NCBI RefSeq assembly: GCF_963664735.1
Contig: NZ_OY761553.1
Span: 2,557,303 to 2,621,302, forward strand
Direction: 5' to 3'
Source of the DNA: an uncultured Cohaesibacter sp.
GTDB lineage: Bacteria; Pseudomonadota; Alphaproteobacteria; Rhizobiales; Cohaesibacteraceae
DNA length: 64,000 nt
Below are positions 1 through 64,000 of the stretch, piece after piece; position 1 is the first letter of the stretch, and every line of letters begins with the position of its first letter. The position numbers were made by a program, and so were the translations under genes. Under the pieces are notes generated by a model. That model was not told the origin of the DNA. It did no database searches and was given only the letters and a program-made list of their open reading frames with translations.

Positions 1-2
1 CA

Positions 3-131
3 TACAGAAAACCGGGACCCACCTTGCCGAAAGGCGAAGTGGTATGGGTGGGCTCTGTTGCTCTGCGGCCGACAATTCGGCACGTCTGGCAGCTAGATCA
101 CGACCTTTTGGCCGCCAAGTTTTCAGGGTAA
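3..131 (+). CDS. Possible 3' end of a protein gene cut by the window edge
   Basis: Reading frame 3 is open from the left edge to a TAA at 129-131 and would encode about 42 residues ending in LLAAKFSG. Its composition (WVGSVALRPTIRHVW) looks protein-like, and it would be convergent with the BMP gene, whose terminator lies just to its right. Frame 2 is also open to about position 154, so coding is not proven. I do not recognise a family and assign no function. Confidence 0.25.
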   Translation, partial: YRKPGPTLPKGEVVWVGSVALRPTIRHVWQLDHDLLAAKFSG

Positions 132-132
132 C

Positions 133-166
133 AAAAATGCGCCCCATCCAATGATGGACAGGGCAC
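133..166 (-). terminator. Rho-independent terminator of the BMP gene
   Basis: Read on the minus strand, GCCC and TCCA pair with TGGA and GGGC around a short TCAT loop, followed by GCATTTTTG. It lies about 25 bp downstream of the BMP stop codon, so the BMP gene may be transcribed alone. Confidence 0.6.
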
Positions 167-188
167 ATCCTAGATCAGAATCAACTGC

Positions 189-1187
189 TTAGAATGGGCA
201 GCTGTTGTCTGCACGGTAATCGTGAACAACGATCTTGCCGTCTACGATTTCCTTGGAAGCCTGATCGACAGCTGCGCGCATATCCGCAGAGATCAGGTCC
301 TTGTTGTTTTCATCGTCAGCCCAAGCAACGCCGTCTTCGGCAAGGCCGAGCACATAAATGCCTGAAGACCAGCTATCAGCGGAAAGATCCTTGAAGGCAT
401 TGTAAACAGCGGTATCAACGCGTTTAACCATAGAGGTCAGCACGTTGCCCGGATGCAGGCCGTTCTGGTTGGAATCAACACCAATGCCCATCTTGCCAGC
501 ATCGGCAGCAGCCTGAAGAACGCCAGCACCTGAGCCACCAGCTGCATGATAGATCACGTCAGCGCCGCGATCGATCTGGGATTTGGCCAGCTCGCCGCCC
601 TTCACAGGGTCGTTCCATGCAGCACCGGTGGTGCCGATCATGTTTTCGAAGATTTCAATGTCAGGATTGGCTGCTTTTGCACCCTGTTTGTAACCGCAGG
701 CAAACGCACGAATGAGCGGAATGTCCATGCCGCCAACGAAGCCGACTTTGCCGGTTTTGGAAGCCTTGGCAGCCAACAGACCGACAAGGAAGGACCCTTC
801 ATGCTCTTTGAAGACGATGGAACGAACGTTTGGAAGATCGACGACCATGTCAACGATAGCGAATTTCGTTTCTGGAAACTCAGGAGCAACTTTCTTCAGA
901 GCTTCAGCCTGAGAGAAACCAATCGCAACGATTGGGTTGAAACCACGTTTTGCAAAGCGACGAAGAGCCTGTTCGCGCTGGGCATCGTTCTGAATTTCGA
1001 AATCGCGATACTCTGTTCCAGTGTCTTTCTTATAAGCTTCTGCACCATTATAAGCCGACTGGTTGAAGGACTGGTCGCTTTTGCCACCCAGGTCGTAAAC
1101 CACCGCAGGCTTGATTTCAGCAGCAAGTGCTGGTGCTACAACCATCATGGTTGCCAGTGCAGCGGCACCGAAAAATTGACGCAACAT
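189..1187 (-). CDS. BMP family ABC transporter substrate-binding protein
   Basis: This is a periplasmic binding protein of the Bmp/PnrA/Med family, which feeds nucleosides or related small molecules to an ABC importer. The 332-residue product starts with a typical signal peptide (MLRQFF..APALA, cleavage near residue 22). The mature part opens with the family pattern VVYDLGGKSDQSFNQ and continues with the GFVGG and GYKQGAK segments seen in periplasmic-binding-protein type I folds. The start is supported by AAAGGGG 6-10 bp upstream. No ATPase or permease partner is visible: the gene is followed by a terminator, and its downstream side is cut by the window edge. Family assignment is firm. The ligand (purine nucleoside is commonest) is inferred only from the family. 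Confidence 0.9.
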   Translation of the reverse strand: MLRQFFGAAALATMMVVAPALAAEIKPAVVYDLGGKSDQSFNQSAYNGAEAYKKDTGTEYRDFEIQNDAQREQALRRFAKRGFNPIVAIGFSQAEALKKVAPEFPETKFAIVDMVVDLPNVRSIVFKEHEGSFLVGLLAAKASKTGKVGFVGGMDIPLIRAFACGYKQGAKAANPDIEIFENMIGTTGAAWNDPVKGGELAKSQIDRGADVIYHAAGGSGAGVLQAAADAGKMGIGVDSNQNGLHPGNVLTSMVKRVDTAVYNAFKDLSADSWSSGIYVLGLAEDGVAWADDENNKDLISADMRAAVDQASKEIVDGKIVVHDYRADNSCPF

Positions 1188-1696
1188 GTCTAACCCCTTT
1201 TAATTGGTATGCTGTATCGATTGCTCAATCGATCGCTTAAACGATCTGTTGTTTTTCATGTTTTGCCGTGGCCCGGATCAACATTATACCCACCGCCATC
1301 AATGGCAGCTGGCTACGAATAGAATTCGTCGGTAAACACAGACCTCTTGCAACACATTGGCGACAGTCTTGCACGGTCTGAGGCTCTTTGCAGCCAGAAT
1401 CTTTGCTTTTCACCACCGGGATTGCTGCTTTTCTGGCTTCAAAAGGCCATTGCTTGCAAAAAGCTCACATCGGCTCTCTAGCCGGAGTGCGTTGACGGTG
1501 AAAATTGGAGCATTTTTGAAAAATTGTGACACAAATACGGGAAAATTCGATGAAATTTTTCCTTCGCGCTCTCAAATTGAGATCAGTGAAAACGGAATTG
1601 TCATCAAACCCAATATGATTGATTTGTTGATAACTTGTCCTTTTAAAGCAAATTTAACCGATGGAAGCGCGGACAAAAAGAGCCTGAGAGTTTGGG
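1188..1696. other. Intergenic region between the BMP gene and hrpB
   Basis: About 500 bp without a convincing gene. A weak plus-strand ORF at 1357-1737 runs over the 3' end of hrpB and has no recognisable motif. The part next to the BMP start holds two operator-like inverted repeats (1216-1246), so this is most likely the BMP promoter region. Confidence 0.5.
1216..1246. promoter_or_regulatory. Tandem operator-like inverted repeats upstream of the BMP gene
   Basis: ATCGATTG-CT-CAATCGAT at 1216-1233 is a perfect 8-bp inverted repeat. It overlaps a second one, GATCG-CTTAAA-CGATC, at 1231-1246. They lie 29-59 bp upstream of the BMP start codon, where a repressor or activator would bind. The regulator is unknown. 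The half sites resemble those of LacI- or GntR-type proteins only in general form. Confidence 0.4.
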
Positions 1697-4189
1697 TTAT
1701 TTGCGCGGTTTGGCTCTTCGGGTTGCCTCGGTATTGATCGGATCATCAGGCCAGACATGTTTTGGATATTGCCCGCGCATATCGGCTTTTACATCTTTCC
1801 ATGAGCCACGCCAAAAGCCCGGCAAATCCCGCGTCACCTGAATGGGGCGGTGAGCAGGCGAGAGTAGATGCAAGAGCAGGGGCAATTTGCCTCCCATGAT
1901 CGCCGGATGCTCATCAAGACCAAACAGTTCCTGCACACGAACAGCCAGAACAGGACCATTTTCCGCTGCATAATCAATGGGAATGCGCGAACCGGTGGGC
2001 ACTGTAAAGTGTGTCGGCAAGGCCTCTTCTAATGCTGCCAAGCGGTCATATGGAACCAAGGCTCTCAAGGCAGCCGAAAGCTCGGAGGTGGAAATATCCG
2101 ACAGAGCCATCTTGCCCGCAAGAAACGGAGCAAGCCATTCTTCAAGCCCATCCAGCAGCCCTTGATCGGAAAGATCAGGCCAACCACCTTCCCGTTCGGC
2201 CACAAATTGCACGCGCCCACGCCAACGCTCGATTTCCTTGGTAAAAGGCAAACTCCGCAGCCCGGCCTTGCGAATCGCCTCGACAAGAGCCTGTTGCACT
2301 GCGTGAGACGACGGCTTCTGCAATCGCTTTTCCGAGAGCACAATACGCCCAAGACGGGTTTGCAACCGTGCCGAAACGGCCCCTGTCTCCCGTTCGAAGG
2401 AGATCGCTTCTTCCTCAGAGAGGAGATAGGCGAAATCTTCCTCTATGGTCTTTCGCGCAATGGGGGCAGCAAGGGTTATGCGTGCATTGGCTGCAGCCCC
2501 TTGCAGATCGGCAACCACCAGAAATCTCTCCGCAATGAGCGGATCATCGGGTTGGAGCACACCTCCCCTTCCCGAGGCGAGCAGATAGCGCCCTTCGGCG
2601 CCACGGCGCATGGCGATCCTGTCGGGATAGGCGAGCGCCAGAATGCGTCCGGCCTCTTCCACGTTCGGCCGTGGCTCGCCTTTGTTCTGTGTCCAGCGTT
2701 TGGCCAGAGACTTTATGTCCTTTGCTCTAGGTAGCTTGCCCGCGATCAAGTCCTGCAACAGGCGGCGCATGTCGTTATGGCGCAATCTTCCACCTTCACT
2801 GAGGAGCGCAGCCATCAGGGCGGCCAGTTCCTCAGCTCTCTCAGTTCGGGCAATCACCAGCATGTGAGCAAGGCGCGGAGGCAGGGGCAATTGCGCAAGG
2901 GCTCGTCCATGGGCGGTGAGGATTCCATCCTTGTCGAGCGCCTTGAAAGACTGCAACAGCTTGACCGCCTCAATCCAGCCGGCTGCAGGCGGTTCATCAA
3001 GCCATTTGAGGTTGGCCGGATTGCTTTCGCCCCAAAGGGCCAGATCCAGCACCAGCCGAGACAGATCCGTCTGCAATATTTCCGGCGGTTCGAAGGCTGG
3101 CAACGCGGCTGTTTGTCCCTTGTCCCAGAGGCGATAGCACACACCCGGTTCCGTGCGTCCGGCGCGCCCCTGTCGCTGGTCTGCACTGGCGCGAGAAACG
3201 CGCACGGTTTCCAGCCGCGAGATACCAAGGTTCGGCTCAAAACGCGGACGGCGGACAAGCCCGGCATCAATGATGATGCGAACGCCATCGATGGTCAGCG
3301 AGGTTTCCGCAATTGATGTTGCCAACACGATCTTGCGCTTGCCTTGAGGCGGAGAAGCAATGGCACGATCCTGATCCGTGCCCTCCATTGCCCCATAAAG
3401 TGGCGCAAGAATGATTTCCTTCTCAATGCTGTTTTTGAGACGCTCTCGCAGGCGATCCTCAACCCGATGGATTTCGGCTTGTCCGGGCAGAAAAACCAAC
3501 AGCGAGCCTTCATCATCACGCAAGGCCTGCATCACGGCATCCGTGACGGCTCCCTCCAACCGGTCCTGCGGCTTGCGCGGCAAATAGCGGGTGTCAACGG
3601 GAAAGGTTCTTCCCAGACTTTCAATGACAGGTGCATCGTCGAGGATCGAAGCCACGCGCCCGCCGTCCAACGTTGCGGACATGACCACAAGGCGTAAATC
3701 CTCCCGCAATGCCGCCTGAGCCTCAAGCGCGAAGGCCAGAGACATATCAGCATCAAGGCTGCGCTCATGGAATTCGTCAAACAGAACCGCGCCAACGCCA
3801 TCAAGGCTTGGATCATCAACGATCATGCGAGCAAAAACGCCCTCTGTAACCACTTCAATGATGGTTTCCCTGGAAACCCTGCTTTCCATGCGCACGCGGT
3901 AGCCTACACGCTTGCCAACGGGCTCGCCAATGAGCTGGGCCATGCGCCGCGCCGCAGCCCTTGCTGCCAGCCGCCGAGGCTCGAGCATAATGATCTTGCC
4001 ATTTCCCTCAGCCGCCATTTTGCCAAGCCAGTGCTGATCCGCCAAAGCCAGCGGCACGCAAGTCGTCTTGCCCGCTCCGGGAGGGGCGATCAGAACGGCG
4101 CGGGTTCCCGCATCAAGCGCAGCCAGCAGACCGGGCAGCGCCTCTCGAATGGGCAATCGGGGCAAAAGAAATGGGGTCTCGTTGGTCAT
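1697..4189 (-). CDS. hrpB: ATP-dependent RNA helicase HrpB
   Basis: An 830-residue DEAH/RHA-type superfamily 2 helicase of the HrpB family, whose cellular role is poorly defined. Visible motifs in order: Walker A APPGAGKTT (residues 36-43), the DEFH box (138-141) followed by ERS, motif III SAT near 171-173, and motif VI QRQGRAGR (338-345). The HrpB-specific C-terminal region follows, ending in an LPLLLHLLSPAHRPIQVTRDLPGFW-type segment that is diagnostic for HrpB (shown here in shortened form: PIQVTRDLPGFW). Length is normal for the family (about 810-850). It begins 40 bp downstream of the ABC ATPase gene on the same strand and may be the last gene of that operon. Confidence 0.95.
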   Translation of the reverse strand: MTNETPFLLPRLPIREALPGLLAALDAGTRAVLIAPPGAGKTTCVPLALADQHWLGKMAAEGNGKIIMLEPRRLAARAAARRMAQLIGEPVGKRVGYRVRMESRVSRETIIEVVTEGVFARMIVDDPSLDGVGAVLFDEFHERSLDADMSLAFALEAQAALREDLRLVVMSATLDGGRVASILDDAPVIESLGRTFPVDTRYLPRKPQDRLEGAVTDAVMQALRDDEGSLLVFLPGQAEIHRVEDRLRERLKNSIEKEIILAPLYGAMEGTDQDRAIASPPQGKRKIVLATSIAETSLTIDGVRIIIDAGLVRRPRFEPNLGISRLETVRVSRASADQRQGRAGRTEPGVCYRLWDKGQTAALPAFEPPEILQTDLSRLVLDLALWGESNPANLKWLDEPPAAGWIEAVKLLQSFKALDKDGILTAHGRALAQLPLPPRLAHMLVIARTERAEELAALMAALLSEGGRLRHNDMRRLLQDLIAGKLPRAKDIKSLAKRWTQNKGEPRPNVEEAGRILALAYPDRIAMRRGAEGRYLLASGRGGVLQPDDPLIAERFLVVADLQGAAANARITLAAPIARKTIEEDFAYLLSEEEAISFERETGAVSARLQTRLGRIVLSEKRLQKPSSHAVQQALVEAIRKAGLRSLPFTKEIERWRGRVQFVAEREGGWPDLSDQGLLDGLEEWLAPFLAGKMALSDISTSELSAALRALVPYDRLAALEEALPTHFTVPTGSRIPIDYAAENGPVLAVRVQELFGLDEHPAIMGGKLPLLLHLLSPAHRPIQVTRDLPGFWRGSWKDVKADMRGQYPKHVWPDDPINTEATRRAKPRK

Positions 4190-4229
4190 GCCCTGCCCTA
4201 ACTTCTCCTTGCCAAGAAGGCAAGAGATT

Positions 4230-4910
4230 TCATTTTATTATGCCGTCAGGTGCAAGACTGATGATCGGCCCCTCCGCCGCTGCCGCGTCTTCCGCATCAT
4301 GGGTCACCAACAGGGTGGGCAAACCTTCCTTGCGGGCACGCTCGAACACATGATGTCGCATTTGCGCGCGCAAGTCAGCATCAAGCTTGGAGAATGGCTC
4401 ATCAAGCAGCAATGCCCGAGGGCGAGAAAGGAGCGTGCGAGCCAGTGCCACCCGCGCCTTTTGCCCGCCGGACAGGGTTTCAGGGTCTCTGTCTGCAAAC
4501 CCGTCCATATTGATTGCTTCCAGCGCTTCAGCGACTTTCGCTTTGCGGGCTGCCCTACCCTTGACGGCACGCGTCAACCCAAAGGCAAGATTGCCGCCAA
4601 CCGATAGATGCGGCAACAGCAGGGGATCCTGAAACAGAATGCCGATGTGGCGCTGCTCTGCAGGCAGAGAGGTCAGATCCTTACCTGCGAGCCAGACCCG
4701 ACCGGTCGCCTTGAAAGCTGGTGCAAGAAAGCCGCCGATATAGGCCAGTAGTGACGATTTACCCGAACCGGAAGGCCCCATGATGGTAACCACCTCACCG
4801 GGGGAGACTGCAAACGAGAGATCTGTCAGACATAAATCTGCAAGACGGATGCTAACCTGATCGAACACCATGGTCTTGTCTGATTGGATTATGTTGCTGT
4901 CGCTTGTCAT
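4230..4910 (-). CDS. ABC transporter ATP-binding protein (YnjD-like)
   Basis: The ATPase of a small-molecule importer. The open frame extends to 5153, but that would overlap the permease gene. The ATG at 4910 gives a 226-residue protein that begins 58 bp after the permease stop. Walker A GPSGSGKSS is at residues 45-53, the signature LSGGQ at 146-150, Walker B LLLDEP at 167-172, and an H-loop LVTHD follows. It is last in a binding protein-permease-ATPase trio that resembles E. coli YnjB-YnjC-YnjD and, more distantly, the thiamine importer ThiBPQ. The substrate cannot be told from sequence. Confidence 0.88.
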   Translation of the reverse strand: MTSDSNIIQSDKTMVFDQVSIRLADLCLTDLSFAVSPGEVVTIMGPSGSGKSSLLAYIGGFLAPAFKATGRVWLAGKDLTSLPAEQRHIGILFQDPLLLPHLSVGGNLAFGLTRAVKGRAARKAKVAEALEAINMDGFADRDPETLSGGQKARVALARTLLSRPRALLLDEPFSKLDADLRAQMRHHVFERARKEGLPTLLVTHDAEDAAAAEGPIISLAPDGIIK

Positions 4911-4968
4911 CACTTTGCGTCTCTTGGAAAATTCGTTGTTGCCTTCGTCTGTTGCGATTGACAGCGGT

Positions 4969-6666
4969 TCATGGCCCGCTTGGAGCCATACCCCGCCTTC
5001 GTTTATAGAGCAACGCCGGAAGCAGGATCGCAATGAGGAAGCCCGCAAAAGGTAGTAGCATTTGCAAAAGGGCATACACACCGATAAGCCTTCGGTTGCC
5101 TCCGGCGCTAAGGGCCACCGCTTCCGTTGTGATTGTTTCCCAGCGTCCGCCACCGATCAACACAGTTGGCAGATATTGGCCAATGGAAACTGCAAACCCC
5201 ACAGCGGCAGCCGTCAAAATGGGCCGCAGGAGCAACGGCAGGCGCAATTGCCAGAATATTGCCCATGGCCCGCGCCCCAAAGCGAGAGCCAATTGGGCAT
5301 AGCGAGGATCAAGAGCGTGCCATTGATCGCCAAGCGAAAGGAATATGTAGGGCAACGTGAAAACGAGATGGACGCACACCAAAGCCGATAGGGAATAGGC
5401 CGCATCCGAAGTTAGCAGGATCAATTGCAGCCCAAACAAGAAGGCAACCTGAGGCACGATCAAGGGCAGATACAGAATGAATTTTGCGCCAAAGGCCCCG
5501 CGCCTGCCAAGGCGGCTTTCGGCCTCCAACGCCACGATGGCCAGAACGACACCGACGCTGGACGCCAATCCTCCGATAAGTAGAGCGTTGCGGAGCGGGT
5601 GCCACAGCATCGGCTCTTGCGCCATCCATGTTTTAAACGACAAGCTTGCAGGCAAGGCGTCCGGAAAGCGCCAGAAACCGGCAAAAGACCATAGAACCAG
5701 CCCGCCCAAGCTCATGAGCACAACAGAGACCGCCAGAGCATTGAGCCCGGCAACCACGTGACGGGCCCAGTCGTCCCGCCTAAAACGACGACCGGAGATG
5801 ACCAGACAGCCAAACAGTCGCCCAGCGAACCATTCACCAACCCACCAGATGGCCAGCGCGGCCAGCGTTACCAACAGCTGAAGCACAGCGCCAGCGGAGG
5901 CGAGAAAGCGCATGCTCAGATCTGGGTCACTCATCCAGCGCACAAGCTGTACCGCAAGCGACGGCGGGTTGGTCGGCCCCAAAATGAGCGCGACATCAAC
6001 CACCGATGACGCATAGGCAATCACGGCAAAGATCGGCAAGCGGATCTGGCGATAAAGGCGAGGCCAGACCGCGTGCATCCATCCAACCATCTGTCCATAG
6101 CCAAGGCTGCGAGCCAGATCGAGTGTCCGGCGGGGCTCTATCTGGGGCAAGGCGGCAAGACTGACAAGCAGCAGAAAGGGCATTTCCTTGATGGTCAGAC
6201 CTGCGATCATCGCAAGGCCATAGGGGTCATGGGGAAAGAACCAGTCTGGAGGCCGCGTCCAACCTGTCAGCTCTGGCGATATCATGCGCACGATCCAGCC
6301 AGAAGGGGCGAGCAGAAAGGCAAATCCTAACGCGGTCGCTGCATGGGGAATGGAGAGCAAGGGCGAGATCAGTCGAACCATCCAAGCAAACAAACGCGTT
6401 CCTGACCATGCACTGAGTAGCCCCATGACCATGAGCATGGCCAGAAAAGTGGTGACCAATCCACTTCCCATGCTGAGCGCTATGGATCGTTCCAAGCCGG
6501 GCGTTGCAAGCAAGCTGGAAAAAGCAGCGAGCGAAATGGTTTCGCCCCCCAACACAGGTAGCCAGCCAAAGGCAGGCAACAAAGCGCCAAGCAATCCAGC
6601 CATTACAGGCCCGAGCATGAGCAGGCTTATCAGCATCGGTGCAAAATGGATCGGTCGCAAACGCAT
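4969..6666 (-). CDS. ABC transporter permease, fused two-domain type (YnjC-like)
   Basis: A 565-residue inner-membrane permease with about twelve hydrophobic segments. It carries two copies of the binding-protein-dependent permease domain: the first has an EMPFLLLVSLAALPQIEPRRTL-like coupling helix region near residues 160-185, the second has ALGRGPWAIFWQLRLP near 465-480. Such fused permeases occur in ThiP/FbpB/YnjC importers, so one chain forms the whole channel. It lies 57 bp downstream of the binding-protein gene and 58 bp upstream of the ATPase gene, forming one operon. Family is clear, substrate unknown. Confidence 0.88.
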   Translation of the reverse strand: MRLRPIHFAPMLISLLMLGPVMAGLLGALLPAFGWLPVLGGETISLAAFSSLLATPGLERSIALSMGSGLVTTFLAMLMVMGLLSAWSGTRLFAWMVRLISPLLSIPHAATALGFAFLLAPSGWIVRMISPELTGWTRPPDWFFPHDPYGLAMIAGLTIKEMPFLLLVSLAALPQIEPRRTLDLARSLGYGQMVGWMHAVWPRLYRQIRLPIFAVIAYASSVVDVALILGPTNPPSLAVQLVRWMSDPDLSMRFLASAGAVLQLLVTLAALAIWWVGEWFAGRLFGCLVISGRRFRRDDWARHVVAGLNALAVSVVLMSLGGLVLWSFAGFWRFPDALPASLSFKTWMAQEPMLWHPLRNALLIGGLASSVGVVLAIVALEAESRLGRRGAFGAKFILYLPLIVPQVAFLFGLQLILLTSDAAYSLSALVCVHLVFTLPYIFLSLGDQWHALDPRYAQLALALGRGPWAIFWQLRLPLLLRPILTAAAVGFAVSIGQYLPTVLIGGGRWETITTEAVALSAGGNRRLIGVYALLQMLLPFAGFLIAILLPALLYKRRRGMAPSGP

Positions 6667-6723
6667 GGTGTTGTCTCGAATGGAGAAGCCCGACCAAATA
6701 GGCCGAGCCTTCTTTGCACTTCT

Positions 6724-7986
6724 CTACTGCACGCCGTAACGCTTGGTCCAGTCCATCTCCAGTCGCTCCATCCATGAGGCATGAGGTTCTGGCAAGGCGG
6801 GACCGAATTCTTCAGGCTTAAGGGTTGCTACGCCAAGATCCAGCGCGGCAAACCGCGCTTTGTCCTCGCTTGGTAGGCTGGAGATATCGAGCACCGTAGG
6901 GTCACCCCAAATGGCCGGATCCTGCTTGCGTGATTGAGCCTCTGGCGAGAGCAGAAAATCGGCAAGGACCATCGCCCCTTCCTTGGCATTGGCATTGTAC
7001 GGAATGGCGACAAAATGGCTATTGCCGATTGTCCCCCCGGCAAAGGTGAAGGAGCGCACAGTGTCGGGCAATTCCTCGTTGGCAATGGCCGAAGATGCAT
7101 CGCCGGGGTTAAAGGTGAAGGCAATCTCGATTTCACCATCCGCCAATAGATTTTTCAGGCTTGAGACATTGTCAGGAAAGGCTTTCGCTTCATGCCATAG
7201 GTACGGGTGCAATTCATCCAGATAGGCAAAGAGCTTGCCTGCCACAGCTTTATAGCTTTCCTCGGAGACAGGCTTTGACAAGACGGATGGATCATCGGCC
7301 AGTTCCAGAGCCAGTTGCTTGAGGAAGGTTGAGCCAAGAAAATCCGGTGGCTTGGGATAGGCAAAGCGTCCCGGATGCGCTCTGGCCCAGCTTAAAAGCC
7401 CGGAAGCTGACTTGGGAATGCTCTTGGTAAGTGCGCTGTCATAATAGAAGGAGAGCTGGGCCATGCCCCAGGGGCTTTCAAGCCCCTCGGTCGGCACCGT
7501 AAAATCCGTCGTCAGCGTCGGTTTTCCCGCGATATCCGCATAGCGATAATTCGGCAAATCCGGCGCCCAACTCATGGGCAATAGCAGGCCATTTTCCTTG
7601 AGAGAGGCAAAGTTCTCGCCATTGATCCAGACCAGATCAACCGAGCCCCCATGATCCTTTCCAGATGCCTTCTCGGCAACGATCTGTGAAACCACGTTGG
7701 CGGTATCGACCACTTTGACATGTTTGACTGTGACACCGAACCGTTCGGAGACCTCTTTTCCGGCCCAATCGATGTAGGCGTTGATGCGATCTGCGCCACC
7801 CCAAGCGTGAAAATAGACCGTCTGGCCCTTGGCTTTTTCGAGCACCTTAGCCCAATCTTTACCGTCGGCCATGTCAGCCTGTGCAATTTGCGGGAAAGCC
7901 AGAGCATAAAGGGCCGCCATCGCAAGGCTGACTCCCACCATTGAACGGGGGGACTCGATAATGGGCACAAAGCTTGAGATTTGCAT
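6724..7986 (-). CDS. ABC transporter substrate-binding protein (YnjB-like)
   Basis: An extracellular solute-binding protein of the ThiB/YnjB group, probably capturing a small ligand in the periplasm for the permease and ATPase encoded next. The ATG at 7986 is preferred to the longer frame (8055) because AGGAGGAGA lies 8 bp in front of it. That gives 420 residues with an N-terminal hydrophobic signal sequence (AMAALYALAFPQIAQA). The mature protein has the YnjB-type pattern VYFHAWGGADRINAYIDW, then LVWINGENFASLKENGLL, consistent with a type II periplasmic-binding fold. First gene of the operon. Confidence 0.88.
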   Translation of the reverse strand: MQISSFVPIIESPRSMVGVSLAMAALYALAFPQIAQADMADGKDWAKVLEKAKGQTVYFHAWGGADRINAYIDWAGKEVSERFGVTVKHVKVVDTANVVSQIVAEKASGKDHGGSVDLVWINGENFASLKENGLLLPMSWAPDLPNYRYADIAGKPTLTTDFTVPTEGLESPWGMAQLSFYYDSALTKSIPKSASGLLSWARAHPGRFAYPKPPDFLGSTFLKQLALELADDPSVLSKPVSEESYKAVAGKLFAYLDELHPYLWHEAKAFPDNVSSLKNLLADGEIEIAFTFNPGDASSAIANEELPDTVRSFTFAGGTIGNSHFVAIPYNANAKEGAMVLADFLLSPEAQSRKQDPAIWGDPTVLDISSLPSEDKARFAALDLGVATLKPEEFGPALPEPHASWMERLEMDWTKRYGVQ

Positions 7987-8141
7987 CGCGATCTCTCCTC
8001 CTGATGCTGCACGCTGAGCCCCGAGGCCCATTTTTGGCAGACAAAATCCACTCATTGCCGCCTTTGTTTCAGCTTCTGGGGAACACGGTCAATTCACAAG
8101 TGGTTGAGGCTTTTTTGATCACGTACAAAAAAGGTGCTCTA

Positions 8142-8414
8142 TCAGGAGAAACCGGGGCAGTCATTTGGAGCGCCATGAAAGCGCCGTTCCTTGGCATGGG
8201 CGATCTCATGGGTTCTTGCTATCGCAACATCATGCCCGTTTTTCAGTAGTATCGCCTCGATCATGGTACGACAGCAGCCACATTTTGGCCTGTCCCCATG
8301 AGCCTTGTAGACCTGATTGGAATGAATCGGCGCCCCCGGATTCTCCTGCTCAAGCTTATCGCCGATCGCCAGGATCTCTTCTTCAGTAATTTTATTACAG
8401 TGGCAAATAAACAT
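8142..8414 (-). CDS. Bfd-like [2Fe-2S] ferredoxin
   Basis: A 90-residue small iron-sulfur protein related to bacterioferritin-associated ferredoxin, which in other bacteria reduces ferric iron in bacterioferritin so that it can be released. The start at 8414 (MFICHCNKIT) fits the family; the open frame runs further upstream but adds a non-family stretch. Cysteines at 4, 6, 45 and 48 (CHC near the N-terminus, CGCC in the middle) match the Bfd cluster ligands. It is divergent from the SDR gene, with about 130 bp between them. No bacterioferritin gene is in the window. A Bfd role is inferred from the cysteine pattern alone. Confidence 0.75.
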   Translation of the reverse strand: MFICHCNKITEEEILAIGDKLEQENPGAPIHSNQVYKAHGDRPKCGCCRTMIEAILLKNGHDVAIARTHEIAHAKERRFHGAPNDCPGFS

Positions 8415-8550
8415 GAGAGGCCGTTCGTTCCTAACACAAATCTTGTAGCAGTTACGCACTATTTTATATAGGCAGGTTAATGGCCATTGGCAAATCACCC
8501 TTTGCGTCATATCTGTCATGATAAGGGCTTCATGTTAGGGAGAGATGAAG

Positions 8551-9297
8551 ATGGACGCATCTGAAAAAAGAACGCTGCTGCTTACTGGTGCAAGTCGTGG
8601 CATTGGCCACGCCACAGTGAAACGCTTTTCCGAGGCCGGATGGCGGGTTTTCAGTTGCTCTCGTCATGCCTTTTCAGACAAGTGTCCATGGCCTATGGGC
8701 GAAGAGAACCATATTCAGGTGGATCTTTCCGATCCAGAGACAATTATCGACGCGGTCGCTGTTATCAAGGAACGTCTCAAGGCCCATGGAGGCCAGTTGC
8801 ATGCCCTCGTCAACAATGCCGCCATCAGCCCCAAGGATGAGGAGGGGCAGCGGCTCGATAGCCTGCAAACACCGCTTGAGCTATGGCACAAGGTGTTTGC
8901 GGTGAATTTCTTTGCCCCCATCATGCTGGCACGCGGGCTCATTGAGGAGCTGAAGGCGAGCGAGGGATCGATCGTTAATGTTACCAGTATTGCGGGTGTG
9001 CGCGTGCACCCTTACGCAGGGGCTGCCTACGCCACATCAAAGGCCGCTCTTGCATCACTGACCCGCGAAATGGCTGCAGACTTCGGCCCATACGGCATTC
9101 GGGTCAATGCCATTGCACCGGGAGAGATCAATACCTCCATTCTGTCTCCGGGCACTGAGAAAATCGTAAAAACCATCCCCATGCGCCGACTGGGTCAGCC
9201 GTCAGAGGTGGCCGATACGATTTATTATCTGTGCACCGAGGCCAGCTCTTATGTTTCCGGCGCGGAAATTCACATCAATGGTGGTCAGCACGTTTAG
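8551..9297 (+). CDS. SDR family NAD(P)-dependent oxidoreductase
   Basis: A classical short-chain dehydrogenase/reductase of about 248 residues with a Rossmann fold. It shows the cofactor motif TGASRGIG near the N-terminus, NNAAIS, a catalytic serine in NVTSIAG, YATSK as the YxxxK active site, and a C-terminal GAEIHINGG typical of FabG-like enzymes. AGGGAGAG at 8537-8544 is 6 bp from the ATG at 8551 but touches the ATG at 8545, so the downstream start is preferred; the difference is two residues. Substrate is unknown. It stands alone, divergent from the ferredoxin gene. Confidence 0.88.
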   Translation: MDASEKRTLLLTGASRGIGHATVKRFSEAGWRVFSCSRHAFSDKCPWPMGEENHIQVDLSDPETIIDAVAVIKERLKAHGGQLHALVNNAAISPKDEEGQRLDSLQTPLELWHKVFAVNFFAPIMLARGLIEELKASEGSIVNVTSIAGVRVHPYAGAAYATSKAALASLTREMAADFGPYGIRVNAIAPGEINTSILSPGTEKIVKTIPMRRLGQPSEVADTIYYLCTEASSYVSGAEIHINGGQHV

Positions 9298-9617
9298 GGC
9301 AATCGCCCTTCCTGAGACGGATTACCTTAAGGACGCTCTTGGCCGCAAATTCTGCTGCCGCACGATAACATCTTCGTGAGATTGCATGTGAAATTTAGCG
9401 CTCCGCACAGGAAATTATAATTTTGGCTAAATAGACCAGAGACTTACTCTCTTGCTCGCCAGAACTGGAAGTGTTTGCACCTCGTTCACACTAACACCAA
9501 TTGCGACTTTCTGTCGCACCTATTTCAGGTTACTCTTTCCCTCCAAGCATGGATGAATGGCGGACGAGACACCAGCACCCAGCATGTCTTTCTGCCTTGA
9601 TAAGCGGGAGGATGCAC
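9298..9617. other. Intergenic region before the DUF2189 gene
   Basis: About 320 bp. A short GGGC-AATC-GCCC hairpin at about 9297-9311 just after the SDR stop could act as a weak terminator. The rest is presumed promoter and leader of the DUF2189 gene. No small gene was recognised. Confidence 0.4.
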
Positions 9618-10466
9618 GTGACCGATGTAGCTCAGGATTTTGCCTCAATGCCGTCAACGGCACAAAAGGGTAGCGATGTGCCCCCCGTCAAACTTACCCC
9701 CCTTGTGCAGGCCCTCACGATGGATGATCTGTCCGAGGCGCTGAGCGCTGGCTTGCGGGATTTCCGCGAGAATGCACTCTATGGGCTTTTCTTTGGCGGC
9801 TTCTATGCCCTCGGCGGCTGGTTTCTGTTTTGGCTCTTGTCGGCCTACAACATGCCCTATCTGGTCTATCCTCTGGCTTCCGGTTTTGCCCTGATCGCTC
9901 CCTTCATCGCCGCAGGCATCTACGAGGTCAGCCGCCGTAGAGAAGAGGGAGAACCGCTTTCGCCCACTGGAGTTTTGGGCGCCATTTTCGGCGAACGATC
10001 AAAAGAATTGCGCTGGATGGCCCTGATCACAGGCTTTGCCTTCATCATATGGATCGATATTGCGATCTTCCTATATGTGATCTTTTTCGGCCTGCATCCG
10101 GTCAATCCTTCGACACTGGTCAACACCATCTTGCTTACCCCGCAAGGGGCCATGTTTCTGGTGGCGGGAAATCTGATTGGAGCATTTCTCAGTCTGTCGG
10201 TCTTCTCGATCACGGCCGTCTCCTTCCCCATGCTACTGCATAAGGATGTGGACTTCATAACGGCGATGATCACATCGATCCGCTGTGTGCTGTTGAACAA
10301 AAAGGTCATGCTCAGCTGGGCAATCTTCATCGGCTTTTTGATGATGATCAGTCTCGCCTCGTTCCTGCTGGGACTAATCGTCATACTGCCGCTGCTTGGC
10401 CACGCCACCTGGCACCTTTACCGAAGGGCCATAGGCTTTGAGCAGGCAGCAAGTGAGCCGACATAA
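9618..10466 (+). CDS. DUF2189 domain-containing integral membrane protein
   Basis: An inner-membrane protein of unknown function. Three in-frame starts are possible. GGGAGG at 9606-9611 is ideally spaced (6 bp) for the GTG at 9618, giving 282 residues; ATG 9612 would have no spacing and the longer frame from 9501 has no good ribosome site. The soluble N-terminus is followed by about six hydrophobic segments (GLFFGGFYALGGWFLFWLL, VYPLASGFALIAPFIAAGIY and others) with the pattern of DUF2189 proteins, including the YEVSRRREEGEP loop. It is monocistronic, with a terminator 120 bp downstream. Confidence 0.82.
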   Translation: MTDVAQDFASMPSTAQKGSDVPPVKLTPLVQALTMDDLSEALSAGLRDFRENALYGLFFGGFYALGGWFLFWLLSAYNMPYLVYPLASGFALIAPFIAAGIYEVSRRREEGEPLSPTGVLGAIFGERSKELRWMALITGFAFIIWIDIAIFLYVIFFGLHPVNPSTLVNTILLTPQGAMFLVAGNLIGAFLSLSVFSITAVSFPMLLHKDVDFITAMITSIRCVLLNKKVMLSWAIFIGFLMMISLASFLLGLIVILPLLGHATWHLYRRAIGFEQAASEPT

Positions 10467-10584
10467 TGAAGCAAAACAAACAAATGATCTTCTGGCGGCT
10501 CCTGCCGCTCACATTGCCCTCCAAGTCCCCAAACGCAATGTGATATGGTTTACCCGGCCATAGGCAGGATTGAATGCGTCAGCT

Positions 10585-10622
10585 GCGCGAGGCAGAGCCA
10601 TATCTGACCTCGCGCTCTTTTG
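10585..10622 (+). terminator. Rho-independent terminator of the DUF2189 gene
   Basis: GCGCGAGG (10585-10592) pairs with CCTCGCGC (10608-10615), followed by TCTTTTGG. It ends the DUF2189 transcript before the convergent RND gene. Confidence 0.65.
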
Positions 10623-10645
10623 GTTTGGCCTTGGGGAGTTTTCCG

Positions 10646-13600
10646 TCACTCAGCAGGTGTGTGCTCACCAGATGCATGGCTCCCGTTTAAAAGGAAGGCC
10701 AAAACCCGTTTGATGTCGCTGCCCACACCGAACAGGCTTGGCACAAGGAACAGCACAAACAGGGTGGCAACCGCCAGGCCAAAAACGATGGTGATTGCCA
10801 TCGGCTTTAGAAACTCCGCCTGCGGGGAATCCTCAAACAACATCGGGGCCAACCCGCCAACGGTCGTCAGCGAGGTTAGCACAACAGCCCGCAAACGGTC
10901 GCAACTCGCCCCGACTGCGGCATCCGCAAGCGCCTCGCCGTGGGCAATGCGTTCATCCAGTCGGCTTACCAGAATGATCGAGTCATTGACCAGAATGCCA
11001 GCAAGACCGAGCAGGCCAATAAGCGACAGGATTGTGAGCTGGAAACCGAGCAGATAATGACCGAGGATCGCCCCCACCAAACCAAATGGAATGATCATCA
11101 TGATTGCAAAGGGGCGCGTGTAAGAAGCAAAGATCCACGCCAGAATGATATAGATCGCGGCCAACGCGATGATCAGTCCGATCCGCAAATCGGTAAAGGC
11201 ATCCATGCGCTCTTCGTTGCGGCCCGAGAAGCGGTAGTCAATGCCATATTGGTTGGCGATCTCCGGCATCAATGTTCTATCCAACTCGGCCACCAGCTCG
11301 GTTGCCGTCACCACCTTGGCGTCCACATCTGCGGTCACGGCGATGGTGGTCTTGCCATCGAACCGCTGGATTGAGGAGAAGCCCTGACGATCACTGATTG
11401 AAACCACTTCAGTAAGGGGGACGAAGGTGCCCTGCGCGCTTTTGAGCCAAAGGCTTCTGAGGCTATCAACATCTGCTTGCGAAAGCCGCTGCAAACGCAC
11501 TTTCACCTCTTCATCCAATATGGCCAGCTTTCGCGCTGTGCGTCCTTCAACAAGATCCCTTACCTGTTCTCCAACCGTTTGAGCCGTAAAGCCGAGGCTT
11601 CTGCCGCGCGCTGTCAGCTCCAGCGTCAGTTCAGGCTTGCCATAGGGCATATTGTCGTCCAGTTCGCTGACGCCGGGAAAAGCAGACAGCCGCTCCTGAA
11701 GATCTATCGAAGCTTTCTTGAGAATGTCCGTATTGGTGCCCGTCAGTCGGATATCCAGATCGGCCCCCGGAGGTCCACCGCGCTGGCCGCGAATGGCGGC
11801 GCGTTTCAGCCCTGCTATCTGAGGCATGTTGCGGTTCAGAGCGCGGATGAAATCCGGTGTTCGCACGGTGCGCTGTTCCGATGGTGTCAGGCGCAAACGC
11901 AGGGAGGCCACATTGTCCGCTGTTGTCCGGCCCGATTGGCCCAAGGTTACGAAAGAAGCCGTAACCAGCTTTTCGCCCTTGCCGATTTGTGCTTCGGTTG
12001 CATAAACGGCGTCATCGACACGCTTGACTATTTTTTCGGCGTCTTCTTCCAGAATTCCAACGTTAAAGGTCATGGAGATGGTTATGGTTTCTGCTTCGGC
12101 AGAAGGGAAAAAGACAAACCCCACGCGCCCACCGGCAACAAGCCCGCCCATTACGGCCATCGCAGCGATGCAGATGGCCAATGTCGTGTAGCGCCAGTCG
12201 TATGACAGTCTCACGATGGCGCGGAAAGGCCCATCGCGAAAAGCGTTAAACCTTTTGTCAAAACCTTTGCGGAAGGCACTTTCGCCCATCCTGCCATGGT
12301 TGGCGCGCACATCTGTTCGCTTTAACGAACGCACGTGGAAGGCCTCGATCACAAGAGAAAGAACTGAGGCAATCACAATAAATAGCCCAAGCGCGGCCTT
12401 GCTGCCTTCGGAAAAAAGCCCGTGCAGCCATTTCCAGAGCCAGAGGGTTGCCCCGCCGAACTTATCAGCCATTTCAGGCGATAGGCCGTAGAAGAGGACC
12501 ATCGGCAACAGCAGAATAAGGCCGACAATGATAACGCGCTTGACGCTCCAGTTTCGATTGTGCGTAGGCGTCATGGAATGAGCCAAATGGCCGGGCAAAA
12601 TGAAGAAGCATTCCACCAGACTGGCAGTCAGAACGGAGATCACGACCAGAGGCAGCACTCCCATCATTTGGCCAATGACGCCGCCAATGAGCAAAATGGG
12701 TGCAAATGCTGCGATGGTTGTCAAGGACGCTGCGGTTACAGGCAACAACATGCGGCTACCGCCCCCTTGGGCAGCAACAGGACCGGGATCGCCAGCCTGA
12801 TAGCGGGTGGTGGTTTCCTCGCCCACTACGATGGCATCATCCACAATGACACCGAGCATCATGATGAAGGAGAAAAGCGACATCATGTTTATGCTCTGGC
12901 CAAGAGCCAACAGAACAACACAAGAGGCCAACATCGAAATGGGAATGCCCGCCGTCACCCACAGTGCCGTGCGCAGATTGAGGAACAGAGCCAGAATGAT
13001 CATGACCAGAATGATGCCTGAAGCAGCGTTCTTGACCAGCAAGAGAATGCGATCCACAAGCGCTTCTGCCAGCGCATCATATTGCGTGATCTTCAAGGTC
13101 GGCGGAAAAACACCCTCAATGGATTTGAGATAGTCGTTGACGATGGCCGATGCCTCGAGAGAATCCGCCGTTGGCGCACGCCGCACAATGAGCTGAATAG
13201 CAGATTCCCCATGCATGATGCCGCGCACATCATCGGGGTCCAGGCGGCGCTCGACGCGCGCGATATCGCCCAATGCCACGCTGGAACCATCCACCCCCGA
13301 GACGATCTTGATGGAAGACAGGCTTTCCGGCTTTTCTTCTGCCGCCAGCGTTCGGACCTGTTTTTCAAACCCGTCCTTTACATTGCCGGAGGGCAGATCG
13401 CGACTGTTGGCCGAGATCTGGCTGGCTATATCCTGCACGGTAAGCCCAAGGCGGCGCATGTCATGATCGGAAAGGCCGACAAAAAATTCCTCATCGCGCA
13501 TACCGGTGAAATCAACCGTATCGATCCCACGATCAATCAGATCATCGCGGATTTCCTTTGCAAACCCTCTCAAGGATGCCTCATCGAAGGGACCGGAGAG

Positions 13601-14047
13601 GATCAGGCGGGCGACATCATCACGAAACTGGCGGTAGGAAACTGTCGGGTCATCGGCAAGATCGGGCAAGGTGGTGATGAGATCGATAGCCGCTTCCACA
13701 TCCCGCAGCCCTTGCTGCATGTTCGCGCCCTGCTTGAATTCCAGAATAATGAAGGCCCCCCCCTCCCGCGCGAAAGATGTGACCTTGTCGATGCCATCGA
13801 TGAACCGTACTTTGGGCTCGATAATCTCCAGAATATTGGCTTCCACATCTTCGGCGCTCGCCCCGGACCAAGTGACGGAAATCTCGATGGTGTCGGAATC
13901 GATGGTCGGGAAAAACTGACTATTCATGCGCGACAGGGAGAATAGCCCCGCCACAAGCAGAATGATCATGAGAAGGTTGGCTGCATTGGGGTGATGAACG
14001 AAAAAGCCAACAGCGCCCCCTTTGCTGTCTTTATCAAAGCGGCTCAT
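10646..14047 (-). CDS. RND efflux transporter permease (AcrB/HAE1-like)
   Basis: A 1133-residue inner-membrane proton-driven pump of the resistance-nodulation-division superfamily. It has the expected layout: a first membrane helix near residues 22-40, a large periplasmic loop, a block of membrane helices from about 335, a second periplasmic loop and a second membrane block near 980-1110. The proton-relay pair is present as VDD at 402-404 in helix 4. Family features such as FFPTIDSDTIEISVTWSGAS and the C-terminal GLAGILVNDSIILVSR are clear. Its start overlaps the stop of the adaptor gene by 4 bp (ATGA), so the two are translationally coupled. No outer-membrane channel gene is adjacent. Substrates are unknown. 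Confidence 0.93.
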   Translation of the reverse strand: MSRFDKDSKGGAVGFFVHHPNAANLLMIILLVAGLFSLSRMNSQFFPTIDSDTIEISVTWSGASAEDVEANILEIIEPKVRFIDGIDKVTSFAREGGAFIILEFKQGANMQQGLRDVEAAIDLITTLPDLADDPTVSYRQFRDDVARLILSGPFDEASLRGFAKEIRDDLIDRGIDTVDFTGMRDEEFFVGLSDHDMRRLGLTVQDIASQISANSRDLPSGNVKDGFEKQVRTLAAEEKPESLSSIKIVSGVDGSSVALGDIARVERRLDPDDVRGIMHGESAIQLIVRRAPTADSLEASAIVNDYLKSIEGVFPPTLKITQYDALAEALVDRILLLVKNAASGIILVMIILALFLNLRTALWVTAGIPISMLASCVVLLALGQSINMMSLFSFIMMLGVIVDDAIVVGEETTTRYQAGDPGPVAAQGGGSRMLLPVTAASLTTIAAFAPILLIGGVIGQMMGVLPLVVISVLTASLVECFFILPGHLAHSMTPTHNRNWSVKRVIIVGLILLLPMVLFYGLSPEMADKFGGATLWLWKWLHGLFSEGSKAALGLFIVIASVLSLVIEAFHVRSLKRTDVRANHGRMGESAFRKGFDKRFNAFRDGPFRAIVRLSYDWRYTTLAICIAAMAVMGGLVAGGRVGFVFFPSAEAETITISMTFNVGILEEDAEKIVKRVDDAVYATEAQIGKGEKLVTASFVTLGQSGRTTADNVASLRLRLTPSEQRTVRTPDFIRALNRNMPQIAGLKRAAIRGQRGGPPGADLDIRLTGTNTDILKKASIDLQERLSAFPGVSELDDNMPYGKPELTLELTARGRSLGFTAQTVGEQVRDLVEGRTARKLAILDEEVKVRLQRLSQADVDSLRSLWLKSAQGTFVPLTEVVSISDRQGFSSIQRFDGKTTIAVTADVDAKVVTATELVAELDRTLMPEIANQYGIDYRFSGRNEERMDAFTDLRIGLIIALAAIYIILAWIFASYTRPFAIMMIIPFGLVGAILGHYLLGFQLTILSLIGLLGLAGILVNDSIILVSRLDERIAHGEALADAAVGASCDRLRAVVLTSLTTVGGLAPMLFEDSPQAEFLKPMAITIVFGLAVATLFVLFLVPSLFGVGSDIKRVLAFLLNGSHASGEHTPAE

Positions 14048-15516
14048 TGCGCAGGCCTCCCCTTTTCGCCCTTGCGAGAAGCGCCTTCGCCCGTCCCTTC
14101 ATTCTTTTGGGCAGGAGACGCCTCTTCGTCTTGGCCGGGAATGACCAGCTTCAGCCCCGGCCCAGCTTCGGCCACTCTGGTAGTCACGACCAAATCACCG
14201 GCAGCAAACGGCGTCGCATCAATCAGCGCATTATCGCCAAGATAGGCCAGAACCTTGACATCTTTGGGTGCCATGCGACCATTATCGTCGATATATACGC
14301 GGTTTCCGCCATAAATTGCGGCCTGAGGAATGGAAATCGCGTTCTGGTAAACCTTATCAGGCACGCGCAGCTCAACGAAAGTGCCCGCCCTTAGGCTTGA
14401 TGCTTCCTCAATCCGCGCATAGACCTCGATGCCTCCATTGGCGGCATTTATCTCCGGAGTTACCCGGCTAATCCTGGCCTTTCGCGTTCTGACCTGTTCC
14501 CCTAGCTGCCACTTGACCGTTATGGCGCTGCCCAGCAGGGTTTCCCCATCCGAGGTAAGACGCCCATATTGCGCGTCGGACAAAGTGAACCGCACATCCA
14601 TTGAATCCGGATCATAGAGGGAAACCAGCGTATCGCTTCCGGAGACAGAGCGTCCCAGTTCCACAGATTTTGTGAGCACCACCCCCCTGAAAGGAGCGTT
14701 CAGAACCGTGTTGGCGAGATTGCGACGCGCAAGTTCCAGGCGCCATTCCAGTCTATCCAGATTGGCTTTCTGCTGATCGATTTGTGACGCGAGAATTTCA
14801 AGATTGAACGCGCGACTTTCGACGCTTTGCTGGCGTTGGGAGACCGTCAACCTGCGCGCTTCAAGAGACTGTTTCGTCAGGCTTCCGCTTTTGAAAAGGG
14901 TCTCGGCGCGGTCCAGATCATTCTGACCAAGCAAAGATTGCTCTTTCAGCCGCTCCAGAGACGCCTTGTCACTGGCCAAAGAAATTTCGTTTGCCCGCAA
15001 TTGAGCTTTAGCTTCATTGAGGTTTGCCTCTGCCTCACGCACAGCCCCTTCATAGTCAAAGGGATCGATACGGACCAACTCTGCACCTTCATCAACCTGC
15101 TCCCCTTCCTCAAGTTGCGGGTTGACCCAAACGACCTCGCCGCTGACAAGCGCTCGAAGCTCTACCTGACGAGCAGCGGAAACGGTGCCATAAAGAATAA
15201 TATCAGGTTGCAGAGCCGCAGGCTCAGCGGCAATGACCCTGACCACATAGCTCTTCTCGCTGGGTGGGCGTCGATTGACTTCGGGTTTGGACGCGACCAG
15301 TTGCCACGCGATGAGGCCTCCGGCAGCAATCACCAGAACAGGCAAGATCATTTTGAGAGCGCCGCGCAGGAAACCAACAACTGGCTTTTGCGGTTTGCTC
15401 GTTGCGCTGCCTTGACCCAGGCTATATCCGCCTTGGCTCTTCTCACCTTGGCCGTGAAGCATTTCGGCGTGGTCGGATATCTGGCTTGGCTTCAGGTCTT
15501 TGCTATGATTGTTCAT
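14044..15516 (-). CDS. RND efflux periplasmic adaptor subunit (HlyD/MFP family)
   Basis: The 490-residue membrane fusion protein that links the RND pump to an outer-membrane channel. After a polar N-terminus there is one membrane anchor (about residues 53-70, ILPVLVIAAGGLIAWQLV). The lipoyl half-motifs EVVWVNPQLEEGEQVDEGA and NTVLNAPFRGVV flank a long alpha-helical coiled-coil hairpin (about 155-270), followed by beta-barrel domains. The C-terminal tail is rich in Glu, Lys and Gly. First gene of the adaptor-pump operon. Confidence 0.9.
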   Translation of the reverse strand: MNNHSKDLKPSQISDHAEMLHGQGEKSQGGYSLGQGSATSKPQKPVVGFLRGALKMILPVLVIAAGGLIAWQLVASKPEVNRRPPSEKSYVVRVIAAEPAALQPDIILYGTVSAARQVELRALVSGEVVWVNPQLEEGEQVDEGAELVRIDPFDYEGAVREAEANLNEAKAQLRANEISLASDKASLERLKEQSLLGQNDLDRAETLFKSGSLTKQSLEARRLTVSQRQQSVESRAFNLEILASQIDQQKANLDRLEWRLELARRNLANTVLNAPFRGVVLTKSVELGRSVSGSDTLVSLYDPDSMDVRFTLSDAQYGRLTSDGETLLGSAITVKWQLGEQVRTRKARISRVTPEINAANGGIEVYARIEEASSLRAGTFVELRVPDKVYQNAISIPQAAIYGGNRVYIDDNGRMAPKDVKVLAYLGDNALIDATPFAAGDLVVTTRVAEAGPGLKLVIPGQDEEASPAQKNEGTGEGASRKGEKGRPAQ

Positions 15517-15944
15517 CGTCTCAAGTCAACGGTTGCAACCGGATTGCCTAATGTCAGTCGCGATTTTTCCGGTCAGTGTAGTTCCGGCTCTTGCTCGAAC
15601 CATTCAGTATTTAGAAAGGCACCAAAGCACGCGCCATTTCCAGCGCTTTCCTTTTACGCGAATGTGATGAAGGCGGTTTTAAAAAACAAAATACAATTAT
15701 TCATCGCCATCCAAATCGGACAGCTTTTCAGCGGTTCCCCATTCGCTGTTCCCCCATGATCTCGCACCCCTTCTCCCAAGGCTTGCGCGCTCTCTTCCAT
15801 GGTTATCTCAGCGAAACAACTTGCGTGCAATCAAATATTTGCATTTTTTTGTATCAAGAGGGCCAGATAAAAGAAAAGCCTCTCATACCAGAGAGGCTTT
15901 TCAGTATTCGTACAGGTCAACTTCTTAGCCTGAGAACGATAATC
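15517..15944. other. Intergenic region between the efflux operon and hslO
   Basis: About 430 bp holding the presumed promoter of the efflux operon on its left side and the hslO terminator (15874-15901) on its right. No additional gene is seen. Confidence 0.45.
15874..15901 (-). terminator. Terminator of the argD-argF-hslO operon
   Basis: A perfect hairpin, AAAAGCCTCTC / GAGAGGCTTTT with the loop ATACCA, lies 44 bp after the hslO stop. The stem ends in A and T runs, so it would work in both directions. Confidence 0.75.
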
Positions 15945-16940
15945 TCAGACTTTGGCAGCTTTTTCGACCTCAGCTGGGTCAAACTCATAGTGAGCGTCGC
16001 AGAATTCGCATGTTACTTCGATTTTTCCGTCAACAACCATGTCTTTCAGCTCGTCGGCTTCGAAATTCTTGAACATCTCGCTAATCCGCTCCCGGCTGCA
16101 GCTACAGCGATCAAAAATCGGCATAGGCTCGTAAACGCGCGGCCCATTTTCATGAAACAGTCTGTAAAGCAGCGTCTCCGCAGTCACTTCCGGATCGGTC
16201 AACTCGTGATCATCAATGGTTTTAACGAGCGCTTCACACTCCGTCCATGCATCAGCCTCTGTAACGTGATGGGTCTTTTGCATTTCCGGATCGGGATGAT
16301 CGCCCGGATGCAGATCACGATGCGGAATATCTTCCGAGGAATGCGGAAGATACTGCACCAAGAGGCCACCTGCGATCCATTCTGTTTTCGCTGGCCCCTC
16401 ATCCTGCTTTGACACCAATTCCGAGACGGCAAGTCGGACACGGGTTGGCAACTGTTCGGACTGCATGAAATAGGCATGTGCGGCATCTTCAAGGCTCTTG
16501 CCATCCAGCAAGACGACACCCTGATACCGGTTCATGAATTTTCCCTGATCGATGGTCATCACCAGATGCCCTTCGCCCAAAAGCTGCTCAGGGCGCGTCT
16601 CGCCTTTTTCAATCAATGCCTTGAGCGCCTCTTCATCAAAACGGACATAGGCTCGCACGGCATCGGGCGCATTGTAATCGACCACGAGCATGTTGACAGC
16701 GCCCTTGGACTGAACCTGAAAAATGAACTTGCCTTCAAATTTCAGAGACGAGCCAAGCAGGGACGTCAGTGCAATGGCTTCTGCCAGCAGGCGATTGACC
16801 GCATCGGGGTAGTTATGGCGCTTAATGATTCCGGTGACGGTTTCATTCAGATGCACCATGCGCCCGCTTACATCCAGACCATCGACCTGAAAAGGCAAAA
16901 CCCGGTCCAACGGGGAGATGATAGTGGTTTGTTCAGTCAT
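15945..16940 (-). CDS. hslO: Redox-regulated chaperone Hsp33
   Basis: Hsp33 is a cytosolic holdase chaperone switched on by oxidation of its zinc-bound cysteines. The ATG at 16940 gives 331 residues beginning MTEQTTIISP; the open frame extends upstream to 17093 but that part is unrelated. The C-terminal zinc-thiol centre is complete: CSC followed about 30 residues later by CEFC. The N-terminal domain has the family pattern around LLGEGHLVMTIDQGK. It is the third gene after argD and argF, an order widely conserved in Rhizobiales. Confidence 0.93.
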   Translation of the reverse strand: MTEQTTIISPLDRVLPFQVDGLDVSGRMVHLNETVTGIIKRHNYPDAVNRLLAEAIALTSLLGSSLKFEGKFIFQVQSKGAVNMLVVDYNAPDAVRAYVRFDEEALKALIEKGETRPEQLLGEGHLVMTIDQGKFMNRYQGVVLLDGKSLEDAAHAYFMQSEQLPTRVRLAVSELVSKQDEGPAKTEWIAGGLLVQYLPHSSEDIPHRDLHPGDHPDPEMQKTHHVTEADAWTECEALVKTIDDHELTDPEVTAETLLYRLFHENGPRVYEPMPIFDRCSCSRERISEMFKNFEADELKDMVVDGKIEVTCEFCDAHYEFDPAEVEKAAKV

Positions 16941-17188
16941 CTGGCTCACTTTCCTGTGGCTCCATCGTGATGTCTCAAGAAGCCTAAGCACCCGATCCAT
17001 CCGCCATAATCCAACAGCAGCTTGCTGCAAGGGAGAAGCACACATTCTGTTCATTGCCTTCGGTTCATTCCAAAGGCAAAGGGTGGACACCATGTATCCA
17101 CCCTTGTCTCTATTTCAACAGCGCTCGTCAAGTATTTCCGGGCAACCAGAGCGATCCTGATCAACACCCAATGATGCAATCTTGTCGT

Positions 17189-18124
17189 CTATTCGTCGCC
17201 AATGGCCTTGTGGAAGCACCAAGCCATAACACCCTTCTGCGCATGCAAACGGTTTTCAGCTTCGTCAAAGACAACTGACTGCGGACCATCCATCACTTCA
17301 TCGGTCACCTCTTCACCACGGTGGGCCGGCAAGCAATGCATGAACAGGGCGTCATCCTTGGCAAGCCCCATCAATCTGGTGTTGACCTGATAAGGTTTCA
17401 AGAGATTGTGGCGATGCTCAGCATCTTCGTCACCCATGGAAACCCACGTATCCGTGATGATAAGGTCGGATTGGTCGGCTGCATCATCGGCCTTGTCGCA
17501 CAGCTCGATACGAACGCCGCGACTGCGCAAGCGATCAATAACGGCGTAATCCGTCATCAGCTCATCGGGCACAGCAACGCGCATGGTGAAATCCAAATGC
17601 TCGGCGGCATGAAGCCAGGACACCAGAACATTGTTATAGTCACCAACCCATGTCACGGTCTTGCCCTCAAGCGAGCCACGATGCTCTTCATAGGTCATGA
17701 TGTCAGCCATGATCTGGCACGGGTGGGAATAATAGGTAAGGCCGTTGATCACAGGAACGGTGGAATATTCAGCCAATTCCGCCACAGCCTGATGATCAAG
17801 CATACGGATCATGATGCCGTCAACAAAACGCGACAGCACGCGCGCCGTGTCCGGGATGCTTTCCCCGCGGCCCAACTGCATTTCCTTGCCAGTCAACATC
17901 AAAGGCGAGCCGCCAAGTTCCCGCACGCCAACATCGAAAGACACGCGGGTTCGGGTTGATGGCTTGTCGAAGACAAGGGCGATGACCTTGTCTTCAAGCA
18001 TATTGGTTCTGCGTTTTGTTTTACGCTCGTTCTTGATTTTATGTGCAGTGGCCAAGATGGTTTTCACATCTTCGGTCCTCTGCAACTCCAGATCTACAAA
18101 ATGGCGTGTGGCGTCATTCGACAT
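17189..18124 (-). CDS. argF: Ornithine carbamoyltransferase
   Basis: Converts ornithine and carbamoyl phosphate to citrulline in arginine synthesis. The 311-residue product shows the carbamoyl-phosphate site [12 protein letters not shown], and the ornithine-binding loop [12 protein letters not shown]. The ATG at 18124 has GGGGGGA about 9 bp upstream; the TTG three codons earlier would lie directly against that site. It begins 15 bp after argD and is followed by hslO, forming one operon. Confidence 0.95.
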
Positions 18125-18139
18125 GGCTTGCAATCCCCC

Positions 18140-19336
18140 CTATTTTTCACCGTCTGCCTTTGCTGCACGCATTTTATCAAACGTGCGCGTCAAGGCCTGG
18201 AGTGCAAAATCTATTTCTTCCTGACCGATGGTCAGGGGTGGAGCCAACCGCAAGACATTGTCGCCTGCTGCCACAGTCAAAAGACCTTCCTTACGCAGCT
18301 CAGCAACCAGCTCTGCCGGTGGCATTTTCAATTTCAGGCCGAGGAGCAAGCCCCGACCCCTGATGTCTTCTATATAATCCGGATAGCTATCCTTCAGCCC
18401 GGCAAGCTGCTGCTTGAGCACGAGGCTGGTTTTGATGACATTATCCAGAAAACCGTCCTCAAGCACAATATCCAGGACAGCATTGCCAACTGCCATAGCC
18501 AAGGGATTGCCACCATAGGTTGATCCATGTGTTCCGGGCACCATACCCTTTGCAGCTTCGGCAGTTGCCAGGCATGCCCCCATGGGGAAGCCCCCACCAA
18601 TACCCTTTGCGATGGCCATAATATCCGGCTCAATGCCTGACTCTTCGTAGGCAAAAAGATGGCCAGTACGACCTACTCCGGTCTGAACTTCATCAAGAAT
18701 TAACAAGATGTCGGTTTCTTTGCACAAATTCTTTAGAGCTTTGAGAAAAGAGGGAGCAATTTCCCGGATCCCACCTTCGCCCTGAATTGGCTCAACGAGA
18801 ATGGCTGCGGTCGTCTCGTTAATGGATTGTTTCACCAAATCTATGTCCAGCTCCGGCAGACTTTCAAAGCCTGGAGCTTTCGGACCAAAGCCTTCCAGAT
18901 ATTTTGCCTGACCACCAGCAGCAATCGTGGCAAGGGTTCTGCCGTGAAATGCACCTTCAAAAGTCAGGATGGTGAACCGCTCAGGATGACCATTGTCATA
19001 TTGATACCGGCGAGCTGTTTTTATTGCACATTCCACCGCTTCTGCACCGGAGTTGGTGAAGAAGACCTTGTCCGCGAATGTTGCTGCACAAAGACGCTCG
19101 GCCAGCTTGTGCTGTCCGGGAATGTCGTAGAGGTTTGACACATGCCAAAGCTTATCCACTTGATTTTTAAGAGCTTCAACCAGATGCGGATGCGCATGTC
19201 CCAGACTGTTAACGGCAATGCCTGCCGCAAAATCAAGATAGCGTCGGTTATCCCGCGTCGTAAGCCAGGCGCCTTCTCCTTTTTCAAATTCAAGATTGGC
19301 CCGTGCGTAAGTGGCATACAGCGAAGATTCCGTCAT
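18140..19336 (-). CDS. argD: Acetylornithine aminotransferase
   Basis: A PLP-dependent class III aminotransferase of arginine synthesis (N-acetylglutamate semialdehyde to N-acetylornithine; ArgD enzymes may also act on succinyldiaminopimelate). The ATG at 19336, preceded by AGGATAAAGAAA, gives 398 residues starting [14 protein letters not shown]. Landmarks are [13 protein letters not shown], the [12 protein letters not shown] loop and the PLP lysine in [13 protein letters not shown]. First gene of argD-argF-hslO. An intrinsic terminator about 210 bp upstream on the same strand may influence its expression. Confidence 0.95.
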
Positions 19337-19548
19337 TTTCTTTATCCTCGTCCCAAGACAAAGGTCTCCTGCATTTCTGCCCTCATTGGGCAGACATATT
19401 ATGCGATTGGTGCACACTCCAGATTTTTCTGGTTGGTCAGCACCTTAGCAAATTCATCATCCCGTCTCATTAAGCGTTTTTTGCTCGATACCGATCTCGT
19501 TTTCGACCAGATCGAAGAAAACAAATAAAAACGGCGGGATTGCAACAA

Positions 19549-19571
19549 AAAAAGCCGCCCCAACGGCGGCT
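19549..19571 (-). terminator. Unassigned intrinsic terminator upstream of argD
   Basis: GCCGCC-CCAAC-GGCGGC (19554-19570) preceded on the plus strand by seven A residues reads on the minus strand as a GC-rich hairpin followed by TTTTTTT. No minus-strand gene ends here. It therefore terminates either an argD leader (attenuation) or an unannotated small RNA. Confidence 0.65.
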
Positions 19572-19974
19572 GGTGAAGGACCTTCTATTGCAAAAACCCG
19601 GACCGCTTGTCAATCAAAGACTTTGCCTATGCGTTGATATTTTATGCTTCAAAACAATAAATCCACAAAATTTTATATGTCTAAACAAAAGGACATGACA
19701 GAAAGCTTTTGTGAAACAGCCTATCGCCCCCTTTATCGCTCAATACATGGCGGATTAACGTAGTCAGGATCATCACGCGCATCAGGAGTGCATTTTTCAG
19801 ACCTCATACTTATGTTTTAAACATATGTGTTTCACACAAGTATAGTTGAAACGGAATATATCAAAGAGATCCCAAACGATCATAAAAGAGGCAATCATGC
19901 CGGAAACGCACTGCAATTAGGCATAAGCTGCGGGGAGACAAATCGTTCAACGATATTCAACACTTAAACACACG

Positions 19975-19983
19975 TTATGCACA
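19975..19983 (+). promoter_or_regulatory. DnaA-box-like site upstream of gcrA
   Basis: TTATGCACA fits the DnaA-box consensus TTATNCACA exactly and lies about 276 bp upstream of the gcrA start. In Caulobacter DnaA activates gcrA transcription, so the site is plausible, but a single 9-mer match can occur by chance. Confidence 0.35.
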
Positions 19984-20258
19984 GCCAATTAACAGTTACA
20001 TGAGGATAAATGAAGAAATACGTTGTCAAGCGTTTTTTGTACAACAATTGATTCGAATAGTTGGGGAAAAGGGTTAAATTGGCCCCCAGTCCAGTTGCAG
20101 GTGAGTCCGTGCATATAGTAGTTTACAATTTATTAACGAATAACAATCGTGCGGCAAAATTCAAATTCACTTAAGAAGGTCAAACCTTTGGTTGTATCAA
20201 CACAACCAAATGCGGCATTTGGTTTGTCTTCTCTAACAGTCTAGACGGAGGCTCTTAT

Positions 20259-20780
20259 ATGTCTTGGACTGACGAACGCGTAGAACTATTAAAAAAACTG
20301 TGGGCCGAAGGCCTAAGTGCAAGTCAGGTAGCAGCGGAACTTGGCGGCGTAACACGAAATGCGGTCATCGGTAAGGTGCACAGACTCGGGCTTTCCGGTC
20401 GCGCCAAAACGACACCAACAGCACCGCGGGCCCGTCGGCCTCGCACGCAAACCCCTCGCCCGGCACGGCCGAGCAGCGGCAATGCGACACAGACCGTCGG
20501 AGCAACTGCGTTGAAAGTTGATGCGCAGCCACAGACAACGCCACAACCCAAAGCAGAAAAGGCGCCTGAGGTTGATCCTGTTGTTGTGCCAATTTCCAAA
20601 CGCGCTTCCATTCTGACGCTGACGGAAAACACATGCAAATGGCCTATCGGTGATCCAGGTGACTCCGATTTCCATTTTTGCGGGCATAAATCTGAATCCG
20701 GCTCGCCTTACTGCAAATATCACTCAGAGATTGCCTATAACACCGGCGCAGATCGTCGCCGTTCCAAACGGGCAAGCTAA
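20259..20780 (+). CDS. gcrA: GcrA cell cycle regulator
   Basis: An alphaproteobacterial transcription factor that binds sigma-70 RNA polymerase and promoters carrying CcrM-methylated GANTC sites. The 173-residue protein begins MSWTDERVELLKKLW and continues with the helix-turn-helix SASQVAAELGG-VTRNAVIGKVHRLGLSGR, the family signature. A Pro/Thr/Arg-rich linker follows (about residues 48-115). The C-terminal sigma-binding domain carries CKWPIGDPGDSDFHFCG and CKYHS. ACGGAGG lies 8-14 bp upstream of the ATG. It stands alone, divergent from argD, with its own terminator. Confidence 0.96.
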   Translation: MSWTDERVELLKKLWAEGLSASQVAAELGGVTRNAVIGKVHRLGLSGRAKTTPTAPRARRPRTQTPRPARPSSGNATQTVGATALKVDAQPQTTPQPKAEKAPEVDPVVVPISKRASILTLTENTCKWPIGDPGDSDFHFCGHKSESGSPYCKYHSEIAYNTGADRRRSKRAS

Positions 20781-20806
20781 CCGAACGCAATAGCCGTTTC
20801 AATTTT

Positions 20807-20840
20807 GAAAAAGCCGTCCTGTTTTCAGGGCGGCTTTTTC
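20807..20840 (+). terminator. Terminator of gcrA (symmetrical)
   Basis: AAAAAGCCGTCCTG and CAGGGCGGCTTTTT form a long hairpin with a TTTT loop, 26 bp after the gcrA stop. The A and T flanks make it usable from both strands. Confidence 0.75.
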
Positions 20841-21199
20841 ATGAAGCCGTCACACAGTCTCCTCCATCTTTACGAGCAACGTGCCGCAGCAAGTCTACCC
20901 CCCCCTGTTGGACGCTCCCTTGATCGGCTTCGGCCTACCTTCCCTCGTGCACGGCCCGATAATGGCCGATCTTGAGACATCCTTGCGCTTAACCGCGATC
21001 TTCAGGTCACAGATGTTTGGTCTTGAAGCGGACTGCAAATAACCCCATATTGTTATCAGGTCTTATGCTCAAATTGAGGTTTGACCTGTCGGTGTGGCGA
21101 GAAGCCTGCCGTTGTTCTGTCTTTTGGGGTGTCTTGTTGCCTTCTAGAAGCAGAGTTATCGCCGTAGAGCGGCTTGGCACTGAAGTTACCTGCGGGCAC
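20841..21199. other. Intergenic region between gcrA and hsp20
   Basis: No protein gene is evident. An inverted repeat, GATCGGC near 20921 against GGCCGATC near 20962, could fold into a structured RNA. On the minus strand a transcript from here would end at the symmetrical gcrA terminator. The hsp20 promoter should lie in the right half, but I could not assign boxes. Confidence 0.35.
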
Positions 21200-21276
21200 T
21201 CTACATTTTTGAGGGATTGATTGGCTATTACGATCACCCTTTCTGCGCGTCGCTTAAAAAGAAGGACCGCCCAATG
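21200..21276 (+). promoter_or_regulatory. Probable ROSE-type RNA thermometer in the hsp20 leader
   Basis: Just before the hsp20 ATG, UCGCUU (about 21249-21255) can pair with the Shine-Dalgarno AAGGA (21262-21266) across an AAAAAG loop if one G is bulged. This is the conserved U(U/C)GCU arrangement of ROSE elements that control small heat-shock genes in rhizobia. A second stem upstream (AGGG with CCCT, TGAT with ATCA, about 21210-21240) fits the multi-hairpin layout. Folding was done by eye. Confidence 0.55.
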
Positions 21277-21726
21277 TCTCGAATGTCTGCATTTTCCAGC
21301 CCTTTTCTGCTTGGCTTTGATGAGGTCGAGCGCGTACTCGATCGCGTTGCCAAAGGCGCCAACGAGGGCTATCCTCCGTATAATATAGAGAGACTGGATC
21401 CAACCGAGAGCAAATTGCTTGAGGGGAACGGAGGCGGAGGTGATGTACTACGCATTACCCTTGCCGTGGCAGGGTTCACCCGCGAACAGCTTGATGTGAC
21501 ACTGGAAGAAAGCCAGCTTGTCATTCGCGGTCGCCAGGTGGATGACCAAACCCGCCAGTATCTCCATCGTGGTATCGCCGCCCGACAGTTTCAGCGCTCA
21601 TTCGTGCTGGCTGAAGGCATAGAAATTCTCGGTGCCGAACTGAAAGATGGCTTGTTGTCCATCGATCTGGCTCGACCCGAGCCGGAGAAAGTAGTCCGCA
21701 AGATTGCTATCGACGTAAAAGAATAA
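21274..21726 (+). CDS. Small heat shock protein, Hsp20/IbpA family
   Basis: An ATP-independent holdase that binds unfolding proteins. The ATG at 21274 has AAGAAGGA 7 bp upstream and gives 150 residues, the usual size for IbpA-like proteins. The start MSRMSAFSSPFLLGFDEVERVLDR is typical of rhizobial Hsp20. The alpha-crystallin domain spans about residues 30-145 with LRITLAVAGF, QLVIRGRQ, GIAARQFQRSF and GLLSIDL. Upstream lies a probable ROSE thermometer; downstream is the DUF1150 gene, a common pairing in Rhizobiales. Confidence 0.93.
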   Translation: MSRMSAFSSPFLLGFDEVERVLDRVAKGANEGYPPYNIERLDPTESKLLEGNGGGGDVLRITLAVAGFTREQLDVTLEESQLVIRGRQVDDQTRQYLHRGIAARQFQRSFVLAEGIEILGAELKDGLLSIDLARPEPEKVVRKIAIDVKE

Positions 21727-21792
21727 TTGGTGTTCCACCAGGCCGGCTTCACTGCCAATCCTCCCAGATGACGGGCGGTTTATCGGCCAAAC

Positions 21793-22068
21793 ATGAAAGC
21801 AGATGCCATGAATGAAGAAGAAATGTACGATGATGAAATGGATGACGGCATGGAAACCATCATGCTGGAACGTCGTATGGCCTATGTGCGTCAGGTGAGC
21901 ATGGAAGAAGTGATGGATTTATTCCCGGAAGCACCGGACATTCCTCATGCGCAGCAGCTTTGGGCTCTGCTGGACGTTCAGGGGCAGCCGATTGCTCTGG
22001 CTGGTTCCGAATCCGCAGTCAAGCTCAGCGCTATGCGCCACGACATTGAAACCGTAAGCGTGCACTAA
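21793..22068 (+). CDS. DUF1150 family protein
   Basis: A 91-residue acidic protein of unknown function, conserved in alphaproteobacteria next to Hsp20 genes. The N-terminus is rich in Met, Asp and Glu (two in-frame ATGs at 21793 and 21808). The family core RMAYVRQVSMEEV, then LWALLDVQGQPIALAGS, is well conserved. It starts 66 bp after hsp20 and shares its terminator, so the two are probably co-transcribed and heat induced. Confidence 0.85.
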   Translation: MKADAMNEEEMYDDEMDDGMETIMLERRMAYVRQVSMEEVMDLFPEAPDIPHAQQLWALLDVQGQPIALAGSESAVKLSAMRHDIETVSVH

Positions 22069-22109
22069 GCCTCTTACGCCTGTTGGCTTATGAAGCCAGA
22101 CCCAAACAG

Positions 22110-22146
22110 CGGCCTGATGCCATCAGGCCGATCTCTTTTCTTTCCC
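22110..22146 (+). terminator. Terminator of the hsp20-DUF1150 operon
   Basis: CGGCCTGA (22110-22117) pairs with TCAGGCCG (22123-22130) around TGCCA, followed by the pyrimidine-rich ATCTCTTTTCTTT. Confidence 0.7.
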
Positions 22147-22172
22147 CTGCCATCCCCCTCCTTACAGTCAGT

Positions 22173-23516
22173 TTATCCCAAAAGCATTCCAAGGCTTCCT
22201 GTCACAGCAAGGCATTTGATAATGGACCATTGCCGAAAATGCAGCAGATAGGCTGCAAGCACGGCCAAGGCGACTGGCAAAATAGCAAAGCTGCTCCAAA
22301 CTGGCTCATAATAGTTGAGCCAGCCAAGCTGCTGTTTGTTCACCGTGCCAAACAGGACATGTAGCCCGAACCAGACCGACAGGTTCAGAATTACACCAAC
22401 CACCGCAGCCGTTATGGCTCGCAAGCCTTCTCGCAGGCGTGGCCGCTCGCCGATCCATTCGATATAGGGAGCACCCGCAAATACCCAGAGAAAACATGGG
22501 GCAAAAGTCGCCCAAAGCGTGACAGTTGCTCCGGCCAGACCCAGCCACAGGTTTATGCCCCCGTCAGCTCTGGCTGCTGCCAAAAAGCCGACGAATTCTG
22601 TGACCAAAATCAGGGGGCCGGGAGTGGTTTCGGCCAGCCCAAGCCCGTCAAGCATTTCCCTTGCGCTCAGCCAGCCATGCTGCACAACAGCATCCTGCGC
22701 CATATAGGCCAAGACTGCATAAGCTCCACCGAATGTGACCGTTGCAAGTTTGGAGAAAAACCAGCCGATTGTGCTGAAAATCTCTCCTTGCAATCCAAAA
22801 TCAAGCACGGCTAGAGGCCCGAGCCAAATGATCAGCCAGAGAATCACCGTTCGAAGCGTGGCAAGAGGAGAGAGCGCGCCAACTTCATTTGGCACATTTG
22901 AGCCATTTCCGGTTGCTGAAGTAGATTTCTTATCTTCAGGCTTCCATTCGCCAGATTGCCATGCGCCATAAAGGCCAGCGCATAGAATGATCAATGGAAA
23001 AGGCGCTTCGAAAAAGAAGATCGCAACGAATGCGCAAGCGGCAATGACCCAGTGGGCCACGCCATCCAAGGCTTTACGACTGACCCGCAAGAGCGCCTCG
23101 ACAACAATGATCAACACCGCCGCCTTGACGCCAACGAACAGGGATGCTGCCAGAGGAGCCTGGCCGAAAAACGCATATAATCCAGCCAGCACCAATATGA
23201 CCAAGGCACCGGGAAGCACAAATGCCAATCCGGCAAGCAATCCACCAAGGACGCCGTGTAGCCGCCAACCGGCATATGTTGCCAGCTGCATGGCTTCGGG
23301 CCCCGGCAACATCATGCAAAAAGACAGGGCGTTAAGAAATTGCCGCTCTGAGAGCCAGCCTTTGTCATCGACAATCAACCGATGCATAAGAGCGATCTGG
23401 GCTGCCGGTCCGCCGAAAGAAAGAATGCCTATCCGCCACCAAAGAACAGCGGCCTCCTGCAAGGAGGGCGTTTGCGGCTTACCGGTTCGCTGCTGCTCCA
23501 TGTTGCTTTGTCCCAT
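22173..23516 (-). CDS. chrA: Chromate transporter (ChrA, long two-domain form)
   Basis: A 447-residue inner-membrane protein of the CHR superfamily; characterised members export chromate. Two homologous halves are visible. The first opens with WWRIGILSFGGPAAQIALMH and contains LPGPEAMQLATYAGW. The second, starting near residue 225, has the parallel FSKLATVTFGGAYAVLAYM and ETTPGPLILVTEFVGF. About ten to twelve membrane segments are present and a hydrophilic loop separates the halves. Many chromosomal CHR proteins have no demonstrated chromate role, so the name reflects family rather than proven substrate. Convergent with the DUF1150 gene. Confidence 0.9.
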   Translation of the reverse strand: MGQSNMEQQRTGKPQTPSLQEAAVLWWRIGILSFGGPAAQIALMHRLIVDDKGWLSERQFLNALSFCMMLPGPEAMQLATYAGWRLHGVLGGLLAGLAFVLPGALVILVLAGLYAFFGQAPLAASLFVGVKAAVLIIVVEALLRVSRKALDGVAHWVIAACAFVAIFFFEAPFPLIILCAGLYGAWQSGEWKPEDKKSTSATGNGSNVPNEVGALSPLATLRTVILWLIIWLGPLAVLDFGLQGEIFSTIGWFFSKLATVTFGGAYAVLAYMAQDAVVQHGWLSAREMLDGLGLAETTPGPLILVTEFVGFLAAARADGGINLWLGLAGATVTLWATFAPCFLWVFAGAPYIEWIGERPRLREGLRAITAAVVGVILNLSVWFGLHVLFGTVNKQQLGWLNYYEPVWSSFAILPVALAVLAAYLLHFRQWSIIKCLAVTGSLGMLLG

Positions 23517-23672
23517 ATTTCTCTACCCCATTGGCTCTTGCAGAGGCAGCATAACCGAGCCTAAATGCGCGGTCACACGGCCTCTGAAGACAGCCTTATT
23601 GCTTGGCAATTTTGACAGAGGAATAACAAAGACTAAAAAAGATTTGGATTGGCAGATTGTTATCCAATGCTG

Positions 23673-24137
23673 TCAGGCAGCATCAGATTCTGGCAAATGG
23701 CAAAGAACGGCGCGGATAGCGTCCGCATCCGTTGCTGCACGCAGCTTGTTGAGCGTGTCTTCATTGCGCAGAACACGTGCGATACGAGCCAAGGCCTTGA
23801 GATGGTCTGCGCCGGACCCTTCCGGAGCAAGAAGCAGAAAGACAATATCAACGGGCTGATCATCCATGGCATCAAAATTGACAGGCTTGTCGAGTAGAGC
23901 GAAAATACCATGTATTTTGTCCAACTCGGCGAGTTTTCCGTGAGGAATGGCAACGCCTTGCCCGACACCGGTAGAGCCCAGTCGTTCCCGCTGAACCAGC
24001 TTTTCGAAGATTTGAGTTTGCGGCAACCCCGTCAGCCTGGCGGCGCGCTCCGACAACTCCTGAATCACCTGTTTTTTACTTGTCGCCTTAAGCAGCGGTA
24101 CGATCGCTTCAGGAGCGAGTAGATCGTTCAGTTCCAT
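23673..24137 (-). CDS. ptsN: PTS IIA-like nitrogen-regulatory protein PtsN (EIIA-Ntr)
   Basis: The terminal phosphate acceptor of the nitrogen phosphotransfer system, which signals to potassium transport and stress systems rather than moving sugar. The 154-residue protein carries the phosphorylated histidine in VAIPHGKL (His66). The EIIA core LLLAPEGSGADHLKALARIARVL is clear. It closes the block rnd-lptC-lptA-lptB-rpoN-hpf-ptsN, whose order is widely conserved in proteobacteria. Confidence 0.94.
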   Translation of the reverse strand: MELNDLLAPEAIVPLLKATSKKQVIQELSERAARLTGLPQTQIFEKLVQRERLGSTGVGQGVAIPHGKLAELDKIHGIFALLDKPVNFDAMDDQPVDIVFLLLAPEGSGADHLKALARIARVLRNEDTLNKLRAATDADAIRAVLCHLPESDAA

Positions 24138-24211
24138 GAAACTCTCATGTGTCAGATATCAAGCTTTAGGTCCAATAAAGCAGGATACCCGGGTTTCTTG
24201 AAATGATCAAA

Positions 24212-24237
24212 GCCTTCAGGTGGTCGAACCTGAAGGC
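24212..24237 (-). terminator. Possible terminator between hpf and ptsN
   Basis: GCCTTCAGGT and ACCTGAAGGC form a perfect 10-bp stem with a GGTCGA loop. On the minus strand the stem is followed by TTTGATCATTT, a poor T tract, so it may attenuate rather than stop transcription into ptsN. Confidence 0.4.
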
Positions 24238-24388
24238 CACTTGATCTTGAGCGAACACCAACGGCTTATGCCAAGTTGGCTAAAGCGCACCCCGATCAAA
24301 TGACTGATCTGCTTTATGAGGCGCGCTCAAGTTCATCTTTTCGGCCATTTCTGGCCATGGTTGGATTTAACCGTATTTAAGACCGAAC

Positions 24389-24967
24389 CTATTTTTCAGT
24401 CAAGGACGGGCTAATCCAGCCAACATGTCCATCTTTGCGTTTATAAACCACGTTGATAGCATCATCTCCGGCATTACGGAAGACCACAACCGGTTCTTCC
24501 GTCAAATCCAGCGCGACAACTGCATCGCCCACCGTCATCGTCCGAATAGGCTTGGTGGTGCTTTCAGCAATAACGACCGGAGTAAAATCTTCCGGCACTT
24601 CTTCCTGATATGCGGGATTCTGCAGCACACCGTATGCAACTTCAACACCTTCAGGGCTTTCGTGATAGTCGTTTCGGTGACTTTTCAGGCGTCTTTTATA
24701 ACGGCGCAATCTCTTGTCGATATGCTCTACAGCGTTGTCAAAACTCTTTTGAGCGTCAGCGTCAGAGCCGCTTGCCTGCATCACCATCCCGGTATCGAGA
24801 TGAATCACAAGGTCACTTTTAAAGCCGATGCCTTCCTTTTCCAGAGTCATCTGTCCGCCGAAACCACCGTCGAAATATTTCTCAACAGCTTCAGCAACTC
24901 TATCCTCTGCATAGGCGCGAAGTGAATCGCCAACATCAACTTGTTTGCCTGATACTCGAAGCGTCAT
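24389..24967 (-). CDS. hpf: Ribosome hibernation promoting factor, long form
   Basis: Binds the 30S subunit and drives formation of inactive 100S ribosomes in stationary phase. The ATG at 24967 (MTLRVSGKQVDVGDSLRAYA) has AGGGGG upstream and gives 192 residues. The N-terminal S30AE domain covers about residues 1-100; a linker follows; and the C-terminal dimerisation domain (about 130-188) includes MTVGDAVVALDL and FRNAGDDAINVVYKRKDG. The two-domain layout is the long HPF that dimerises ribosomes alone. It lies between rpoN and ptsN, as in other Rhizobiales. Confidence 0.94.
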   Translation of the reverse strand: MTLRVSGKQVDVGDSLRAYAEDRVAEAVEKYFDGGFGGQMTLEKEGIGFKSDLVIHLDTGMVMQASGSDADAQKSFDNAVEHIDKRLRRYKRRLKSHRNDYHESPEGVEVAYGVLQNPAYQEEVPEDFTPVVIAESTTKPIRTMTVGDAVVALDLTEEPVVVFRNAGDDAINVVYKRKDGHVGWISPSLTEK

Positions 24968-25637
24968 GGAACCCCCTATCAATTATGGGCCTACAGAATG
25001 ACCGACAAAAGTCTTTCTTATTTAGAGCGCTCGCAAATCGGGCCTGAAACAGGGGCCGGAATTTGCGGGCAGCATCAACATAATGAAAGCCCGGTCGGCC
25101 ATACGCATAGAGATTCTCCATGGACCGCATCGACGCATGTACGGGCCGCGCACAGATAGGCGGTCCGATTCCAAATGTCAATGTTATGGGAAAGTCTCTT
25201 ATGCATACCTATAGTCTGCCAAAATTCGCGGTGTTTGACCAGCAAACTTGACGGTCTTGCGAAGGAAACACGCATCTTTACGTATTTATCCACTGACTAT
25301 CGATTTATGAAATTAACAAAAAGATACCGCTCGATCGAATTAATAAAATTTCCCAATTCCACATTAACGCAACATAATATTACACACAAATTTGAGGAGT
25401 TCAAATCTCTCGCGGATAAGGGAATGTGATCCAGCCTCTTCAAGCACGCCCATATCTGATGCAAGGAACATGCCTGCAACCGACTTATCCGAGCCTTTTA
25501 TTCCTCAGGTTATACCCGCAAATTTTGAGAAAATGGTAGCAAGGATGCCCGAGCTTGGTGGAGGGCGCTGACCTGCGTCTCGCTGACATACAAAACGGAA
25601 GAGCAACAGAAAAGAGCCCCAAGACACTCTGCATGAT
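24968..25637. other. Intergenic region between rpoN and hpf
   Basis: About 670 bp, AT-rich in its centre (25270-25430). Only short unconvincing ORFs are present on either strand and no hairpin with a T tract was found. It probably contains the hpf promoter and the 3' region of the rpoN transcript. I see nothing else in it. Confidence 0.4.
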
Positions 25638-27230
25638 TTAGCCCAAAGCCGCCTTCTTTTCGCGCCGCCGCTGCACGGATGACGGAATATGCATCGCTTC
25701 ACGATATTTTGCTACGGTGCGCCGGGCGATATCGATACCAGAATCGCGAAGAAGTTTGACGAGCGCATCGTCAGACAAAATGCTATCTGCGGCTTCTTCA
25801 TCAATTGCATGGCGGATGCGATGTTTGACCGCTTCGGCCGAGTGGCTATCACCTCCCGATGTAGCCGCGATGGCAGAGGTGAAGAAATATTTCATTTCGA
25901 AGGTGCCACGATTCGTGGCGATATATTTGTTCGACGTTACCCGGCTAACCGTACTCTCGTGCATCTGAATCGCATCGGCAATGGTGCGCAGATTAAGAGG
26001 CTTGAGGTGAGTAACACCGTAGGCGAAGAAAGCATCCTGCTGTTTGACAATCTCGGTTGCCACCTTGAGTATGGTCTGGGCACGTTGATCCAGACTCTTG
26101 ACGAGCCAGTTGGCGCTTTGCAGGCAATCAACGAGAAATTCCTTTTCCTTCTTGCCAGAAGCAGATTCGTTGATTTGCGCATAATAGGTCCGGTTGACCA
26201 AAACCCGGGGCAACGTTTCACTATTGAGCTCAAGTCGCCAGCCACCATCCGACGCTTGGCGGACAAAGACATCAGGCACAACAGGCTGCACGGTCAAATG
26301 CCCAAAGGCGCTGCCGGGCCTCGGATTAAGCGCTCTGATTTCTGCAATCATCTCTGAGAGATCATCATCATCAACAGCACATAGCTTACGCAGTGCGTTG
26401 AAATCGCGCTTGGCCAAAAGCTCAAGATTGTCCAACAAAACCGCTATCGCCGGATCGTAATGATTGCGGTCTTTTAGCTGCAGCGCAAGACATTCTGACA
26501 AGGAGCGCGCAAACACACCAGATGGCTCGAATGTCTGCAAGACTTCCAATATTTCGGCAATTTCAGCTTCTTGGACACCGAGGCGGTTTGCCACCATAGC
26601 CAGATCCGTTTGCAGATAGCCGAATTCATCGAGTTCATTGATCAGAAATTGCCCCATGATGCGCTGGCGCTCGTCGGTGATCGCCGTCATCAATTGTTGT
26701 TCAAGATGGTCGGAAAGCGAAATTTCTCCGGCAAGAACGGCTTCCAGATCATAGTCAGGATTTGCGCCACCGTCCCGCATTGGTGCGGACATCCATGGGT
26801 CATTCAGGCTCGGGCCAGCCTGCTCCTGGGGGCCATTGTCGTCTGGAAACACATTGTCGAGGCGCGCATCAAGATCGTTAGAGATGGCATCCATCTGCTC
26901 GGGGCGCTCATCGGAGAACTGGTCTGACAGATCAGGCCCCTGTGGAGTATCGTCGCTCCCGGAGTCAGATCCAGAAGCCTCGGCCTCACCGCTAAAGTCC
27001 TCAGCGCGGTTCGATCCCTCTTCGTTGCTTCGCTCATCCATGGACGAAGATGAATCGTTCGAATAGTCATCGGTGACAGCTTCCAGAAGCGGATTGCTCT
27101 CAAGCTCTTGCTGAACATATGCAACTAGATCAAGATTGGACATTTGCAACAACTGGATGGCTTGCATCAGTTGCGGCGTCATTACCAGCGATTGGCTCTG
27201 GCGCATATCCAGTCTGGGAGTCAATGCCAT
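25638..27230 (-). CDS. rpoN: RNA polymerase sigma-54 factor
   Basis: The alternative sigma factor for enhancer-dependent promoters. The ATG at 27230 (MALTPRLDMRQSQSLVMTP) gives 530 residues; a GTG six codons upstream is possible. Region I is Gln/Leu rich (QLMQAIQLLQMSNLDLVAYV). Region II is an acidic, Ser-rich stretch (about 55-130). The core-binding and helix-turn-helix regions follow. The C-terminal RpoN box ARRTVAKYRE is intact. Preceded by lptB on the same strand and followed by hpf and ptsN. Confidence 0.96.
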   Translation of the reverse strand: MALTPRLDMRQSQSLVMTPQLMQAIQLLQMSNLDLVAYVQQELESNPLLEAVTDDYSNDSSSSMDERSNEEGSNRAEDFSGEAEASGSDSGSDDTPQGPDLSDQFSDERPEQMDAISNDLDARLDNVFPDDNGPQEQAGPSLNDPWMSAPMRDGGANPDYDLEAVLAGEISLSDHLEQQLMTAITDERQRIMGQFLINELDEFGYLQTDLAMVANRLGVQEAEIAEILEVLQTFEPSGVFARSLSECLALQLKDRNHYDPAIAVLLDNLELLAKRDFNALRKLCAVDDDDLSEMIAEIRALNPRPGSAFGHLTVQPVVPDVFVRQASDGGWRLELNSETLPRVLVNRTYYAQINESASGKKEKEFLVDCLQSANWLVKSLDQRAQTILKVATEIVKQQDAFFAYGVTHLKPLNLRTIADAIQMHESTVSRVTSNKYIATNRGTFEMKYFFTSAIAATSGGDSHSAEAVKHRIRHAIDEEAADSILSDDALVKLLRDSGIDIARRTVAKYREAMHIPSSVQRRREKKAALG

Positions 27231-27704
27231 ATGAAAGTCTGTCCTCACCTAAGCTAAATCTGCCAATCACTCAATTTGCAGCAGAATTTTCTCTTGCTTT
27301 ACGGTCGCTTGATGCGGGCATGGTTTCTTGAAATCACCCATTCAAAGCGGAACCGAGCTGTAGCATTTTCACACATCGCGCCAGCGATGCTGTCAGAAAG
27401 TCAAGGTCTAATACCAATTAGCTCCCAACCCCCAGTCAAGTTGGTACGAGTCTTGCTTGTTAGATATAGCAGCAATGTGTCCCTTTGCACAAATCAATTT
27501 TACAATCCATGATAATTCAATGTCTTATCAAAAGCTTATCCTCTGGATTGTGTAAAATGCCAACAGACTGCGCAAGTTTGCCTATTTAATGGTTTTATAG
27601 CGGTTAATTATTGGGCAATTTTCCAAAACTTCAAGCACCAATTGCTCAAGCACATCCAAAGACTGTGGCCACGGCACATTGCCTCAAAAGGCTTAACGGG
27701 CGGA
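27231..27704. other. Intergenic region between lptB and rpoN
   Basis: About 470 bp, AT-rich around 27400-27620, with no supported gene. Its length suggests that rpoN has its own promoter here, but no clear boxes or terminator were identified by eye. Confidence 0.4.
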
Positions 27705-28508
27705 TTACATGGAGAAGCTTTCACCCAGATATAGCCTGCGGACATCCGGGTTATCGATGATTTCGCTCGGCGTGCCGTTGGTCAGGACATTACCCGAGTG
27801 AATGATATAAGCCCGATCAATCAGGCTCAGGGTTTCGCGCACATTGTGATCGGTGATCAACACCCCAATGCCCCGCGCGGTCAAATGACGCACCAGCTGC
27901 TGGATGTCGCCAACCGCAATAGGATCCACTCCGGCAAAGGGTTCATCAAGCAGCATGAAGGACGGACGAGACGCCAAGGCGCGCGCGATCTCCAGCCGAC
28001 GTCTTTCACCACCAGAAAGCGCAATGGCCATGGATTTGCGCAGGTGACTGATGGAAAATTCCTCCAACAGCTGATCTAGAAGCTCTCTGCGCTTCTTCCG
28101 CTTTGGCTCGACCAGCTCAAGCACAGCCATGATATTGTCTTCGACATTCAGGCCGCGAAAGATCGACGCTTCCTGAGGCAGATAACCGATACCAAGGCGG
28201 GCACGCCGATACATCGGCAGCTTCGTAATATCAAAACCATCCAGAGTGATCGCCCCTTTGTCCGGACGCACCAAACCGGTAATCATGTAGAAAATGGTTG
28301 TTTTGCCCGCGCCATTCGGCCCTAAAAGGCCAACGGCTTCGCCTCTTTGAACGGCAAGAGAAGCCGAGGACACTACAGTGCGCTTCTTATAGCTTTTGCC
28401 GATGTCGTGCACGACCATCCAACCCATACCATCCTGTTCAAGCGGGTCGAACGGACGGTCCTGGTTTTCTGTCTCTTCGAGACCTGAAGGATGATCGATT
28501 AGTGGCAT
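27705..28508 (-). CDS. lptB: LPS export ABC transporter ATP-binding protein LptB
   Basis: The cytoplasmic ATPase that powers lipopolysaccharide extraction from the inner membrane with LptFG and LptC. The 267-residue product has an N-terminal extension of about 28 residues common in Rhizobiales. It shows Walker A GPNGAGKTT, the Q-loop in GYLPQEASIF, signature LSGGERRR, Walker B FMLLDEPFAGVDP and the H-loop LITDHNV. It follows lptA after about 250 bp. Confidence 0.95.
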   Translation of the reverse strand: MPLIDHPSGLEETENQDRPFDPLEQDGMGWMVVHDIGKSYKKRTVVSSASLAVQRGEAVGLLGPNGAGKTTIFYMITGLVRPDKGAITLDGFDITKLPMYRRARLGIGYLPQEASIFRGLNVEDNIMAVLELVEPKRKKRRELLDQLLEEFSISHLRKSMAIALSGGERRRLEIARALASRPSFMLLDEPFAGVDPIAVGDIQQLVRHLTARGIGVLITDHNVRETLSLIDRAYIIHSGNVLTNGTPSEIIDNPDVRRLYLGESFSM

Positions 28509-28756
28509 AAACAGATTATTACCAGGTTGTGGATCACATAAGCGACCGGATTTGATTACTGAAACTCCAAACCACCGAAGCCCGAGCCGTTTTGCTTTGC
28601 GAGCATTTCTCTTGCGAAAAGCCCCTTAGCAATCCGGTCACAAGCCTGCGTAATTTACTTCATTGGAACAAACGAATGCAAATGAAGCAAGGAAGCCCTT
28701 TGAACTGCTCATAAATGCAATTGAGGTGATTGTCGAGATGCTTTGCCTAATCGAAT

Positions 28757-29413
28757 CTAGTTTTTTGGTTTCCTGTTTGGGATAAACAGTCCCTGAACAC
28801 GCCCAGACTTGCCATTTGCACCGCCCTTGGATTGTGCGGACACCAATTGCGCGGCCCCGGAGCGCATGTTGATTGTAAGTTTCGACCCTCTGAGGACATT
28901 TTTCCCCTGCGTCAGTACGACATTTCCATTTAAGATAATGACTTCCCGCGACATATCAACAGAGGCGCTCGATCCGGTGGCACTTTGATCCTTCTGGCTG
29001 ACCTTGACGCCACCATGCGCCTCAAGCCGGGTTATCGACTGAGCCGTCCCGGCGCCACCTCCGGAATAATGGATGGTCAGAGTCGCGGTTTGCACGGTGG
29101 TTTCCCCTTGTCGGGCATTAACATTGCCCTTGAAAACAGCGATTTTCTTCTTGTCGAAAATGTCCAGCTGATCTGCTTCAATCTCGATGGGAGCATCAGG
29201 ATCCGTTCGCAGCCCAGAGGCAACATCGGCCATGCCTTGCGCCTGGGCAGAATGAGGAAGAACCAGAGCAAAAGTGGTCAGCAAGAGACAGAAAGACAGA
29301 AATATTGCGACAAGCTTGCCTCGCACTGCACGATTTTTGTCATGGGGAGCACCATGCCCGACCGCAGAGGTGATGGTAGCTCTTGCAATGCCATGAGAAA
29401 CGTTTGTTTTCAT
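28757..29413 (-). CDS. lptA: Lipopolysaccharide transport periplasmic protein LptA
   Basis: Forms the periplasmic bridge that carries LPS between LptC and LptD. The 218-residue product has an N-terminal hydrophobic segment (about 34-58) ending HSAQAQ, consistent with a signal peptide. The OstA/LptA domain spans about 70-190, with IEIEADQLDIFDKKK and a beta-jellyroll repeat pattern (GNVNARQG, GGVKVSQ, GNVVLTQG). Its ATG overlaps the lptC stop by 4 bp, so the two are coupled. Confidence 0.92.
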   Translation of the reverse strand: MKTNVSHGIARATITSAVGHGAPHDKNRAVRGKLVAIFLSFCLLLTTFALVLPHSAQAQGMADVASGLRTDPDAPIEIEADQLDIFDKKKIAVFKGNVNARQGETTVQTATLTIHYSGGGAGTAQSITRLEAHGGVKVSQKDQSATGSSASVDMSREVIILNGNVVLTQGKNVLRGSKLTINMRSGAAQLVSAQSKGGANGKSGRVQGLFIPNRKPKN

Positions 29414-30240
29414 TGTGTTTCGTCCTCTCCTTGCAGTGCTTGCGATGGTGGCGGAACCTCAGAGGCCGCGTCTTGTTTGGTCAGGGCCTGCTTCTGCCCT
29501 GAAGCCTTGTTCATGAGGGCGGCATCGATATAGAGCCGAACGTTGCCGCTAAACCGGAACTGTTCCCCATTGTTGATTGCTTCAAGCTTTGATGCAGACA
29601 AGCGAATATCCTTGGAAGCGATATTCACCTCTGAGAGCGTTTCCATATATCCCTTTGGCATGTCAACACTGACCTTGTCTGTGTTGAGCTTGTAGCCAAG
29701 CGACGAGTTGACCTTGACGCCACCGTCCAGCCCCAACGTTTCCTTGTTTTGATCAAAAACACCGCTGTCGGCGTCGATCGCAACCCATTCCTGCTTTTCA
29801 TCGGTAATGCGCGCCCGGACAGACGTCAGGTTGATCACATTTGGCGTATCGACTTTTTGTGTCGCCTGATCGGCAACAACCTCATAGGACCGTCCGTCGG
29901 TAAAGCCATTCAGATTTGGGTTTTGCATGACCAACTCATCCTGCTTGAGGCTTTCCGCTTCAAGCTTGGCTTCAATAGGGTCTTCAGCCGGTTTTTGCCA
30001 GCTAACCCAACTGACAAAGCCGGCGACGATGCCAAGGGCGATAACTGGCAAGCTCCATTTGAGCACAAACACGCGGCGGGAATGCCGTTGGGCCTGTCGA
30101 AAAGCACGCTTTTGCTCCGTCGAGGTAATGATACGCGGATTCTGTCCCTGCTGGTCCAAGAGACCAGAGCCAAGCTTGGGTCCCGTATCAGGCTCCGGCA
30201 TGCGGTCGCCGGACTGGTCTTGATCCATCCTGTCTCTCAT
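29410..30240 (-). CDS. lptC: LPS export ABC transporter periplasmic protein LptC
   Basis: The membrane-anchored partner that receives LPS from LptBFG and passes it to LptA. The 276-residue product has a polar cytoplasmic N-terminus, one membrane helix (about 60-80, LKWSLPVIALGIVAGFVSWV) and a periplasmic OstA-like domain with repeated beta strands up to about residue 245. The rhizobial form is longer than E. coli LptC (191 residues), mainly at both ends. It overlaps lptA by 4 bp and follows rnd after about 280 bp. Confidence 0.9.
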   Translation of the reverse strand: MRDRMDQDQSGDRMPEPDTGPKLGSGLLDQQGQNPRIITSTEQKRAFRQAQRHSRRVFVLKWSLPVIALGIVAGFVSWVSWQKPAEDPIEAKLEAESLKQDELVMQNPNLNGFTDGRSYEVVADQATQKVDTPNVINLTSVRARITDEKQEWVAIDADSGVFDQNKETLGLDGGVKVNSSLGYKLNTDKVSVDMPKGYMETLSEVNIASKDIRLSASKLEAINNGEQFRFSGNVRLYIDAALMNKASGQKQALTKQDAASEVPPPSQALQGEDETQ

Positions 30241-30443
30241 CGTTCATCTTCCGCTCAAGGCAGGTAAGTTCAGTATGAGGACCATCGGTCCTTTTGCTCA
30301 TGCCCAATTGATCATTTCGCCACATCGCAATGCAATCTGCGCAAAGGAAAAAGGCAAAATTAAGCACAGATTCCTTCTATCTTCGACATGCATCGAATTT
30401 TGAAGATTTTGAATGGCCGCTTTTGGGGGGCCAAAGAAAAAGC

Positions 30444-30481
30444 AAAAGAGCCTTGGCAACATAGATGCCAGAAGCTCTTTT
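30444..30481 (-). terminator. Bidirectional hairpin downstream of rnd
   Basis: AAAAGAGC (30444-30451) pairs with GCTCTTTT (30474-30481), with a further TTGGCA/TGCCA inner stem. It is 38 bp after the rnd stop and would separate rnd from lptC. Confidence 0.65.
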
Positions 30482-30518
30482 GGGATTCTCCAGTTACCGA
30501 TGAGTGATCGGTTGCGGC

Positions 30519-31142
30519 TCAACTGCTGTGAGCAAAGATATCGGTATCTTCCCAGCCAGCCAGATCGAGCTTGGCGCGAGTTGGAAGAAAATCAAAACAG
30601 GATTGCGCAATTTCCTTGCGCCCTTCCCGAGACAAACGAGCCCGGAAGATCCCCATCAGGCCGTGAAGATGCAGAACATCAGTGGCAGCATATTTTTTCT
30701 GCGCTTCGCTCAGCATATCGGCACCCCAATCAGAGCTCTGCTGCTGTTTGGAAATATCGACGTCAAGAAACTCGCGACACACATCTTTCAGGCCATGACG
30801 ATCTGTATAGGTTCGTGTCAATTTAGAAGCGATTTTTGTGCAGAAGACGGGCTCAGGCATAACGCCGAAGGTGTGATAAAGCACCGCGATGTCAAAGCGG
30901 GCATAATGGAAAATCTTGGTGATTTTGTCATTGCCCAGCAGCGTGCACAGATTAGGCGCTTCGGTCTGCCCTTTTGCGATCTGCACAAGATCAGCAGAGC
31001 CATCGCCAGGAGAGAGCTGCACCAGACAAAGCCTATCCCTATGAGGATGAAGCCCCATTGTCTCGGTATCAATTGCGACTGCAGTAATATTGTCATAGTG
31101 GTTTAGGTTGGGGAGGTCACCCTGATGCAGTCTGATTACCAT
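30519..31142 (-). CDS. RNase D-like 3'-5' exoribonuclease
   Basis: A 207-residue DEDD-family exonuclease with only the catalytic domain; E. coli RNase D has extra HRDC domains. Exo I is AIDTETMGL, Exo II is in FHYARFDIAVL, and Exo III is KYAATDVLHL with the Y-x3-D spacing of the DEDDy subgroup. Short forms of this kind are usual next to lptC in alphaproteobacteria and are thought to trim RNA 3' ends. The start overlaps a cluster of A/T-rich sequence; the ATG at 31142 is used. Confidence 0.88.
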   Translation of the reverse strand: MVIRLHQGDLPNLNHYDNITAVAIDTETMGLHPHRDRLCLVQLSPGDGSADLVQIAKGQTEAPNLCTLLGNDKITKIFHYARFDIAVLYHTFGVMPEPVFCTKIASKLTRTYTDRHGLKDVCREFLDVDISKQQQSSDWGADMLSEAQKKYAATDVLHLHGLMGIFRARLSREGRKEIAQSCFDFLPTRAKLDLAGWEDTDIFAHSS

Positions 31143-31425
31143 TGATCAAATACTTCCTGGATAATTGCGGGATCAGAACAATATGCCCGCCTGATTTGGA
31201 AATGAAAAAGCGATTTCTTACGAATATCAGCCAATGTTCGGGCAAGCATAGAAGGTTCGTATCGTCGACTCAAGACTTGGCGATAAATTCGTACCCCGAG
31301 CCGGGCTTTGTTCTGCGCTTTCGCACAGAGCAAACACCAACATAGTTATTCGTACCTATATATATGAATGTCATCCCCAAGGACGGGGCACCCATTGGCT
31401 CGCGTTGAAACGGATTGGCAGAAAC

Positions 31426-31770
31426 TCAGTATCTTACCGGACAAATATAGCGCTCAAAAACCCAACCAGTTGGATAGTTCCCGCCGTGTGGCGCTTCGAT
31501 ATAGGGCAACACGTCAACCTGACGCCAACCACGATTGCCGTAGGGCTCCCAACTTCTGAGTGGCGTTTCCGGGCCAAGGCGCATGATTTCCTGACATCGG
31601 GTCGAGCCACATGTGCGCAAGGAAAGAAAATTGTCCCCGCGAGGATTCAGGCCGCAAACAACAAATATCTCGCCATCATAACTTCTGGATGGCGCTATCA
31701 TCATGCACGATATGCCCAGAGCAAGAACCAAAGTGGCAATGATGGAGGCAGATAGTTGCTTGGCATACAT
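31426..31770 (-). CDS. Small exported SH3-like domain protein
   Basis: A 114-residue protein starting at 31770 (GGGAGG 8 bp upstream). It has a signal sequence (ASIIATLVLALGISCMMI) and a compact SH3b-like domain. The pattern VCGLNPRGDNFLSLRTCGSTRC.., GPETPLRSWEP, GWRQVDV and GWVFERYICPV follows SH3b proteins, including the conserved LSLR and GWV turns, plus four cysteines that could form disulfides. Such domains often bind cell-wall or surface polymers. It sits at the edge of the polysaccharide cluster on the same strand, but no link is proven. Confidence 0.7.
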   Translation of the reverse strand: MYAKQLSASIIATLVLALGISCMMIAPSRSYDGEIFVVCGLNPRGDNFLSLRTCGSTRCQEIMRLGPETPLRSWEPYGNRGWRQVDVLPYIEAPHGGNYPTGWVFERYICPVRY

Positions 31771-31926
31771 GGCACGACCCTCCCGTTGAAAGCTCAAACC
31801 TCACAAACATGCGATCTGTGTTGTTGAGTATATCATCGATGGACGAGCGGCTGCAGCCCTCCGATTGTACTGCTATATGTTCCTGGCCAAAGGCTCGCTA
31901 TGCCTCATAGTAGCAGCAAGCCAGTC

Positions 31927-33102
31927 TCATTGCTCAGGCAGAAGCGCATCCAGAACCAGTGGGTCTGGAAGGGTCGTTCTGGGGTCGACCATCTTGAAGC
32001 CGTCGGAAAAATCCCAATGCGTCCATCCAAGGCAGTTGCTCTCTGCCCCTTGCCGCACAGCTCGCAGCCAGTTGACGCGATCATGCGGATCGACATCAAA
32101 GGTCAGTGCCCCGAATTCATTGACAATAACGGGAGCCTTATTGCGCTGGGACCATGCGCCAACAGCTCCAAGCGCTGTGGCAATCCGCTCCGCATTCCAA
32201 CCTTGCCTGTAGGATTCAAGGATCCCCTTGGCCGCCTCATCCTTGCCCAGAGACTTGAGCTTTGCAACCTGCTTGAGCAATGCCTCAGACGTGGCGTCTC
32301 CAGGGAAGGGCATGTGTCCGATAATGGCCAGCGAACTGCCGGGCATCCAACTCATGCCCTGATGGGTAAAGGCCATCGGATCGTAATAGTGAATGGCATA
32401 AACCAGCCCCTCTCCCTTCAGCGGTTCCGCATTTGCCAGCGCTTCAACCCGCTGGAAGACGGCGGGCCCGACAATGAGCCTGCGACCGGGATCGGTTTTG
32501 TTAAGATGGGTAGCCAGCTTCTGCGCCTGTGCCCACCAGACAGATTGCGGAGGAACCGGCTCATTCAGAAGCTCAAAATAGACACTTTTGCGCGACCATC
32601 CTTTGGCTTTTTGAGCAATGCGATCCCACGCTTCCTCAAGAGAATTGTAGCCCTCATCAGGAATGTCTTTATGCAAGGACTGGAAGGGTCTTGAAGGATG
32701 CATATCAATGCTGATTACATATCCCAACCCTTCAAGGCGGTGCACGGTCTTGCCCAACGCCTCAAGATAGCTGCTTATCTGCTGGCTTGACGAGAACCTT
32801 GCCATGAAGTGCTCTGCTCTCACAGGCAAGCGAATATGGGTGAAGCCGAGCTGCCTGAGCACCTTCAAGAGCCCATCGTCAGGCTTGAAACCCTTATAGT
32901 CCGGATCCCAATTGGGTAGATTGAACCCACGGGCAAGCATAGCATCCGGCCCCTTTTGCATCAGGGTTGAGCTATATTCGCAAGTCTTGAGACCCGGTTC
33001 GATGGTCTTGATCGCACTCGGCTCTTGCGCAAAAGCCAATACAGGACACTCGATCAGAAGGGGAATACTGACAACCGCAGCATATGTGAAAACTCTTAGC
33101 AT
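31927..33102 (-). CDS. Glycoside hydrolase family 5 (cellulase-like) protein
   Basis: A secreted beta-glycanase of about 391 residues. The ATG at 33102 with AGAGGGGA upstream gives a signal peptide (VFTYAAVVSIPLLIECPVLA). The TIM-barrel markers are FTHIRLPV, ISIDMHP, the acid/base glutamate in FELLNEP (Glu181) and the nucleophile in VNEFGAL (Glu329), both present. It lies 38 bp downstream of the WecG-type gene in the polysaccharide cluster. There it probably trims or releases the polymer, as endoglycanases do in other exopolysaccharide loci. The exact glycan is unknown. Confidence 0.88.
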   Translation of the reverse strand: MLRVFTYAAVVSIPLLIECPVLAFAQEPSAIKTIEPGLKTCEYSSTLMQKGPDAMLARGFNLPNWDPDYKGFKPDDGLLKVLRQLGFTHIRLPVRAEHFMARFSSSQQISSYLEALGKTVHRLEGLGYVISIDMHPSRPFQSLHKDIPDEGYNSLEEAWDRIAQKAKGWSRKSVYFELLNEPVPPQSVWWAQAQKLATHLNKTDPGRRLIVGPAVFQRVEALANAEPLKGEGLVYAIHYYDPMAFTHQGMSWMPGSSLAIIGHMPFPGDATSEALLKQVAKLKSLGKDEAAKGILESYRQGWNAERIATALGAVGAWSQRNKAPVIVNEFGALTFDVDPHDRVNWLRAVRQGAESNCLGWTHWDFSDGFKMVDPRTTLPDPLVLDALLPEQ

Positions 33103-33140
33103 GGATCCCCTCTTTCTGGTCGCCCTCAAGGCCATCCGGA

Positions 33141-33899
33141 TCAGCGCGTTCTGGTCAAAAGAAGCCAGACAGCATGTGGGTTGGTCGTCAAATAGCGCCA
33201 CAACAGTCGTCGCGGTTCCTGATAAATGCGATAGGCCCATTCAAGCCCCGCATCCTGCATCCATTGGGGGGCTCGGGCGTTCTTGCCGGAAAGAAAGTCG
33301 AATAACCCGCCAGAGGTCTTGATCACACCAACGCCGGTCAACCGCTCCAGATTGCGCAAAACAAAGCGCTGTTCCAAAGGCACCCCCATGCCAATCCAGA
33401 GAATGTCGGGCGAGGCTTTATTGATTTCGTCTATGACACTGTCTTCTTCATCTGGCGACACATAGCCATTGCGATAGCCCGCGAATGTAAGCGCCGGATA
33501 AAGGTGCTTCATATTGGCTACGGCTTTTTCGATTCCTTCTTGTGTGGCTCCAAGAAAGTAGAAACTGGCATTCTCTTTCTCTGCCAATCTTGCTGTGTTG
33601 TGAACAAGATCTGTGGTCGCGACGCGCTCGGGCAGAGGCTGCTTGGCCAAAAGCTTTGACGCCTTCACAAGTGGCGTTCCATCGGCGTGAATGATATCGG
33701 CTTTGAGAAAGAGAGACCGGATTTCGTCGTCATTGGCGCACATGGACAAAACCTGTCCATTGGCCGAGGTGACATAGAGAGGAGGCTTTCTGGTCCCGCG
33801 ATGGGCATAGGCATAATCGAGCATGGTGCGCGCAGCACCGTCGCAATCTTCCACGGCAATAGGCAAACCGCCCACTGTGATTTTGGGAATATCCTTCAT
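33141..33899 (-). CDS. WecG/TagA/CpsF family glycosyltransferase
   Basis: A 252-residue GT26-type transferase that adds a sugar to a lipid-linked intermediate at the cytoplasmic membrane. The family signatures are present: VTSANGQVL, the catalytic Asp/Asn region ADGTPLV, FYFLGAT, GYRNGYVSPDEE, ILWIGMGVPLEQRF and GGLFDFLSGKNARAPQWMQDAGLEW (given here in parts: FDFLSGKNARAP, GLEWAYRI). It is downstream of the Wzc-like gene and upstream of the GH5 gene, all in the same direction. Confidence 0.9.
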   Translation of the reverse strand: MKDIPKITVGGLPIAVEDCDGAARTMLDYAYAHRGTRKPPLYVTSANGQVLSMCANDDEIRSLFLKADIIHADGTPLVKASKLLAKQPLPERVATTDLVHNTARLAEKENASFYFLGATQEGIEKAVANMKHLYPALTFAGYRNGYVSPDEEDSVIDEINKASPDILWIGMGVPLEQRFVLRNLERLTGVGVIKTSGGLFDFLSGKNARAPQWMQDAGLEWAYRIYQEPRRLLWRYLTTNPHAVWLLLTRTR

Positions 33900-33960
33900 C
33901 GAACACCTCTGCGGACAGCCTGCTTCCGGTTTTCAATTAGCTATCAGAAAAAGCTTAACT

Positions 33961-36552
33961 TTAGGTGTGGCTGAGCACCAAACCTGCGCCGCATTCATTG
34001 GCCCAATCGCGCCAGTCAGCAAGATCGCCCTTCTCCAGTTCCCGACTATCCAAAACCAGGAGGCAACGATCCAGCAGATCTAAGAGATCTTCCAGAGTGT
34101 TCGGATTGAGAATCTGCATTGGCTTAATGATCACAAAACCATAGGTTTCCCGACACAGGTCGATCAGCTCTGACAGCTCTTTTGCAAGAGCAAGATCAAG
34201 CCCCTGCGCACGAGAGAGTCCGGAGGCCCCCTCAAACGGTATCAGGTCATATGCTGGGAATTGCTCTACCTTGGCAACGGATCTTGGTGTTTTAGCGCCA
34301 TTGCCCATCTGTTGGGTGCGTGCAGGCTGATCGGTCAGGGAGATTACAACCGGATGGAAGCCTGCTTCAACAGCAAAGTCGATGACCATATCAGAGGCGA
34401 TTTGCAAGCCATCCCCCGGCTGCGCGGCCGTAATAAGGAGGCTGACGCTCTCCTCTTCAGCCTCTCCAAAGACGAACTCATCAAGAGCATCAGCATATTG
34501 CGCAAGGTGATTGCCCCCATCTGACGCCCCCTCTTCATCTGACAATGTGTTGGGCAAGCGGATAATCACGGGATCCGGCGAGGCAACAACATCCCGGCCA
34601 GCATCTTGTTCGGATTGATCCATATTGATCGATACGACCGGAGCTTGATCCTCCTTGAGCTCCTGCTGTTCGGATTTCATCTTCTCGGGCTCGGACGCAG
34701 TGCCTTTATGACGGACAGCAGAGGCGAGGCCGACAATTTTTTTGCTCGCCTCCGGAATTGAAGCCAAGCCTTCTGACGCTGGCTCCGGAGCTTCTGACTG
34801 CAAGCCTTGTGACACTGGTCTTTTTTCTTCCTCCTGAGACACAACAGACGCGAGCTCAGCTCCAGTTGCGGCCTCGACCTTGCTGACGGTTTCAGTTGGA
34901 GAAGTGGAAGACTTCACAACAGAAGGAGACGGAGCATCAAAGCCCGGTTTGGCATAAGACTGCCCCCCTTGATAGCCAGACAGGCCATAGGCGAAATTGC
35001 CCGCAAAGCCTGCGGAATTGGCCAAAGGCACAGCCCGGCCAAAGCCACCCGGCTCATCATTGGGATAAATATCATAGTCTTCGCGGCGCGATTCTGGTGC
35101 TGCGAAGGCAACCTTAATCAAGGCAACCATCAACCCCAGACCAAAGCCGAGAATAAGAAGCGCCACGCCAACCAGTTTGCTTGACGGTTTGGTCGACTTG
35201 TTGGGCACAGTAGCCTTGGACACAATCCGGGCTTCGCTGAAATTGAACTGGGCCTGCTCGTCCGTAATCTTGTAGCGCGCCAGAAACTGTTCGTACAGAT
35301 TGCGGTTGGCAGTGGCTTCCCGTTCCAGATTATCCAGCTCGACCTTTGCCTTGTTCACAAGGATCGAGCGCTGGCGCAAATCTGCCAATTGCCCCTCAAG
35401 CGCCTGTTTCTTGGCGGCGGTCGTTTCATAATCCTGCTTTGCACGCTCAACCAGCCGACTGCGTTCCTTGGCGACCTGGCCTGCGATGATCGATTGCTGC
35501 TCACGGTTGGCCAAGACGCGCGGATGGCGGCTTCCCAAGGTCTGGTTCAGCTCTGCAGCTTCTCGGCGCAAGCGGTTTTGCTCCTGAAGCAACTGATCAA
35601 GGTTTGAAAAGGCGCCAGACTGCGATGGACTTGTACTGCCGGGCACACCATCTTTGCGCGCCTGATCGTATCGTGCCTTGGCATCGGCAAGTTCGGTTGT
35701 AACCGTGCTGATTTGTCCCACGAGCGAGGAAAGCTGCTGGTCGTCGAGCGTGCCTTGTGCGCCCGTATCAACAATACCGTTTCTGGCTCGAAAGTTGGCG
35801 ACGGCTTCTTCGGACTTTTTCAAATTGCTGTGCAACAGTTTCAAGCGACTGGAAAGCCATTGGGCGGCTTCCTCGTTGGCGTTGGCGCGATAGTCTTTCT
35901 GATCACGAACAAAGGCCTCAGCCACGCCATTTGCATATTTGGCGGCATTTTCTCTACTGCTAGAGGTCGCATTGACCTCGACGATGTAGGTTGCGCCTTG
36001 CCGGTTGGACTCGATATTCTTGGCGAACATGCTGGTCAGCGCGGTTTCATTTTGCGCTTTGGCATAGTCCGGGTCGCCCTTCACGCCAAGCTCGTCCACG
36101 ATTTTTGCAAGGAAACCATCGCTCTTCATGATCTGCACATAGCTGGTCAAAGCTGCGGCATCGCCACCGATACCGGACAGAACCGTATCGGAATCGGTCA
36201 CCCGAGGCTGACGTGGATCAACCAGAATGAGCGCCTTACTGGCAAATTTGGTCGGCAGCAAAGAATAGACGGTCATCCCGGCTGCGAAAACCACGATTGC
36301 GACGACTGTGATCAACACAAACTGCTGACGCACAAAGCGCAAAATGGAGCGAGGGTGAATGAGCCCGCTCCAGACATCAGACGCTGGTATTGTGGGATTG
36401 GAAGCCCGTTTGGTTGCCAAGGCCGCTGCGCGCGGTTTTTCCTTGTGCTTTTCTTTGTGATTAGCTGATGAAGACAATGAAGCCTCAGGAGCATCCGGTT
36501 CCGTGTCCGGCTGCCAATCAAGATCAGATTTCTTTTTATTGCGTCCGAACAT
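33961..36552 (-). CDS. Wzz/Wzc-like polysaccharide co-polymerase with a degenerate kinase domain
   Basis: An 863-residue inner-membrane protein of the GumC/Wzc type that controls chain length and export of a surface polysaccharide. A polar N-terminus precedes the first membrane helix (about 75-100), then a Wzz domain, a long periplasmic coiled coil (about 210-420), the family motif LGSRHPRVLANREQQ, and a second helix near 465-490 after a Pro/Ser-rich segment. A long linker rich in Ser/Glu leads to the C-terminal domain (about 700-863). That domain aligns with bacterial tyrosine kinases, but the P-loop is GDGLQ (residue 713 on) instead of GEGKS/T, and there is no tyrosine-rich tail. ATP binding and autophosphorylation are therefore unlikely. 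Confidence 0.85.
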   Translation of the reverse strand: MFGRNKKKSDLDWQPDTEPDAPEASLSSSANHKEKHKEKPRAAALATKRASNPTIPASDVWSGLIHPRSILRFVRQQFVLITVVAIVVFAAGMTVYSLLPTKFASKALILVDPRQPRVTDSDTVLSGIGGDAAALTSYVQIMKSDGFLAKIVDELGVKGDPDYAKAQNETALTSMFAKNIESNRQGATYIVEVNATSSSRENAAKYANGVAEAFVRDQKDYRANANEEAAQWLSSRLKLLHSNLKKSEEAVANFRARNGIVDTGAQGTLDDQQLSSLVGQISTVTTELADAKARYDQARKDGVPGSTSPSQSGAFSNLDQLLQEQNRLRREAAELNQTLGSRHPRVLANREQQSIIAGQVAKERSRLVERAKQDYETTAAKKQALEGQLADLRQRSILVNKAKVELDNLEREATANRNLYEQFLARYKITDEQAQFNFSEARIVSKATVPNKSTKPSSKLVGVALLILGFGLGLMVALIKVAFAAPESRREDYDIYPNDEPGGFGRAVPLANSAGFAGNFAYGLSGYQGGQSYAKPGFDAPSPSVVKSSTSPTETVSKVEAATGAELASVVSQEEEKRPVSQGLQSEAPEPASEGLASIPEASKKIVGLASAVRHKGTASEPEKMKSEQQELKEDQAPVVSINMDQSEQDAGRDVVASPDPVIIRLPNTLSDEEGASDGGNHLAQYADALDEFVFGEAEEESVSLLITAAQPGDGLQIASDMVIDFAVEAGFHPVVISLTDQPARTQQMGNGAKTPRSVAKVEQFPAYDLIPFEGASGLSRAQGLDLALAKELSELIDLCRETYGFVIIKPMQILNPNTLEDLLDLLDRCLLVLDSRELEKGDLADWRDWANECGAGLVLSHT

Positions 36553-36731
36553 ACGCCAAATCCTTGCAACTCAACACTTTTGCTCCTGAAGACCGATCGA
36601 ACTTCGCCTTCAGCTGGCAATAGTATGCAAGGATGATATTGAGTTTTGGTTAACCATAATTGGCGTTTATCGACTATTGACCGACCTGAACAACGAGAAA
36701 TCGGCCCCCAAAAGTCAGTTATGGAGCCTTT

Positions 36732-38261
36732 TTAGTCGTTATTGTCAGACGCAGGACTGTATTTCCGGTCTACCAGCTTTTTCAGAAATGCCCAGCGAGG
36801 CCGTAAAATTGCGCCATCGATCACTTCGAGATTCCCTGCCCGGTTCAGGGTGTGAAGCTTGCGCCCCGGCCAGCGCTCGTTGGGCAGCAAATGCTTGAGA
36901 GTCTTCTGTTCATAGTGCTCTGGCGAAAGATGCGTCACCTCGATCAACGGCAGACTTCCGCCATATGAAGCCGTGCAATCCTGCACTGGTCTGCATAATT
37001 TGCCATCATGATAAACAAAGTTACCAGCGGGACGGGCTCTTGCTCTGTCTATGAGCACCGGGTTTTGTGCATGCGCATGCCACGAACCGAAAAGATCATC
37101 GGCATAAAAAATCGACAGACAATCCGAGTATCCGCCGCCATCGCGCGTAACGCAAAAAAGCCACCAGCGGTTATCATGCCTGGTGATTGTGGCGTCGGCC
37201 ACATCAATATCGGACAAGATGGTCTTGAAGGGCTGCCAACCAAGTGGAAAGTTACTTGCCTTGTAGAGGGTTACTTTCCTGTCAGCCGAAGTTTCCGGGA
37301 GCATATAAACCTCCCCCTCATGCTCGATCAGGAAGGGGTAGGACAAATGAAACGGCTCTTCCAGGCAAGGCTGAACTGGTCCGGGGTGCCCGTTTTCGTC
37401 AAACGTGACGACGCAAAGGATACCCTTCTGACTTTTGTGATCCAAATCCTCGAAAAAGAGATAGTGCGTGCCGTCCTTTTGCCAGGGAACGGGATCCGCA
37501 TAGAAGTGATCATTCTCATCGGGCAGCACTTGCCATGGCTCTCCATCGAGAGATTGGCGGCTCCAAACATCTTTGTCCGAAACCCATCGCCAGCCAATCC
37601 GCCAGTGACTGGGAAGAAACAGCCGATAGTAAACAGACTTGATACTGCTGGTGAGGAATAACCTGATCATCTCTGTCAGGACGGCCCCCGCAGAAGACCA
37701 GTCTCTCGGCCTTGTTTGCAGAGGCTGCACCCAACGATGAGGATGTCGTATCCATGCCAGCATCAGCGTTATCACTCTGGCATAGGCCTGATCCATCGAC
37801 CCGTTGACGCCCTTGGCCAGCTCAGAAGAAGGATGGGCGGTTGCCACGATGGAAGATTTTTCATCACGCAGAGCGACCTGAGGCATGCCCTTGTGCATGA
37901 TCGAGGTGATCAGGGATTTTTCGCCGGGAACTCCATCAAACAGCAGCGTCACAGAGGCTTTGGCCGCTGGAGCATTTCCGTCTCCGACCAGATCAATGAC
38001 CAGATCGCAATCGTCTTCCTCGCAAAGCGGTGACGCAACCGCTTCGATAGCCTCAGGCTCAACCCGAGAGGCAAGCCCGGAAACATTGCCTAGGATAAAG
38101 ACTTTTTCGAACTGAAGAAAACGCTCGATGTGAAAAGGGTATTGTATCGCGTTCGAGCGACAGGACAAAGCTTTGGCGCCTGACATCTCTGACAGGCGCT
38201 GAATGAGCTGCAGCTGCCATTCGCGACTGTGCGATGGGTCAAAGTAGAGGCAATATTTCAT
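36732..38261 (-). CDS. GINT1-like (glucosamine inositolphosphorylceramide transferase N-domain) protein
   Basis: A 509-residue protein in the polysaccharide cluster. Its C-terminal two thirds (about 215-500) match the GINT1_N beta-propeller type by eye: FYADPVPWQKDGTHYLFFED, HLSYPFLIEHEGEVYMLPET, VTLYKASNFPLGW and DATITRHDNRWWLF, with blades resembling GH32/GH43 propellers. The first 200 residues (MKYCLYFDPSHSREWQLQL..) resemble the formyltransferase- or hydrolase-like heads found on bacterial relatives, but I cannot assign them. The plant protein transfers glucosamine to a sphingolipid. Bacterial members are uncharacterised and usually sit in exopolysaccharide loci, as here. Confidence 0.7.
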   Translation of the reverse strand: MKYCLYFDPSHSREWQLQLIQRLSEMSGAKALSCRSNAIQYPFHIERFLQFEKVFILGNVSGLASRVEPEAIEAVASPLCEEDDCDLVIDLVGDGNAPAAKASVTLLFDGVPGEKSLITSIMHKGMPQVALRDEKSSIVATAHPSSELAKGVNGSMDQAYARVITLMLAWIRHPHRWVQPLQTRPRDWSSAGAVLTEMIRLFLTSSIKSVYYRLFLPSHWRIGWRWVSDKDVWSRQSLDGEPWQVLPDENDHFYADPVPWQKDGTHYLFFEDLDHKSQKGILCVVTFDENGHPGPVQPCLEEPFHLSYPFLIEHEGEVYMLPETSADRKVTLYKASNFPLGWQPFKTILSDIDVADATITRHDNRWWLFCVTRDGGGYSDCLSIFYADDLFGSWHAHAQNPVLIDRARARPAGNFVYHDGKLCRPVQDCTASYGGSLPLIEVTHLSPEHYEQKTLKHLLPNERWPGRKLHTLNRAGNLEVIDGAILRPRWAFLKKLVDRKYSPASDNND

Positions 38262-38285
38262 AGAGCCTAGGGCTCCTCAAAACAA

Positions 38286-39461
38286 TTATGAAATGTTATT
38301 TCCCGTCATTTCTAGTACGAGCTTACCATAGCGATCAACCATAGATCCTATTGAATATAAATTTTTCAGCTCTTTGCCAGACGTGATCAACTGTTCTCTT
38401 AATTCCCTGTCTCGCAACAATCTGCGAATTGGTTCCGCATAGCTTTCAGGATCATCGCTATCTGCAAAGAGTGCACATGGTCCAAGCTCTGTCTTGAGAA
38501 CCTCTCGCAAGACGGGAATAGCGTTGCATACCAGTGGCAATCCTGTTTGCGCGGCTTCAACCGCAGCCAGTCCGAAAGTTTCCGCCTCAGAAGGAAACAG
38601 AAAGATATCCATCGCCGCAAGAAGGTCACCCACTTCATCCGACTCCATTTCACCTGCATAATGAACGCGATCCTCGACGCCGAGAGCTTTTGCCACCGAC
38701 CGGAGCCGCATTTCATCAGGCCCCTGCCCGCCAAGAACCAGATGCCAGCATTCATTGAATGTGAGCGCCCGAATAGCCACATCGAGCCGCTTGAGCTTGT
38801 TAAGTCTGGCAACGGATCCCAACATGATGACATCCGCAGGCAAGCCGAATTTGGCGCGCGCCTCTGCGTTGCCCAGCTTGGATGTCTTGTCTTTGAACCC
38901 ATGGGGCACATGGATGATGCGCTTTGTATAGGCGGGTGGAAAACCGGCATACTCGCCCGCAGTGTCAACCGAATTGACTGTAATGACATCATAGAGGCCG
39001 ATCCTGCCCCATAGCTTGTCTATGCGCCGGATCGTATCGTTCATTGTCGCCTGCGCAGAGACCTGATTGGCAATTACGTGCTTTACCCCAGCCAGGCGGG
39101 CAGCCGTTGCGCCAAACAAGTTGCCATAATGCTGGAAGGTCAGAACGACGTCTGGCTTGAGTGCCCTGATCTGAAAAACGAGTTTGATGAAGAATATCAA
39201 GATCGCAAAAGGATTGCGCGGGCGTTGTTTGACCGTGAAGGATGTGTCGGCAGCAGCATCGAAGGCATCTGTCTTGCGATAGAAAAACAGGTGATGGATG
39301 TCAAAGCCCCTGGGGGCCATGCCTTGACCAAGAAGGCGCGAAATTTCTTGCGCGCCAGCATTTTCTGCCTGTGTCTGAATGAAGAGTAGCTTGATGGGTT
39401 GTTCTTCTTCTGCCCCTTGTGCGCCAGAATTTTTAGCCTCTGACTGCTCTTTGTTGCTCAC
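38286..39461 (-). CDS. Glycosyltransferase family 4 protein
   Basis: A 391-residue GT-B fold retaining transferase acting on the cytoplasmic side of the membrane. The N-terminal half contains LLFIQTQAENAGAQEISRLL and VVLTFQHYGNLFGA. The C-terminal GT4 domain has VPHGF, GSVARLNKLKRLDVAIRAL, LVLGGQGPDEM and the nucleotide-sugar motif FLFPSEAETFGLAAVEAAQTGLP (quoted in part: SEAETFGLAAVEA), in which the E-x7-E pattern is intact. It lies 9 bp after the flippase gene and 24 bp before the GINT1-like gene, clearly one operon. Donor and acceptor are unknown. Confidence 0.9.
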   Translation of the reverse strand: MSNKEQSEAKNSGAQGAEEEQPIKLLFIQTQAENAGAQEISRLLGQGMAPRGFDIHHLFFYRKTDAFDAAADTSFTVKQRPRNPFAILIFFIKLVFQIRALKPDVVLTFQHYGNLFGATAARLAGVKHVIANQVSAQATMNDTIRRIDKLWGRIGLYDVITVNSVDTAGEYAGFPPAYTKRIIHVPHGFKDKTSKLGNAEARAKFGLPADVIMLGSVARLNKLKRLDVAIRALTFNECWHLVLGGQGPDEMRLRSVAKALGVEDRVHYAGEMESDEVGDLLAAMDIFLFPSEAETFGLAAVEAAQTGLPLVCNAIPVLREVLKTELGPCALFADSDDPESYAEPIRRLLRDRELREQLITSGKELKNLYSIGSMVDRYGKLVLEMTGNNIS

Positions 39462-39470
39462 GAGAACACC

Positions 39471-40883
39471 TCATAAATTATTTGAAACAGGATTGGTCTT
39501 TTCAATCTTTGCTGGAGGTTCGTCCGCACTTTCCATGGCGAAGCGAAGGATGGATGGGTCCATGCCCGTCAGTCTTCGGCAAAAGAAGTTTGTCAACAAT
39601 GCCATGCCAACCATGACCGAGCCTGACACAGCAGCGGCCCCCATAATGCCGAAGTGTGGCACCACCAGGAAAAAGCCGACAACGCGCAGAAGAACCGACA
39701 TGGTCACGATTGTGACATAGCGCCCCTCATGGCCTGTCAGCATGAGAAAGGCTGGCGCAGGACCATTGGCCGCCGTCAGACCGGTTCCGATGGTCAGCAG
39801 AAGAAACACCCAATAATAGTCTGCATATGAACGCCCGAAAATCATCAGCATATAATCGCCGCCAATGACCACGGCTGTCAGGCCGACAACAACAATGATG
39901 AGGCTCATTCCCGCCATAAGGTTGAGCGTTTGCTTAAGCTCGGGAACCTTGCGCGAAAAATAGAGGCCCGGCACCCGCCGGGTACCAAAGGTATTCAGCC
40001 CGCTGGTCGCAAGCGCGAAGGCGTTGGCCAGACGAACCGCGACAAAATAGGCACCCGCAGCAATCGGGTCCAGCAGCATGCCGATGATGAAGACTTCCAT
40101 ATGCTGGTTGGATGCCTCCATGATGGAGGCAAGCCAAAGGCGGATCGAGCGCGGCGTCCACTGTTTCACATCATATTCAGCGGCAACATTTCCGACCTGT
40201 TTGACCACATTGCGTGAGACGGCACGCACCTGTGTCACAACCACGATGGCCAATCCAACAGCGAAGACACCCAGAATTTCAGTGCTGGTCACGGAATGCC
40301 CGACGATCAGGCTCGCAGCCAGAAAAACGACAGCAATGGTGCGCCAGGTCAACTCATAATGGGCATCGCCCATTTTGATGCCGACAATGGCTCGCGCGGC
40401 ATGGGAGCTATAAAGCGCAAGAGAATTGGTAACCAGAAACGCCATGGACGCAACGGCCATCCATTCACCGGTCTTGATGGTTTCCTTGAGGATATTGGTT
40501 TGCATGTGGAATAAGCCCCAAAAGAAGAGACCTACGGCACATACCCCGCCAATGCTCACAAACCAGCCATAGCGCAACGCACCGCGCGCAAGAGCAGGCT
40601 TGTTTTCTGCCAGATATTCACTCCACGAACGAACAACCTGCATCTCCTGCCCAGCCGCCGCCACGATCGACAAGATCGACAAGGCCGAGAACAGAATTGA
40701 AAAGCGCCCGAATTCCTCAGCACCTGCAGCGTTTGCTGCCAGCGAAAATAGCGCAAAAGCAACACCTGCGCTTGCGACTTTCATGATCATCGTACCAAAA
40801 ATGCCTTGAGCATCCTTGTTACCGATCAGCTGCCTTATTTTTGCTAAAACCACCGAAGAGGTCATTTGGGCCATATCTGTCAT
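39471..40883 (-). CDS. Wzx-like lipopolysaccharide/polysaccharide flippase
   Basis: A 470-residue integral membrane protein with about twelve to fourteen hydrophobic helices, of the MATE/MVF-type polysaccharide transporter group. It would flip lipid-linked sugar repeat units across the inner membrane. The N-terminal helix pattern GTMIMKVASAGVAFALFSLAA and GAEEFGRFSILFSAL are typical of this group. It is the first gene of the polysaccharide operon; about 240 bp upstream of it separate it from the YdcF gene. No Wzy polymerase is next to it. Confidence 0.82.
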   Translation of the reverse strand: MTDMAQMTSSVVLAKIRQLIGNKDAQGIFGTMIMKVASAGVAFALFSLAANAAGAEEFGRFSILFSALSILSIVAAAGQEMQVVRSWSEYLAENKPALARGALRYGWFVSIGGVCAVGLFFWGLFHMQTNILKETIKTGEWMAVASMAFLVTNSLALYSSHAARAIVGIKMGDAHYELTWRTIAVVFLAASLIVGHSVTSTEILGVFAVGLAIVVVTQVRAVSRNVVKQVGNVAAEYDVKQWTPRSIRLWLASIMEASNQHMEVFIIGMLLDPIAAGAYFVAVRLANAFALATSGLNTFGTRRVPGLYFSRKVPELKQTLNLMAGMSLIIVVVGLTAVVIGGDYMLMIFGRSYADYYWVFLLLTIGTGLTAANGPAPAFLMLTGHEGRYVTIVTMSVLLRVVGFFLVVPHFGIMGAAAVSGSVMVGMALLTNFFCRRLTGMDPSILRFAMESADEPPAKIEKTNPVSNNL

Positions 40884-41125
40884 TCACTGCGAACCTGTTC
40901 ATTCCCGAAAAACCGGAAGATGATCATTGCGATGGCCTCGAGAGGTAAATATTCCTAGATATTATTAACCCGTTCCAAACCAAGTAAATTATAATTAATA
41001 CAGCTTCCAAAATTTTTGGTTACACAACATGCTTAACAGATTGATAATTCTAAAGTTCTCATTTTACGTTTAACATATTCTTGCGCAAGGTGTGCATTTT
41101 GCAATCGCTGCGGCAAAAGTGCGGC

Positions 41126-41920
41126 CTAACGCCCTGTCCAGCCATAGACAAGCAGGCCAACCAGTTCCTTGATGGCAAGATCTGCGCGTTCGAATTTACC
41201 CCTTGGCTTCCAGGTAAAGGCCTTGTCTGCAAGATTCGTGCGGTGATCCACCGGATAGGCTTGCAAGTCGGTCCAGCCTGCGCGTTCAAAGCTGCGCTTG
41301 GCCCGTAGCATATGAAAAGCACTGGTCACTAGAAGCCAATGCTTGTGCTTGCCTTCTCCGATTAGCCGGGTCGAGAATAATGCATTTTCGGCAGTGTTGC
41401 GAGACTTGGGCTCGAGCAGAATGCGATCCGCATCGACGCCCATATCAACGAGCAAATCACGTATCATCTCAGCTTCACTCTCTCCGTTGTTGCCGAAAAC
41501 GAAATCGAGCGGCGAGGCATTGCCTCCCGAGAGCAGGATCGGGCAGTTCGGATATTGGCGAGAAAGACGGACCGCTTCAGTTATGCGCTCACCGGCATGA
41601 TTAAACTCCGGCTGGCCCCAATAGTCAGAATGAGAGGTAATAATGCTACCGCCGAGAACCAGAATCCCGTCAACCGGCTTTCCCTGATCCAACTGCGGAT
41701 TAGCAGGATAGGCGGTCTCCAGTCTGGCAAGAACAATATCTGTCAAAGGGGAGATGACCACTGCGAGAATGATAAAGGTTCCTGCCAATACCCACTTGGC
41801 GGGCACCACGAACCCGGTGAAAAGGAAAATCAACCCGAGCAACATCCCCAGAAACAGCCAGCTTTCCACCAGCAACAACAATCCGACGAGCTTTGAAAGC
41901 AGGAAAAAAGCTGTAGCCAT
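41126..41920 (-). CDS. YdcF/ElyC family (DUF218) membrane protein
   Basis: A 264-residue protein with two or three N-terminal membrane helices (residues 1-65) and a periplasmic or cytoplasmic DUF218 domain. The domain shows DGILVLGGSI, ILLSGGN, a SEAEMIRDLLVDMGV helix, EPKSRNTAENA and TSAFHMLRAKRSFERAG, the classic YdcF/ElyC/SanA motif set. ElyC and SanA affect envelope integrity and undecaprenyl carrier metabolism in enterics; a similar role here is inferred. It follows the SDR gene by 6 bp, so the two are probably co-transcribed. Confidence 0.85.
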   Translation of the reverse strand: MATAFFLLSKLVGLLLLVESWLFLGMLLGLIFLFTGFVVPAKWVLAGTFIILAVVISPLTDIVLARLETAYPANPQLDQGKPVDGILVLGGSIITSHSDYWGQPEFNHAGERITEAVRLSRQYPNCPILLSGGNASPLDFVFGNNGESEAEMIRDLLVDMGVDADRILLEPKSRNTAENALFSTRLIGEGKHKHWLLVTSAFHMLRAKRSFERAGWTDLQAYPVDHRTNLADKAFTWKPRGKFERADLAIKELVGLLVYGWTGR

Positions 41921-41926
41921 CCGTCA

Positions 41927-42622
41927 TTACCAACCGTGAATTTCGCCGTTCCATTTGAAGAACTGGCCGTTATCCTTGATCGTTGCCCTTGCGATGGTGG
42001 AGGCTATGCCTTGAGCACTTTCTTGCGCGGTAATTTCAGCCTGAGGCCCGCCCATATCCGTTTTTACCCAGCCAGGATGCAACAGGATGCAAGTCAGGCC
42101 GTCCGCTTCCACTTCCTGAGCGAAAATGGACATGACCTTATTTACGGCAGCCTTGGAGGAACGATAGGCATATTGGCCAGTACCCTTGTGGCATATTGCC
42201 CCCATCTGACTTGAAATCGTTGCGATTTTTGCGCCTTTGGCGGCTTTGAGTGATGGCAGCAGCGCTTCGCTGACGCGCAGTGGCGCCATTGCATTGACCG
42301 CAAAAACTTCCGCCCAAGCGGCATAATCCATATTGGAGCGAGACTGTTTGTCTCCCCCCTTGATGCCGGCATTATTGATAAGCAGATCAATTGGCACACC
42401 TTCAAGAGAGCCTGCCAGTTTGTCAACGGACGCTTGATCCGTCACTTCAAGCGTATGAAGCGTAATGAAGCCCAGATGTGCGGTTACCAGAGCGCGCAAA
42501 GCATCGGCCTTTTCCGGCTCTCGGCAACAGGCATGAACATGCCAGCCGCCCTGTTCAAGATATGTGCGCACAAGAGCAAGGCCGACCCCTCGGTTGGCAC
42601 CCGTTATTACACAATTCTTCAA
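41927..42622 (-). CDS. SDR family oxidoreductase
   Basis: A short-chain dehydrogenase with TGANRGVGLALV (cofactor loop), INNAGIKGG, an SSQMG serine region and YRSSK as the YxxxK active site. The open frame reaches 42736. The best ribosome site, GTGGGAG, lies 8 bp before a TTG codon at 42622, giving MKNCVITGANRGVG, the position where SDR proteins normally begin, and 231 residues. An ATG at 42679 is the alternative. It resembles the C-factor/CsgA-like branch of SDRs. Substrate is unknown. Confidence 0.82.
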   Translation of the reverse strand: MKNCVITGANRGVGLALVRTYLEQGGWHVHACCREPEKADALRALVTAHLGFITLHTLEVTDQASVDKLAGSLEGVPIDLLINNAGIKGGDKQSRSNMDYAAWAEVFAVNAMAPLRVSEALLPSLKAAKGAKIATISSQMGAICHKGTGQYAYRSSKAAVNKVMSIFAQEVEADGLTCILLHPGWVKTDMGGPQAEITAQESAQGIASTIARATIKDNGQFFKWNGEIHGW

Positions 42623-42742
42623 TTTGGCTACTCCCACCTTGCCTATGGTAAAATTTGGAAATGTCGCAGCATTATGCATCAACGCGGCAGACGAACCAAT
42701 CCGGTGCAACCAGATCGTCTGCTCTGACCCTATCAAGAGAAA

Positions 42743-42762
42743 AAGGCGCGATTATGCGCCTT
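42743..42762 (-). terminator. Terminator of the PEBP-like gene
   Basis: AAGGCGC-GATTAT-GCGCCTT, followed on the minus strand by TTTTCTC, 36 bp after the stop of the small exported protein gene. It separates that gene from the SDR gene. Confidence 0.65.
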
Positions 42763-42797
42763 GTTGATTTCACTGAATAATCTGATTTTTGCAATCG

Positions 42798-43181
42798 CTA
42801 TTTCTTGGTAAACGGCTGCTTTGCGCTTGCCTTTTCCAGCACTTTGCCCTTGGCATCGAGGGCCTTTACTGTGAATTTATAATAGTGCGTCCCCATTGGA
42901 GGGCATGGCCCCTTATATTTGAAGGCTCCATAGGGCAGAGAATTTTTGCCTTTATAGGTAACCTTGCCTCCCCCATGGTAAAAGCCGGGGGCGTTGAGAT
43001 CGATCATTTTAACATCCAGCGCCACCGTTCCCTTTGGCACGCCGGATACCTTTATAGGAGGCGATCTCCAATCGAAGCATTTTTTGGTCGGCCCCCAGTC
43101 AAATGACATGCTCATTGCTGATGCTGCATTGGGAGCCAGCAAGCTCAGCGCAACAACAAACATTCCTAACTTTGTTTTCAC
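42798..43181 (-). CDS. Small exported protein, PEBP/YbhB-like
   Basis: A 127-residue protein from a GTG start at 43181 (TGGAGA 7 bp upstream). It has a signal peptide (MKTKLGMFVVALSLLAPNAASA). The mature part resembles the phosphatidylethanolamine-binding (YbhB/YbcL) fold: KCFDWRSPPIKVSGVPKGT, DVKMIDLNAPGFYHGGG, then YKGPCPPMGTHYYKFTVKALD with the GPCPP-x-GxHxY signature. It is shorter than usual (about 160-180) and lacks part of the middle. Function is unknown; some relatives bind lipids. Monocistronic. Confidence 0.7.
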   Translation of the reverse strand: MKTKLGMFVVALSLLAPNAASAMSMSFDWGPTKKCFDWRSPPIKVSGVPKGTVALDVKMIDLNAPGFYHGGGKVTYKGKNSLPYGAFKYKGPCPPMGTHYYKFTVKALDAKGKVLEKASAKQPFTKK

Positions 43182-43498
43182 GTTATATCTCCAGCAGAAT
43201 TGAAAAAGCATTTTAGAAATTCATAAACTCGGTACGCTACGTTACCGGCAGCATACTTGCTCGATTTAATTCGGAGCCACGTCATTTAGTCATGAGAAGT
43301 TGAATTCTGCAATCAGAAAGCACTCATCGATTTGATATAAAGAATTCTTTATATCATTATTGCTTTGATAACAGATGCAGGGTATAGCTGTGGCAAAATT
43401 TGATGGATCATGAAACCGTTTCTGATTTGTCATCGTAAAGAACAAAAACTGAAATTGGACCGACTGGCAAAATCGGGTCCAGCTTTTGAGGAACCACT
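43182..43498. other. Divergent intergenic region upstream of ahcY
   Basis: About 316 bp, AT-rich, between the divergent PEBP-like gene and ahcY. It must contain both promoters. A hairpin near the ahcY start is listed separately; no other feature was recognised. Confidence 0.4.
43456..43481 (+). promoter_or_regulatory. Leader hairpin directly upstream of the ahcY ribosome site
   Basis: TGGACC (43456-43461) pairs with GGTCCA (43476-43481), with an extra GA/TC pair closing a CTGGCAAAA loop and one bulged G. It ends 6 bp before the Shine-Dalgarno GAGGA (43488-43492). It does not match the SAM-II or SAH riboswitch consensus known to me, so a regulatory role is speculative. Confidence 0.3.
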
Positions 43499-44890
43499 AT
43501 GGCTGATTATGTCGTCAAAGACCTGTCCCTGGCTGAATGGGGACGCAAGGAAATTGCTATTGCTGAGACCGAGATGCCCGGTCTGATGCAGACACGCGAA
43601 GAATATGGCCCGTCCCAGCCACTTAAGGGTGCCCGGATTACCGGCTCCCTGCACATGACCATCCAGACTGCAGTGCTGATCGAAACCCTTCAGGCTTTGG
43701 GTGCCGAAGTGCGCTGGGCGACCTGCAACATTTTCTCCACGCAGGACCATGCAGCCGCAGCCATTGCAGCCACCGGAACCCCCGTATATGCCATCAAGGG
43801 TGAAAGCCTTGAAGAATATTGGGACTATGTGGACCGCATTTTTGATTGGCCGGACGGAAAGGGACCAAACCTGATCCTCGACGATGGTGGCGACGCCACC
43901 ATGTATGTGCTGCTCGGTGCAAAGGCAGACGCTGGTGAAGAGATCATTCCGAACCCGGAAAGCGAAGAAGAAGGCGTTCTCAAGGCTCAGATCCTGAAAC
44001 GTGCCAAGGCAACTCCGGGTTGGTTCACCAAGATCCGTGACGGTATTCTGGGTGTTTCCGAAGAAACGACAACCGGTGTGCATCGCCTTTACCATCTGGC
44101 AAAAGCCGGCGATCTGCCCTTCCCGGCGATCAACGTCAACGACTCTGTCACAAAATCGAAATTCGACAACCTTTATGGCTGCCGTGAATCTCTCGTCGAT
44201 GGCATCAAACGGGCAACCGACGTGATGATTGCCGGCAAGGTCGCCGTGGTTTGCGGCTTTGGTGATGTTGGCAAGGGGTCAGCGGAATCTCTGCGCTCCA
44301 TGGGTGCCCGTGTCATGGTAACCGAAATTGACCCGATTTGCGCTCTTCAGGCCTCCATGCTTGGCTACGAAGTGGTTACCATGGAAGATGCCGCTCCTCA
44401 GGGCGAAATCTTCGTAACCACCACTGGCAACAAGGATGTCATCACCCACGATCACATGCGCGCCATGAAAGATCGTGCCATTGTCTGCAACATCGGCCAC
44501 TTCGATTCCGAGATCCAGATCGGTGCCCTGCGCAATTATAAATGGCACAATGTGAAACCTCAGGTCGACGAAGTGGAGTTCCCTGATGGCAAACGAATTA
44601 TCGTTCTGGCAGAAGGCCGTCTTGTGAACCTTGGTTGTGCCACCGGTCATCCATCTTTCGTGATGAGCGCCAGCTTCACCAACCAGACCTTGGCACAGAT
44701 CGAACTGTTCCAGCGCCATGATCAATATGGCAAGGATGTTTACATCCTTCCGAAGGTCCTTGATGAGAAGGTCGCGATGCTCCATTTGGAAAAACTTGGC
44801 GTCAAACTGACCAAACTGAACAGCGAACAGGCCGACTATATTGGCGTGCCTGTGGAAGGACCGTTCAAACCGGATCACTACCGCTATTAG
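43499..44890 (+). CDS. ahcY: Adenosylhomocysteinase
   Basis: Hydrolyses S-adenosylhomocysteine to adenosine and homocysteine, keeping methylation reactions going. The 463-residue protein contains [21 protein letters not shown], the substrate Asp/Glu region [22 protein letters not shown] with the catalytic lysine, and the NAD loop [10 protein letters not shown]. The C-terminus ends in the expected PFKPDHYRY. The ribosome site GAGGA is 6 bp upstream. It is followed by a strong terminator and then divL. Confidence 0.97.
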
Positions 44891-44964
44891 GCGAATGATT
44901 AACAATTCGTAAAGGAATGGCAGAAAACCAATAGGTTATCGCAACCGTTCCAATCAAGTTATAG

Positions 44965-45004
44965 AAAGCGCTCTGTTCACTATGTGAAAAGGGCGCTTTT
45001 TTTT
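44965..45004 (+). terminator. Terminator of ahcY
   Basis: AAAGCGCTCT..TTCAC / GTGAA..AGGGCGCTTT, a long hairpin followed by eight T residues, about 75 bp after the ahcY stop. Confidence 0.85.
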
Positions 45005-45021
45005 GATTGAAATATCACGAG

Positions 45022-45202
45022 GACTCTTCTGCCAGAGTCCGGGAAAGGTTAATGTAAAGTGATTCGATTTGGATCGGAGGAGGCCCCGATTCGAATCTCT
45101 GATTGGCGTGGCTTTTAGCAGTATTATTTGCGTTGGATTCGGCTTTGACACCGGACCGACCTCTGTTTGCTTCATTCAGGGGACGCAGATGGAGTCTGAA
45201 TC
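45022..45202. promoter_or_regulatory. Cluster of eight GANTC (CcrM) sites upstream of divL
   Basis: GANTC occurs at 45022, 45035, 45061, 45088, 45093, 45136, 45192 and 45198 (first bases). Random expectation for 181 bp is about 0.7. The first two lie in the arms of an inverted repeat (GGACTCT / AGAGTCC) and two are fused as GATTCGAATC. The cluster ends 184 bp before the divL start. GANTC is the target of the cell-cycle methylase CcrM, and GcrA, encoded in this window, acts at methylated GANTC promoters. Confidence 0.6.
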
Positions 45203-45385
45203 TTTTGAAGGATTATGTGCGGAGTTAACAAAATCCTGGGGCAGAGATTTAAAGGCCAAGCGAAGAAACGATCATGGTGTGTTGGGCACCGAAATGATCA
45301 AACGGGTAAATGGATTGGTGTGAGCCAATCCCGAGCGGCACCATTTCTGGAAACAGGGGTGACAGCTCTACAAACTGAATATTGA

Positions 45386-48127
45386 ATGGCCGTGATGCGG
45401 TCTTTCGGAGCGGCGGAAAGGACGAGCAAGATGCCGAAAAACGGCCTGTTCGGAGACATGACAAGAACAACCCATCGTCTCAAAAGATCCAAAACCTGTA
45501 AGCCTGTAAACGGCCATTCGGGACGTGCTGATCTTTTCCATTTTCAGCAGAGTGTTTTCTCTTTTTTTCTGGTTGCAACCAGCCTGCTGCCTGCCGCGGC
45601 TCTGGCACAAACGGCAACGGCGCCCGGCTCTGATGCAACAGCAGCTTCTGAGACGATAGCCACCGGAGAACTGCTGCCCTCCATTCCCGTGATTGCAGAA
45701 CGCCCGACTTCTACATTAAGCGATTCTTTTGGCGGCAATCCTTTACAGTGGGAGCTGCTTGGACTTGCCCTCATCTGTGCTTTGGTGATTTTTGCCATTA
45801 TCGCCGGTTGGGCGGCCATTCGTGAGCGGCGGCGCAGTCGTGAGCATTTGCGTTCTGCCATGGAAGCCATTCAAACGCTACAAACCAAGCTTGACCGGTC
45901 TGAAAGCCTGCTCAACGCCACAGACCAACTGATGATCATCTGGAACGGGGCGTCGGAAAAGCCGGTCATTACCGGAAAACTCGTCAGCAATGATCATCTG
46001 CTGCCGGTTGGCAATGCCATTCTGGCCTTCGGCAGCTGGCTTCAGTTCGACAGCGTTCAGGAGATCGAGAAAGCCATCACCAGATTGCGGGCTACAGGCC
46101 AGCGCTTTGTGCAATCAGCTCAAACCCTCAACGGCAATCTTGTTGAATTCAGAGGCCGGGCATCTGGAGGGCGAGCCCTTGTTCAGTTGCGCGTGCTTGA
46201 GGGCGGGGAACACGATCGTGTCCGCATGGAGCTTGAAGCTGCACGACAAAGCAAAGAGCTGAGCCGCTTGAGCACCTTGCTCAACAGCATGCCGATGCCA
46301 GTTTGGTCTCGTGATGAAGACGGTTTGCTGACATGGGCCAACAATGCCTATGTGCAAGCTGTAGAAGGGGAAGATCTGGACGCGGTTCTTGACGAACAGA
46401 TCGAGCTTCTCGATCACCGGGGCCGCGAAGCCGTGCTGCAAATCCACGAACGCCGCAGCAAATCCGGCGGCGATGAGGATTTGGCCATAAAACGTCTTCC
46501 CATTGTGGCTGAAGGCAAGCGCAAGATCTTTGATGTCACCGACATCTATATGCATCCCGGCTCTGTCGGTATCGCAACCGATGTCTCCGATCTGGAATCG
46601 GCCGAGAAAGCGCTTGATCGTATGCATCTGTTCTATGCGAATACGCTGGATCAGTTGACTACGCCGGTTGCCATTTTCGACTCTGCCCAGCAGCTGCAAT
46701 TCTATAACGCAGCCTACAGCAGCCAATTCAAGCTGGATCCGGCATTTCTGGACACCAATCCGGATGAAAATGCCATCCTTGAGAAGTTACGCATCAATCG
46801 CAGCCTGCCTGAACAAGCCAATTTCCACGAATGGAAGAAGAAATTCCTCTCGTCCTATCGCGATGTTGAAGCACATGAGCACTGGTGGCACCTGCCTGAC
46901 GGACAATCCCTGCGCGTCATTGCTGCGCCGAATCCGGATGCTGGTGTCATTTATATTTTCGAGAATGTCACCGAACGCCTCGATCTTGAAAAACGCTATA
47001 ATGCGCTTATTCGCATGCAAAGCGAAACTCTGGACCATCTCAACGACGGCGTCGTCGTGTTTGGCTCCGATGGTCGCCTGCGCATGTCGAACCCGGCCTT
47101 CAGTCGCTTGTGGGACTTCCAGACGGATCAACTGGCCGGTCAACCCCACGTCGCAGCCGTGCTTGAGCTTTGCCGCCGCAAATATGATTCCACCAAGGTT
47201 TGGGCAACATTGATCGGCAGTGTCGTCGGGCTGGAAGACAAGCGCGAGGGAGTAATGGGTCGCATGGAATGCGTCGACGGGCGGTTCCTTGATTATGCCT
47301 CCATCCCGTTACCAGATGGCGCCACGATGATGACCTTTGTGGATGTGACGGGCAATGTGACGGTAGAGCGGAGCCTGCAGGAGCGCAACGAGGCCCTGCT
47401 CGCAGCCGATCAGCTCAAAAACACCTTCATTCAGCATGAATCCTATGAGCTGCGCTCACCGCTCACCAATATTATCGGCTTTACCGAATTGCTGACCAGC
47501 GAATCCTTCGGCTCCCTGAATGATCGCCAGCGCGAATATACCGACCACATCATGACGTCCAGCTCGTCATTGCTGGCCATCGTCAACGACATTCTCGATC
47601 TGGCCACCATTGATGCTGGAATTGTGGTGCTGGAGCTGTCTGAAGTGGATCCAGTGGTGTCGATCAGGGGTGCCGCTGAGGGATTGCAAGACCGACTGGC
47701 AGAAAAGAATATTCACCTCGATATTTCCGTCGCCGAGAATATGGGAGAATTCCGGGGGGATCCAAAACGTGTCCGTCAGGTGCTTTTCAATCTCATATCC
47801 AACGCGATATCCTTCTCGGAGCAAGATTCGGAAATATCCATTCTCGCTGAACGCACAGCCAGCGACATTATCTTCACGGTCTCGGACCATGGCTGCGGCA
47901 TGCCTGAGGATTATCTTGATTCTGCCTTTGACCGGTTTGAAAGCCGGACCACGCAGACAAATCGGGGTGGAGCCGGACTGGGGCTGTCGATCGTCAAGAG
48001 CTTTGTGGAACTGCATGGAGGGAAGGTTTCCATCTCCAGCAATGAGGGAAAGGGTACGAGCGTTATCTGTAGCTTTCCCATTGAACCCAGACTAGACGCA
48101 CAAACCGATACCGAGGCCGCTGAATAA
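45386..48127 (+). CDS. divL: DivL-like cell-cycle kinase with tyrosine in the H-box
   Basis: A 913-residue membrane sensor kinase related to DivL, the polarity factor that stimulates CckA and hence CtrA activity in alphaproteobacteria. Two hydrophobic segments lie near residues 54-75 and 128-150. PAS-like domains follow (about 290-400, 415-540 and 545-660). In the dimerisation domain the usual phosphorylated histidine is replaced by tyrosine: HESYELRSPLT, Tyr687, as in Caulobacter DivL Tyr550. The ATPase domain keeps the N box NLISNAISFS, G1 DHGCGMP and G2 GGAGLGLSIV. It lies downstream of ahcY and upstream of the tsaE fusion, an order I recall from other Rhizobiales. The start is uncertain because three in-frame ATGs lie in the first 25 codons. 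Confidence 0.88.
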   Translation: MAVMRSFGAAERTSKMPKNGLFGDMTRTTHRLKRSKTCKPVNGHSGRADLFHFQQSVFSFFLVATSLLPAAALAQTATAPGSDATAASETIATGELLPSIPVIAERPTSTLSDSFGGNPLQWELLGLALICALVIFAIIAGWAAIRERRRSREHLRSAMEAIQTLQTKLDRSESLLNATDQLMIIWNGASEKPVITGKLVSNDHLLPVGNAILAFGSWLQFDSVQEIEKAITRLRATGQRFVQSAQTLNGNLVEFRGRASGGRALVQLRVLEGGEHDRVRMELEAARQSKELSRLSTLLNSMPMPVWSRDEDGLLTWANNAYVQAVEGEDLDAVLDEQIELLDHRGREAVLQIHERRSKSGGDEDLAIKRLPIVAEGKRKIFDVTDIYMHPGSVGIATDVSDLESAEKALDRMHLFYANTLDQLTTPVAIFDSAQQLQFYNAAYSSQFKLDPAFLDTNPDENAILEKLRINRSLPEQANFHEWKKKFLSSYRDVEAHEHWWHLPDGQSLRVIAAPNPDAGVIYIFENVTERLDLEKRYNALIRMQSETLDHLNDGVVVFGSDGRLRMSNPAFSRLWDFQTDQLAGQPHVAAVLELCRRKYDSTKVWATLIGSVVGLEDKREGVMGRMECVDGRFLDYASIPLPDGATMMTFVDVTGNVTVERSLQERNEALLAADQLKNTFIQHESYELRSPLTNIIGFTELLTSESFGSLNDRQREYTDHIMTSSSSLLAIVNDILDLATIDAGIVVLELSEVDPVVSIRGAAEGLQDRLAEKNIHLDISVAENMGEFRGDPKRVRQVLFNLISNAISFSEQDSEISILAERTASDIIFTVSDHGCGMPEDYLDSAFDRFESRTTQTNRGGAGLGLSIVKSFVELHGGKVSISSNEGKGTSVICSFPIEPRLDAQTDTEAAE

Positions 48128-48332
48128 TCCCCCCCCCTCCCTCCCCCTCATAGCGGGACGCCAGCACCATTGCGAATGGCTGGACAAATTGCCCAGCGCC
48201 TGTTTCATGGCTCACATGTCATAAAAGACCGTAAAATTTACACCATAAGAGTCGACAAGCTCCCCCTTCCTGCTATATCCAGTGCCCAGAACATGGCTTT
48301 GCATTTCCATTGCGCTGATAGCAGGACGCCTG

Positions 48333-49955
48333 ATGGCTGACCAAACGTCTTCATCTTCACAGAAAAGCTCAGACTGGTCTTTTCGCTTTGACCGATTGTC
48401 CGAAGCTGCAAGCGCAGCCTTGGCGACCGACCTTGCCCCTCTGCTCACATGCGGCGATGTGCTGGCTCTGGAAGGCGATCTGGGCATGGGTAAAAGCTTC
48501 TTTGCCCGCGCCCTGCTGCGGGCCCGCGCTGATGACCCCTTCATGGAGGTTCCAAGCCCCACTTTCACACTTGTGCAGAGCTATGAAATAGAAACCGGCG
48601 AGGAAATGCTGGAGCTGTCTCATTTTGATCTTTACAGAATCAGTGACTGCGAAGAGCTCTACGAAATCGGGTTCGAAGAAGCATGGGAAAGTGGAGCCGC
48701 GCTGGTTGAATGGCCCGATCGTGCGGATGATCTGATGCCCGCGTCAACCTTGTGGCTTTCGTTCGAACCAGCCGAAACGGATGACGCCAGATGCCTTACC
48801 CTCAATAGCAACGCAACTTGGGGCGAGCGGCTTTCTCGCCTATGCGACAAGCGGCAATTGCTCATAGAGGCTGGCTGGGGCGATGGTGTGCGCAAAGCCA
48901 TTTGCTCGGATCTATCCCCACGCACCTATGATCGCGTCACGCGCCCCAAAAGCAATCCTGACGATATTTCTGAAAACCAGCCTCAGGTAGCCGGGCTTGA
49001 TACACAAGACGCCCCCCAGTCAGCCATTTTGATGGATATGCCAGAGCGTGCTCCCGGCCCTGCACTTGTGGACGGGCGCCTCTATGATCTGGTTGCCCAT
49101 CGGGTAACGCGCCTTGCCCCTATGCTATCCATATGCGAAGGGCTGCAAGCGCTGGGCTTGCGCGTTCCTGATCGCTACGGTGTCAACCTTGATGAGGGTT
49201 TGCTGCTTTGGGAAGACTTCGGTGCGCTGACCCTTGCCGAAGGGCCGGAAACGCCGATCGAAGTACGCTATCTGGCGGCGGTCTCCGCTTTGGCGAAATT
49301 GCACCAACACCCCACACCTCATGCGTTCACCGGCTCTGGCGGCACTCACGTTCTGAGCCAGTATGACAAGGCAGCATTCGAAGTGGAGTTGGATGTCTTT
49401 CTGGACCATTACTGGCCCCATGTGCGCGGGATGGCTTGTCCGGACGACAAGCGGACTGGGTTCCGCACACTCTGGTCGCCATATCTGGAACAGCTGGAAA
49501 GCGCACGGCAAGTGCTTGTGCTACGTGATGTTCAGGACCCCAACTGTTTTTGGCTGGACGAAAAGGACGGCGAAGGAAGCATTGGTTTTATCGACTTTCA
49601 AGACTGCCTCATCGGTCCGCAGGTCTATGACCTGGCGGCTCTGAGCATGGATGCGCGCGTGACCATCCCCACGGCGCTTACAGAGAAGATGATTCAGCAT
49701 TACAAAGCCGTGCTCGGTTTCAATGAGGCCGAAAGCCGCGCCTTTGATGAAACCTTCTATCTTGCTTCAGCGCAACGCATTTCAAAGAATCTGGGGGCTT
49801 TTGCCAGAGCCGCCAATCAGGCCGGGAGGATGTCTTATCTGGCTCACATTCCTCGTAGCCTTGCCTATTTGGAAAATAGCATGAGCCACCCGCTCCTCAA
49901 GCCCCTCAAAGACTGGTATCTGGCCGAAGGCCTGTTGCCACCCTCTTCTGTCTGA
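48333..49955 (+). CDS. tsaE: TsaE / aminoglycoside-type sugar phosphotransferase fusion
   Basis: A 540-residue bifunctional protein. Residues 1 to about 165 are TsaE, the ATPase of the threonylcarbamoyl-adenosine (t6A37) tRNA modification complex, with Walker A GDLGMGKS (48-55), VPSPTFTLVQSYE and HFDLYRI. After a linker (to about 230) comes a phosphotransferase domain of the APH/AmgK type: catalytic loop LRDVQDPN (397-404, Asp399) and metal aspartate in IDFQD (Asp421). AmgK phosphorylates N-acetylmuramate or related sugars for cell-wall recycling. The next gene, murU, uses that product, supporting this role. The ATG at 48333 has AGGA 8-9 bp upstream. Confidence 0.92.
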   Translation: MADQTSSSSQKSSDWSFRFDRLSEAASAALATDLAPLLTCGDVLALEGDLGMGKSFFARALLRARADDPFMEVPSPTFTLVQSYEIETGEEMLELSHFDLYRISDCEELYEIGFEEAWESGAALVEWPDRADDLMPASTLWLSFEPAETDDARCLTLNSNATWGERLSRLCDKRQLLIEAGWGDGVRKAICSDLSPRTYDRVTRPKSNPDDISENQPQVAGLDTQDAPQSAILMDMPERAPGPALVDGRLYDLVAHRVTRLAPMLSICEGLQALGLRVPDRYGVNLDEGLLLWEDFGALTLAEGPETPIEVRYLAAVSALAKLHQHPTPHAFTGSGGTHVLSQYDKAAFEVELDVFLDHYWPHVRGMACPDDKRTGFRTLWSPYLEQLESARQVLVLRDVQDPNCFWLDEKDGEGSIGFIDFQDCLIGPQVYDLAALSMDARVTIPTALTEKMIQHYKAVLGFNEAESRAFDETFYLASAQRISKNLGAFARAANQAGRMSYLAHIPRSLAYLENSMSHPLLKPLKDWYLAEGLLPPSSV

Positions 49956-50088
49956 GACCGATCAAAGCGTTTACCTTTGCTTTTGATAGGTGAAGACAGA
50001 AGAAAGACATAGTGATAATCAAAGCCGAGCCCCGGTGCTTCCTGTTGCACCACCGGGGAAACATAAAGACAAAAGCACGGACTAAACC

Positions 50089-50832
50089 ATGACCACGCTC
50101 AACCGCCCCAAAACCGGAATGATCCTTGCCGCAGGAATGGGAAAGCGCATGCGCCCCCTTTCCGCAATTACCCCCAAGCCCCTCATCAATGTGGGTGGCA
50201 GAGCGATCATCGACCGCCCGCTGACTGCTCTGGAAAGGGCTGGCGTAGAGCGAACCGTTATCAATGTGCACTATCTGGCTGACCTTATCGAAGTGCATGT
50301 ACGCCAATATGACAAATTCGAAATCGTCATTTCCGATGAACGTGAAACCCTGCTGGAAACCGGTGGTGGTGTGGTCAAGGCCCTGCCAAGCCTTGGCAAG
50401 GATCCCTTCTATCTGCTCAATTCAGACAGTTTCTGGATGGAAGGCTCGGTCAACAACCTAGACCTGCTTGCCCAATACTGGATGGATGAAACCATGGACG
50501 CCCTGCTGCTTCTGGCCCCTACGGTGTCCGCAGTCGGTTATAAGGGGCGTGGCGATTTTCTGCTTGATCCCTATGGCCGTTTGCGCCGTCGCAAGGCCCA
50601 TGAAGTCTCCCCTTATGTCTATAGTGGAGCGGCCATCATTCATCCTCGCCTGTTCAAGGATTCGGCTGAAGACACCCATTCCCTCAACCAAGAATTTGAC
50701 AAGGCAATCAAGAAAGGCCGCCTGTTCGGGCTGATCATGGATGGCACATGGCTGCATGTGGGCACCCCCAGAGACATCCGCAGCGCAGAAAGAGCCATCA
50801 CGGAGAGCGCTACCGGTGGACGTCTGGCCTGA
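50089..50832 (+). CDS. murU: Nucleotidyltransferase, MurU-like (N-acetylmuramate-1-phosphate uridylyltransferase)
   Basis: A 247-residue sugar-1-phosphate nucleotidyltransferase. The G-x-G-x-R pyrophosphorylase motif is ILAAGMGKRMRPLS (residues 12-25), followed by TPKPLINVGG, INVHYLADLIE, ETGGGVVKAL and NSDSFW, where an aspartate binds metal. In Pseudomonas MurU makes UDP-MurNAc from MurNAc-1-phosphate produced by AmgK, a salvage route that bypasses fosfomycin-sensitive MurA. The neighbouring TsaE-AmgK fusion strongly supports the same recycling pathway here. Located between tsaE and addB. Confidence 0.9.
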   Translation: MTTLNRPKTGMILAAGMGKRMRPLSAITPKPLINVGGRAIIDRPLTALERAGVERTVINVHYLADLIEVHVRQYDKFEIVISDERETLLETGGGVVKALPSLGKDPFYLLNSDSFWMEGSVNNLDLLAQYWMDETMDALLLLAPTVSAVGYKGRGDFLLDPYGRLRRRKAHEVSPYVYSGAAIIHPRLFKDSAEDTHSLNQEFDKAIKKGRLFGLIMDGTWLHVGTPRDIRSAERAITESATGGRLA

Positions 50833-50999
50833 TTTCAAGCCTCTCTGCCTTGCGTCCTGATGCGAACTATCTTCAAATAGCCTCTGAATGAATCAGTTGA
50901 CCTGCAAACGTGGGTCAACTGACCGACGCGCCCTGCTTCCTGATCAGCGGCAAAGTCGACAGCGTGAGACAAAAGCGGACGAGAGGCAGTGAACGAGTG

Positions 51000-53900
51000 A
51001 TGCATGGCGCGGCAAATGTTTTTACCATCTCTCCATCCAGTTCCTTTCTGGCAACTTTGATCGATGCTCTTATCGATGGTCGGCTGGTGGAAGGCTTCAG
51101 CGCGCAAAACCCGTCAGATCTGGGACGGGCCATCATCTATGTGCCAACGCGGCGAACAGCCGATGCCCTTAAAGAGGCCTTTCTTCCCCACTTGCGCAAG
51201 CGTGGCTGGCAAAGTGCCATCTTGCCGAAAATCCATATCATTGGTGACGCAGAAGAGGACCTTCTGCCCTTCAAGGTGGCGGCGAGCAACGGCGATGACT
51301 TTCTTCACCTGCCTACAGCCATGGATGGCCTCGAACGCCGCCTGACCATGACAAGGCTGGTGCACCACTGGGCGCAAACCGTCGCGCGGCAGGTTCTCTC
51401 GATCGGGCCGGATCAACCGCTCCATGTCTCGGGCCGGCCAACCGATGCGGCCTATCTGGCGATTGATCTTCTTGCCTTAATCGATGCGGTTCACCGCGAG
51501 CGCTCAGACTGGACTTATCTGGAAGATCTGGTTCCCGAAGACTATGGCGCCTTCTGGCAGATGAGCCTTGAGTTCCTGAAGATCGCCACGGCCATGTGGC
51601 CTGAGCATCTCAAGGGGCTCAATCTGGTCGATCCGGTGGAGCGACGCAATGCTGTGCTGGCAGCGGAAATCATGGCAATCGAGCAGTATGATGGTCCCGT
51701 CATCGCGGCAGGGTCAACGGGCTCCATTCCGGCGACCGCGGACCTGTTGGAAGCAGTCGCTCGCCACCCGAAGGGGGCTCTTATTCTGCCCGGGCTCGAT
51801 GCCAATCTTGACGAGACCAGCTGGCAGGCCATTGGCCATTTGCATCCCAAGGCGGGTGAGCAGGAGCCTTCGGCCGGGCATCCACAATTCAACCTCAAAC
51901 AATTGCTGGATCGCATGGAACTTGGCCGCTCTGATGTGACCCAGCTCTCCGAGGTTTCCCCATCGCTCGCCTTGCGCGAGAGGATCGTCAGTGAAGCCCT
52001 GCGCCCTGCCGAGACGACCGAATATTGGCGCACCAGTCTTGAAACCATCAGCACAGCGGATCGGGCGGTCGCTCTTGAGGGCGTAACGCTGGCTGAAGCT
52101 GGCAATGAACAGGAAGAGGCGCGTATCGCCGCGCTTGCACTGCGCGAAGTGCTGGAACGTCCGGGCGCGCGCGCTGCGCTGGTCACACCGGATCGGGCCC
52201 TTGCGCGGCGCGTTCTGCTGGAGCTCAAGCGCTGGGGTATCAGCGTGGAAGACACCGCCGGTATGCCACTGGCTGAAACTCCTCCGGCACTGCTCATGCG
52301 CCTGATGATCGACTGTGTGGTCAGCGGCTTCCATCCTGTCAAGCTGCTCTCGCTCATGAAGCATCCTCTGGCTTCTTTCGGCATGTTGCGTGCTGATGTG
52401 CGCCGTGCGGCGCGTTTTCTGGAATTGCGCATATTGCGAGGCCCTCGCCTTGGTGACGGGCTCAAGCCTCTGCTCGATGAATTCACGCGTAAGCGGGATG
52501 AAGAACAAGAAAGGCTTGGCGCAAACATCGCTCTGCCTGAGGTCTGGCCGCTCGTCGGGCGCTTGCTGGAACGCTTTTCCGAAGTTGTTTCGCCACTTCT
52601 CAAGCAGATGGATGCCGAGGAAGAGCCCTCCTTTGCCGAATGGCTTTCTGGCGTTATTGCTGCGCTTGAAGCCACGGCGATGGATGAGAAGGGCAGCCCT
52701 GACCGGCTTTATGATGAAGCGGCGGGCCGATCAATGCAGGATTTCTTTGATCGGGCTTCATTGGCTTCGGCCATTTCATCCGACCTGTCAGCTCAAGATC
52801 TCGAACCGTTTCTTGTTGCCATGATGTCCGGTGAGACCGTGCTCTCTCATGGAGAAGGCGATCCGCGCGTGCAATTGCTCGGCACTTTGGAAGCAAGGCT
52901 CCTTGACGTAGACCGCGTTGTCATTGGCGGGCTCAATGAAGGCTCATGGCCAGCAGAGACCAAGACCGACGCATGGCTCTCACGTCCGATGCGCGCGCAT
53001 ATGAAACTGGAGCCACCAGAACGCAGGATTGGCCTTGCCGCTCATGACTTTGCCCAAGCCATGGGGCGAGGCGAGGTCGTGCTTATCAGGGCGGTAAAAA
53101 TGGGCGGAGAGCCTACGGTTCCAAGCCGTTGGCTGCAAAGGCTGGAAGCGGTTGCCGGAGCAGAAGGGCGCGCAGCCATGCATGCTCGTGGCGATCAACT
53201 GACCCGCTGGGCCGAGCAGCTCGACGCTGCCCGCACGCAGATTTCGCTGAAGCGCCCCGCCCCCTGCCCGCCTCTTGACGCCAGACCGCGGTCCCTTTCG
53301 GTTACGGAAATCGAAACATGGGTGCGTGACCCTTATGCGCTATATGCCAAACATGTCTTGGGCTTGCGTGATCTCGACCCGATTGGCTCGGCTCCGGGTG
53401 GGGCTGAAAAAGGCTCTATCATCCATGATATTCTGGGCCATTTTACCGAAGAATGGACTGGCCCCTTTGATGAAAGCGCGGTCGAGCGCCTCTTGGAAAT
53501 AGGTAAAGAGGCTTTTGCACAATGGCAGAATTTCCCCGATCTTCTCGCCTTCTGGTGGCCTCGCTTCGAGCGTATAGCCCGCTGGTTCGTTCTGGAGTGG
53601 GAAGCGGAGCGCGATGACACGATCGCTGGTCGCCATCCGGAAATTTCCGGTCGCATCACGTTGCCCGTGCGCGGAGGCGATTTTGTCCTCCGGGGTCGCG
53701 CGGACAGGCTCGACATCACAAAGGACGACATGCTCGAAGTGATCGACTTCAAGACCGGCCAGCCACCCTCAGCCAAACAGGTGTTGCCGGGCTTTGCACC
53801 ACAGCTGGCACTTGAAGGCTACATGGCAAAGCTTGGCGGATTTGACACCATCCCGCGCGGCATCGAAGTCAGCGACATGGCATGGATACGGCTTTCCGGC

Positions 53901-54122
53901 GGTCGCAAGGCAGGCGAGCGTAAGCCCGGCGTTGAAAAAGACTATTCGGCTGAGGACATCGTGGAAGTGATCGGCAAACGCCTGCTGGCGCTGATCACCG
54001 CCTATGATGACCCAGCCAAGACCTACCCTTCCCGCGCTCGCCCCATGTTCGAACGCTTCGAAAGTCCTTATGATCATCTGGCGCGCGTCAAGGAATGGTC
54101 ACAACAAGGCGGGGAGGAATAA
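51000..54122 (+). CDS. addB: Double-strand break repair protein AddB
   Basis: One subunit of the AddAB helicase-nuclease that resects double-strand breaks before RecA loading. The ATG at 51000 (MHGAANVFTISP) is taken; the frame is open from 50910. About 1040 residues. The N-terminal inactive helicase part has VYVPTRRTADALKEAFLPH and LPKIHIIGDAEEDL. The C-terminal RecB-type nuclease has the motif VIDFKTGQPP with upstream GRADRLDI. The sequence matches the alphaproteobacterial AddB type. Its stop is 2 bp upstream of the addA start. Confidence 0.95.
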   Translation: MHGAANVFTISPSSSFLATLIDALIDGRLVEGFSAQNPSDLGRAIIYVPTRRTADALKEAFLPHLRKRGWQSAILPKIHIIGDAEEDLLPFKVAASNGDDFLHLPTAMDGLERRLTMTRLVHHWAQTVARQVLSIGPDQPLHVSGRPTDAAYLAIDLLALIDAVHRERSDWTYLEDLVPEDYGAFWQMSLEFLKIATAMWPEHLKGLNLVDPVERRNAVLAAEIMAIEQYDGPVIAAGSTGSIPATADLLEAVARHPKGALILPGLDANLDETSWQAIGHLHPKAGEQEPSAGHPQFNLKQLLDRMELGRSDVTQLSEVSPSLALRERIVSEALRPAETTEYWRTSLETISTADRAVALEGVTLAEAGNEQEEARIAALALREVLERPGARAALVTPDRALARRVLLELKRWGISVEDTAGMPLAETPPALLMRLMIDCVVSGFHPVKLLSLMKHPLASFGMLRADVRRAARFLELRILRGPRLGDGLKPLLDEFTRKRDEEQERLGANIALPEVWPLVGRLLERFSEVVSPLLKQMDAEEEPSFAEWLSGVIAALEATAMDEKGSPDRLYDEAAGRSMQDFFDRASLASAISSDLSAQDLEPFLVAMMSGETVLSHGEGDPRVQLLGTLEARLLDVDRVVIGGLNEGSWPAETKTDAWLSRPMRAHMKLEPPERRIGLAAHDFAQAMGRGEVVLIRAVKMGGEPTVPSRWLQRLEAVAGAEGRAAMHARGDQLTRWAEQLDAARTQISLKRPAPCPPLDARPRSLSVTEIETWVRDPYALYAKHVLGLRDLDPIGSAPGGAEKGSIIHDILGHFTEEWTGPFDESAVERLLEIGKEAFAQWQNFPDLLAFWWPRFERIARWFVLEWEAERDDTIAGRHPEISGRITLPVRGGDFVLRGRADRLDITKDDMLEVIDFKTGQPPSAKQVLPGFAPQLALEGYMAKLGGFDTIPRGIEVSDMAWIRLSGGRKAGERKPGVEKDYSAEDIVEVIGKRLLALITAYDDPAKTYPSRARPMFERFESPYDHLARVKEWSQQGGEE

Positions 54123-54124
54123 TC

Positions 54125-57100
54125 ATGGCCATGCAGATTCCTCAGGAAACAAAAGACGCTCAGGCCCGCGCCTCTGACCCGAACAATTCAGCCTGGGTGA
54201 GCGCCAATGCAGGCTCGGGCAAGACTTTCGTGCTGGCACGGCGCGTTATTCGTCTGCTGCTGGCCGGGACAGAGCCGTCAAAGATCCTCTGCCTCACCTT
54301 CACCAAGGCGGCGGCAGCGGAGATGTCAAACCGTGTCTTCAAACTTCTGGCTGGCTGGACAGAGCTTTCAGACGATGCGTTGCATCAGGAACTTGTTGAG
54401 CTGGACGGCAAGCACCCCACAGACGCCGAGCTCAAACGAGCGCGGCGGCTGTTTGCCCGCGCCCTCGAAACGCCCGGCGGACTGAAAATCCAGACGATCC
54501 ATGCCTTTGCCGAGCGCTTGCTGCATCAATTCCCACTGGAAGCCAATGTTCCGGCCCATTTCGAAATTCTGGATGATCAGCTCGCTGCAGATATTCAGGC
54601 CTCCGCTCTGGCACATGTCATGCGGGCAGCGCGGCTGCAAACCCGCCCCCAGTGGACAGCAGCTCTCGCCATTCTGGTAGACCATATGGGCGACATGGAC
54701 ATCCAGAATTCGCTCATTTCCCTCATCCATGACCGCGAGGGCTTTGGCCGCTTCATGGAGGGAAGCGAGATTTCCAAGGCCGGATCAGGGTCGGTCGGGC
54801 TGGCTGCTGCTGTTGCCAATCTCGCCCAAGCGCTCGGGCTTTCAGGTGGCGATACGGTCGAGGGCCTCAATGCAGGTATCCCGTTCGGCCCCATATTCAC
54901 GCGCAGCTATATCAGCGAGCTTGCCCCTCTGTTCGAAACCGGCGGCAAACGCGACAAGGCCCAAGCGGTGCTGATGCGCGCCTTGCTTTCCTCGGCTTCT
55001 CTGGGCGAGCAAGTACGGCTTTGGCTTGAGCTGTTTCGCAAGAAGGACGGCGCAGCCAAGTCTCTCTCCTACACGGCATCCAAAAAGATGCTTGAGGGCG
55101 ACCTTGCCCTTGCCGACGCAATCGAGCGCGAACAGGCGCGCCTTGATGCCTTGTTTGACAAGCGCAATGCCTTGATAACTCTAGAGGTGAGCCGTGCGCT
55201 TTTCACGCTGGCAGAGGGTGTTATCGGCTATTATCAACGCGCCAAGGCAGCGCGTGGCCTGATGGATTTTGAAGATCTTATCGTCAAGGCCGCTCAGCTT
55301 CTCCGCCCAGTTCGGGCCGCCGCGTGGGTGCATTACAAGCTCGATCAGGGTATCGACCATATTCTGGTCGATGAAGCACAAGACACCAACCCCTATCAGT
55401 GGGAAATCATCCAACGCTTGGGAGAAGAATTTTTCTCCGGGGACAGCGCTAGAGACATCAATCGAACCATTTTTGCTGTCGGAGACGAAAAGCAATCGAT
55501 TTATTCCTTCCAGGGTGCGGAGCCCAAATGGTTCGCAGACATGCGCAAATTCTTCCGCGAGAGAGCCAACGCCGCCGAAAAGCCGTTTCATGACATCAAG
55601 CTGCGACTGTCGTTCCGTTCTACGCCGCATGTGCTAAAGTCGGTTGATGAGGTATTCTCCACGGCGGCAACCTACGAAGCCCTGTCATCGGACAAAGAGC
55701 GCACCGACCACGAGCCTATTCGCGGCAGAGATCCCGGTCTTGTCGAGATTTGGCCCCTGCATGAACCCACTGAGCAAGACATTGACGAGGATTGGACCAA
55801 GCCGCTCGACGCACAGGGCGAAGCGGACCCGCCAGTCAGGCTGGCCAACGACATCGCCCAAACTATCCGGCATTGGCTGGAAACCGGTCAGCATCTGGAA
55901 GGAAGCGGGCGCAAGATTACCTCTGGCGATGTGCTCATCCTTGTGCGCAAGAGGGGCGGCTTTGTAACCGCGGTGAACCGAGCGCTCAAGGAGGCGGGGC
56001 TGCCTGTCGCCGGTGCAGATCGGCTCGCTTTGCTCGACCATATTGCGGTACAGGATCTTTTGGCGCTCGGCGATGTCATGCTCCTGCCAGAGGATGATCT
56101 GTCCCTTGCGGCCGTGTTGCGCAGTCCGCTGTTCGGGCTTTCTGACGAGCGCTTGTATGACTTGGCCCACGAGCCCGGAGGGCGCACCGTAAGCCTATGG
56201 GATCGTTTGAGAAAACGGGCTGATGCTGGGGCTGCCAGAGACGAGGATTTTGTCGATATCTTCGCCCATCTCAGCCGCTGGCAGGGGCAGGTCGACTTTC
56301 AACCACCCTTCGATTTCTTCGCCCAGATACTCGGACCGGAAGGCAAGCGGCGAGCCTTCATCGAACGGCTCGGGCCGGAGGCGGATGAAGTCATCGATGA
56401 GCTTTTGTCACGCGCTCTGGATTTTGAGAAAAAACAAACGCCTAACCTGCAGGCATTTCTAGCTTCAATGCGACAGGGCGGCGCGGAAATCAAACGCGAC
56501 ATGGGGGCGGCCGAGGGACAAATTCGCGTCATGACCGTGCATGGTTCCAAGGGGCTGGAGGCTCCGATCGTCTTTCTGGTAGACGGTACCGGCAAACCAG
56601 CCAGCGCCAGCCACCACCCTCATCTCGTTGAGCTTGAAGCCGCTGAAGGAGGTCCATCCATGATGGCATGGAAGGCACCTTCCGCCAACCAGCCAAAGCC
56701 GGTTTCATCCAGTCTTGCCAAGCTCGATGCCGAAGCCGAAGCCGAATATCTGCGGCTTCTCTATGTGGGCATGACACGTGCCGAGGACAGGCTTTATCTC
56801 TGTGGCTTCGCGGGCAAGCTCGGGCCGGCAGAAAACTGCTGGTATGAGGTCGCCAAGCGCGCCCTTTCCGAGCATCTTGAAGAGACAGCCCATCCCGTCA
56901 CCGGCAATCCAATATACCGTTGGCACCTTGAAGGACGGTTCCAAGCAAAAGATGCTCAAGGCTTACCGGATCAACGAGACCAGAAAGCGGGCATAGACCT
57001 TCCCTCGTGGATCTCTCAAGCGGCCAGCCCTCCCCCCAGTCCGTTGGCCCTTCTACAACCATCCAAAGCGGCTGAGAAAGTCGAAAGTGACCATGGTTCA

Positions 57101-57685
57101 CTACAGCTTGTTGCCAGCGGGCCAAGCCGCAGTCCGGTGCATGACTGGGAGCCACGCAGACGGGGCACCATCATTCATGCTCTGATTGAGCACCTGCCTC
57201 AAGTCATTGAGACAGAAAGGGAAAAGGCAGGCCTTGCCTATTTGGCGCATGTCGCCAATGACATGCCCCTTGCAAGCCGAAAGGCGATTCTGGAAGAGGT
57301 GTTACAGCTTCTTGCAAGACCGGAACTTGCAGACCTGTTCGGGCCGGATAGTCAGGCGGAAGTCTCAATTGCGGGTATAGTGTCGGTGAATGGAGAAGAC
57401 CATACCGTGTCCGGGCAAATCGACCGGCTTCTGGTTCGGGATAGCTCTGTCATTGTTATCGACTACAAGACGAATCGCCTTGTGCCCTCTTGTGCTCAAG
57501 AGGCTCCTCTCGCCTACCGGACCCAAATGGCTCTATATGCTCAGCTTTTAGAGCCACTTTATCCGGGCAAGACTATTGAAACCCTATTGCTGTGGACTGC
57601 GGTGCCAAGCATAATGCAGGTTTCACAGACACTGCGGCAATCTGCGCTTGATGAGATTGGCGTCAATCGACCTATTGCTCCTTGA
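54125..57685 (+). CDS. addA: Double-strand break repair helicase AddA
   Basis: The UvrD-like motor and nuclease subunit of AddAB. The ATG at 54125 has GGGAGGA 7 bp upstream and gives 1186 residues. Helicase motifs: Walker A NAGSGKTFVLARR near residue 25, TFTKAAAAEM (Ia), VDEAQDTNPYQWEII (II), SFRSTPHVL (IV), VMTVHGSKGLEAPIV (V) and LYVGMTRAEDRLY (VI). The C-terminal nuclease carries GQIDRLLV and VIDYKTNR with the catalytic Asp and Lys. Translation is probably coupled to addB. TrxA is encoded 130 bp downstream. Confidence 0.96.
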   Translation: MAMQIPQETKDAQARASDPNNSAWVSANAGSGKTFVLARRVIRLLLAGTEPSKILCLTFTKAAAAEMSNRVFKLLAGWTELSDDALHQELVELDGKHPTDAELKRARRLFARALETPGGLKIQTIHAFAERLLHQFPLEANVPAHFEILDDQLAADIQASALAHVMRAARLQTRPQWTAALAILVDHMGDMDIQNSLISLIHDREGFGRFMEGSEISKAGSGSVGLAAAVANLAQALGLSGGDTVEGLNAGIPFGPIFTRSYISELAPLFETGGKRDKAQAVLMRALLSSASLGEQVRLWLELFRKKDGAAKSLSYTASKKMLEGDLALADAIEREQARLDALFDKRNALITLEVSRALFTLAEGVIGYYQRAKAARGLMDFEDLIVKAAQLLRPVRAAAWVHYKLDQGIDHILVDEAQDTNPYQWEIIQRLGEEFFSGDSARDINRTIFAVGDEKQSIYSFQGAEPKWFADMRKFFRERANAAEKPFHDIKLRLSFRSTPHVLKSVDEVFSTAATYEALSSDKERTDHEPIRGRDPGLVEIWPLHEPTEQDIDEDWTKPLDAQGEADPPVRLANDIAQTIRHWLETGQHLEGSGRKITSGDVLILVRKRGGFVTAVNRALKEAGLPVAGADRLALLDHIAVQDLLALGDVMLLPEDDLSLAAVLRSPLFGLSDERLYDLAHEPGGRTVSLWDRLRKRADAGAARDEDFVDIFAHLSRWQGQVDFQPPFDFFAQILGPEGKRRAFIERLGPEADEVIDELLSRALDFEKKQTPNLQAFLASMRQGGAEIKRDMGAAEGQIRVMTVHGSKGLEAPIVFLVDGTGKPASASHHPHLVELEAAEGGPSMMAWKAPSANQPKPVSSSLAKLDAEAEAEYLRLLYVGMTRAEDRLYLCGFAGKLGPAENCWYEVAKRALSEHLEETAHPVTGNPIYRWHLEGRFQAKDAQGLPDQRDQKAGIDLPSWISQAASPPPSPLALLQPSKAAEKVESDHGSLQLVASGPSRSPVHDWEPRRRGTIIHALIEHLPQVIETEREKAGLAYLAHVANDMPLASRKAILEEVLQLLARPELADLFGPDSQAEVSIAGIVSVNGEDHTVSGQIDRLLVRDSSVIVIDYKTNRLVPSCAQEAPLAYRTQMALYAQLLEPLYPGKTIETLLLWTAVPSIMQVSQTLRQSALDEIGVNRPIAP

Positions 57686-57814
57686 CGAAGGAAAGCTGAA
57701 TACCTACCTTCAGGACAAACAAGCAATATTCAAATATCAATGAATATTGATAGAAACTAGCCCAAATCCGTTCGCTTGTGGAGTTCGGAAGGGCGCATTG
57801 AAAAGAGGCAAACT

Positions 57815-58132
57815 ATGGCTATCGTAAATGCTACCGACGCGACTTTCACGCAGGAAGTTCAGGCTGATGTGCCTGTTGTTGTAGACTTTTGGGCAGAATG
57901 GTGCGGCCCTTGCAAGATGATTGCTCCAATTCTGGACGAAATCTCCAAGGAAAAAGCAGACGGCATCAAAATCGTCAAAGTGAATGTTGATGAAAACCCA
58001 AATACCGCAGCTCAGTTCGGTGTGCGTTCCATTCCAACATTGCTGCTCTTCAAGGGCGGGGAAGCCGTAGCCATCAAGGTTGGCGCAGCTCCAAAGAACG
58101 ATCTGATCAAATGGATCGAAACCGGCGCCTGA
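57815..58132 (+). CDS. trxA: Thioredoxin
   Basis: A 105-residue cytosolic disulfide reductase. The ATG at 57815 has AGAGG upstream; the longer frame from 57776 has no support. The active site is WCGPC (Cys30, Cys33), followed by [10 protein letters not shown], the conserved cis-proline region [13 protein letters not shown] and a C-terminal helix. Length is standard for bacterial Trx1. It has its own terminator, isolating it from the small RNA locus beyond. Confidence 0.96.
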
Positions 58133-58159
58133 TTTTTTCAGCGATCGCTTAATTATGAA

Positions 58160-58190
58160 AACCCGGTCAGCGCGTCTGGCCGGGTTTTTT
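58160..58190 (+). terminator. Terminator of trxA
   Basis: AACCCGGTCAG and CTGGCCGGGTT pair around CGCGT, followed by TTTTTTGATT, about 30 bp after the trxA stop. Confidence 0.8.
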
Positions 58191-58244
58191 GATTCAATTT
58201 CGAGGGAGAGTCAAATCGGGTGACACAAAACGCCAGACAAACGA

Positions 58245-58276
58245 AAGCCCACCGGGGGAGGAGGACCGGTGGGCTT
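58245..58276 (-). ncRNA. Cuckoo/CcsR-like small RNA 3 (last hairpin, terminator-like)
   Basis: On the minus strand GCCCACCGG pairs with CCGGTGGGC and exposes the loop TCCTCCTCCC. It is followed by TTTCGTTTG, so it probably also ends the transcript. The loop is complementary to Shine-Dalgarno-type GGAGG. Third of three hairpins with the same loop. Confidence 0.7.
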
Positions 58277-58284
58277 CGTTGGAG

Positions 58285-58316
58285 GATCCAAAACTGGGAG
58301 GAGGTAGTTTTGGATC
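58285..58316 (-). ncRNA. Cuckoo/CcsR-like small RNA 2
   Basis: On the minus strand an 11-bp perfect stem, GATCCAAAACT / AGTTTTGGATC, presents the loop ACCTCCTCCC. The stem differs in sequence from its neighbours while the loop is the same, which is what duplication with conserved function of the loop would give. Confidence 0.7.
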
Positions 58317-58320
58317 AGAT

Positions 58321-58346
58321 CAGGCTTTGGGAGGAGGTAAAGCCTG
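58321..58346 (-). ncRNA. Cuckoo/CcsR-like small RNA 1
   Basis: On the minus strand an 8-bp stem, CAGGCTTT / AAAGCCTG, presents the loop ACCTCCTCCC. It is the first of three such hairpins after the DUF1127 gene. In Rhodobacter the homologous CcsR RNAs are cut by RNase E from a DUF1127-encoding precursor. Confidence 0.7.
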
Positions 58347-58363
58347 AATTCTTAGAAACTCGT

Positions 58364-58405
58364 GGCTTTCGCTTTGACGTGTTATCGTCAGCGAAAGGCT
58401 TTTTT
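58364..58405. terminator. Hairpin between the DUF1127 stop and the small RNAs
   Basis: GGCTTTCGCT and AGCGAAAGGC pair (one mismatch) with an inner GACG/CGTC stem. On the plus strand it is followed by TTTTTTATTT and could stop transcription arriving from the trxA side. On the minus strand it lies directly after the DUF1127 stop and could mark the processing or partial-termination point before the small RNAs. Confidence 0.55.
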
Positions 58406-58559
58406 ATTTAGTGATAGCAGCTTCGCGTGCAATGTCTGCGATGTCTGCCCGTGAGATACCCAGATCGCTAAGGTCACGGTTACTCAAACGGTTCAGTTCT
58501 TCAACAGTGTCACGGTAGTTGCGCCACTGACGGTAGTTCTTCACAACAGTATTCATCAT
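58404..58559 (-). CDS. DUF1127 domain-containing small protein
   Basis: A 51-residue basic protein. It begins MMNTVVKNYRQWRNYR and continues TVEELNRLSNRDLSDLGISR, with the L-x3-R/S-D-L-G-I-x-R core of DUF1127 (YjiS-like). AGGATG lies 8-12 bp before the first ATG; a second ATG is the next codon. In Rhodobacter the DUF1127 protein CcaF1 binds RNA and is co-transcribed with CcsR small RNAs that follow its stop codon, exactly as the three hairpins do here. DUF1127 proteins in Agrobacterium influence phosphate and carbon metabolism and RNA turnover. The arrangement, more than the sequence, indicates the same role. Confidence 0.88.
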   Translation of the reverse strand: MMNTVVKNYRQWRNYRDTVEELNRLSNRDLSDLGISRADIADIAREAAITK

Positions 58560-59049
58560 GTTCGTCATCCTTTGTTGCTATGTGGCATTTAAGGTTCAAC
58601 TGCTTTTTCAAAAGCGCTGCGGTTGTAACTCGTTTTAAAGTTCCTCATCGCTTTCTTGAATATGTATATAGATCATGGCTCAGAATTTTACACCCCCCAA
58701 GTTTGCATAGCTGTCTTGTTCATCATGCAAATCGAGAGCACCTCATTTTTTAGTCATGCGTTTTAAACATGCCTCTTATAAATTACGAAATTAGTTGTGA
58801 TTTTTCAATAACTTAATATTTTCATTCTATACAACTAACGGATTATGTACTTTCCACCAACGAGTTCAAAACGACTAACTAAAGATTTTATTAGCGCACT
58901 GCGCCCGTCGAACCGGTGCATATTTGCAGAAAAAGCCCCTGATTTTCGGTGATTTGCTAAGCGTGCAAAGGCGATTTTGAAATTTATATCGATATAATTC
59001 TTGGTCTCTTGGCGAAATGTCCGATGGTTTCCATCAGAAAACCGGGCCG
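58560..59049. other. Promoter region of the DUF1127-small RNA operon and AT-rich spacer
   Basis: About 490 bp without a supported gene. On the minus strand CTTGGG (58696-58701) and CCATGA (58673-58678) are separated by 17 bp, a partial match to the RpoH-type promoters that drive the homologous locus in Rhodobacter. The right half (58740-58850) is very AT-rich. Confidence 0.35.
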
Positions 59050-59082
59050 ACAAATAAAATGGGCGCCTTTTGAGCGCCCATT
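59050..59082 (-). terminator. Terminator of folC
   Basis: TGGGCGC-CTTTTGA-GCGCCCA pairs, followed on the minus strand by TTTTATTTG, 56 bp after the folC stop. Confidence 0.75.
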
Positions 59083-59137
59083 GATCCGGCTATGCCGAGA
59101 TATGCCATTTAAGATTGGCTTGCTTCTATTGCAGAAG

Positions 59138-60448
59138 TCATAAAGGAGGCGTTCCGTTATCACGCAGGACATTGCCTGCCAGATAGAGCGATCCCCCAAT
59201 CAGAATTCTCGGCGCAATTTTCAGGTTCATCAGCGTAAGACGTTTGAGAGCCTCTTCGACAGAGCCTGCCGCCGACGCGGGTATCCCTGCTCTTTGCGCA
59301 ATCTGGGCAAGCTCTACAGGATCAAGCGCGGCGTCGTTGCCATCGATCGGCACAGTGATGATATCTTTCGCCAGCCCCTTGAACGGCGCAAAATAGCCTG
59401 CAGGGTCCTTGGTATTGAGCATGCCGACAATCATATGCAAAGGGCGCGGAGCCTTTTCTTCAAGGTCGGCAAAAGCGGATGCCACGGCGAGCCCGGCATG
59501 AGGATTGTGCCCACCATCGAGCCAAAGCTCGGATTCTTTTGGCAACTGCGCACACAGGGTTCCCGTCGTCAAACGCTGCATGCGGGCAGGCCAGTCAACA
59601 CAGGTCAGTCCCTTGGCTATCTGCTCATCGGTGATGTCGGGTAAAACCTGTTTGACAGTAGCAATTGCAGTGCCCGCGTTGGAAAGCTGATGACGCCCAC
59701 CAAGGCGCGGCAATGGCAAATCCATCAACCCGCGCTCTCCCTGAAAAATCAGACTGCCATGCTCTTCAAAACTCATCCAATCCTGGCCGCCAATAGAAAT
59801 TGGTGTTGCTCCAACCTTGGCCGCTTCAGCTTCCAGAACCGTTCGAACCTCTTCTTCCTGCTGCGCCCAAATGGCCGGAATTCCCCTTTTCATGATACCC
59901 GCCTTTTCCCATGCAATACGGGTAATCTCGGTACCAAAGAACCCTTCATGATCATGCGCAATAGGAGTAATGACGCTCGCCAACGGGTTCTGGATGACAT
60001 TTGTCGCATCAAAGCGACCACCAAGCCCGACCTCCAGCACCAGCAAGTCAGCTGGATGCTCGGAGAAAAGCAAAAAGGCGGTTGCGGTGGTAATTTCAAA
60101 AAAGGTAATTGGCTCGCCAGCATTCACCTTTTCGCAGCGACGCAGAGCTTCCAGTAGGGTCTCATCGGAAACCAACGTCCCTGCAAGGCGGATGCGTTCA
60201 CGAAAGCTCACCAAATGGGGAGAGGTATAGACATGAACCTTTTTGCCTGCGGCTTCAGCCATTGCCCGCAGAAAAGCCGATGTGGAGCCCTTGCCGTTGG
60301 TTCCGGCAATATGAATAGTGGGCGGCAAAGACAAATGCGGATTTCCCAGTTTGGCCAAAAGCCGCTCAATACGCCCAGTTTCCAGATCTATGCTTTTGGG
60401 ATGGAGGCCAACAAGGCGCCCCAGAATGGCTTCTGTTTGTTCAGTCAT
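59138..60448 (-). CDS. folC: Bifunctional folylpolyglutamate synthase / dihydrofolate synthase
   Basis: Adds glutamates to dihydropteroate and to reduced folates in one-carbon metabolism. The 436-residue protein has the ATP loop GTNGKGST (49-56), SPHLVSFRERIRLAG, the metal site in LEVGLGGRFDATNVI, the HDHEGFFG region and DGGHNPHAG. All are standard for Mur-ligase-type FolC. It lies downstream of accD, separated by a terminator, and is the last gene before the small RNA locus. Confidence 0.95.
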   Translation of the reverse strand: MTEQTEAILGRLVGLHPKSIDLETGRIERLLAKLGNPHLSLPPTIHIAGTNGKGSTSAFLRAMAEAAGKKVHVYTSPHLVSFRERIRLAGTLVSDETLLEALRRCEKVNAGEPITFFEITTATAFLLFSEHPADLLVLEVGLGGRFDATNVIQNPLASVITPIAHDHEGFFGTEITRIAWEKAGIMKRGIPAIWAQQEEEVRTVLEAEAAKVGATPISIGGQDWMSFEEHGSLIFQGERGLMDLPLPRLGGRHQLSNAGTAIATVKQVLPDITDEQIAKGLTCVDWPARMQRLTTGTLCAQLPKESELWLDGGHNPHAGLAVASAFADLEEKAPRPLHMIVGMLNTKDPAGYFAPFKGLAKDIITVPIDGNDAALDPVELAQIAQRAGIPASAAGSVEEALKRLTLMNLKIAPRILIGGSLYLAGNVLRDNGTPPL

Positions 60449-60560
60449 TATCTTATGTCGCTATTTTATCGAGGATACAGTGCGAATTCGGCCTTCGCCT
60501 GCGGTTTGCCAATCGGCCAATTCCTCAATGTCAGGTAAGGTCACCGATAAAGTGCCCTTT

Positions 60561-60600
60561 AAAAAAGAACATCCTGCGTCTTCCAACTGCAGGATGTTCT
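60561..60600 (-). terminator. Terminator of accD
   Basis: AGAACATCCTGC and GCAGGATGTTCT form a perfect 12-bp stem, followed on the minus strand by TTTTTT. It lies about 90 bp after the accD stop. Confidence 0.85.
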
Positions 60601-60690
60601 AATATCTAGTCTCGAAACGAGCAACAGCAAAGCACTTTCTTGTCAAAGAAACCGACAAACCCTGCTGTGTCAAGGTGCACTGAACTGATA

Positions 60691-61731
60691 TCAGTCAGCG
60701 GTCTTTTCTGTGTCCTTTGAGGCGCTTTTCTTCTCGCCAGCTTCCTTAGCTTTCTTTGCAGGAGCGGCTTCAGTTTGAACCTCGGCGTCTGCGTCTATTG
60801 CGCTATTGTCAGGAATATCCGCCATGGCCTTTTCGATGGCAACCTGATCGGATGTCCGTTCCTCGGCGATATGGTCAGGCACATCGGTATTGGTGAAGAA
60901 ACGGCACAGACGCGCGATAACTTTCTTAAGATCATGGCGATGAACCACCATATCCACCATGCCATGATCCTTGAGATATTCGGCACGCTGGAAACCATCA
61001 GGCAGTTTCTCGCGGATTGTCTGTTCGATCACGCGCTGGCCAGCAAAGCCGATGAGAGCCCCAGGTTCAGCAAGGTGAATATCACCCAACATGGCATAAG
61101 ATGCGGTCACGCCGCCCGTGGTCGGATCGGTCAACACAACGATGTAGGGGAGCCCGGCTTCGCGAAGAGCCTGCACGGCAATGGTCACACGAGGCATCTG
61201 CATCAGGGACAGAATGCTTTCCTGCATGCGTGCACCGCCGGAAGCAGAAAAGAGAATGAATGGTGTGCTGTCTTCCACGGCCTTCATCATGCCCTGGATC
61301 AGCGCTTCGCCCGCTGCCATGCCCAAGGTACCAATCATGAAGTTCGGATCCTGCACTGCAGCGGTCAGGAACAGACCTTCGACATCGCCCTGCGCAACTT
61401 GAACTGCGTCTTTATAACCGGTCTTGGAGCGGGCCTCTTTCAAGCGCTCAGAATAGCGTTTGATATCGCGGAACTTCAGCGGGTCATCAACCACTTCCGG
61501 TGCTTCCAGAAGTGTGTAATCAGCGTTATCAAACAGATACTGAAAACGCTGGGCCGCGTTGAGCCGCATATGGAAGTTAGAATTGGGAACAACATACTGA
61601 TTGTTCTCCAGATCCCTGTGGAACACCATTTCACCGGTGACCGGATCCTTGATCCAGAGATTTTCCGGGACATCCCGGCGATTCAAAAACGAACGAATTT
61701 TCGGTCGAACGACAGTGTTAATCCAGTTCAC
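60691..61731 (-). CDS. accD: Acetyl-CoA carboxylase carboxyltransferase subunit beta
   Basis: With AccA it transfers the carboxyl group from biotin to acetyl-CoA, the first step of fatty acid synthesis. The 346-residue protein has [31 protein letters not shown] and [12 protein letters not shown], the oxyanion and CoA-binding elements. The N-terminal zinc-ribbon outline is kept ([18 protein letters not shown]), but the four cysteines of the E. coli type are replaced by Asp29, Thr32, Val48 and Ser51. A Lys/Ala/Glu-rich tail follows residue 300. The trpB-trpA-accD-folC order is common in alphaproteobacteria. Confidence 0.95.
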
Positions 61732-62060
61732 GAACCAATTCCTGACTTGAGCCTTAAAAAGTCTTTACAGGGGGGCAGCCCCAATTTGCTGTTCTGTCTT
61801 ACCGTATTGTTGTCGGCTATGCAATCTGATGAAGCAAGAACCGATTTAAGTATAGGCCTTGCCATCTTGCCGCCAACCCCTTGCGCCCGGCGAAAACCAA
61901 CCATGCTTTTCGCAAAAGGGACAACCGGTACAGAATTTTCGGAATTTAACCAGTAACACTCAATTGTGGTCAGGGCACGCCCTATTTCGTCGCTCACAAC
62001 TTTTTTTCGCCACAACATTAACGGGACGAGGGAAAAACCGTGCAAGGCAAGATAGGCTGC
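61732..62060. other. Intergenic region between trpA and accD
   Basis: About 330 bp. A minus-strand ORF (61728-62078) overlaps the start of accD and shows no family pattern, so it is not annotated. The region should contain the accD promoter. Confidence 0.4.
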
Positions 62061-62092
62061 AAAAAAAGCTCCAGCCAAGCGACCGGAGCTTT
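62061..62092 (-). terminator. Terminator of trpA
   Basis: AAAGCTCC (62065-62072) pairs with GGAGCTTT (62085-62092), followed on the minus strand by a run of seven T, 26 bp after the trpA stop. Confidence 0.8.
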
Positions 62093-62117
62093 CTTGTTTT
62101 TCAACTGGATAGCAAGA

Positions 62118-62948
62118 TCAGGCTTTTGCGCGCTTGCAGCCTTCGGCCAATCCCTTAACGATGTCTGTCACTGCGGACACGGTTTTGGCTGTCGCCTTTC
62201 CGTTTTCATCAAGACTATCCTTGATCGCGTTGACGAGAACGGAGCCAACAACCACGCCATCAGCATTGCGCCCAACAGCTTCGGCCTGTTCTGGTGTCTT
62301 GACACCAAACCCGACAGCAACCGGCAGCTCGGTATGCTCCTTGATCGTCTTGACGGCGATGGCAACACGATCCGCATTCAGAGCGCCCGTGCCGGTGATC
62401 CCTGTCACGGAAACATAATAGACAAAGCCAGAGGTGTTAGAGAGCACCTTGGGCAAACGCTTTGCATCTGTGGTCGGGGTGGCCAGACGAATGAAATTGA
62501 CACCGGCTTCCTGCGCCGGAATGCATAATTCGTCGTCATGTTCTGGCGGAATATCTACGACAATCAGGCCATCAACGCCGGCTTCTTTGGCGTCTTTTAC
62601 AAAGACTTTCGGGTCGCGCACATAGATAGGGTTGTAATAGCCCATCAGAATGATCGGGGTTTCATCATCTTCCTTGCGGAAGGCGCGCACCATGTCGAAG
62701 GTTTTGGCCATGGTCTGCCCACCGGCCAGCGCGCGCTGGGTGGCAAGCTGAATTGGCACCCCTTCGGCCATGGGATCGGAAAAGGGCATGCCCAGTTCGA
62801 TGACATCCACACCAGCCTTTGGCATTGCCTTGAAGATTTCCAGCGAGGTGTCGAGATCGGGATCACCTGCAGTAATGAAGCCCACAAGAGCTGCGCGTTT
62901 TTCGGTTTTGCAGAGAGCAAAGCGCGTATCGATACGTGTTTTTTCCAT
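62118..62948 (-). CDS. trpA: Tryptophan synthase alpha chain
   Basis: Cleaves indole-3-glycerol phosphate and channels indole to TrpB. The 276-residue TIM-barrel protein shows [24 protein letters not shown] with the catalytic Glu51, [12 protein letters not shown] and [13 protein letters not shown]. The second catalytic acid (Asp60 of the Salmonella enzyme) is replaced by glutamate in SDPMAEG (Glu62). It starts 17 bp after trpB. Confidence 0.95.
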
Positions 62949-62965
62949 TGCTTTACTCCTGCATT

Positions 62966-64000
62966 CTATTCCGCAAGGGGACCCTTGCCGAGAATCTTGC
63001 TCACGGTGTTGACATCCTTATCGCCTCGACCGGAAAGGTTGACGACGATAATCTGATCCTTATCCATGGTCGGAGCCCGTTTGATGACTTCGGCGATGGC
63101 GTGAGAAGATTCAAGCGCAGGAATGATGCCCTCGGTCTGGCACAGCAGCTGGAAGGCTTCCAGTGCCTCGGTATCGGTTGCAGAAACATAGTCAACCCTG
63201 CCCGTGTCGCGCAGATAGGAATGCTCCGGCCCGATGCCCGGATAGTCAAGACCGGCAGAAATGGAATGACCTTCCAGAATCTGGCCATCAGGATCTTGCA
63301 GCAAATAGGTCCGGTTACCGTGCAGCACACCGGCCTTGCCTGCATTGAGCGATGCACAATGCTTGTCGGTATCAAGACCGTAGCCAGCCGCTTCAACGCC
63401 AACAATCTGGACGTCTTTGTCATCGAGGAACGGATGGAACAGGCCGATCGCATTGGAGCCACCACCAAGGCATGCACAAAGCATATCCGGTAGGCGGCCT
63501 TCGGCTGCCATGATCTGCTCTTTGGTTTCCTGCCCAATAATGGATTGGAAGTCGCGCACCATCATCGGATAAGGATGCGGACCAGCAGCCGTGCCGATGA
63601 TGTAGTAGGTGTCTTCAACGTTGGTTACCCAATCGCGAAGCGCTTCGTTCATGGCGTCTTTCAACGTTCCCGCGCCAGCGGTCACCGGGTGGACCACGCC
63701 GCCCAGCAAATTCATGCGGAATACGTTGGGAGCCTGGCGCTCCACGTCTGTTGCGCCCATATAGACTTCACATGGGAAACCAAAGCGTGCGCAAACAGTG
63801 GCCGTAGCCACGCCATGCTGACCGGCTCCGGTTTCAGCAATGATGCGGGTTTTACCCATGCGTTTGGCCAGAAGGATCTGACCAAGACAGTTGTTGATCT
63901 TGTGGCTGCCGGTATGGTTCAGCTCTTCGCGCTTGAGATAGATCTTCGCGCCGCCCAGATGCTCTGTCAGGCGCTCAGCAAAATAGAGCGGGCTCTGACG
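62966..64000 (-). CDS. trpB: Tryptophan synthase beta chain (5' part beyond the window)
   Basis: The PLP enzyme that condenses indole with serine. The frame is open from the stop at 62966 to the right edge (345 codons), so the first 50-60 codons are outside. The PLP lysine lies in [10 protein letters not shown]. Other landmarks are [20 protein letters not shown] (phosphate loop), and [22 protein letters not shown] (quoted in part: [11 protein letters not shown]). An internal ATG at 63859 is not the start. First visible gene of trpB-trpA. Confidence 0.96.

What the first reader, a model, noticed from the sequence alone, without database searches (positions are those of the whole stretch)
58245..58559. 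DUF1127 gene followed by three CCTCCTCCC-loop small RNAs (cuckoo/CcsR-type locus)
On the minus strand a 51-codon DUF1127 gene is followed within 60-310 bp by three stem-loops. Their stems differ (8, 11 and 9-10 bp) but their loops are near identical, ACCTCCTCCC or TCCTCCTCCC, complementary to the Shine-Dalgarno sequence. In Rhodobacter sphaeroides the DUF1127 gene ccaF1 is co-transcribed with CcsR1-4, and the cuckoo RNA family is defined by this loop; those RNAs act in stress responses. Here there are three copies between trxA and folC, and the protein is short enough to be missed by gene finders. The identity is inferred from architecture; expression and targets are unknown.
Basis: partly seen in the sequence, partly recalled or inferred. 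Interest (0 to 1): 0.85.

Follow-up and report, generated by a model that had tools for sequence, protein, structure and literature searches.

The report
DUF1127 gene with αr14 regulatory RNA
A tiny protein gene is followed by a known type of bacterial regulatory RNA whose three hairpins can block the ribosome sites of other messages; it is a new example of a known kind, and the two parts probably answer to one stress-linked switch protein.

Summary
Minus strand 58240-58352 is an above-threshold member of Rfam RF02344 (αr14, the NfeR1 family): 89.5 bits against 58.8. It fails the CcsR1 model RF02791: 36.8 against 65.3. The best reading is one RNA of about 113 nt with three anti-Shine-Dalgarno loops, not three RNAs. 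Its stems covary across the genus: 11 of 30 pairs change on both sides. A 51-aa DUF1127 gene (58404-58559) ends 51 nt before it. The genome holds three such loci. The association is already in print as the 'CIN1 locus'.

What I could add: a VtlR/LsrB-like LysR box. In 23 Rhizobiales loci with both parts it lies upstream of DUF1127 when the parts abut (17 of 17) and between them when they are 200 nt or more apart (6 of 6). A strict form of the box occurs three times in the window's genome, at the three DUF1127-αr14 loci. The window's own box is a weak match to the general motif (p 0.095). No expression data were available.

The parts
58704..58729 (-). VtlR/LsrB-like LysR box, TGCA-N18-TGCA (strict form TGCA-N12-CAGCYATGCA)
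   Evidence: shared with both paralogs; 3 of 3 strict matches in the genome lie at DUF1127-αr14 loci; general motif p 0.095 here
58666..58671 (-). -10-like CTATAT, picked by eye
   Evidence: identical in all 14 aligned orthologs, window included; not reported by the sigma-70 scan
58404..58559 (-). DUF1127 gene, 51 codons plus stop
   Evidence: PF06568 54.8 bits; start by paralog alignment
58366..58397 (-). hairpin between DUF1127 and the RNA, possible processing signal (inferred)
   Evidence: MFE -14.6 kcal/mol, z -4.0
58240..58352 (-). αr14 (NfeR1-family) RNA, full model
   Evidence: RF02344 89.5 bits, cut-off 58.8; covariation
58321..58346 (-). hairpin 1, loop CCTCCTCCC at 58329-58337
58285..58316 (-). 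hairpin 2, loop CCTCCTCCC at 58296-58304
58245..58276 (-). hairpin 3, loop CCTCCTCCC at 58256-58264; probably also the transcript end (inferred)
   Evidence: the terminator scan did not report it, its loop is longer than the scan allows

Best explanation
A two-part operon under a stress-linked LysR activator. A VtlR/LsrB-type protein (in this genome probably the 296-aa LysR protein beside trxB) binds the box at 58704-58729 and starts one minus-strand transcript a few bases after 58666. It encodes the 51-aa DUF1127 protein and ends in one αr14 RNA of about 113 nt with three redundant anti-Shine-Dalgarno loops. The RNA, as part of the mRNA or cut from it, pairs with GGGAGGAG-like ribosome sites of other mRNAs and lowers their translation. 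The DUF1127 protein is made with it and may help processing (as CcaF1) or act on other proteins (as shown for PhoR). Shown here by sequence: RNA family, conserved structure, protein family, association, box and its placement. Inferred: transcription, one precursor, activator identity, processing, targets.
For: RF02344 89.5 bits. Covariation: 11 of 30 pairs, 0 of 500 shuffles for four of five measures. DUF1127 0-52 nt upstream in 35 of 37 genus copies over threshold. Motif learnt on 57 stand-alone Rhizobiales copies, then p<=0.05 in 22 of 23 unseen DUF1127-linked Rhizobiales loci against 2 of 15 loci outside alphaproteobacteria. Placement 17 of 17 and 6 of 6. Strict box: 32 of 36 genus matches lie upstream of αr14, reversed pattern 0. 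trxB, LysR, ar15-like order in this genome. NfeR1 is activated by LsrB and silences ntrB through these loops (PMC10746234, passages).
Against: No transcript data. The window's box alone is not significant under the general motif (p 0.095), and only 19 of 35 genus loci reach 0.05. In 7 of 33 DUF1127-linked genus loci the best motif hit is not a CAGCYATGCA site. No sigma-70 match at the proposed -10. ntrB, the proven NfeR1 target, has GGAGAGG and at most four consecutive pairs here, judged by eye. The ar15 match is below its cut-off, 32.0 against 40.
Confidence: 0.72

Rival explanations
1. A CcsR-type locus: one stress-sigma-driven precursor cut by RNase E into three separate small RNAs, with the DUF1127 protein as helper.
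For: Same gene order as ccaF1-CcsR, whose RNAs come from the 3' UTR by RNase E (PMC8625941, PMC10253847, passages). SmelA075, a three-hairpin RNA with the same loops, occurs in several processed forms (PMC3927594, section 2.7). A stable hairpin separates gene and RNA.
Against: CcsR1 model 36.8 bits, cut-off 65.3, while αr14 fits all three hairpins at once. A LysR-like box was found; I made no search for an RpoH-type promoter.
Confidence: 0.15
2. The RNA has a promoter of its own between DUF1127 and 58352, as S. meliloti NfeR1 does, and DUF1127 is only a neighbour.
For: Stand-alone copies are common: 60 of 83 Rhizobiales loci lack DUF1127 within 500 nt; where the gap is 200 nt or more the box sits before the RNA, 6 of 6.
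Against: Only 51 nt separate them; no motif hit lies in between at any of 17 Rhizobiales loci with small gaps (best hit counted); DUF1127 is kept next to 35 of 37 genus copies.
Confidence: 0.08
3. The hairpins are only 3' UTR and terminator structures that protect the DUF1127 mRNA and do not act in trans.
For: They directly follow the gene, and hairpin 3 looks like a transcript end.
Against: The loops stay CCUCCUCCC or close while the stems change with compensation; copies without DUF1127 exist; NfeR1 acts through such loops (PMC10746234, passages).
Confidence: 0.05

Closest known systems
αr14 / NfeR1 (Smr14C2), Rfam RF02344
   Same: Three hairpins with CCUCCUCCC loops; LysR-type box upstream; Rfam threshold passed
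   Different: NfeR1 is described with its own promoter and LsrB/NtrC control (PMC10746234, passages); here DUF1127 precedes the RNA and the box precedes DUF1127; no strong ntrB complement
CIN1 locus, ccaF1-CcsR1-4 of Rhodobacter sphaeroides, Rfam RF02791
   Same: DUF1127 gene followed by CCUCCUCCC-loop RNA
   Different: CcsR1 model not met; CcaF1 has 71 aa and an RpoHI/RpoHII promoter (PMC10253847, passages), here 51 aa and a LysR-like box
VtlR/LsrB-activated small DUF1127 genes (BAB1_0914, BAB2_0512, atu1667)
   Same: Short DUF1127 gene with a VtlR-like box (PMC7486931, PMC12595884, passages)
   Different: There described as protein genes, and PMC7486931 leaves open whether atu1667 acts as protein or RNA; the passages I read do not mention an αr14 RNA at them

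Membership tests
αr14 (RF02344) | Covariance model at or above gathering score, full length | tested here: met
   89.5 bits, cut-off 58.8, model 1-123 of 123
αr14 (RF02344) | Three hairpins with conserved anti-SD loops and variable stems | tested here: met
   11 of 30 pairs with two-sided change
αr14 / NfeR1 | LsrB-type T-N11-A box upstream | tested here: inconclusive
   TGCA-N18-TGCA kept in the genus; general motif p 0.095 at the window, 0.03 and 0.01 at its paralogs
αr14 / NfeR1 | Silencing of ntrB through the loops | tested here: inconclusive
   no strong complement at the ntrB starts of the genus, read by eye; no experiment
CcsR1 (RF02791) | Covariance model at or above gathering score | tested here: not met
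   36.8 bits, cut-off 65.3
CIN1 locus (DUF1127 plus CcsR-like RNA) | Short DUF1127 gene directly followed by CCUCCUCCC-loop RNA | tested here: met
   definition taken from a passage of PMC10253847, the 2015 source is not held
CIN1 / CcsR | Co-transcription and RNase E processing of the RNAs | not testable with these tools
   needs RNA data
cuckoo RNA family | Thermodynamic matcher of the 2015 paper | not tested
   paper not held
DUF1127 (PF06568) | Pfam gathering score | tested here: met
   54.8 bits, cut-off 23.3; no NCBIfam match for the 51-aa form
vtlR/lsrB locus elsewhere in this genome | LysR gene beside trxB, followed by AbcR-type RNA | tested here: inconclusive
   order trxB, LysR, ar15-like present; 59-66% identity to the trxB-adjacent LysR of five named Rhizobiales; ar15 below cut-off

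The most novel reading that the evidence does not exclude
Many short DUF1127 genes driven by VtlR/LsrB in Rhizobiales are dual genes, protein plus αr14 RNA from one transcript, and the same LysR box also governs the DUF1127-CCUCCUCCC loci of Rhodobacterales (best hit upstream of DUF1127 in 20 of 20 such loci, p<=0.05 in 17). One ancestral LysR, DUF1127 and anti-SD-RNA circuit would then underlie NfeR1, CcsR and the VtlR small proteins, and some DUF1127 phenotypes would belong to the RNA.
Probability: 0.4. Interest if true: 0.65.

Novelty: new member of a known kind. Interest (0 to 1): 0.42.

Why it matters
It links three lines of work that the passages I read keep apart: NfeR1/αr14 under LsrB, DUF1127 proteins under VtlR, and CcaF1-CcsR. 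PMC7486931 (passages) says it is unknown whether the VtlR target atu1667 acts as protein or RNA; loci of this type carry both. It also gives a simple prediction: where the LysR box sits tells whether DUF1127 and the RNA share a transcript.

Tried and rejected
Three separate RNAs as the default reading: set behind one αr14 RNA. Chance clustering: rejected. The anti-SD pattern alone as proof: 16 of the 120 pattern loci are not alphaproteobacterial, 0 of 16 has DUF1127 within 500 nt and the model R1 finds nothing in those 16 at E<=0.01. ntrB as a target: not supported.

Target scan: GGGAGGAG-N2-11-ATG has 18 sites in the own genome against 6 for the reversed pattern. Of the 18, 7 open a frame of 200 aa or more, among them crotonyl-CoA carboxylase/reductase and a divergent acyl-CoA mutase. 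The 8-mer is kept at 9 of 17 and 7 of 17 genus starts (the script chose the start with the best complement, which favours the count). Strong ribosome sites may be kept for their own sake, so this stays a lead.

Results against the class-wide reading. In Rhodobacterales the LysR homolog (45-48% identity, 5 of 5 genomes) has no trxB within 1.5 kb. In Agrobacterium pusense, 5 of 5 DUF1127 matches read, one αr14 was found, 346 nt downstream and with its own box. In Ensifer oleiphilus, 5 of 10 DUF1127 matches read, none has αr14 downstream within 800 nt apart from a weak 19.5-bit match in L200/L215 that I left out of the script, while two good copies lie upstream of the gene there. In Brucella cytisi, 5 of 7 matches read: the three with open frames of 51-52 codons have αr14, but L211 and L216, which may also be short, have a box and no αr14 by model R1. 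Of 44 DUF1127 matches in six genomes 30 were read.

Choices of mine: loci were sorted into Rhizobiales, Rhodobacterales and others by record titles; two unspecific titles (L015, L071) went to Rhodobacterales and one (L022) to Rhizobiales. Dropped rows: L146 and L176 (another genus) from the covariation count; L013, L085, L091 and L097 (short upstream) from the motif test; L143 and L144 from the genus motif test.

Full report
What is there. On the minus strand a DUF1127 gene (51 aa from 58559; PF06568 54.8 bits) is followed by three hairpins whose loops read ACCUCCUCCC, ACCUCCUCCC and UCCUCCUCCC. Rfam places 58240-58352 in RF02344, αr14, at 89.5 bits against 58.8, over the whole model. CcsR1, RF02791, reaches 36.8 bits against 65.3. 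The fold is -49.5 kcal/mol, z -9.5.

Is the structure selected? The 37 αr14 copies of the genus over the Rfam threshold (29 distinct rows) were aligned by sequence. Of 30 pairs, 11 change on both sides; 98.9% of cells are paired; 0 of 500 shuffles reach the observed value for four of five measures, 18 of 500 for the fifth (further pair types). Slid versions give at most one pair with a two-sided change. The structure came from one of the sequences, which favours the paired fraction. Two copies of another genus (L146, L176) were dropped after a first alignment, in which L144 had wrong coordinates.

Copies in the genome. The genome (4.94 Mb, one contig) has three copies over threshold, each after a DUF1127 gene, and one weak two-hairpin match, 31.4 bits, without one. 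PF06568 has four matches in the genome, three of them these. In the genus 35 of 37 copies over threshold have DUF1127 0-52 nt upstream; L163 and L164 do not. Both trxA and folC were found beside 13 of the fetched copies.

Wider survey. DUF1127 lies within 500 nt upstream in 23 of 83 Rhizobiales, 20 of 21 Rhodobacterales and 0 of 16 other loci. The association is thus common and not obligatory. It is in print as the CIN1 locus (PMC10253847, passages).

The upstream element. The three own loci share TGCA-N12-CAGCTATGCA before DUF1127. Published boxes, read as passages: TGCA-N6-GCAT for LsrB at NfeR1 (PMC10746234), GCAT-N3-TG-N3-T for Agrobacterium VtlR (PMC7486931), CAATGCAGCCATGCA for Brucella VtlR (PMC12595884). 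A motif learnt from scratch on 57 of 60 stand-alone Rhizobiales upstream regions came out as nGCATnGCTGCnnTGCA, which fits the Agrobacterium form. On loci it had not seen it gave p<=0.05 in 22 of 23 DUF1127-linked Rhizobiales, 18 of 21 Rhodobacterales, 19 of 35 genus loci and 2 of 15 others. The window gives p 0.095, its paralogs 0.03 and 0.01. Against the Brucella 15-mer the window site agrees at 12 of 15 positions, counted by eye.

Placement. With at most 110 nt between DUF1127 and the first loop the best hit lies upstream of DUF1127 in 17 of 17 Rhizobiales loci (16 with p<=0.05); with 200 nt or more it lies between DUF1127 and RNA in 6 of 6. In Rhodobacterales it lies upstream of DUF1127 in 20 of 20, p<=0.05 in 17, and 170-228 nt before the domain in 18 of 20. 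Shared promoters predict this. In the genus 33 of 33 tested DUF1127-linked copies have the best hit upstream, 17 with p<=0.05, but in seven it is not a CAGCYATGCA site.

Specificity. The strict box, a pattern I took from the own loci, has 36 matches in 18 genus genomes; 32 of 36 lie upstream of an αr14 copy, and the reversed pattern has none. In the window's genome 3 of 3 are the DUF1127-αr14 loci. Over 14 orthologs, window included, mean identity to the window is 85% in the box, 100% in CTATAT and 53% upstream of the box. The ar15-like RNA (32.0 bits, below its cut-off) also has TGCA-N18-TGCA before it. A looser pattern with TATA has six distinct sites in the genome, three of them at the window locus, at L002 and at ar15; it misses L003, and the reversed pattern has one. 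The order trxB, LysR, ar15 is the one described for vtlR and the AbcR RNAs (PMC7486931, passages).

Link to known VtlR targets. In Brucella cytisi the three DUF1127 genes with open frames of 51-52 codons (L197, L206, L221) are each followed by αr14 over threshold (82.2, 79.4, 60.0 bits) and each has a box upstream. Ochrobactrum L198 and L205, Phyllobacterium L199 and L207 and Labrenzia L202 and L208 are alike. Two further B. cytisi loci (L211, L216) and two Ochrobactrum loci (L210, L217) have a box but no αr14 by model R1 (Rfam was not run on them). That the three genes correspond to BAB1_0914 and the others is inference, not tested by a tree.

Mechanism. The best-supported model is a LysR activator, one transcript, DUF1127 protein plus αr14 RNA, the RNA blocking GGGAGGAG-like starts. 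Repression through the loops is carried over from NfeR1 (PMC10746234, passages). The protein's role is open: CcaF1 binds RNA and takes part in RNase E processing (PMC10253847, passages), while Agrobacterium DUF1127 proteins act on PhoR (PMC12501420, passages).

Novelty. A new member of a known kind. Seven paper searches listed no paper that I could see joining DUF1127, αr14/NfeR1 and LsrB/VtlR, in an open-licence library that lacks the 2015 cuckoo paper and the 2021 CcaF1 paper. The shared box and the placement rule may be new; that is not proved.

Noticed in passing
Rhodobacterales loci such as L063, L074, L094, L105, L115, 170-228 nt before the DUF1127 domain: A TGCATRGCAGCATTG-like box, close to the VtlR motif, at DUF1127-CCUCCUCCC loci of the CcsR kind; the known R. 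sphaeroides promoter is described as RpoHI/RpoHII.
   Followed up: partly
L190, L191 (own genome 3941048-3941416): Crotonyl-CoA carboxylase/reductase and a divergent acyl-CoA mutase both start after GGGAGGAG, an 8-base complement of the αr14 loops.
   Followed up: partly
L004 (own genome 933122-933220, +): Weak αr14-like match (31.4 bits) with two long hairpins and CCTCCTCCC loops, no DUF1127 upstream.
   Followed up: no
L245, L247, L248; L246: Strict box without αr14: in three genomes before similar ORFs starting MNQLS, in one genome before another ORF.
   Followed up: partly
L178 (G028), L177 (G025), L176 (G018): Expanded arrays: nine anti-SD-like loops after one DUF1127 in G028, and repeated DUF1127 and αr14-like units in G025 and G018.
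   Followed up: no
L163, L164: Two genus copies lack DUF1127 and have a box-like site about 80 nt before the RNA, as if the gene had been lost or gained between box and RNA.
   Followed up: no
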